DNA of 20,547 nucleotides from Candidatus Micrarchaeum sp. (lineage in GTDB: Archaea; SpSt-1190; DYHY01). The stretch spans positions 25,213 through 45,759 of the forward strand of contig DYHY01000006.1 of the NCBI GenBank assembly GCA_020723935.1, read 5' to 3'. Below, one piece after another: positions 1 through 20,547 of this stretch (within the stretch, counting starts at the first letter, position 1; every line of letters begins with the position of its first letter). The notes below the pieces were generated by a model that was not told the origin of the DNA, ran no database searches, and saw only the letters and a program-made list of their open reading frames with translations. The position numbers were made by a program, and so were the translations under genes.

Positions 1-1
1 C

Positions 2-70
2 GCCGCGGTCGCCGCCGTCGCGGGCCTAGCGAGCGTCGCGTACGGCGCCCGGATGCTCCTCCTCTCTTAG
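2..70 (+). CDS. C-terminal end of an unknown, probably membrane protein (partial)
   Basis: One reading frame is open from the left window edge to the TAG at 68-70. Its 22 residues are nearly all Ala, Val, Gly and Leu and end in RMLLLS, which looks like a last transmembrane helix with a short tail. The start lies outside the window, so the family cannot be named. In such GC-rich DNA a short open frame can arise by chance; the in-frame stop followed by an intergenic stretch with promoter signals supports it being real. Confidence 0.4.
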   Translation, partial: AAVAAVAGLASVAYGARMLLLS

Positions 71-129
71 GGGCGATTGCGGGCAGATCTCCCGGGCGGG
101 GACGAACCTTCGGGACCGCGGGGGAAGCG

Positions 130-162
130 CTATTGTGTCCAATAGGCAGAAATTCTTAAAAG
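130..162 (+). promoter_or_regulatory. Probable promoter of the gene at 200, with a short dyad
   Basis: An AT-rich TATA-like element CTTAAAAG lies at 155-162, about 40 nt before the ATG at 200. Just upstream is a perfect inverted repeat CTATTG-tgtc-CAATAG (130-145), where the BRE or an activator would sit. A second palindrome, GGAAGGCCTTCC (173-184), lies between the TATA element and the start. Promoter role is inferred from position and composition only. Confidence 0.4.
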
Positions 163-199
163 AGGCTGGCGGGGAAGGCCTTCCAAGGTTGCAAAAACG

Positions 200-412
200 A
201 TGAATTTCAGGAACCTATTCTACTGGATGTTCGGCGCGATCTCCCTGCTGGGTGGGATCGTCGTCGCCTCCGGGATAGCCGCGGGCGGGATACCCAACAT
301 TACCAAGCTTGACTCGATCCTTGGCCTCGTCGTCTCGCTCCTCCTGATAATGTTCGGCGGCCTCCTCTGGATAGGGGTCTCCGTGACGGCCTCCTTCAAA
401 AAGGAGCAATAA
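200..412 (+). CDS. Small two-helix membrane protein, function unknown
   Basis: This 70-residue protein has two hydrophobic segments, roughly residues 10-30 and 41-62, joined by a short polar loop (NITKLDS), and ends in the basic/acidic tail FKKEQ. The ATG at 200 has no Shine-Dalgarno sequence, but a TATA-like element lies about 40 nt upstream, suggesting a short leader. The next gene begins 55 nt downstream on the same strand and also encodes a membrane protein, so the two could act together. I do not recognise the family. The hydrophobic pattern is strong for so short an open frame, which favours a real gene. Confidence 0.6.
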   Translation: MNFRNLFYWMFGAISLLGGIVVASGIAAGGIPNITKLDSILGLVVSLLLIMFGGLLWIGVSVTASFKKEQ

Positions 413-467
413 TCCGCCGCCTTTGCAGATAAGCAATAATAGGCGATAGGCCCCATCCTCACCCCAG

Positions 468-1070
468 ATGCCTCCGACAGGGATAATTGACATAAACGGC
501 GCCGAGAAGGTCGTCGGCGAGTTCCCGCAGGGAGACGGGATCCTCCCCTATTTCGTCTTCATCGACGGCGGGCGCAGGAACAACCTGATCAAGCTCGCTC
601 TCTTCCTCTTCGCATCCCTCCCGATAGCGGCGGGGATCGCGACGAACCACATATTCCCGGTCTATTTCGGCCTCGCCTTCCTCGCGGCCGCCCTGTTCAT
701 CTTCTACGTGGGCCTGCTCAAGGAGGCGACGGCCGGCTTCCTCAAGGAGAAAGCCTTCCTCACGAACAAGAGCTTCGTCGTGCAGCATTCGCTCTGCTCG
801 CGGGCGGTCAAGTTCATCGAGCTCAGGCGCATCAAGGACTTCCGCAGGCTCTGGATCCCCGGGATGGGGACATTCGTCTGGGCGCGCCACATGGACCTGG
901 AGAACATAGACACGCTCACAGAGCCGCTCTATTTTCCCCGGGACGCGGACGAACTCGAGAGCAGCGTCCTGGAGGCCGCCGTCCGCATAAAGGCGGCGGA
1001 CCTTGAGAAGAAGCTCAAGAAGGAAGAGGAAGAGACGAAAAAGTCGGCCAAGGCGGCGAAGGAAGGATGA
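468..1070 (+). CDS. Membrane protein with two helices and a PH-like domain
   Basis: The 200-residue protein starts with a soluble segment of about 40 residues, has two adjacent membrane helices (about 42-60 and 65-85), and then a β-rich region from about residue 90 containing AFLTNKSFVVQ and IELRRIKDFRRL. This layout, a helical hairpin followed by a 'yLTnkr..v...i.l..I.dv' pattern, resembles bacterial PH-like (bPH2/DUF304, YdbS-type) membrane proteins; that assignment is inference from pattern. The last 35 residues are Lys/Glu/Ala-rich and probably a charged helix. The ATG at 468 has no clear ribosome binding site; AATAATAG about 30 nt upstream could serve as TATA. Function is unknown. Confidence 0.65.
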   Translation: MPPTGIIDINGAEKVVGEFPQGDGILPYFVFIDGGRRNNLIKLALFLFASLPIAAGIATNHIFPVYFGLAFLAAALFIFYVGLLKEATAGFLKEKAFLTNKSFVVQHSLCSRAVKFIELRRIKDFRRLWIPGMGTFVWARHMDLENIDTLTEPLYFPRDADELESSVLEAAVRIKAADLEKKLKKEEEETKKSAKAAKEG

Positions 1071-1137
1071 GCCAAGCCCCCCGCGGGAAAAATTAGGAAC
1101 TTTCGGGGCCCCGATTGTCAGAAAGAAAAAACCTGCC

Positions 1138-2004
1138 CTAGGATGGCCCGGAGGGCTCGATGTCTTCCTTGCCTGCCTCTTCCTCTTTCCCCTCTTCGGG
1201 CACGCCGTTCCCTTCCTCGGATTCGCCCTCCTCCTTGACTGCCTCCATCTCCTCTTCCTGGGGGGACTTGCGCTTCTTGGATGGCTTCTTCTTGGGCTTC
1301 TCCGACGCGCCTTCTCCGGCCGACGGGGATTCCTCCCCCTCGTCCTCGACGTCGCCTGCGGCTTCCGCCTCCTCTATCTGCTCCTCGATGGGCTTCACCG
1401 GCTCGGGCTTGGGCCTCCCTACGGAGAGAGGCGGGTTGATTATCTGTATCCGCCTGATGTCGACGTTCTTTATCGGGTAGATCTTCTTGACCTCCTCGCG
1501 GACGGCCTTCTGGATCTTCTCGTCTATTGTGTCGGTCAGGAACTCCTCGAAGGTCTTCGCCTTGGCTAGCTCGAAGATGAGGCGCATCATCGCGCGCCGG
1601 ATCTTGCCCTTCTGGCTCGAGCGGCACTTGCTCGCCGTTATGATGAGGGGCTTTATCCTCAGGCGGATGCCGTCGCGGCCCTCCACTGATATCACCGCCT
1701 CGATCTTGGTTATGCGGCGCCGGACGAGGCTCCTCACGTACGCGCGCACGAGCTCGAACTCCCTGATCTTGGTGTGGGCCTTGGCGCCCTCGAGGTGGGT
1801 TATCTCCAAGAGGAGCTTCATGTGCGCCTTCTTGGGGTCGTCGGTCACGTCGTAGACAGTCGTGTCTATCCTCTTGCCCGGGACGGTCTTGGGCTCCGTC
1901 GCGATGATCTTGCCGATGTCCACGTTGTGGAAGAGGTCCGGAGCGACGACGCTGTACCAGCTCTTCCTCTTCCAGCGGTCCTGCGCTGTCCCTTTCGTTG
2001 CCAT
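1138..2004 (-). CDS. rps3ae: Small ribosomal subunit protein eS1 (S3Ae) with long acidic tail
   Basis: This is an archaeal/eukaryotic 30S/40S subunit protein placed by homology at the platform near the mRNA exit. The N-terminus contains DRWKRKSWYSVVAP and the middle contains RSLVRRRITKIEA and CRSSQKGKIRRAMM, typical of eS1. The conserved domain ends near residue 195 at the PPLSVGRPK segment. About 90 further residues are a low-complexity Glu/Lys/Ser/Pro tail, making the protein 288 residues against about 200 for most archaeal members. The ATG at 2004 lies 3 nt after the uS15 stop and is preceded by a strong SD-like GGGAGG embedded in the end of the uS15 gene, so the two are translationally linked. 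The identity is secure; the role of the tail is unknown. Confidence 0.95.
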   Translation of the reverse strand: MATKGTAQDRWKRKSWYSVVAPDLFHNVDIGKIIATEPKTVPGKRIDTTVYDVTDDPKKAHMKLLLEITHLEGAKAHTKIREFELVRAYVRSLVRRRITKIEAVISVEGRDGIRLRIKPLIITASKCRSSQKGKIRRAMMRLIFELAKAKTFEEFLTDTIDEKIQKAVREEVKKIYPIKNVDIRRIQIINPPLSVGRPKPEPVKPIEEQIEEAEAAGDVEDEGEESPSAGEGASEKPKKKPSKKRKSPQEEEMEAVKEEGESEEGNGVPEEGKEEEAGKEDIEPSGPS

Positions 2005-2007
2005 TTT

Positions 2008-2472
2008 CTACTGCCTCCCTGAGACGATTATCGCGGCCTGCTCGGGATCGTACTCCCACGTAGCCGGCAGCTTCTTCGTCCTCTTGTAGTATTTGGCGAG
2101 GCGCAGGATCTTCATCTCCGTGTTCTGCAGGCCGCGCTTCGAGTGCAGATCGACCTTGGCCGAGACGAGGTGCTTCCTTATCTTGACAGCCTTGGTCATG
2201 AGGTTGAGGAGGTCCTCCGGGTAGTCGCTGGCAAGCTTCCCTTCCCTCAGGATCTGCCCGACCGTCTTCTGGGTCACGAGCTTGACGCTGGGTATCCCCC
2301 ACTGGTCCCTCAGGAGCATCCCTATTTCCGACGACTGGTTGCCTTCCTTGGCGAGCCGAAGGACGATCTTCACGACCTCCTCGGGCGTGTAGCGCATCCA
2401 GGAGGGCGAACTCATCCTCACGGGCCGCGTGCTTCCGCTCTTCCCCTTCTTGTGGGAATAGATTCGTGCCAT
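2008..2472 (-). CDS. rps15: Small ribosomal subunit protein uS15 (archaeal S15/S13e)
   Basis: The 154-residue protein has the N-terminal extension typical of archaeal and eukaryotic uS15, with MARIYSHKKGKSGSTRP at the start and SSPSWMRYTPEEVVKIVLRL. The rRNA-binding helical core contains SAKVDLHSKRGLQNTEMKIL and LAKYYKRTKKLP, the HxDxHSxRGL-like signature of the family. The length matches the family. It is the first gene of a two-gene operon with eS1. A TATA-like element at 2569-2581 on this strand would give a leader of roughly 70-75 nt, longer than most leaders in this window. Close pairing of uS15 and eS1 is common in archaea. Confidence 0.96.
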   Translation of the reverse strand: MARIYSHKKGKSGSTRPVRMSSPSWMRYTPEEVVKIVLRLAKEGNQSSEIGMLLRDQWGIPSVKLVTQKTVGQILREGKLASDYPEDLLNLMTKAVKIRKHLVSAKVDLHSKRGLQNTEMKILRLAKYYKRTKKLPATWEYDPEQAAIIVSGRQ

Positions 2473-2740
2473 TTTGCTTATCTCATTCCTTTCCCAGAGC
2501 CAAATTTCCGCCAGGCTCCGTCCCGGCCCCGCGATTAGGACGGACCTCTGGGGGATGCTCTGCAGGGTGGTTTAAAAAGCTTCCCAACAGGTTGCCGACG
2601 GCTTTCGGACGGGCTTGCGCCGCGCCTTCGCAAGCAGCCTCCCAAAGGTTCCTCTACCGGTCCCTTCCCGGTTTCCCGACAACAATAGCGCAAGAAATTT
2701 CATCTTTTCGGACGCCAGGAACGCTAATAAGCCCCAATGT
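2473..2740. other. Intergenic region upstream of rps15: TATA-like element and hairpin
   Basis: No convincing gene is seen. On the minus strand GCTTTTTAAACC (2569-2581) is a good TATA candidate for rps15, which would leave a leader of about 75 nt. Because its core TTTAAA is palindromic, it could also fire on the plus strand. A 7-bp stem GCTTGCG / CGCAAGC with a 9-nt loop lies at 2613-2635. AT-rich spots at 2695-2705 and 2724-2732 may be remains of a promoter for the decayed gene that follows. Confidence 0.4.
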
Positions 2741-3110
2741 CCGTACGCAATCCCTGTTGGGGGCGGGACGCGCGCAACCGCGGGCCCGAACACCCCGCCC
2801 GCCAGATACTCGTTCTCGGGCCGCCTCCTCTGGGGGAACAACGAATCGCCCGTCGGCCAGGGCGCGCCCGTCCTCGCATGGAAGCTCGCATCCTCCTCGC
2901 CCGAGCGGTTCCGCATCGACAGGTACGTCTACACCGACGCATCCAGCTCCTTTGTCCTCCCCGACCTCCCGACGGAACTCGTCCCCGGCTTCCCGTTTTC
3001 CTACACCTACCGGCTCAACGCGTCCTTCCCCGGAGCCGCGAGCCAAGCAAGCCGGCGACTTCGACGTGAGGATAATCCATTCGGCCGACATCTACATCTT
3101 CCCGGCCTGA
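2741..3110 (+). pseudogene. Decayed gene for a secreted β-domain protein, frameshifted by a 4-bp duplication
   Basis: From about 2741 one frame reads like a globular, surface-type protein: ARYSFSGRLLWGNN, GAPVLAWKL, RIDRYVYTDASSSFVLPDLP and FSYTYRLNASFPGAASQ. This recalls the carboxypeptidase-regulatory-like β-sandwich (a 'sG.l......gapV......T.a.G.f.l..lp' pattern), but that is inference. At 3044-3051 the tetramer CAAG occurs twice in tandem; removing one copy joins this frame to the next one, which continues AGDFDVRIIHSADIYIFPA and stops at 3108-3110. No good start codon or signal peptide is visible in frame upstream, so the 5' end also appears lost. It is best read as a gene remnant; an assembly error at the tetramer cannot be excluded. 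Confidence 0.55.
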
Positions 3111-3276
3111 CTTGCCCGTCGTACGGAAACGTTCCTTATGAATTGCGCAAAAGGTTTCATCAGTCTGTGGCCATGTCACGTAACCCCCTCCCAATGATAA
3201 GAAAAGGGTTTAACTGAAGCCCGTCTTATGCTGCCTAGGGAATCCACGGGAGCGGGGGAGAGGAGGCACTGGACAG

Positions 3277-3651
3277 GTGCATACTGCAGGAAGGGACAAC
3301 GGCAGGAAAGAAGAGGAGGACGGACACGAAACGGCGGCCCAGGCGGCGCTATCCGGCGCCCCTGCGGCCGAGAACCTTCAGCGCGAGGGTGCAAGGACGG
3401 AGGCGGAGCTGTCGGAATTGAAGCAGCTCCTTATGAAAAGCTCATCCGATGGCCTTAGCCCCGAGGAGGAGGCGCTCGCCCTGCGCCTGGTGAAGAACGC
3501 GGTCCCGGCGAGCGGCTGGGGAAGGCGCCAGGACACGTGCTGGGCGTGCAGATCTAGGAACCCCGCATCGGCGGCGGAAGCCATATACGACACGGGCTTG
3601 TGCGGGGCGCACGTGCTCTGCGAGCTCCTCGGCGGGGCGAGCGGGTACTGA
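3277..3651 (+). CDS. Small protein with CxxC and CGxH motif, function unknown
   Basis: The 124-residue protein has a charged, Ala/Glu-rich N-terminal half that is probably helical, with residues around 43-75 containing EAELSELKQLL and LSPEEEALALRLVK. The compact C-terminal part carries CWAC and, about 17 residues later, CGAH plus a final Cys. Two Cys, a third Cys and a His in this spacing could bind a metal such as zinc. The GTG at 3277 is preceded by a purine-rich GGAGAGGAGG at 3256-3265, which supports this start. No family is recognised. It lies in the accessory stretch next to the TnpB relic and may be lineage-specific. Confidence 0.5.
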   Translation: MHTAGRDNGRKEEEDGHETAAQAALSGAPAAENLQREGARTEAELSELKQLLMKSSSDGLSPEEEALALRLVKNAVPASGWGRRQDTCWACRSRNPASAAEAIYDTGLCGAHVLCELLGGASGY

Positions 3652-3687
3652 CCAGAGGATAAGAAGGCGCGCGCGAGAAGGCAAGAC

Positions 3688-3785
3688 GACGACCGCTACC
3701 GCAGGCACGGATTAGTTGCGGCGCCGAGAACCCCCACCCGTTCACGGGCGGGATGATAGGCGCCTCACATGAACTACCTATTTGA
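3688..3785 (+). pseudogene. 3' relic of a TnpB (IS200/IS605 family) gene
   Basis: Codons 3723-3752 read AENPHPFTGG and the frame ends at TGA 3783-3785. A C-terminus of the type '(E)NPHPFTGG' followed by a short tail is characteristic of many archaeal TnpB proteins (established knowledge of the family, recalled from memory). The reading frame just upstream carries DDRYRRHGLVAA, which would fit the preceding TnpB residues but lies in another frame, so the relic may itself be shifted. The DNA of the NPHPFTGG codons forms a stem CCCACCCG-ttca-CGGGCGGG with one mismatch (3733-3752), as expected where the ωRNA overlaps the gene end. The rest of tnpB is absent, and no tnpA is present. Confidence 0.6.
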
Positions 3786-3814
3786 CCCCCATCCCTTTAG
3801 GGATGGGTAGTTCA
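3733..3814 (+). mobile_element. Right end of an IS200/IS605-type element with terminal hairpin (ωRNA-like 3' part)
   Basis: Directly after the TnpB-like codons is a nested dyad: CCCATCCC-TTTA-GGGATGGG (3788-3795 with 3800-3807), enclosed by GAACTAC (3771-3777) and GTAGTTC (3807-3813). A subterminal GGGATGGG followed by GTAGTTCA is the usual form of the right end in many archaeal IS605/IS1341 elements. In intact elements this region forms the 3' part of the ωRNA, with the guide starting just after the end; here the adjacent host sequence begins at about 3815. No matching left end was found in the window. Confidence 0.6.
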
Positions 3815-4014
3815 GTATCAGCAGCCGCGGGCATCATCCGCCGGCACACTGATGCATCATGTTCTTTTTGGGAAACCCGAGGAAAAAGGGAGGGCGAGCG
3901 AGCGAGCGGAGCGAGCGAGCGAGAGCGCATCCCCCTCCGAAAGGAAAGGCCAGGAGCCCCCCTCCGCGGGGGAGGCGGAAGGGGGCGTGCGAATCTTTCT
4001 GCCGAGGGATCCCT
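3815..4014. other. Non-coding stretch after the insertion-element end
   Basis: Frames here are open only because of GC bias and repeats, and no credible protein is seen. It contains the GAGC microsatellite (3894-3927), purine-rich tracts such as GAGGAAAAAGGGAGGG, and a GC-rich dyad CCTCC-gcggg-GGAGG (3961-3975) flanked by runs of C and G. On the minus strand that dyad lies some 40 nt past the stop of the small ORF at 4015-4161 and might act in 3' end formation. Confidence 0.35.
3894..3927. repeat. Interrupted GAGC tandem microsatellite
   Basis: The tetramer GAGC/CGAG repeats about eight times over 34 nt, interrupted by one extra G near 3908 and by a GA near 3923. No coding frame with convincing content runs across it. 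Confidence 0.8.
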
Positions 4015-4161
4015 TCAGCTCAGCGACTCCATCTTCTCGCACACCGACGCGACGTCCAGGAGGACGAGTTCCATCGAAAGATCCCTCCAGAGGAGGAGGA
4101 CCTCCTCCTTCTTCCTGGCTGTCTCTTCCAAATCGTTCTTCCCTAGCACTCCTGATGACAT
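4015..4161 (-). CDS. Possible 48-residue charged helical protein
   Basis: On the minus strand an ATG at 4161 opens a 48-residue frame ending at TGA 4015-4017. Residues 10-48 contain DLEETARKKEEVLLLW, RDLSMELVLLDVASVCEK and MESLS, a heptad-like amphipathic helix pattern unlike the Arg/Pro-rich chance frames around it. A second frame starting 16 nt upstream (ATG at 4177) begins MVNQEYVIRSARE and looks equally natural before it degenerates, so one protein with a small frameshift near 4145 is possible. A TATA-like ATAAATACAA on this strand lies at about 4287-4296, which would leave a leader of roughly 100 nt. No homologue is recognised and reality is uncertain. Confidence 0.35.
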   Translation of the reverse strand: MSSGVLGKNDLEETARKKEEVLLLWRDLSMELVLLDVASVCEKMESLS

Positions 4162-4283
4162 ATTCCTGGTTCACCATACCCGCCGATAGACAAGGACGCG
4201 CGCTCGCGATGCGATTGACAGGGGAAATTTCTCGAGGAATAGGACTAGAACCGAAAGAAACGAGCTTCCTGATACTCGTCCGC

Positions 4284-4300
4284 ACTTGTATTTATCCCTA
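4284..4300 (-). promoter_or_regulatory. TATA-like element reading leftward into 4161-4280
   Basis: The minus strand reads GGATAAATACAAG, a good archaeal TATA-box match, 30-46 nt beyond the end of the Nob1 gene. A transcript from it would start near 4262 and run into the possible small ORF at 4015-4161, or produce a non-coding RNA. Inference from motif and position only. Confidence 0.35.
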
Positions 4301-4329
4301 ACTCCTCGGAAAAACGCGCTATCGGCCCC

Positions 4330-4869
4330 TCAGGGCCCGCCCGAAGGGCCCACTTTGCCGCGCAGGATCCGCCGTTCCACCGGGTTTCCGCACTCGTCGC
4401 AGACCGCTTTTCCGGGAGGGAAGGCTTTCCCGCACCCGATGCAGGCGAAGGAATATTTCCTCTCCGACGCTATGCCTTTCTGGGCGAGCGGGACAAACCC
4501 TACGCCCGCAGCCCTGCACGCGTTCTGGAGCGCGTAGTCGTCCGTCGCGACCCTCGCGCCCGTCTCGAGGGCGAGGGCGAGCACGCTCATGTCCGCGGCG
4601 CTCAGCTTCGTCTCGCCGATCCTTGCGGCCGCGCGCCCCGCCCGCGCAAGGCCCACCTTCCCGGGGGCTGCGATCCTTACCTTCCCCCCGGCCCACGCGG
4701 CCTGCGCGACCCTGATCCTCGCCTCGGCGGAGACTGCTTCGGAGACGACCTGCGGGGTTGTGAGAAGCTCCCTCTCCAGCGGCGGCAGGCGGTGGAGCTG
4801 GAGGAACGCGGGCGAGTCCAGGATCAGGAGGGCCGGGCCGGCAGGCTTGCTTTCCGAGGAGGCGCCCAA
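4330..4869 (-). CDS. nob1: Endonuclease Nob1 (PIN domain plus zinc ribbon)
   Basis: Nob1 cuts the 3' end of pre-16S/18S rRNA during small-subunit maturation. The 179-residue protein begins with a PIN domain: LLILDSPAFL (Asp18), TTPQVVSEAV (Glu44), LSAADMSVLALALE (Asp93) and VATDDYALQNACRAAGV (Asp110/Asp111) supply the acidic metal site. A zinc ribbon follows with CIGC (Cys143, Cys146) and CDEC (Cys157, Cys160). The length fits archaeal Nob1. The likely start is the TTG at 4869, 7 nt after the stop of the upstream one-TM protein gene, so co-transcription is probable. The upstream gene has a leaderless-type promoter that could drive both. Confidence 0.9.
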   Translation of the reverse strand: MGASSESKPAGPALLILDSPAFLQLHRLPPLERELLTTPQVVSEAVSAEARIRVAQAAWAGGKVRIAAPGKVGLARAGRAAARIGETKLSAADMSVLALALETGARVATDDYALQNACRAAGVGFVPLAQKGIASERKYSFACIGCGKAFPPGKAVCDECGNPVERRILRGKVGPSGGP

Positions 4870-4876
4870 GGGAGAA

Positions 4877-5233
4877 TCACGTGGCTCCGTAGTCGGCGCA
4901 GGTCCTTCCTATGACGGTGAAGCGCAGGAAGCATCCGCAGTCGTGCGCGTTGTCCAGCTTCCAGGAGACGCACGCCGGATCCTTGGACGGGCTGCACGGG
5001 GGGTTTCTCGCCTCCGGGTTCTTGAACTTCTCGAAGGTGTCCCTCCCGACGATCGCCTGCGTGAAGCCGCAAGGCAAGAGCACCGCGTACGCGAGGACGG
5101 AGCCGAAAATGAGGACCCAGATGAAGACGCCCGCGATTATCACGACCGCGAGGGGCACGTCCTTCTTCTCGACCTGCTGGTAGACCTGGTTGTAGTAGTT
5201 GGCGCCCGGTCGGGGTGAGACTTGGCCTCGCAT
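4877..5233 (-). CDS. One-TM cysteine-rich protein, family A (paralogue of 6380-6793)
   Basis: This 118-residue protein has a short Tyr/Gln-rich N-terminus, the charged turn VEKKDVP, one strongly hydrophobic helix (about residues 28-52, with IIAGVFIWVLIFG), and a C-terminal domain of about 65 residues with six cysteines: PCGF, PPC, DPAC, DCGC and TC. The start is the ATG at 5233, with CTTAAATATC centred 27 nt upstream, indicating a leaderless transcript. It is clearly related to the protein at 6380-6793: both share KDVP, AGVFIWVLIFG, PCxF and a final DCxxFLRxTVxG. An outward cysteine domain with disulphides is plausible. The gene precedes nob1 by 7 nt. No known family is recognised. Confidence 0.75.
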   Translation of the reverse strand: MRGQVSPRPGANYYNQVYQQVEKKDVPLAVVIIAGVFIWVLIFGSVLAYAVLLPCGFTQAIVGRDTFEKFKNPEARNPPCSPSKDPACVSWKLDNAHDCGCFLRFTVIGRTCADYGAT

Positions 5234-5252
5234 CTCGCGATACTGGCCTGCG

Positions 5253-5266
5253 GCCCGATATTTAAG
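5253..5266 (-). promoter_or_regulatory. TATA box of the one-TM protein A / nob1 transcript
   Basis: The minus strand reads CGCTTAAATATCGG. Its centre is about 27 nt before the ATG at 5233, the spacing expected for a leaderless archaeal transcript. It overlaps the last codons of the frameshifted gene upstream. Confidence 0.6.
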
Positions 5267-5824
5267 CGTTGTTCCGCTTCCAGGGGCCGTATCTGGCCGG
5301 CTTGCCCCCGCGCTCCTCTTGCGCCCTGCGCGCCCTTTGCACCGCGAGGAAGACGCCCGCGCCGAGGAGCGCTACCGCAAGGACGAGCGCCCCGGCGACC
5401 GCGACGCCCGAGAGATCCCGCGAAACCCTGGCCCTGAAGGAGCCCGCGACGGGCGTGAAGGGGGTTCCCTCGTAATGGTCGGAGGGGAGGAACCTCACCG
5501 AGACCATATATTCTCCGGGCCCGCCGAACCTGTAGCCCGCGAGAACTCGCTCCCGTGCGAATGCCCGTAGAGCTCGGTCGCGAGGAGCCTCCCGTCCGGT
5601 CCCGTCACGTTAACGTACGCGTCGATGTGCGTGACCGGGCTCCTGTTCGCAAAAGAGATGCGCGCGGCAAGTATCGATATTTTGTCCGGGAGCGGGCTCT
5701 CCCTCGGCTGGACGACGAGGGCCATGCTCATGCCCTGTGCCTCCACGACCTGCTTGGCGAGGGCGGGCGCGAGGGCAAGCGAGAGGGCGAGAAGGAGAGC
5801 GAGCGCCGGGCGTTTTGGAATCAT
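5262..5824 (-). pseudogene. Frameshifted gene for a secreted, C-terminally membrane-anchored protein
   Basis: The first frame (from ATG 5824) encodes a signal peptide, IPKRPALALLLALSLALAPA, and a β-rich domain with ISILAARISFANRSP and THIDAYVNVTGPDGRLLATE. It then degenerates after YGHSHGSEFS. Shifting frame near 5540-5546 continues the same domain as AGYRFGGPGEYMVSVRFLP and DHYEGTPFTPV, followed by a C-terminal membrane helix (VAVAGALVLAVALLGAGVF) and a basic tail QRARRAQEERGGK, ending at 5262. One missing base around 5542 restores a single protein of about 187 residues. The domain resembles archaeal CARDB/Ig-like surface domains (inference). It may be a true pseudogene, a switchable gene or a sequencing error. 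An A-rich element centred near 5853 could be its TATA box. Confidence 0.7.
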
Positions 5825-5872
5825 CGCGTTTGCGGGCTTCCGGACGCCCTTTTTCTAGTTTTCTTCCTAGCA

Positions 5873-5885
5873 AAGCTTTTTATAG
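5873..5885 (+). promoter_or_regulatory. TATA box of the aIF5A gene
   Basis: AGCTTTTTATAGC lies with its centre about 38 nt before the ATG at 5918, giving a predicted leader of about 12 nt. The divergent frameshifted gene has its own AT-rich element at 5849-5858, so the two promoters sit side by side. Confidence 0.55.
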
Positions 5886-5917
5886 CCACAAAAAAAGCCC
5901 TTTTCCGATACCTTCAG

Positions 5918-6304
5918 ATGAAGCGGCAAGGCGAAATTAGGGAGATAAAGAAGGGGAGTTTCCTGATCCTCGACGACCATCCCTGCAAGATCGTGAGCGT
6001 TGACATCTCGGCGCCGGGCAAGCACGGCCACGCGAAGGCCAGAATTGAGGGGTTCTCAATGTTCGACAACTCGCGCCATTCCATCGTCTCGCCGACGCAT
6101 TCCAAGTGCGAGATACCGATCATAGACAAGAGGCAGGGCCAGGTCCTCGCCGTCACGGGCGATTCGATCCAGCTGATGGACCTCGAGTCCTTCGAGACCT
6201 TCGACATGCCGCTTCCGCCCGACGAGGACGTGAGGCGCAAGGCGACCCAGGGGAACACGATAGACTACTGGGTCGTGATGGACCGAAAGCTCCTCAAGAC
6301 GTAA
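5918..6304 (+). CDS. eif5a: Translation factor aIF5A
   Basis: The protein promotes peptide bond formation at difficult sites and is the archaeal homologue of eIF5A/EF-P. The 128-residue sequence contains the hypusination loop SAPGKHGHAKARIEG, with Lys35 as the lysine normally converted to hypusine, in the N-terminal SH3-like domain. It is followed by HSIVSPTHSKCEIPIID and the OB-fold domain with DSIQLMDLESFETFDMPLP. Length and both domains match archaeal members. The ATG at 5918 is chosen because it begins MKRQGEIREIKKGSFLILDD as in the family; the longer open frame upstream is antisense to the divergent surface gene. It is a single-gene unit with its own TATA element; no deoxyhypusine synthase gene is in the window. 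Confidence 0.97.
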   Translation: MKRQGEIREIKKGSFLILDDHPCKIVSVDISAPGKHGHAKARIEGFSMFDNSRHSIVSPTHSKCEIPIIDKRQGQVLAVTGDSIQLMDLESFETFDMPLPPDEDVRRKATQGNTIDYWVVMDRKLLKT

Positions 6305-6379
6305 GGAAGGCCATCTTCGCCCGGAGAATCCCGCTCAGCCTTGCGAAGGGAAAACGGATTGGGCCGGTCCGGTCTGGTC

Positions 6380-6793
6380 TCAGCGCCCGCCGGGATTCCC
6401 GCCAGGGCTCCCGCCGACGAAGTTGCCGCTGCTGCTCGTTCCGAGGACCGTGAGGCGCAGGAACGTCCTGCAGTCCGTCTCGTTCATGAAATTGAGCGAG
6501 AGCTTGTCTGCGAGGTTGTCCAGCGTCTTCCTGTCGCCTATCACGACCGTGACGAAGCTGCACGGGGAGAATGCGGCGTAGGAGAAGATCCCGCCGAATA
6601 TCAGGACCCAGATGAAGACGCCCGCAAGTATCACGAGGCCGAACGGCACGTCCTTCTCGGCGGCGGGGTTGACCGGGAGCTCCGTCGAGGGCTTCCTTAT
6701 GACGAGGACCTTGGGCTCGGCCCCTCCCGCCTGCGCGGGCGGGTCCGCAGCCTTCCTGCGCGCGACGGCCTTCCGGGACGCTTTCCTCGCCAT
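6380..6793 (-). CDS. One-TM cysteine protein, family B (paralogue of 4877-5233)
   Basis: This 137-residue protein starts with a basic, Ala/Pro-rich cytosolic stretch (MARKASRKAVARRKAADPP). The turn AAEKDVP follows, then one hydrophobic helix with ILAGVFIWVLIFG at about residues 54-76, and a C-terminal domain with PCSF, ETDC and FLRLTVLG, ending in a Gly/Ser/Asn-rich tail (GGSPGGNPGGR). The conserved pieces are shared with the protein at 4877-5233, but only two C-terminal cysteines remain, one in each shared motif. The ATG at 6793 is chosen over an upstream start because a TATA-like element (GCTTTTTTATGG, 6818-6829) lies about 31 nt before it. Function and family are unknown. Confidence 0.75.
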   Translation of the reverse strand: MARKASRKAVARRKAADPPAQAGGAEPKVLVIRKPSTELPVNPAAEKDVPFGLVILAGVFIWVLIFGGIFSYAAFSPCSFVTVVIGDRKTLDNLADKLSLNFMNETDCRTFLRLTVLGTSSSGNFVGGSPGGNPGGR

Positions 6794-6809
6794 ATGCTGC
6801 TTCCCGCTA

Positions 6810-7121
6810 TCAGGACCCCATAAAAAAGCTTTTGTATGCTTCCTCACGCCGGGCAGGGAGCCTCTCCCCGCTCGAAAGGTCCCACTTGTAGCACGAATGC
6901 GCCTTCACAATCCCGAGGCAGAGCGTTGAGCGGTCCCCGTCCACCGCCAGGCTGTCCTGGAGCACGACTTCCGTCCTGGAGCAGAGGCAGTCATCCTGTA
7001 CCCCGCCCCTTTCCGAAGTCATCCTGTCGCAGGGCTTGGCGAGGAGGGCGGCGGCGAGGGCGAGGAGCAGGAGCCTGGCAGCGAGGGCGGCCCAGAGGAG
7101 CGTCCTTTTCCTCGCGCCCAC
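6810..7121 (-). CDS. Small secreted or membrane-anchored cysteine protein
   Basis: The 103-residue protein has a basic N-terminus (MGARKRT) and one hydrophobic stretch of about 22 residues (LLWAALAARLLLLALAAALL) that acts as signal peptide or anchor. The outer part has five cysteines: PCDRM, DCLC, TLCLG and HSCYKW. The probable start is the GTG at 7121, 4 nt after the HD-protein stop, so it should be co-transcribed with that gene. Like the one-TM proteins nearby it pairs a single membrane segment with a cysteine-rich outer part, but no sequence motif is clearly shared. Family not recognised. The stop lies just beyond the TATA element of the next gene. Confidence 0.6.
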   Translation of the reverse strand: MGARKRTLLWAALAARLLLLALAAALLAKPCDRMTSERGGVQDDCLCSRTEVVLQDSLAVDGDRSTLCLGIVKAHSCYKWDLSSGERLPARREEAYKSFFMGS

Positions 7122-7125
7122 TTTA

Positions 7126-7911
7126 CTAGAACTTCATCTCCTTGTCCGGCTCGCTCGCGAGCTTCGCGATGACTTCCACCTTGTCGGCCATACCGCTGGA
7201 CTTTATCTTCTCCATCATCACGTTCTCTATTTGGAAGATGCCGCTGGGGTCCTTCATTATGACCTCTATCCTCAGGGGCGCGCTCTTCCCCTCAAGGATC
7301 CTCACGTCCGATATCGAGCGCGCCGACATCGTGTGTATCCCGAAGTCGCCGAGCTTGTAGGGTATCCTGCTGCGCCCCTCCGTGCAGTCCGTCCCGTCGG
7401 CGATCTTGATTATCGCGGCTTCCGTCGTTATCGACGTCCTGCCCTCGTCGTGGGAGAGGACCGCGTGCAGTATGTCGCACAGGACCGCCACCCTCTTCTG
7501 CTCTTCCGGATAGAACGGCATAAGGAGGCTCTCGAGTATCGGCTTGGTTATCACGACCGACATCACCTCGTGGCCCGCCCTGTGAATGCAGTTCCCCAGG
7601 TCGTGAAGGTAGGCGGCGGCGAAGACTATCACCCTCACGTCGTCGGCGGTGAGGCCCGGGTTGTCGCGTATCGCCGTGAACTCTATCTTCCTCCTCTCGA
7701 AGATCTTGAGGACCGTGAGAGCGTTCGCCCCCACTATCACCGAATGGACCGGACCGTGGTCGTTGTATCCCAGGCGCTTGACCGCCATCACGTTCGCCTG
7801 GTTCTGGTAGCAGAGGATCGTCTGGTTCTTCCTCAGCGCCGCGACGAACCTCTTCGCCGTCGGGTAGTCCGCAAGCTCTGCATCGATTATCGCGTTCTCC
7901 TTCTCAAGCAT
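7126..7911 (-). CDS. HD-domain metal-dependent phosphohydrolase
   Basis: This is a 261-residue protein of the HD superfamily, which hydrolyses phosphate esters such as nucleotides or cyclic nucleotides at a metal site; its actual substrate is unknown. Metal-ligand candidates are DHGPVH (His52, His56), YLHDLGN (His103, Asp104), His114, LHAVLSHD (His149, His154, Asp155) and IADGTD (Asp172). The N-terminal 45 residues are helical, and residues after about 205 form a β/α domain with APLRIEVIMKDPSGIFQIENV. The ATG at 7911 has AGGTGA 8-13 nt upstream. It lies 53 nt after rnhB on the same strand, with no TATA element between, so it is probably read with rnhB. Confidence 0.85.
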   Translation of the reverse strand: MLEKENAIIDAELADYPTAKRFVAALRKNQTILCYQNQANVMAVKRLGYNDHGPVHSVIVGANALTVLKIFERRKIEFTAIRDNPGLTADDVRVIVFAAAYLHDLGNCIHRAGHEVMSVVITKPILESLLMPFYPEEQKRVAVLCDILHAVLSHDEGRTSITTEAAIIKIADGTDCTEGRSRIPYKLGDFGIHTMSARSISDVRILEGKSAPLRIEVIMKDPSGIFQIENVMMEKIKSSGMADKVEVIAKLASEPDKEMKF

Positions 7912-7964
7912 GTCTCATTTCACCTTTCTCCCTATGTTCCTTTGCGTACGCATGATCTTCCAGT

Positions 7965-8621
7965 TCAGCCGAGCCTCCGCTGCCTCGCTTCCGCGATGAG
8001 CGAATCCACCGTCGACCAGCTCTTCCTCACGATGGCTGGGAGGAACGTCCCCTTGGCGAGGAAGGCCTTGAGGAACGCGCGGGTCCTGGGGTCCGACGGA
8101 TAGCCCGAGCCGAAATCCCCCCAGTCCTCCTTGAGCTTCGCTATCTCCATCTCGCGCGTCACCTTCGCCGCGATGCTCGCCGCGCCGACGATCGGATAGT
8201 CCCGGTCTGCCTTGGGGCGCGCGATTATCTCGATGCCCTGCCTCTCCAGGGGGAGGGCTGAGCGAACCTTCTCCCCGAGCCTCTCGCCGTTCGCCTCTAT
8301 CGAGTCGATGTAGACCTTGGACGCCCGCGAGCCGGAAAGGAGGGCCGCCATCTTCCCTATCTCGAACTTGTTGAGGGACATCCCGCGGGCGTCCAGCTCC
8401 GCGGCCGAGATTATGACTAGTTTCCAGCTCCCGACGCCCTTGAGCTTCTCCAGTATCTCCTCCCTTCTCCTTTCGGTCAGGGTCTTGGAATCGGCGGCTC
8501 CCGCCGCCTTCAGGTCCCCGAGGCGCCCCTCCTCGGCCTCGAAAAGGCAGACAACCATGGGCCCAATCACCGGGCCCTTGCCCGCCTCGTCAATGCCCCC
8601 GACTAGCCTTCCATCCTGCAT
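7965..8621 (-). CDS. rnhB: Ribonuclease HII
   Basis: RNase HII cuts RNA in RNA/DNA hybrids and removes ribonucleotides from DNA. The 218-residue protein starts with VGGIDEAGKGPVIGPMVV, the family signature with the first catalytic Asp and Glu. It continues with ADSKTLTERRREEI, VYIDSIEANGE (third acidic residue) and IVGAASIAAKVTREMEI with a final Asp in the family's WGDFGSGYPSDPRT motif. The ATG at 8621 is chosen because the signature begins 9 residues later, an SD-like GGAGGGG lies about 8 nt upstream and a TATA box is centred 30 nt upstream. The frame is open further upstream but only antisense to the divergent translin gene. Confidence 0.96.
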   Translation of the reverse strand: MQDGRLVGGIDEAGKGPVIGPMVVCLFEAEEGRLGDLKAAGAADSKTLTERRREEILEKLKGVGSWKLVIISAAELDARGMSLNKFEIGKMAALLSGSRASKVYIDSIEANGERLGEKVRSALPLERQGIEIIARPKADRDYPIVGAASIAAKVTREMEIAKLKEDWGDFGSGYPSDPRTRAFLKAFLAKGTFLPAIVRKSWSTVDSLIAEARQRRLG

Positions 8622-8644
8622 CGGCCGTCCCCCTCCATATGGAA

Positions 8645-8657
8645 CGTTTTTAAAACC
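8645..8657. promoter_or_regulatory. Shared palindromic TATA box of rnhB and the translin gene
   Basis: CGTTTTTAAAACC contains the perfect odd palindrome GTTTTTAAAAC (8646-8656). Its centre is 30 nt before the rnhB start (8621, minus) and 27 nt before the translin start (8678, plus). One element can therefore position TBP for both directions, with nearly leaderless transcripts. The 56-nt gap leaves no room for two separate core promoters. Confidence 0.65.
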
Positions 8658-8677
8658 CCTGCCGGAAGTGACAGCCG

Positions 8678-9325
8678 ATGAAGAAGACCCTCTCCTCGGC
8701 CAAGGAGGCCCTCGACGGGCGCCTCGCGTCCTCGGACGCGCTTTCCGCCGGGGCGAGGAACGCCAAGATAGCGGCTGACAGGGCGATGGCGCTCCTGCAT
8801 TCCGGCAAGCGGGACGAGGCCATGGCGCTCCTTTCAGCCTCAACCGAGGGGATAGCGCGCCTGAAATCCGCGATTTCTTCAGATCCCACGCTCTACTACG
8901 CCAATTTCCAGCTGGCCCTGGCCTTCCAGGAATACGCCGAAGCGCGCTTCCTCGTCTCCGCCCTCGCGCGCGAGCCGGAGTTCCCGGACCTGGACGTGCC
9001 CGTCGAAGCCTACATCCTGGGCCTCGCCGACGCGGCGGGCGAGCTCAACCGTGCCTTCCTTGAAGCCAGGATCCGCGGCGACGGAGCCGCCGCATCGTTC
9101 TACCTAGCGGCGGTGAGGCGCATTTCCGAGGCTTTCTCGGATTTCGACTATCCCGACTTCATAATCCCCTCCTTCAGGCGCAAGAAGGATTTCGTGCGCG
9201 GGATCCTCAGCAGCATGCTCTCGGTCCTCGCGAGGGACGGGCGCAGTGGACCCCTACAAGCGGAGCCGCCGGCGGGGACGCAAGAAGGACGCGGGCGCGA
9301 AGAAGGCGCCGTCCCGGAATGCTAG
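8678..9325 (+). CDS. Archaeal translin-family protein
   Basis: Translin-fold proteins are all-helical oligomers that bind RNA or DNA; the archaeal member can form a TRAX-like ribonuclease octamer. The 215-residue sequence carries the family features in order: TLYYANFQLALAFQEYAEA, then VPVEAYILGLADAAGELNRA (the 'yllGl.D..GEL.R' motif), and VRRISEAFSDFDYPDF before a final helix. The ATG at 8678 is 27 nt from the shared TATA centre and likely leaderless. The last 30 residues are Gly/Glu-rich and unlike the family; another frame over the same bases gives a basic tail (DPYKRSRRRGRKKD), so the true C-terminus is uncertain. The gene is followed after 31 nt by the SAH hydrolase gene. Confidence 0.85.
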   Translation: MKKTLSSAKEALDGRLASSDALSAGARNAKIAADRAMALLHSGKRDEAMALLSASTEGIARLKSAISSDPTLYYANFQLALAFQEYAEARFLVSALAREPEFPDLDVPVEAYILGLADAAGELNRAFLEARIRGDGAAASFYLAAVRRISEAFSDFDYPDFIIPSFRRKKDFVRGILSSMLSVLARDGRSGPLQAEPPAGTQEGRGREEGAVPEC

Positions 9326-9356
9326 AAGAAACGAACCGACAGGTGACAAGGAAAGA

Positions 9357-10640
9357 ATGGGAACGGAGAACGAGACAGCGAACTACAAGGTCAAGGACAT
9401 CGCCCTCGCCAAGGAAGGCCGCCTGAAGATCGAGTGGGCCGAGAGGCACATGCCGGTCCTCATGAGCCTGCGGGCGAAATACAAGCAAAAGAAGCCCCTC
9501 AAGAACCTTCGCATAGGCGGCTGCCTGCACGTCACCAAGGAGACGGCGGTGCTCGTCGAGACGCTCCGGGACCTGGGCGCGAAGGTCGCCTGGTCCGGCT
9601 GCAACCCGCTTTCGACGCAGGACGACATCGCCGCGGCCCTCGCCGCGGGCGGAATCTCCGTCTACGCCTGGCGCGGCGTCAGCAAGGAGGAATACTACTG
9701 GTGCATCGACAGGGTGATAGACCTCAAGCCCAACATAACGGTCGACGACGGCGCCGACCTCGTCTTCTACCTGCACGAGAAGCGCCAGGAGCACATGGCG
9801 AGCGTCATCGGCGGGTGCGAGGAGACGACTACGGGGATAGTTCGCCTCAAGGCGATGGAGAGGGCGGGCCTTCTCAAGTACCCGATGATGTCGGTTGCGG
9901 AAGCGAAAACGAAGGCCGATTTCGACAACATCTGGGGGACGGGCCAGTCGACGATGGACGGGATACTGCGCTCGACCAACATAATGTTCGCGGGGAAGAC
10001 CATCGTCGTCGCGGGATACGGCCATGTCGGGAGCGGGATAGCCGCGCGCGCGAGGGGCCTGGGCGGGAACGTGGTTGTCACGGAGGTGGACCCCCTCCCC
10101 GCGCTCACCGCGAGGATGGAAGGCTTCCAGGTCATGCCGATGAAGGAGGCGGCGAAGGTCGGGGACATATTCATAACCGCGACCGGCTGCACCAAGGTGA
10201 TAACAGCCGAGCACGCAGCCCTTATGAAGGACGGGGCGATCTTGTGCAACAGCGGCCACTTTAACGTGGAGGTGGACGTCGCGTCCATCGAGAAGATCTC
10301 ATCCAAGAAGCGGGAAGTGCGCCCGAACAACGTCGAATACACCTTCAGGAGCGGGAGGAAGGTATTCGTCCTCGCTGAAGGGCGCCTGGTGAACCTCGCC
10401 TCCGCCGAGGGGCATCCGTCGGAAGTGATGGACATGTCCTTCGCTAACCAGCTGCTCTCCATCCTCTCCCTCGCCGGGAGGGCGGGGAAGAAGGAGAAGC
10501 TTGATCCGGGAGTCTATGAGGTCGGATGGGAGCAGGACGCCCTCGTCGCGCGCCTGAAGCTGGAATCGATGGAGATAGCGATAGACAAGCTCACCGCCGA
10601 GCAGATGAAATACCTGTCAAGCTACGGCAAGGGGACGTAG
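9357..10640 (+). CDS. ahcY: S-adenosylhomocysteine (or S-inosylhomocysteine) hydrolase
   Basis: The enzyme splits SAH (or SIH) to homocysteine and the nucleoside with tightly bound NAD, keeping methyltransferases free of product inhibition. The 427-residue sequence contains GCNPLSTQDD, GGCEETTTGIVRLKAME, the NAD region GTGQSTMDGILRSTN and VVAGYGHVGSGIA, then CNSGHFNVEVD and LVNLASAEGHPSEVMD. It is slightly shorter than bacterial enzymes and lacks the aromatic C-terminal tail, as in many archaeal forms. The ATG at 9357 follows AGGTGAC with about 10 nt spacing; the frame is open upstream but covers the translin gene end. The deaminase gene follows after 25 nt, suggesting the SIH route. Confidence 0.95.
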   Translation: MGTENETANYKVKDIALAKEGRLKIEWAERHMPVLMSLRAKYKQKKPLKNLRIGGCLHVTKETAVLVETLRDLGAKVAWSGCNPLSTQDDIAAALAAGGISVYAWRGVSKEEYYWCIDRVIDLKPNITVDDGADLVFYLHEKRQEHMASVIGGCEETTTGIVRLKAMERAGLLKYPMMSVAEAKTKADFDNIWGTGQSTMDGILRSTNIMFAGKTIVVAGYGHVGSGIAARARGLGGNVVVTEVDPLPALTARMEGFQVMPMKEAAKVGDIFITATGCTKVITAEHAALMKDGAILCNSGHFNVEVDVASIEKISSKKREVRPNNVEYTFRSGRKVFVLAEGRLVNLASAEGHPSEVMDMSFANQLLSILSLAGRAGKKEKLDPGVYEVGWEQDALVARLKLESMEIAIDKLTAEQMKYLSSYGKGT

Positions 10641-10665
10641 GAAAAGAGGAGCTGACGCGCAGGAC

Positions 10666-11979
10666 TTGGCAAAGAAGGCCGAACCGGAAACATTCGTAAT
10701 CAAGGGCGCTAGCTTCGTCGTCACCCAGGACGCCGAAAGGCGGATCCTACGCAACGTCGACGTCCTCGTTTCCGGCGGCCGGATCTCCAAGATCGGCAAG
10801 TACCTGACGGCGAAGAGGAAGGTCGACGGCAAGAAGAAGCTCCTGCTGCCCGGCTTCGTCAACACCCACACGCACCTCCCCATGACGGTCTTCCGCGGCG
10901 TCGGGGACGACATGGTCCTGCAGGAGTGGCTTAAGAAGAGGGTGTGGCCCCTCGAGGGCAGGATGAAGCGCGCCCATTTCGAGGCGGGGACGGTCCTCTC
11001 CCACATCGAGCTCATCCACACCGGGACGACGGCTGCATTCGACTTCTACAACGACATTGACCTGTTCTACGACGCGTCGAAGCGCTCGGGCCTGCGCCTC
11101 TACGTCGGGCAGAACGTCTACGACGGCAAGGACGGGCCGGCGCCCAAGCTCGCGCTCGCGGAAAAGTTCCTCAAGAAGAACAGGCCGGGCGAGATAGTGC
11201 AGGCCGCCGTCTGCCCGCACTCGATATACAGCTGCTCGGACGAGACGATCGTCGCGTCGAAGGACTTGGCGCGCAAGCACGGCTCGCTCTTCCAGATACA
11301 CCTCAGCGAGACGAGGACGGAGGTCGCCGAATGCGAGATCTCCCGCAGGGCCTGCAGGCCGGTGGAACTCGCCGATAGGCTGGGGATCTTGGACAAATCC
11401 ACGAGCCTCGCCCACTGCGGCTGGATATCGAAGAGCGAGGCGAAGACGATAGCATCCAGGGGCGCCTCCGTCTCGCACTGCCCGGTGAGCAACATGAAGC
11501 TCGCCGCGGGCGGCGTCACGCCGATCCTGGAGCTCTTCCTCTACGGCGCCAACATCTCCCTAGGGACCGACGGCAGCGTCTCGAACAACACCCTGGACAT
11601 GTTCGGGACGATGAAGACGGCGGCCCTGATACAGAAGTTCCACAGATGGGACGCGTCCGTCCTCCCTGCCCAGCAGGCGCTCGACTTCGCCACGCTCGGC
11701 GGCGCAAGGCTCCTCGGCCTCGAAAGCGAGATAGGCTCCATCGAGGAGGGCAAGTCCGCCGATTTCATACTGCTAGACCTCACCTCGATCCGGTTCCAGC
11801 CGGTGACGAACGTCGTCTCCCACATCATCTATTCGGCGACGGGGGACGTCGTCACGGACGTCTTCGTCGCGGGCAGGGCGCTCAAGCGCGACGGAAGGGT
11901 CGTCGCCTTCGACACCGAGAAGGAGTTTGCCAAGGCGCAGAAGGCGAGCGACGAGCTCGTGAGCGGGTTAGAGGATTGA
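10666..11979 (+). CDS. 5'-methylthioadenosine/S-adenosylhomocysteine deaminase-type amidohydrolase
   Basis: This is a 437-residue amidohydrolase-fold deaminase of the MtaD/DadD group, which converts SAH, MTA or 5'-deoxyadenosine to the inosine derivatives. Metal and catalytic motifs are NTHTHLPMTVFRG (HxH), PHSIYSC, HLSETRTEV (His and Glu), LAHCGW (His) and GTDGSVSNNTLDMF (Asp). A small β-domain at the N-terminus (FVIKGASFVVTQD) and after about residue 360 completes the composite fold. The start is taken as TTG 10666 after GAGGAGCTGA; it gives the normal family N-terminus. It follows the SAH hydrolase gene and its end overlaps the convergent gene by 12 nt. The exact substrate cannot be told from sequence. 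Confidence 0.9.
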   Translation: MAKKAEPETFVIKGASFVVTQDAERRILRNVDVLVSGGRISKIGKYLTAKRKVDGKKKLLLPGFVNTHTHLPMTVFRGVGDDMVLQEWLKKRVWPLEGRMKRAHFEAGTVLSHIELIHTGTTAAFDFYNDIDLFYDASKRSGLRLYVGQNVYDGKDGPAPKLALAEKFLKKNRPGEIVQAAVCPHSIYSCSDETIVASKDLARKHGSLFQIHLSETRTEVAECEISRRACRPVELADRLGILDKSTSLAHCGWISKSEAKTIASRGASVSHCPVSNMKLAAGGVTPILELFLYGANISLGTDGSVSNNTLDMFGTMKTAALIQKFHRWDASVLPAQQALDFATLGGARLLGLESEIGSIEEGKSADFILLDLTSIRFQPVTNVVSHIIYSATGDVVTDVFVAGRALKRDGRVVAFDTEKEFAKAQKASDELVSGLED

Positions 11980-12648
11980 GCCTTTCGGGGAGAGTTCTGC
12001 CTGCCGTATGTTGTAGATTCCGGAGTTCCTGTCCCACTTCCTCTCCGCCCAGACGATGCGCACCTTGCTTTTGTGCGCCGGCGAGTCGGTGACGAACGAC
12101 TCCCACTCGCCCCCCTCCCCGGCGGGCGACACCCCGAACTTCTTGTTGAGGGTGGAGAGGTCGTCCACCGCCCGCGAATCGATCTCGCGACCGAGCCACT
12201 TCTCACCGAGCCCTTCGGCGAAGCAGCCGACGACCGTTATCCTGAACCCCTCGCGGACCATCTCGCGCAGGAGATTCTCCTGGTCCTTGTGCCAGAGCGG
12301 CGCGAAGGACTTGAAGCCGAGCTCGTGGCAGATCCTGTCTATCCTAGTCTTCTGGTAGTCGCTAGCGAGCGCCCCGGCGACGACCGCGTCCACCCTGCCC
12401 TTGAAGGAGGCGAGCGCTTCCTTCATGCTTTCCAGCTCTTCCTTCCCGCCGACATCGAAGAACTGGTGGGGCAACCCCATCGCCTCGGCGGAGAGCCTCG
12501 TCCATTTCGCGTTCGGATGATGGAACATCATGCTGTCCTCGGCAGGAAGCGCGGTGAGGAGCGAGACGACGGACCAGCCCTGCTGGACCGCCCACCATGC
12601 AGCATACGTCGAATCCTTGCCTCCGCTGAACAGCACGATGACCCTCAT
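11968..12648 (-). CDS. Dph6-family ATP pyrophosphatase (diphthine-ammonia ligase-like)
   Basis: The 226-residue protein has the N-type ATP-PPase P-loop LFSGGKDSTYAAW at residues 6-18, and conserved segments GALASDYQKTRIDRICHELG, APLWHKDQENLLREM and GEGGEWESFVTD, which define the archaeal Dph6-type (MJ0570-like) family. Dph6 performs the last step of diphthamide formation on elongation factor 2 in eukaryotes, amidating diphthine. Diphthamide is present in archaea, so that role is a reasonable inference. The ATG at 12648 has GGTGAGG about 11 nt upstream and no clear TATA, consistent with co-transcription with the E1-like gene 68 nt upstream. The C-terminal end overlaps the deaminase gene by 12 nt tail to tail. 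Confidence 0.85.
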   Translation of the reverse strand: MRVIVLFSGGKDSTYAAWWAVQQGWSVVSLLTALPAEDSMMFHHPNAKWTRLSAEAMGLPHQFFDVGGKEELESMKEALASFKGRVDAVVAGALASDYQKTRIDRICHELGFKSFAPLWHKDQENLLREMVREGFRITVVGCFAEGLGEKWLGREIDSRAVDDLSTLNKKFGVSPAGEGGEWESFVTDSPAHKSKVRIVWAERKWDRNSGIYNIRQAELSPKGSIL

Positions 12649-12716
12649 GCCGACGCAGACCTCACCGCCGTTCGGCCCCCTGAAAAGAGAACGACGATTC
12701 TCAAGGCCGGCTCACC

Positions 12717-13511
12717 TCACTTCTTCCCCTTCCCGGCGGGGTTCTTCGTTCCGCAGACGGGGCAGTCCGGCTCCTTCTTCACCTTGACGAACCAGCTCTT
12801 GCCCTCGAGGAAATCGTAGTAAGTGACCCCGTCCACGACGGTCTTGCCCTCGGCGATCGTCGTCGCGAGCTGGCGGAAGACCTGGCCGGAGACGATCTTC
12901 AGGGCCTCCGCCGCCTGGATGCAGCCCAGCGCCCCCGCGACTGGGCCGACGATTCCCACGCCCTCGCACGAAAGGGGATCGGGCTCATCGTCCGTCATCT
13001 TCTTCCCGAGGAAGCAGGAAAGGCAGTATTCGCCCGGGATGATCGTCGCGACCGAGCCCTGCCAGCCGACCGCGGCGCCGACGACAAGGGGTATCTCCTT
13101 CCCGACCGCTATCCTGTTCAGGAGGAGTTTCGTCTTGATGTTGTCCGTGCAGTCCAGGATGCAATCGGTGCCTATCTGGTCGCCGAGGGCTTCCGCATCC
13201 TCGACGATGGCGACGGCTTCCACGTCCGGGTTCATCCGCCGCAGAGCCTCCGCGGCCGCCTCGGCCTTGGGCCTGTTCACATCCTTCTCCGTGAAGAGGA
13301 GCTGGCGGTTGAGGTTGTGGAACTCGACGATGTCCCTGTCCACGAGCGTTATCTTCCTCACACCCGCGAGGGCGAGATACGCCGCTGCGGCGGTCCCGAG
13401 GCCCCCCACGCCGACGATTATGACCTCGGACCGCGAGACCTTGTCCTGCCGCAGGAGGCCGTCCTGCCTGAGGTATTTCCCGGGCTGTTCCGGGCTGGTT
13501 GAAGCAGCCAT
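12717..13511 (-). CDS. E1-like ubiquitin/sulphur-carrier activating enzyme (ThiF/MoeB/UbaA family)
   Basis: These enzymes adenylate the C-terminal Gly of small ubiquitin-like proteins (ThiS, MoaD, SAMPs). The 264-residue protein has the ATP site VIIVGVGGLGTAAAAYLA, LVDRDIVEFHNLNRQ (Asp57, Asn65, Arg68, Gln69), Lys81 and DCTDN. Two CxxC pairs, CLSC (about 162-165) and CPVC (about 248-251), make the structural zinc site. Cys181 in LSCEGVGIVGPVAG occupies the place of the catalytic cysteine of MoeB/ThiF. A TATA element GGATAAAAGAAG lies about 28 nt before the ATG at 13511, predicting a leaderless transcript that continues into the Dph6-like gene. No small Gly-Gly protein gene was found in the window, so the partner is unknown. 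Confidence 0.92.
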   Translation of the reverse strand: MAASTSPEQPGKYLRQDGLLRQDKVSRSEVIIVGVGGLGTAAAAYLALAGVRKITLVDRDIVEFHNLNRQLLFTEKDVNRPKAEAAAEALRRMNPDVEAVAIVEDAEALGDQIGTDCILDCTDNIKTKLLLNRIAVGKEIPLVVGAAVGWQGSVATIIPGEYCLSCFLGKKMTDDEPDPLSCEGVGIVGPVAGALGCIQAAEALKIVSGQVFRQLATTIAEGKTVVDGVTYYDFLEGKSWFVKVKKEPDCPVCGTKNPAGKGKK

Positions 13512-13532
13512 TCTCCCCGCGCGAGACGGCGG

Positions 13533-13545
13533 CTTCTTTTATCCC
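13533..13545 (-). promoter_or_regulatory. TATA box of the E1-like / Dph6-like operon
   Basis: The minus strand reads GGGATAAAAGAAG with its centre about 28 nt before the ATG at 13511. The spacing matches the other leaderless-type promoters here. Confidence 0.6.
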
Positions 13546-13576
13546 TTTCTTTCGGGCCCCCGTTCCGCGCGCCGGG

Positions 13577-13617
13577 CCTCGGCAAGCCTCGGCAAGCCTC
13601 ACAAATCTTTTTAAAGG
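13577..13617 (+). promoter_or_regulatory. TATA box of the membrane pyrophosphatase gene with upstream 10-bp repeats
   Basis: CTTTTTAAAG (13607-13616) is a strong TATA candidate centred 27 nt before the ATG at 13638. Directly upstream CCTCGGCAAG occurs twice in tandem (13577-13586 and 13587-13596), followed by a partial third CCTCACAA. The 10-bp period puts the copies on the same DNA face, as for a regulator or BRE-like contact; a function is inference only. Confidence 0.55.
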
Positions 13618-13637
13618 TCCGGCCGGGGGTGTCCCGA

Positions 13638-15671
13638 ATGTCAGTGGCGCTAGCCGCGGGGGCGGCCCTTGTCGGACTCGGATTTGCCGCGTATTTTGCG
13701 AAGAACATCCTCTCCCTGGACGAGGGTTCCGCCAAGATGAAGGAGATCTCCGGCGCCATCCGCCAGGGCGCGATGGCGTTCCTGAAGCGCCAGTACGTGA
13801 CGATAACGGCGCTCAGCGTCGTCCTCGCCGTCCTCATAGCCTTCCTGATAAAGCCCGCGAACGTCGGCGTGATGACCGCCGTCTCCTTCCTGATAGGCGC
13901 CTTCTTCTCCGGCTTCGCCGGATTCCTCAGCATGTGGGTCGCGGTGCGCGCGAACGGCAGGACCGCCCGGGCCGCCGAGAAGGGCGGCCTCAACGCGGCG
14001 CTCCAGGCCTCCTTCCGCGGCGGGGCCGTGATGGGCCTGTGCGTCGTCGCGCTGAGCCTCCTCAGCGTCTCGGCCCTCTACCTAATCTTCGGCAAGCCCG
14101 AATACATCATCGGCCTTGCCTTCGGGGCGAGCTTCGTCGCGCTCTTCGCCCAACTGGGCGGCGGGATATACACAAAGGCCGCGGACGTCGGGGCGGACCT
14201 CGTCGGGAAGATAGAGAAGAACATCCCCGAGGACGACCCGAGGAACCCGGCGGTCATCGCCGACAACGTCGGCGACAACGTCGGCGACTGCGCCGGAAGG
14301 GGAGCGGACCTCTTCGAATCCTGCACCGCCGAGAACATCGGCGCGATGATCCTGGGCGTCGCCCTGATGCCGGTGTACGGGATGGGCGGGGTCCTCTTCC
14401 CGCTCGTCGCGACCGGGATGGGCATCCTCGCCTCGATCGTCGGGATATTCTTCGTGAAGGTCAAGTCCAACAAGGACAACCCGCTCAAGGCGATGGACAC
14501 CGGTCTCTACGTCACGTCGGCGATATCGGCCGTCGGGCTCTTCTTCCTCGTCAAGTACTTCCTCAACGGGAACATGAACCTCTACTACGCATCCCTCATC
14601 GGGATAGCGACGAGCATCGCGATAAGGTACATAACCGAATACTACACGGCGAAGAACTTCGGGCCTGTGCAGGAGATAGCGAGGGCCTCCCAGACGGGGG
14701 CCGCGACCAACTTCCTGCGCGGCATCTCGATCGGCCTGGAATCCACTAGCGCCCCGATCCTCGTGATGTGCGCGGCGATCCTGGGCTCCTACGCCCTGGG
14801 GAGCGCCAACGGCGCCGGCTTCTCCGGCGGCATCTACGGCACGGCCGTCGCGACCGTCGGCATGCTTTCGAGCGCGGTGTTCATCCTCGCCATGGACGGC
14901 TACGGCCCGATCTCGGACAACGCCGGAGGCATCGGCGAGATGGCCGGGATGAGCCCGAAGGTCAGGGACGAGATACTGGACCCCCTGGACTCCCTCGGGA
15001 ACACGACCAAGTCGCTCACGAAGGGGTACGCCATGGGCTCCGCGGCGCTCTCCGCGTTCCTCCTGTTCGCCGCGTACCTTGAGACGACGCACCTGAAGGT
15101 CGTTGACCTCGCCCTGCCCAGCATCTTCGTCGGCGCCTTCGTAGGCGTCGCGCTGCCCTACCTGTTTTGCTCCTTCGCGATAAGGGCGGTCGGGACCGCG
15201 GCGTTCGAGATGGTGAACGAGGTCAGGCGCCAGTTCAAGGAGATCAAGGGCCTCATGGCCGGCAAGGCCAAGCCCGACTACGCAAAGTGCGTGGACATCA
15301 GCACCAAGGCGGCCCTGCGCGAGATGGTCGTTCCGGGCCTCCTCGTCGTCCTCACTCCGCTCGTCGTCGGCGTGCTGCTCGGGACCGGGGCGGTCGGCGG
15401 CCTCCTCATAGGCGCGACCATGAGCGGGATAGCGATGGCCCTGATGATGAACACGGGCGGAGCCGCCTGGGACAACGCGAAGAAGTACATCGAGAGCGGC
15501 CAGTACGGCGGCAAGGGGAGCCCCGCGCACGCCGCGGCCGTCGCGGGCGACACGGTCGGCGACCCGTTCAAGGACACCGCGGGACCGTCCCTGCACGTGC
15601 TCGTGAAGCTCCTGAACACGATCTCCCTAGTGTTCGCGCCGGTCTTCATCGGCCTGCTCATCATACACTGA
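13638..15671 (+). CDS. hppA: Membrane-bound proton-pumping pyrophosphatase, K+-independent type
   Basis: The protein couples PPi hydrolysis to ion transport across the membrane. The 677-residue sequence has about 16 hydrophobic segments and the hallmark active-site loop DNVGDNVGDCAGRGADLFES. Also present are NPLKAMDTGLYV, DGYGPISDNAGGIGEM and, near the C-terminus, GDTVGDPFKDTAGPSLHVL. The loop GNTTKSLTKGYAMGSAAL has Lys and Thr at the positions that mark K+-independent H+-PPases; K+-dependent enzymes have Ala and Gly there. The ATG at 13638 is preferred over the GTG three codons upstream because the TATA centre is 27 nt before it. The soluble pyrophosphatase gene follows after 28 nt. Confidence 0.96.
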   Translation: MSVALAAGAALVGLGFAAYFAKNILSLDEGSAKMKEISGAIRQGAMAFLKRQYVTITALSVVLAVLIAFLIKPANVGVMTAVSFLIGAFFSGFAGFLSMWVAVRANGRTARAAEKGGLNAALQASFRGGAVMGLCVVALSLLSVSALYLIFGKPEYIIGLAFGASFVALFAQLGGGIYTKAADVGADLVGKIEKNIPEDDPRNPAVIADNVGDNVGDCAGRGADLFESCTAENIGAMILGVALMPVYGMGGVLFPLVATGMGILASIVGIFFVKVKSNKDNPLKAMDTGLYVTSAISAVGLFFLVKYFLNGNMNLYYASLIGIATSIAIRYITEYYTAKNFGPVQEIARASQTGAATNFLRGISIGLESTSAPILVMCAAILGSYALGSANGAGFSGGIYGTAVATVGMLSSAVFILAMDGYGPISDNAGGIGEMAGMSPKVRDEILDPLDSLGNTTKSLTKGYAMGSAALSAFLLFAAYLETTHLKVVDLALPSIFVGAFVGVALPYLFCSFAIRAVGTAAFEMVNEVRRQFKEIKGLMAGKAKPDYAKCVDISTKAALREMVVPGLLVVLTPLVVGVLLGTGAVGGLLIGATMSGIAMALMMNTGGAAWDNAKKYIESGQYGGKGSPAHAAAVAGDTVGDPFKDTAGPSLHVLVKLLNTISLVFAPVFIGLLIIH

Positions 15672-15699
15672 GGAAGCGTCGGAAGAAGACGCGCCCGGA

Positions 15700-16647
15700 A
15701 TGGACGGGGAAGGCGGCGGAGGATCCGGGGCGCTTCTTGTCTTCGGGCACAGGAGCCCGGACACCGACACGATCTGTTCGGCCATAGTCCTCGCCGACCT
15801 CGTCAAGGGCACTCCTGCGAGGCTCGGCGAGATGGATCCGGAGACTGAGCTCGCCCTGAGGAAGTTCGGGGCCGCGGCGCCCATCCTGCTCTCGGGCTCC
15901 GCGGAAGGCAAGCGCGTCTATCTCGTCGACCACAACGAGGCGGTGCAGTCCGCCGAGGGGATCGAGAAGGCGGTGATTGCAGGGATAGTGGACCACCACA
16001 AGTTCGGGCTCAGGACCGCCGAGCCGATCCTCATCCGCGCCGAGCCCCTCGGAGCCACGGCGTCCATAATCTACAAGAAGTTCGTCGAGCAGGGCAGGAG
16101 CGTGACCAAGCAGCAGGCGGGCCTCCTCCTCTGCGCGATACTCTCCGACACGGCGATCTTCCGCTCTCCGACTACGACGCAGGAGGACAGGGAGATCGCC
16201 GAGGAGCTGGTCAGAATAGCGGGAGTCAAGGACATCGAGGCGCTCGGCCTCGAGCTCAAGAAGGCCAAGGCCGACTTTGCCGAGCGCGACCTCGCCAAGG
16301 CGGTCTCATCCGACTTCAAGGTCTTCCCGATGGGCTCCGGGACCCTGGGCATCAGCGAGATAGAGGTGACCGACGACGCCCGGGCGCAAGCCAAGGCCGG
16401 CGAGATAGTCCCCATCCTCGGGAAGCTCAAGGCGGAAGGGGGGCACCACACCGCCGCCCTGATGGCCGCGAACATAGCGGCGCGGGCGAGCAGGCTCTTC
16501 GTCGTTTCCGATTCTCCCGGGATAGTTGAGGCCGCCTTCGGCAAGAAGCTGGAGAACGGCGGGAGCATCTATTTTCCGGGAGTCCTTTCCAAGAAGAAGG
16601 ACATCATACCCAAGCTCGAGCGGGTTTTTTCCGCGGCCAAGAAGTGA
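15700..16647 (+). CDS. ppaC: Manganese-dependent inorganic pyrophosphatase (family II, DHH)
   Basis: This soluble enzyme hydrolyses PPi to phosphate. The 315-residue sequence carries the family II metal motifs GHRSPDTDT (His17, Asp21, Asp23), LVDHNE, IVDHHKFG (the DHH motif) and LLCAILSDTAIF, and a DHHA2-type C-terminal domain with GVLSKKKDIIPKLERVF, equivalent to the substrate-binding SRKKQ region. A Gly-rich N-terminus of about 10 residues precedes the domain. Its place 28 nt behind hppA implies a shared transcript. The TGA at 16645-16647 directly abuts the feoB stop on the other strand, so the two convergent genes have no spacer. Confidence 0.94.
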   Translation: MDGEGGGGSGALLVFGHRSPDTDTICSAIVLADLVKGTPARLGEMDPETELALRKFGAAAPILLSGSAEGKRVYLVDHNEAVQSAEGIEKAVIAGIVDHHKFGLRTAEPILIRAEPLGATASIIYKKFVEQGRSVTKQQAGLLLCAILSDTAIFRSPTTTQEDREIAEELVRIAGVKDIEALGLELKKAKADFAERDLAKAVSSDFKVFPMGSGTLGISEIEVTDDARAQAKAGEIVPILGKLKAEGGHHTAALMAANIAARASRLFVVSDSPGIVEAAFGKKLENGGSIYFPGVLSKKKDIIPKLERVFSAAKK

Positions 16648-18630
16648 TCATCTGAACCCGAGCAGAAGCCCCGCCTGGTAGAATGCGACCGCCGAGAGCC
16701 ATCCGACCGCGAGGGTGTAAGCGAAAATCATGGCGGCAGCCTTCCAGCTCCCGCTCTCGCTCCTTATGACGGAGACGGTCGCGGCGCACGGGATGTAGAG
16801 GAGGGACATTATCATGAACGCGCCGGCCGAAAGGGGGGAAAAGTCGCGCGCGACCCCCGCCGCGAGCGCCTCGCCCGGATAGAGCTGCCCCAAGGTGCTC
16901 ACGACGACTTCCTTTGCCACTATTCCGAACGTCAACGCGACCCCGGCCTTCCAGCTCCCGAATCCGGCGAGCGAAAGGAACGGGGCGACTGCCTTCCCCA
17001 GGACGCCGACGAGGCTCCCCTCGGACCCGAAGGGCACGCCCCAGGGGAGAGATCCCAGGAGCCATATCAGGACGCTCGCCGCAAGGATTGTGCGGTACGC
17101 CTTCCTGAGGAACGATCTGCCCCTCCACCACATTGAGCGCAGGACGTCGCCGGCCTTCGGCATTCTGTAAGGGGGGAGCTCTATCACGAGGGGCCCGGGC
17201 TTCTTCCCTCCCGCACCGGAGTTCAGGAACCTTGCCGTCGCAAGCCCGACGGCTATCCCGAGCAGGTAGAGGACGAAGATGACGATGCCCTCCCTGCCGG
17301 GGAAGAAGACGGACGAGAAGACGACGTAGATGGGCAGGCGCGCGGTACAAGACATGAACGGGGTTATCGCTATCGCTATCCTCCTCTCCCGCGCGGATTC
17401 TATTGTCCTCGTCGCCATTATCGCGGGTACGTTGCATCCGAACCCGAGGAGCATCGGTATCACCGAGCGCGCCCCTATCCCTAGGCGTCCGGCGAGCCGC
17501 TCCATCACGTAGACTGCGCGCGAGAGGTAGCCCGTGTCCTCGAGGAGCCCGAGGGCGAGGTACATCAGGAGGACGTTTGGGAGGAACGACACGACTATCC
17601 CCACCCCCCTTATGACGCCGTCGACCGCAAGGGACAGGAGCCAGGCGGGCGCGCCAGCGGCGGTTCCCGCCAAGACGACCCCCGCCGAAAGGAGCCCGAA
17701 AGAGCGCGAAACCAGGGCGCCCAGCGGCGTCCCAAGGCCGAAGACGAGCATGAACGCGAGGTACATTATCAGGAGGAACGCCGGGATGCCGAGGAACCGG
17801 TCGGTGAGGATGGCGTCCGCCGATTTCCTCGGGTCGAATGCGGGGATTCTCCTCGCGCCCTTCCTCACTGAAACCGCGGCGGCATCCTTCGCTATCTCGT
17901 ACCTCTTCCTTATGACGAACTCCGGGAAGGGCTCGCTCCCCGCGGCCCTCTCCCTCACGCGGGAGACGGCGGGGACCGAGCTTTTCTCTATCTCCGAGAG
18001 GACCTTCCAGTCCGTCGCGGAACGGAGCTTCAACGCCCTCCTCGCGGCTCCGAGCGCCGCCCGCACGTCTTTCGTGTGGTGCGGCGGCACCTTCCTCGCG
18101 CGCGTGCGGGAGGCGGCGCCCGCTATGGCATCCTCCAGCCTCCCGAAGCCGACGCCCTGCAGGGCGCTCGTCCTAACGCACGTTATCCCGAGGCGCGCCG
18201 AGAGGGCCGCCTCCTCTATCTCCATCCCGCTCCTCTCCAGTTCGTCCGCCATGTTGAGGTCCAGGACGACGGGCTTCCCGAGGTCCAGGATCTGCGTCAG
18301 GAAATAGAGGCTGCGCTCGAGGTTTGTCGCGTCAAGGACGTAGACTATCACGTCATACTTGCCGGAAAGGAGGACCTGGGACGAGACCTCCTCCTCGGGC
18401 GAATAGGGGACCAGGGAATACGCCCCCGGGAGGTCGACGAGGGAGAACTCCTTCCCGTCGCGGGCGAACGGGCCCTCTTTCCTCTCGACGGTCTTCCCCG
18501 GCCAGTTCCCCGTGTGCTGGCGCGAGCCCGTGAGCGCGTTGAAGACGGTGCTCTTCCCGGAATTGGGGTTGCCCGCAAGTATGACCCTGAACGGACCGCG
18601 GCGCCCGCCCTTCCTCCCTCCCTTCGCCAC
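16648..18630 (-). CDS. feoB: Ferrous iron transporter FeoB
   Basis: FeoB imports Fe(II) through a membrane domain controlled by an N-terminal G protein. The 660-residue sequence has G1 GNPNSGKST (20-28), the G2 region TGNWPGKTVE, G3 DLPG (66-69) and G4 NMAD (126-129). A helical linker follows, then a membrane region from about residue 290. Both FeoB gate repeats are visible: GFGCNVPAIMATRT with SCTARLPIYVVF, and FGIVAKEVVVSTLGQLY with YIPCAATVSVI, including the conserved Cys residues. The GTG at 18630 is chosen because a TATA centre lies 27 nt upstream; the first dozen residues are basic. No separate feoA gene is present; a FeoA domain is fused to the divergent regulator. Confidence 0.96.
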   Translation of the reverse strand: MAKGGRKGGRRGPFRVILAGNPNSGKSTVFNALTGSRQHTGNWPGKTVERKEGPFARDGKEFSLVDLPGAYSLVPYSPEEEVSSQVLLSGKYDVIVYVLDATNLERSLYFLTQILDLGKPVVLDLNMADELERSGMEIEEAALSARLGITCVRTSALQGVGFGRLEDAIAGAASRTRARKVPPHHTKDVRAALGAARRALKLRSATDWKVLSEIEKSSVPAVSRVRERAAGSEPFPEFVIRKRYEIAKDAAAVSVRKGARRIPAFDPRKSADAILTDRFLGIPAFLLIMYLAFMLVFGLGTPLGALVSRSFGLLSAGVVLAGTAAGAPAWLLSLAVDGVIRGVGIVVSFLPNVLLMYLALGLLEDTGYLSRAVYVMERLAGRLGIGARSVIPMLLGFGCNVPAIMATRTIESARERRIAIAITPFMSCTARLPIYVVFSSVFFPGREGIVIFVLYLLGIAVGLATARFLNSGAGGKKPGPLVIELPPYRMPKAGDVLRSMWWRGRSFLRKAYRTILAASVLIWLLGSLPWGVPFGSEGSLVGVLGKAVAPFLSLAGFGSWKAGVALTFGIVAKEVVVSTLGQLYPGEALAAGVARDFSPLSAGAFMIMSLLYIPCAATVSVIRSESGSWKAAAMIFAYTLAVGWLSAVAFYQAGLLLGFR

Positions 18631-18650
18631 GCCGCGGAAAGCCGTGAGGA

Positions 18651-18663
18651 AGGCTTATAAGTC
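18651..18663. promoter_or_regulatory. Shared palindromic TATA box of feoB and the dtxR-type gene
   Basis: CTTATAAG (18654-18661) is a perfect palindrome in the 58-nt gap between the divergent starts. Its centre is about 27 nt before the feoB GTG (minus) and 31 nt before the regulator ATG (plus), so one TBP site can serve both genes. Confidence 0.6.
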
Positions 18664-18701
18664 TTAGGGTGGCCTAACTCAGGTCAGGATGGGCCCTGAC
18701 C
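18664..18701. promoter_or_regulatory. Candidate DtxR-type operators at the feoB/dtxR promoter
   Basis: TTAGG-gtgg-CCTAA (18664-18677) is an inverted repeat built from the TTAGG/CCTAA half-sites used by DtxR/IdeR-family repressors, placed next to the shared TATA box. A second perfect 7-bp dyad, GGTCAGG-atgggc-CCTGACC (18682-18701), overlaps the regulator's start codon and predicted transcription start. Occupation of either would be expected to block the plus-strand transcript and, by hindering TBP or polymerase, feoB. Binding is inferred from motif similarity. Confidence 0.6.
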
Positions 18702-19303
18702 AGACGCACGGCGACCACGCTCCGCACGAGACGGAGGAGTACCTGGAGGTCCTCTACCGCCTCGAGGAGGAGGGGATCCCGTCGACCGTCAAGACCCTCG
18801 CCGGCTCGCTGCGGGTGAGGGAGGCTTCGGCAAGCGAGAAGATAGCGCGCCTCGTCCGGGCGGGCTTCGTCTCCCACAGGAAATACGGGACTGTCATGCT
18901 CACGGCGGCCGGGAGGCGCGTCGGGAAATCGATCCTGAGGAAGCACCGCATAGCGGAGAGGCTCCTCGGGTTCCTCGAGGTCAAGGAGCAGGACCTGCAC
19001 AGGGAGGCGTGCGAGCTGGAGCACCACATCTCAGACAGGACTGCCTGCGCGATACTGGACAAGCTTCCCCTCGGCGAGACGCTTTCCGAGGTCCCCGGCG
19101 GGAAATCGGCCAGGGTTCTCTCGATGGAAGGCGAGGAGAAGGCCCGCCGCCGCATAATGGAGCTGGGAATAACCCGCGGAGAGACCATCCGGGTCCTTTC
19201 GAACTCCTCCGGCGGAGGCGCCCTGAAGATCTCGGTGCGCGGTAGCGTCCTCGCCCTCGGGCGGGGCCTAGCGGACAAGATAACCGTCGAGCGGGCGGAA
19301 TAG
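18689..19303 (+). CDS. DtxR-family metal-dependent repressor with fused FeoA domain
   Basis: The 204-residue protein has a winged HTH (about 15-75, with STVKTLAGSLRVREASASEKI), a dimerisation and metal domain, and a C-terminal FeoA/SH3-like domain (about 132-204). Aligned by eye to DtxR, the ligands His79, Glu83, His98, Cys102, Glu105 and His106 are all kept as His86, Glu90, His104, Cys108, Glu111 and His112. Met10 of DtxR is replaced by Glu17, so iron versus manganese preference is uncertain. The gene is divergent from feoB, with DtxR-like dyads between, which makes autoregulation and Fe(II)-dependent repression of feoB the natural reading. The ATG at 18689 lies inside the second dyad. Confidence 0.93.
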   Translation: MGPDQTHGDHAPHETEEYLEVLYRLEEEGIPSTVKTLAGSLRVREASASEKIARLVRAGFVSHRKYGTVMLTAAGRRVGKSILRKHRIAERLLGFLEVKEQDLHREACELEHHISDRTACAILDKLPLGETLSEVPGGKSARVLSMEGEEKARRRIMELGITRGETIRVLSNSSGGGALKISVRGSVLALGRGLADKITVERAE

Positions 19304-19739
19304 GCCAGGCGACGCGCTTCCTTGCGTACTTCTCCGAGAAGATCTTCCTGACGACGAGCTTCATGTCCGCCATATACTTCCGCTTGTGGCTCGCGATCGC
19401 CTTGAGGAACAGGAGCTTTTCGAGCGACACGACCCCTACCGGGCCGGCGCTCCGGGAGCCTTGGGAGAGGAAAGCATAGTCGAACAAGCAAATGGTCTTC
19501 CATATCTCGAAGCCCGCCCTGCGTATCCCCAGGTCTCCGAAAAGGTCGACCCTGCTCTCCGGATACCTGCGCGCCAGTGCGCGATAATCCTCCGCCGGCA
19601 CTACGAAATCCCAGTCCTTCCCCCTCTTCCTCAGGCCGTAGAAGTCCATCGCCCCGTCGCCTATCAGGAGGGGCTTCTCCGAGAGGCGGACCCCCAGCTC
19701 CTTCCCGGGGTTGGGGATCCTGGTGGGTGGGCGCGCCAT
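18981..19739 (-). CDS. Nucleotidyltransferase-fold protein with an antisense read-through tail
   Basis: The first 145 residues look like a small nucleotidyltransferase domain: PLLIGDGAMDFYGLRKRGKDWDFVVP has the Gly-rich turn and a DxD pair (Asp43, Asp45), then YRALARRYPESRVDLFGD and GVVSLEKLLFLKAIASHKRK as the closing helix. This resembles minimal or AbiEii-like antitoxin-partner NTases, but the substrate is unknown. After KYARKRVAW the frame has no stop and runs about 323 nt antisense to the dtxR-type gene with Arg/Pro/Ser-rich content typical of shadow frames. A lost stop codon is likely; the real end may be near 19303. The ATG at 19739 has a TATA-like AAAGATAAGTA about 28 nt upstream. Confidence 0.6.
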   Translation of the reverse strand: MARPPTRIPNPGKELGVRLSEKPLLIGDGAMDFYGLRKRGKDWDFVVPAEDYRALARRYPESRVDLFGDLGIRRAGFEIWKTICLFDYAFLSQGSRSAGPVGVVSLEKLLFLKAIASHKRKYMADMKLVVRKIFSEKYARKRVAWPIPPARRLSCPLGPARGRGRYRAPRSSGRLRRRSSKGPGWSLRGLFPAPLCGGGPSPRLPSREPWPISRRGPRKASRRGEACPVSRRQSCLRCGAPARTPPCAGPAP

Positions 19740-19795
19740 CGCGTTGGCAGACGGACCGGCCGGCTACTTATCTTTTGCCGTTTCGGCGGGTAGCG

Positions 19796-19810
19796 GAAAA
19801 GATTATATTG
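19796..19810 (+). promoter_or_regulatory. TATA box of the F420/NADP oxidoreductase-like gene
   Basis: AGATTATATTGG is centred about 27 nt before the ATG at 19831, giving a predicted leaderless transcript. The divergent nucleotidyltransferase gene has its own element at 19763-19775. Confidence 0.6.
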
Positions 19811-19830
19811 GGGTTTCCCACGGCGCGCGC

Positions 19831-20460
19831 ATGAAAATAGGGATAATCGGCCACGGGATGGTCGGAAAGGCGCTCGCGGCGGGCCTCGTCAAGGGCGGCC
19901 ACGAAGTGATGGTGGGGACGAGGGATTTGAAGGGGAAGGAAGGCGACGTGCCCGAGGGCGCGAAGCTAGGCACCTTCGCCCAGGCCGCAAGGTTCGGCGA
20001 GGCGCTCTTCTTCGCGGTCAAGGGCGACGCAACGGACGAGGTGTTCGATATGGCGGGCAAGGAGAATTTCTCCGGGAAGATAGTCGTCGACGTCACGAAC
20101 CGAATCGGGATGTCCAAGGACAAGACGCCGTGCCTCGTCGTCGCCTATCCGGAATCCGGCAGACTAATCGTCCAGAGGCGCCTGCCGAAAGCCAGGATCG
20201 TCAAGGCGTTCAACATGGTCCCCTCCTCCTACATGGCGAACGCGAGGCTCCGCGAGGGCCAGCCGGACCTCTTCATCGCAGGCGACGACAAGAGCGCCAA
20301 GGAATGGGTCGGGAAGCTTGCCGAGGGCCGGGGCTGGCGCGTCTCCGACTACAGGGGGATCGAGAACTCCTACCTCCTGGAGGCGATAGCGATGGCCGGG
20401 ATCTACTACGGCGCGACAAGGAACCACTGGACGCACGCGTTCAAACTGCTGATGACATGA
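19831..20460 (+). CDS. NADPH:F420 oxidoreductase-like (COG2085-type) Rossmann protein
   Basis: The 209-residue protein opens with the dinucleotide site MKIGIIGHGMVGKALAAGL (GxGxxG) and VMVGTRD, where Thr-Arg after the second strand suits NADP(H). KIVVDVTNRIG and ARIVKAFNMVPSSYM match the NADP oxidoreductase, coenzyme-F420-dependent family, as does the length. The later part FIAGDDKSAKEWV and GIENSYLLEAIAMAGIYYG is typical of COG2085 proteins, some of which are F420-independent reductases. Whether this organism makes F420 cannot be told from the window. The ATG at 19831 is set by the start of the Rossmann strand and the TATA spacing; an open frame upstream is ignored. Confidence 0.85.
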   Translation: MKIGIIGHGMVGKALAAGLVKGGHEVMVGTRDLKGKEGDVPEGAKLGTFAQAARFGEALFFAVKGDATDEVFDMAGKENFSGKIVVDVTNRIGMSKDKTPCLVVAYPESGRLIVQRRLPKARIVKAFNMVPSSYMANARLREGQPDLFIAGDDKSAKEWVGKLAEGRGWRVSDYRGIENSYLLEAIAMAGIYYGATRNHWTHAFKLLMT

Positions 20461-20547
20461 GGTTTTGGTGCGGGGGTCGAGGAAGCAGAGAGGCGACCGC
20501 GAGGTCCATGCGCGAGGCGCGAAGAAGCGCCGAGTGCAGGGGTTGAG

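Follow-up and report, generated by a model that had tools for sequence, protein, structure and literature searches.

Two small genes on either side of aIF5A, here called A and B, raise the question of whether their products, each with one membrane helix and two shared cysteine motifs, belong to a protein family of their own, and of what such a pair might do in the membrane. Both lie in a stretch of 20,547 nucleotides of archaeal DNA, hereafter the window, whose relevant features are listed in Table 1.

Paralogy of the two genes flanking aIF5A

Both open reading frames were found where the sequence-only reading had placed them, on the minus strand, and with the cysteine counts it had given. Its statement that they flank aIF5A stands, with the correction that aIF5A itself is on the plus strand; A and B therefore flank it from opposite sides, B being convergent with it. 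For B, the mechanical reading frame opens with a GTG at 6847, and the ATG at 6793 is preferred because it is preceded, at a distance of about 25-40 nt, by a TATA-like sequence rich in A and T (TTTTTTATGG). The ATG of A is preceded by CTTAAATATC, at about 30 nt. Between A and its ortholog in another genus (A', see below), differences by codon position were 28/20/49, so that A is under protein-coding constraint.

A starts with a predicted cytoplasmic tail of about 26-27 residues, followed by a transmembrane (TM) helix at residues ~28-52; the tail of B is longer (50 residues) and basic, and its helix spans residues ~51-75. The six cysteines of A are separated by 24, 7, 10, 1 and about 10 residues, and the two of B are those of PCxF and DCxxFLR. 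As had been written, both proteins share KDVP, the helix core AGVFIWVLIFG, PCxF and DCxxFLRxTVxG. The last motif had been called terminal, which is not strictly so in B, since about 20 more Gly/Ser-rich residues follow it.

A and B are 38% identical over 92 aa. The E value is 8e-21 for this one comparison and 8e-13 when the full genome of 1.14 Mb is searched, and that genome holds no family member besides them. In 200,000 composition-preserving shuffles of both helices, the longest identical run was 8 and the observed 11 was never reached, so that the 11-residue identity greatly exceeds what chance would give between unrelated helices of such composition. A and B are true paralogs. Gene conversion between them need not be invoked for the identical helix and was discarded as its principal cause, because A' resembles B there no less than A does (71% versus 65% identity). 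Over the 22 identical residues, synonymous codon agreement was 17, slightly more than the 13.4 +/- 2.1 predicted by codon bias. The 103-aa reading frame next to B was also considered as a third local paralog, and rejected for want of profile support and of any reading frame at that place in the other genus.

Table 1. Features of the locus and their counterparts in genome G001 (positions are those of the window unless a G001 contig or locus is given)
Feature	Position	Strand	Remarks
S3ae-S15 pair	1138-2472		
NOB1-like PIN + zinc ribbon protein	4330-4869	minus	PIN_6 4e-11, PRK12496; directly downstream of A
Paralog A	4877-5233	minus	118 aa; tail, TM helix, six-Cys ectodomain
ORF with C-terminal TM segment	5262-5507	minus	overlaps the next ORF
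ORF with signal peptide	5495-5824	minus	
aIF5A	5918-6304	plus	NCBIfam eIF_5A / PRK03999; between A and B, not a family member
Paralog B	6380-6793	minus	137 aa; basic tail, TM helix, two-Cys ectodomain, Gly/Ser-rich end
103-aa ORF	6810-7121	minus	hydrophobic N-terminal segment; several Cys, among them KPC and DDCLC; matches no family
HD-domain protein	7126-7911	minus	PF01966 5e-7; upstream of B
RNase HII	7965-8843	minus	PF01351 6e-41
Weak translin-family match	8678-9325	plus	PF01997, 5e-5, just under the cut-off
A' (G001)	L003:1492-1821	minus	ortholog of A
B' (G001)	L003:2295-2717	minus	ortholog of B
S3ae-S15 pair (G001)	C17 4559-5929 (L053)		

Members and phylogenetic range of the family

The two genes are not both missing from related genomes. 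Candidatus Altiarchaeota archaeon CSMAG_2918 (G001), which belongs to another genus of the same archaeal family and is the only other genome of that family in the collection, holds three members: A' (62% identity to A over the matched part), B' (39% identity to B over 112 columns) and a third paralog, C. The latter is on a separate contig, where it adjoins a geranylgeranyl-reductase-like gene, so named by sequence reading. All five proteins are similar over their whole length and share the same blocks, namely a KDVP-like start ([KR][DE][VI]P), the IWxxIFG helix with PCxF after it, a brief GxDT-like segment and, further on, DC. A five-member profile recovered them with E values of 2.5e-31 to 2.5e-57, which are so by construction because all five sit in the profile. 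Support that does not depend on the profile comes from the A-B comparison and from the matches of A and B to the G001 proteins.

Absences outside these members hold within the limits set by how complete the MAGs are (72-98%) and how the genome collections were sampled. Profile search found no ortholog of C in the window's genome, where the best counterpart of C's reductase-like neighbour is just 28% identical, and no member in 8 other sampled genomes of the phylum. aIF5A is present in 10/10 genomes of the phylum; at its locus in those 8, gene order differs and no diverged relatives were found. Among 384 further archaeal genomes, no credible member was seen, only weak partial matches (E 0.0015-0.1). 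On reading, the top four proved not to be members: one ORF matched by its hydrophobic stretch only, one match was to a long protein with no relation to the family, and the others fell in alternative frames of unrelated genes. The remaining ones were dismissed by short partial coverage alone. A pattern scan of GTDB species contigs gave no genome besides G001. A viral or phage origin was rejected, viral contigs giving no match for the family and phage records none for A.

The claim that this family is unrecognised was upheld. Pfam, NCBIfam and PHROGs returned chance matches alone for the five proteins (E of at least 0.07), and a search of PDB sequences gave no credible match, so that neither A nor B falls in a well-known family of the libraries searched. 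AlphaFold2 predicted a long TM helix followed by three short ones for A (pLDDT 73, pTM 0.49) as for B (pLDDT 62, pTM 0.33); fold searches with the A model, of modest confidence, gave meaningless matches alone. The profile search, structure prediction and neighbourhood check that had been proposed for the pair have thus yielded five members, no fold match and synteny in G001. A, B and C could also be a known family diverged beyond detection, for instance pilin-like proteins or a small subunit of a translocase or respiratory complex. Many such proteins have a short tail, one helix and a small C-terminal domain, and five known sequences of small proteins make weak profiles. This is nevertheless improbable, as nothing came near significance in Pfam, NCBIfam or PHROGs, nor anything in the PDB sequence and fold searches, and reading of the sequences before the helix revealed no class III signal peptide motif of type IV pilins (K/R-G/A-x with a following conserved Glu).

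A, B and C make up a genuine family of membrane proteins, so far unrecognised, narrow in distribution and ordinary in kind; they look like an ordinary lineage-specific family, one of many such. They add a small unnamed family to an archaeal lineage of which little has been characterised, and the five-member profile lets further members be recognised.

Helix conservation, cysteines and topology

The membrane helix is conserved across paralogs. With p-values that are descriptive, being uncorrected for ten comparisons among five related sequences, identity in the membrane region (KDVP-TM-PCxF) versus the rest was 65% versus 30% for A-B (p=0.003), 71% versus 28% for A'-B and 50% versus 19% for C-B (p=0.006), and 47% versus 46% for B-B' (Fisher p=0.57), that is without helix excess; ectodomain identity was class-specific (A-A' 56%, B-B' 46%, A-B 30%; contrast p=0.005). 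Nor is the membrane region better conserved than the ectodomain between A and C. The N-terminal tails are conserved neither in length nor in sequence, that of B' reaching about 67 residues. The helix had been described as near-invariant: its core is identical in A and B, but across the five members only I-W-x-x-I-F-G survives, and IWxxIFG-(10)-PCxF is the only invariant pattern of the helix region. All five also keep P27, one Gly, one Thr and the cysteine of DC.

This helix had suggested to the sequence-only reading a specific partner in the membrane, on the premise that TM segments diverge faster than soluble parts, which to our knowledge is no general rule. Such a partner is possible and partly supported; the case is no firmer because the conserved positions favour no single face of the helix (moment p=0.33), and because B-B' shows no helix excess. 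Like the TM-oligomerising bitopic proteins collected in PMC7649602, A and B have one TM helix with conserved residues and soluble parts that diverge between paralogs, and a small-xxx-small pair is found at the outer helix end (aligned-region positions 21 and 25) in 4/5 members. Unlike them, the family has GxxxG in B' only and no one-sided conservation, and oligomerisation would here be hypothetical. Small-xxx-small pairs are only weakly associated with interfaces (PMC7649602).

The same data could be explained, and we give this a substantial though less than even chance of about a third, if A and B were independent, signal-anchored small surface proteins: the helix would serve for targeting and anchoring, with no specific partner, descent and hydrophobic constraint would account for its likeness, and the ectodomains would contact the cell envelope or the environment. 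The missing face periodicity and B-B' helix excess speak for it, as do the low-complexity, unconserved tails (that of B' is rich in P/Q/N) and the narrow phylogenetic range. Small disulfide-rich surface proteins with a signal anchor offer a functional analogy in their short tail, single helix and short Cys-bearing C-terminal domain, although A and B match no described family of that kind by sequence or fold. What hydrophobicity needs is exceeded, on the other side, by the 65-71% identity between the membrane regions of A-type proteins and B against 28-30% outside, and by an IWxxIFG that is invariant, mid-helix Trp included, over three paralog classes.

The cysteines differ by class. The 24-7-10-1-10 spacing is identical in A and A' and nearly so in C, and all three have a conserved CxC (DCGC, DCLC, ECLC). 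B and B' lack exactly four cysteines, two in a loop, the second of CxC and the C-terminal one, as well as the loop that bears two of them. This joint absence fits a B-type that has lost two disulfides, or never had them, and retains a single core one. Disulfides are plausible because the genome encodes an exported DsbA-like thioredoxin, which has a TM segment and the motif CPYC, and also a TM protein of DsbD/CcdA type; VKOR was not found in it. The CxC and the fixed spacing in A, A' and C could instead belong to an active or metal site of redox or metal proteins, of which B would be a degenerate copy. We consider this unlikely, since CxxC is absent, the predicted location is outside, searches revealed no homologous redox or metal family, and the paired loss of four cysteines with one pair kept fits structural disulfides.

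As to topology, one helix is predicted in A and in B, and the charge bias expected of an N-in/C-out orientation is clear in these two alone; the tail of B is strongly basic (11 K+R versus 5 D+E). Because the tails of A' and C have no net positive charge, N-in is not uniform across the family.

Our preferred explanation, held tentatively and at somewhat under an even chance, is that A and B are small bitopic subunits of a membrane complex that dock by the helix they share and whose ectodomains, braced by disulfides, have diverged. Each would span the membrane once, with the N-terminus in the cytoplasm and the C-terminus outside. Its membrane segment ends in PCxF, and its ectodomain would form a small helical unit. 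A core disulfide would join the PCxF cysteine to that of DCxxFLR in every member, and A-type and C-type proteins would have two more, which the B-type would lack together with the loop carrying them. The IWxxIFG helix would dock on a shared partner, either the other paralog or a common polytopic protein, and the diverged ectodomains may give the two subunits different outward contacts. We counted for this the paralogy, the side-by-side retention in two genera, the motif conservation in five members, the paired cysteine absence, the cross-paralog helix excess, the exported thiol-redox machinery, the AlphaFold2 layout and the basic B tail; against it, the tail charge of A' and C, the lack of face periodicity, of a B-B' helix excess, of VKOR and of an indicated partner gene, and the number of sequences, five only. 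Should a common partner for the shared helix exist and the helix dock on it, A and B would mark a lineage-specific membrane complex.

Gene neighbourhood

Gene order is the same in both genera: NOB1-like PIN, A, aIF5A on the opposite strand, B, HD and RNase HII, the HD-domain ortholog of G001 (44% identity) being at the same place. A and B are thus retained around aIF5A despite only 38-62% identity between orthologs. The NOB1-like gene is probably co-transcribed with A, and in G001 its reading frame overlaps the end of A'. These conserved neighbours are translation or RNA genes, with no membrane genes among them, and they indicate neither a partner gene nor any clear link in function. Translation genes commonly cluster in archaea, and A and B could be passengers in such a cluster. 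A bolder reading draws on NOB1, aIF5A and S3ae/S15 nearby: A and B would be obligate partner subunits of a membrane complex, peculiar to this archaeal family, tying translation or ribosome maturation to the membrane, and their cytoplasmic tails, highly basic in B, may bind ribosome or RNA. We regard it as very improbable.

In both genera the S3ae-S15 pair flanks the NOB1/aIF5A/HD/RNase HII block on the same side, in G001 too on the contig of that block, forming a larger conserved synteny block. The two overlapping minus-strand reading frames between A and aIF5A (5262-5824) look like two parts of one exported single-TM protein, separated near 5540 by a frameshift that is either real or an assembly error; they have no counterpart between A' and aIF5A in G001. 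The mechanical start of RNase HII is too far upstream, its domain beginning at residue 83, and the weak translin-family match on the plus strand overlaps this too-long start.
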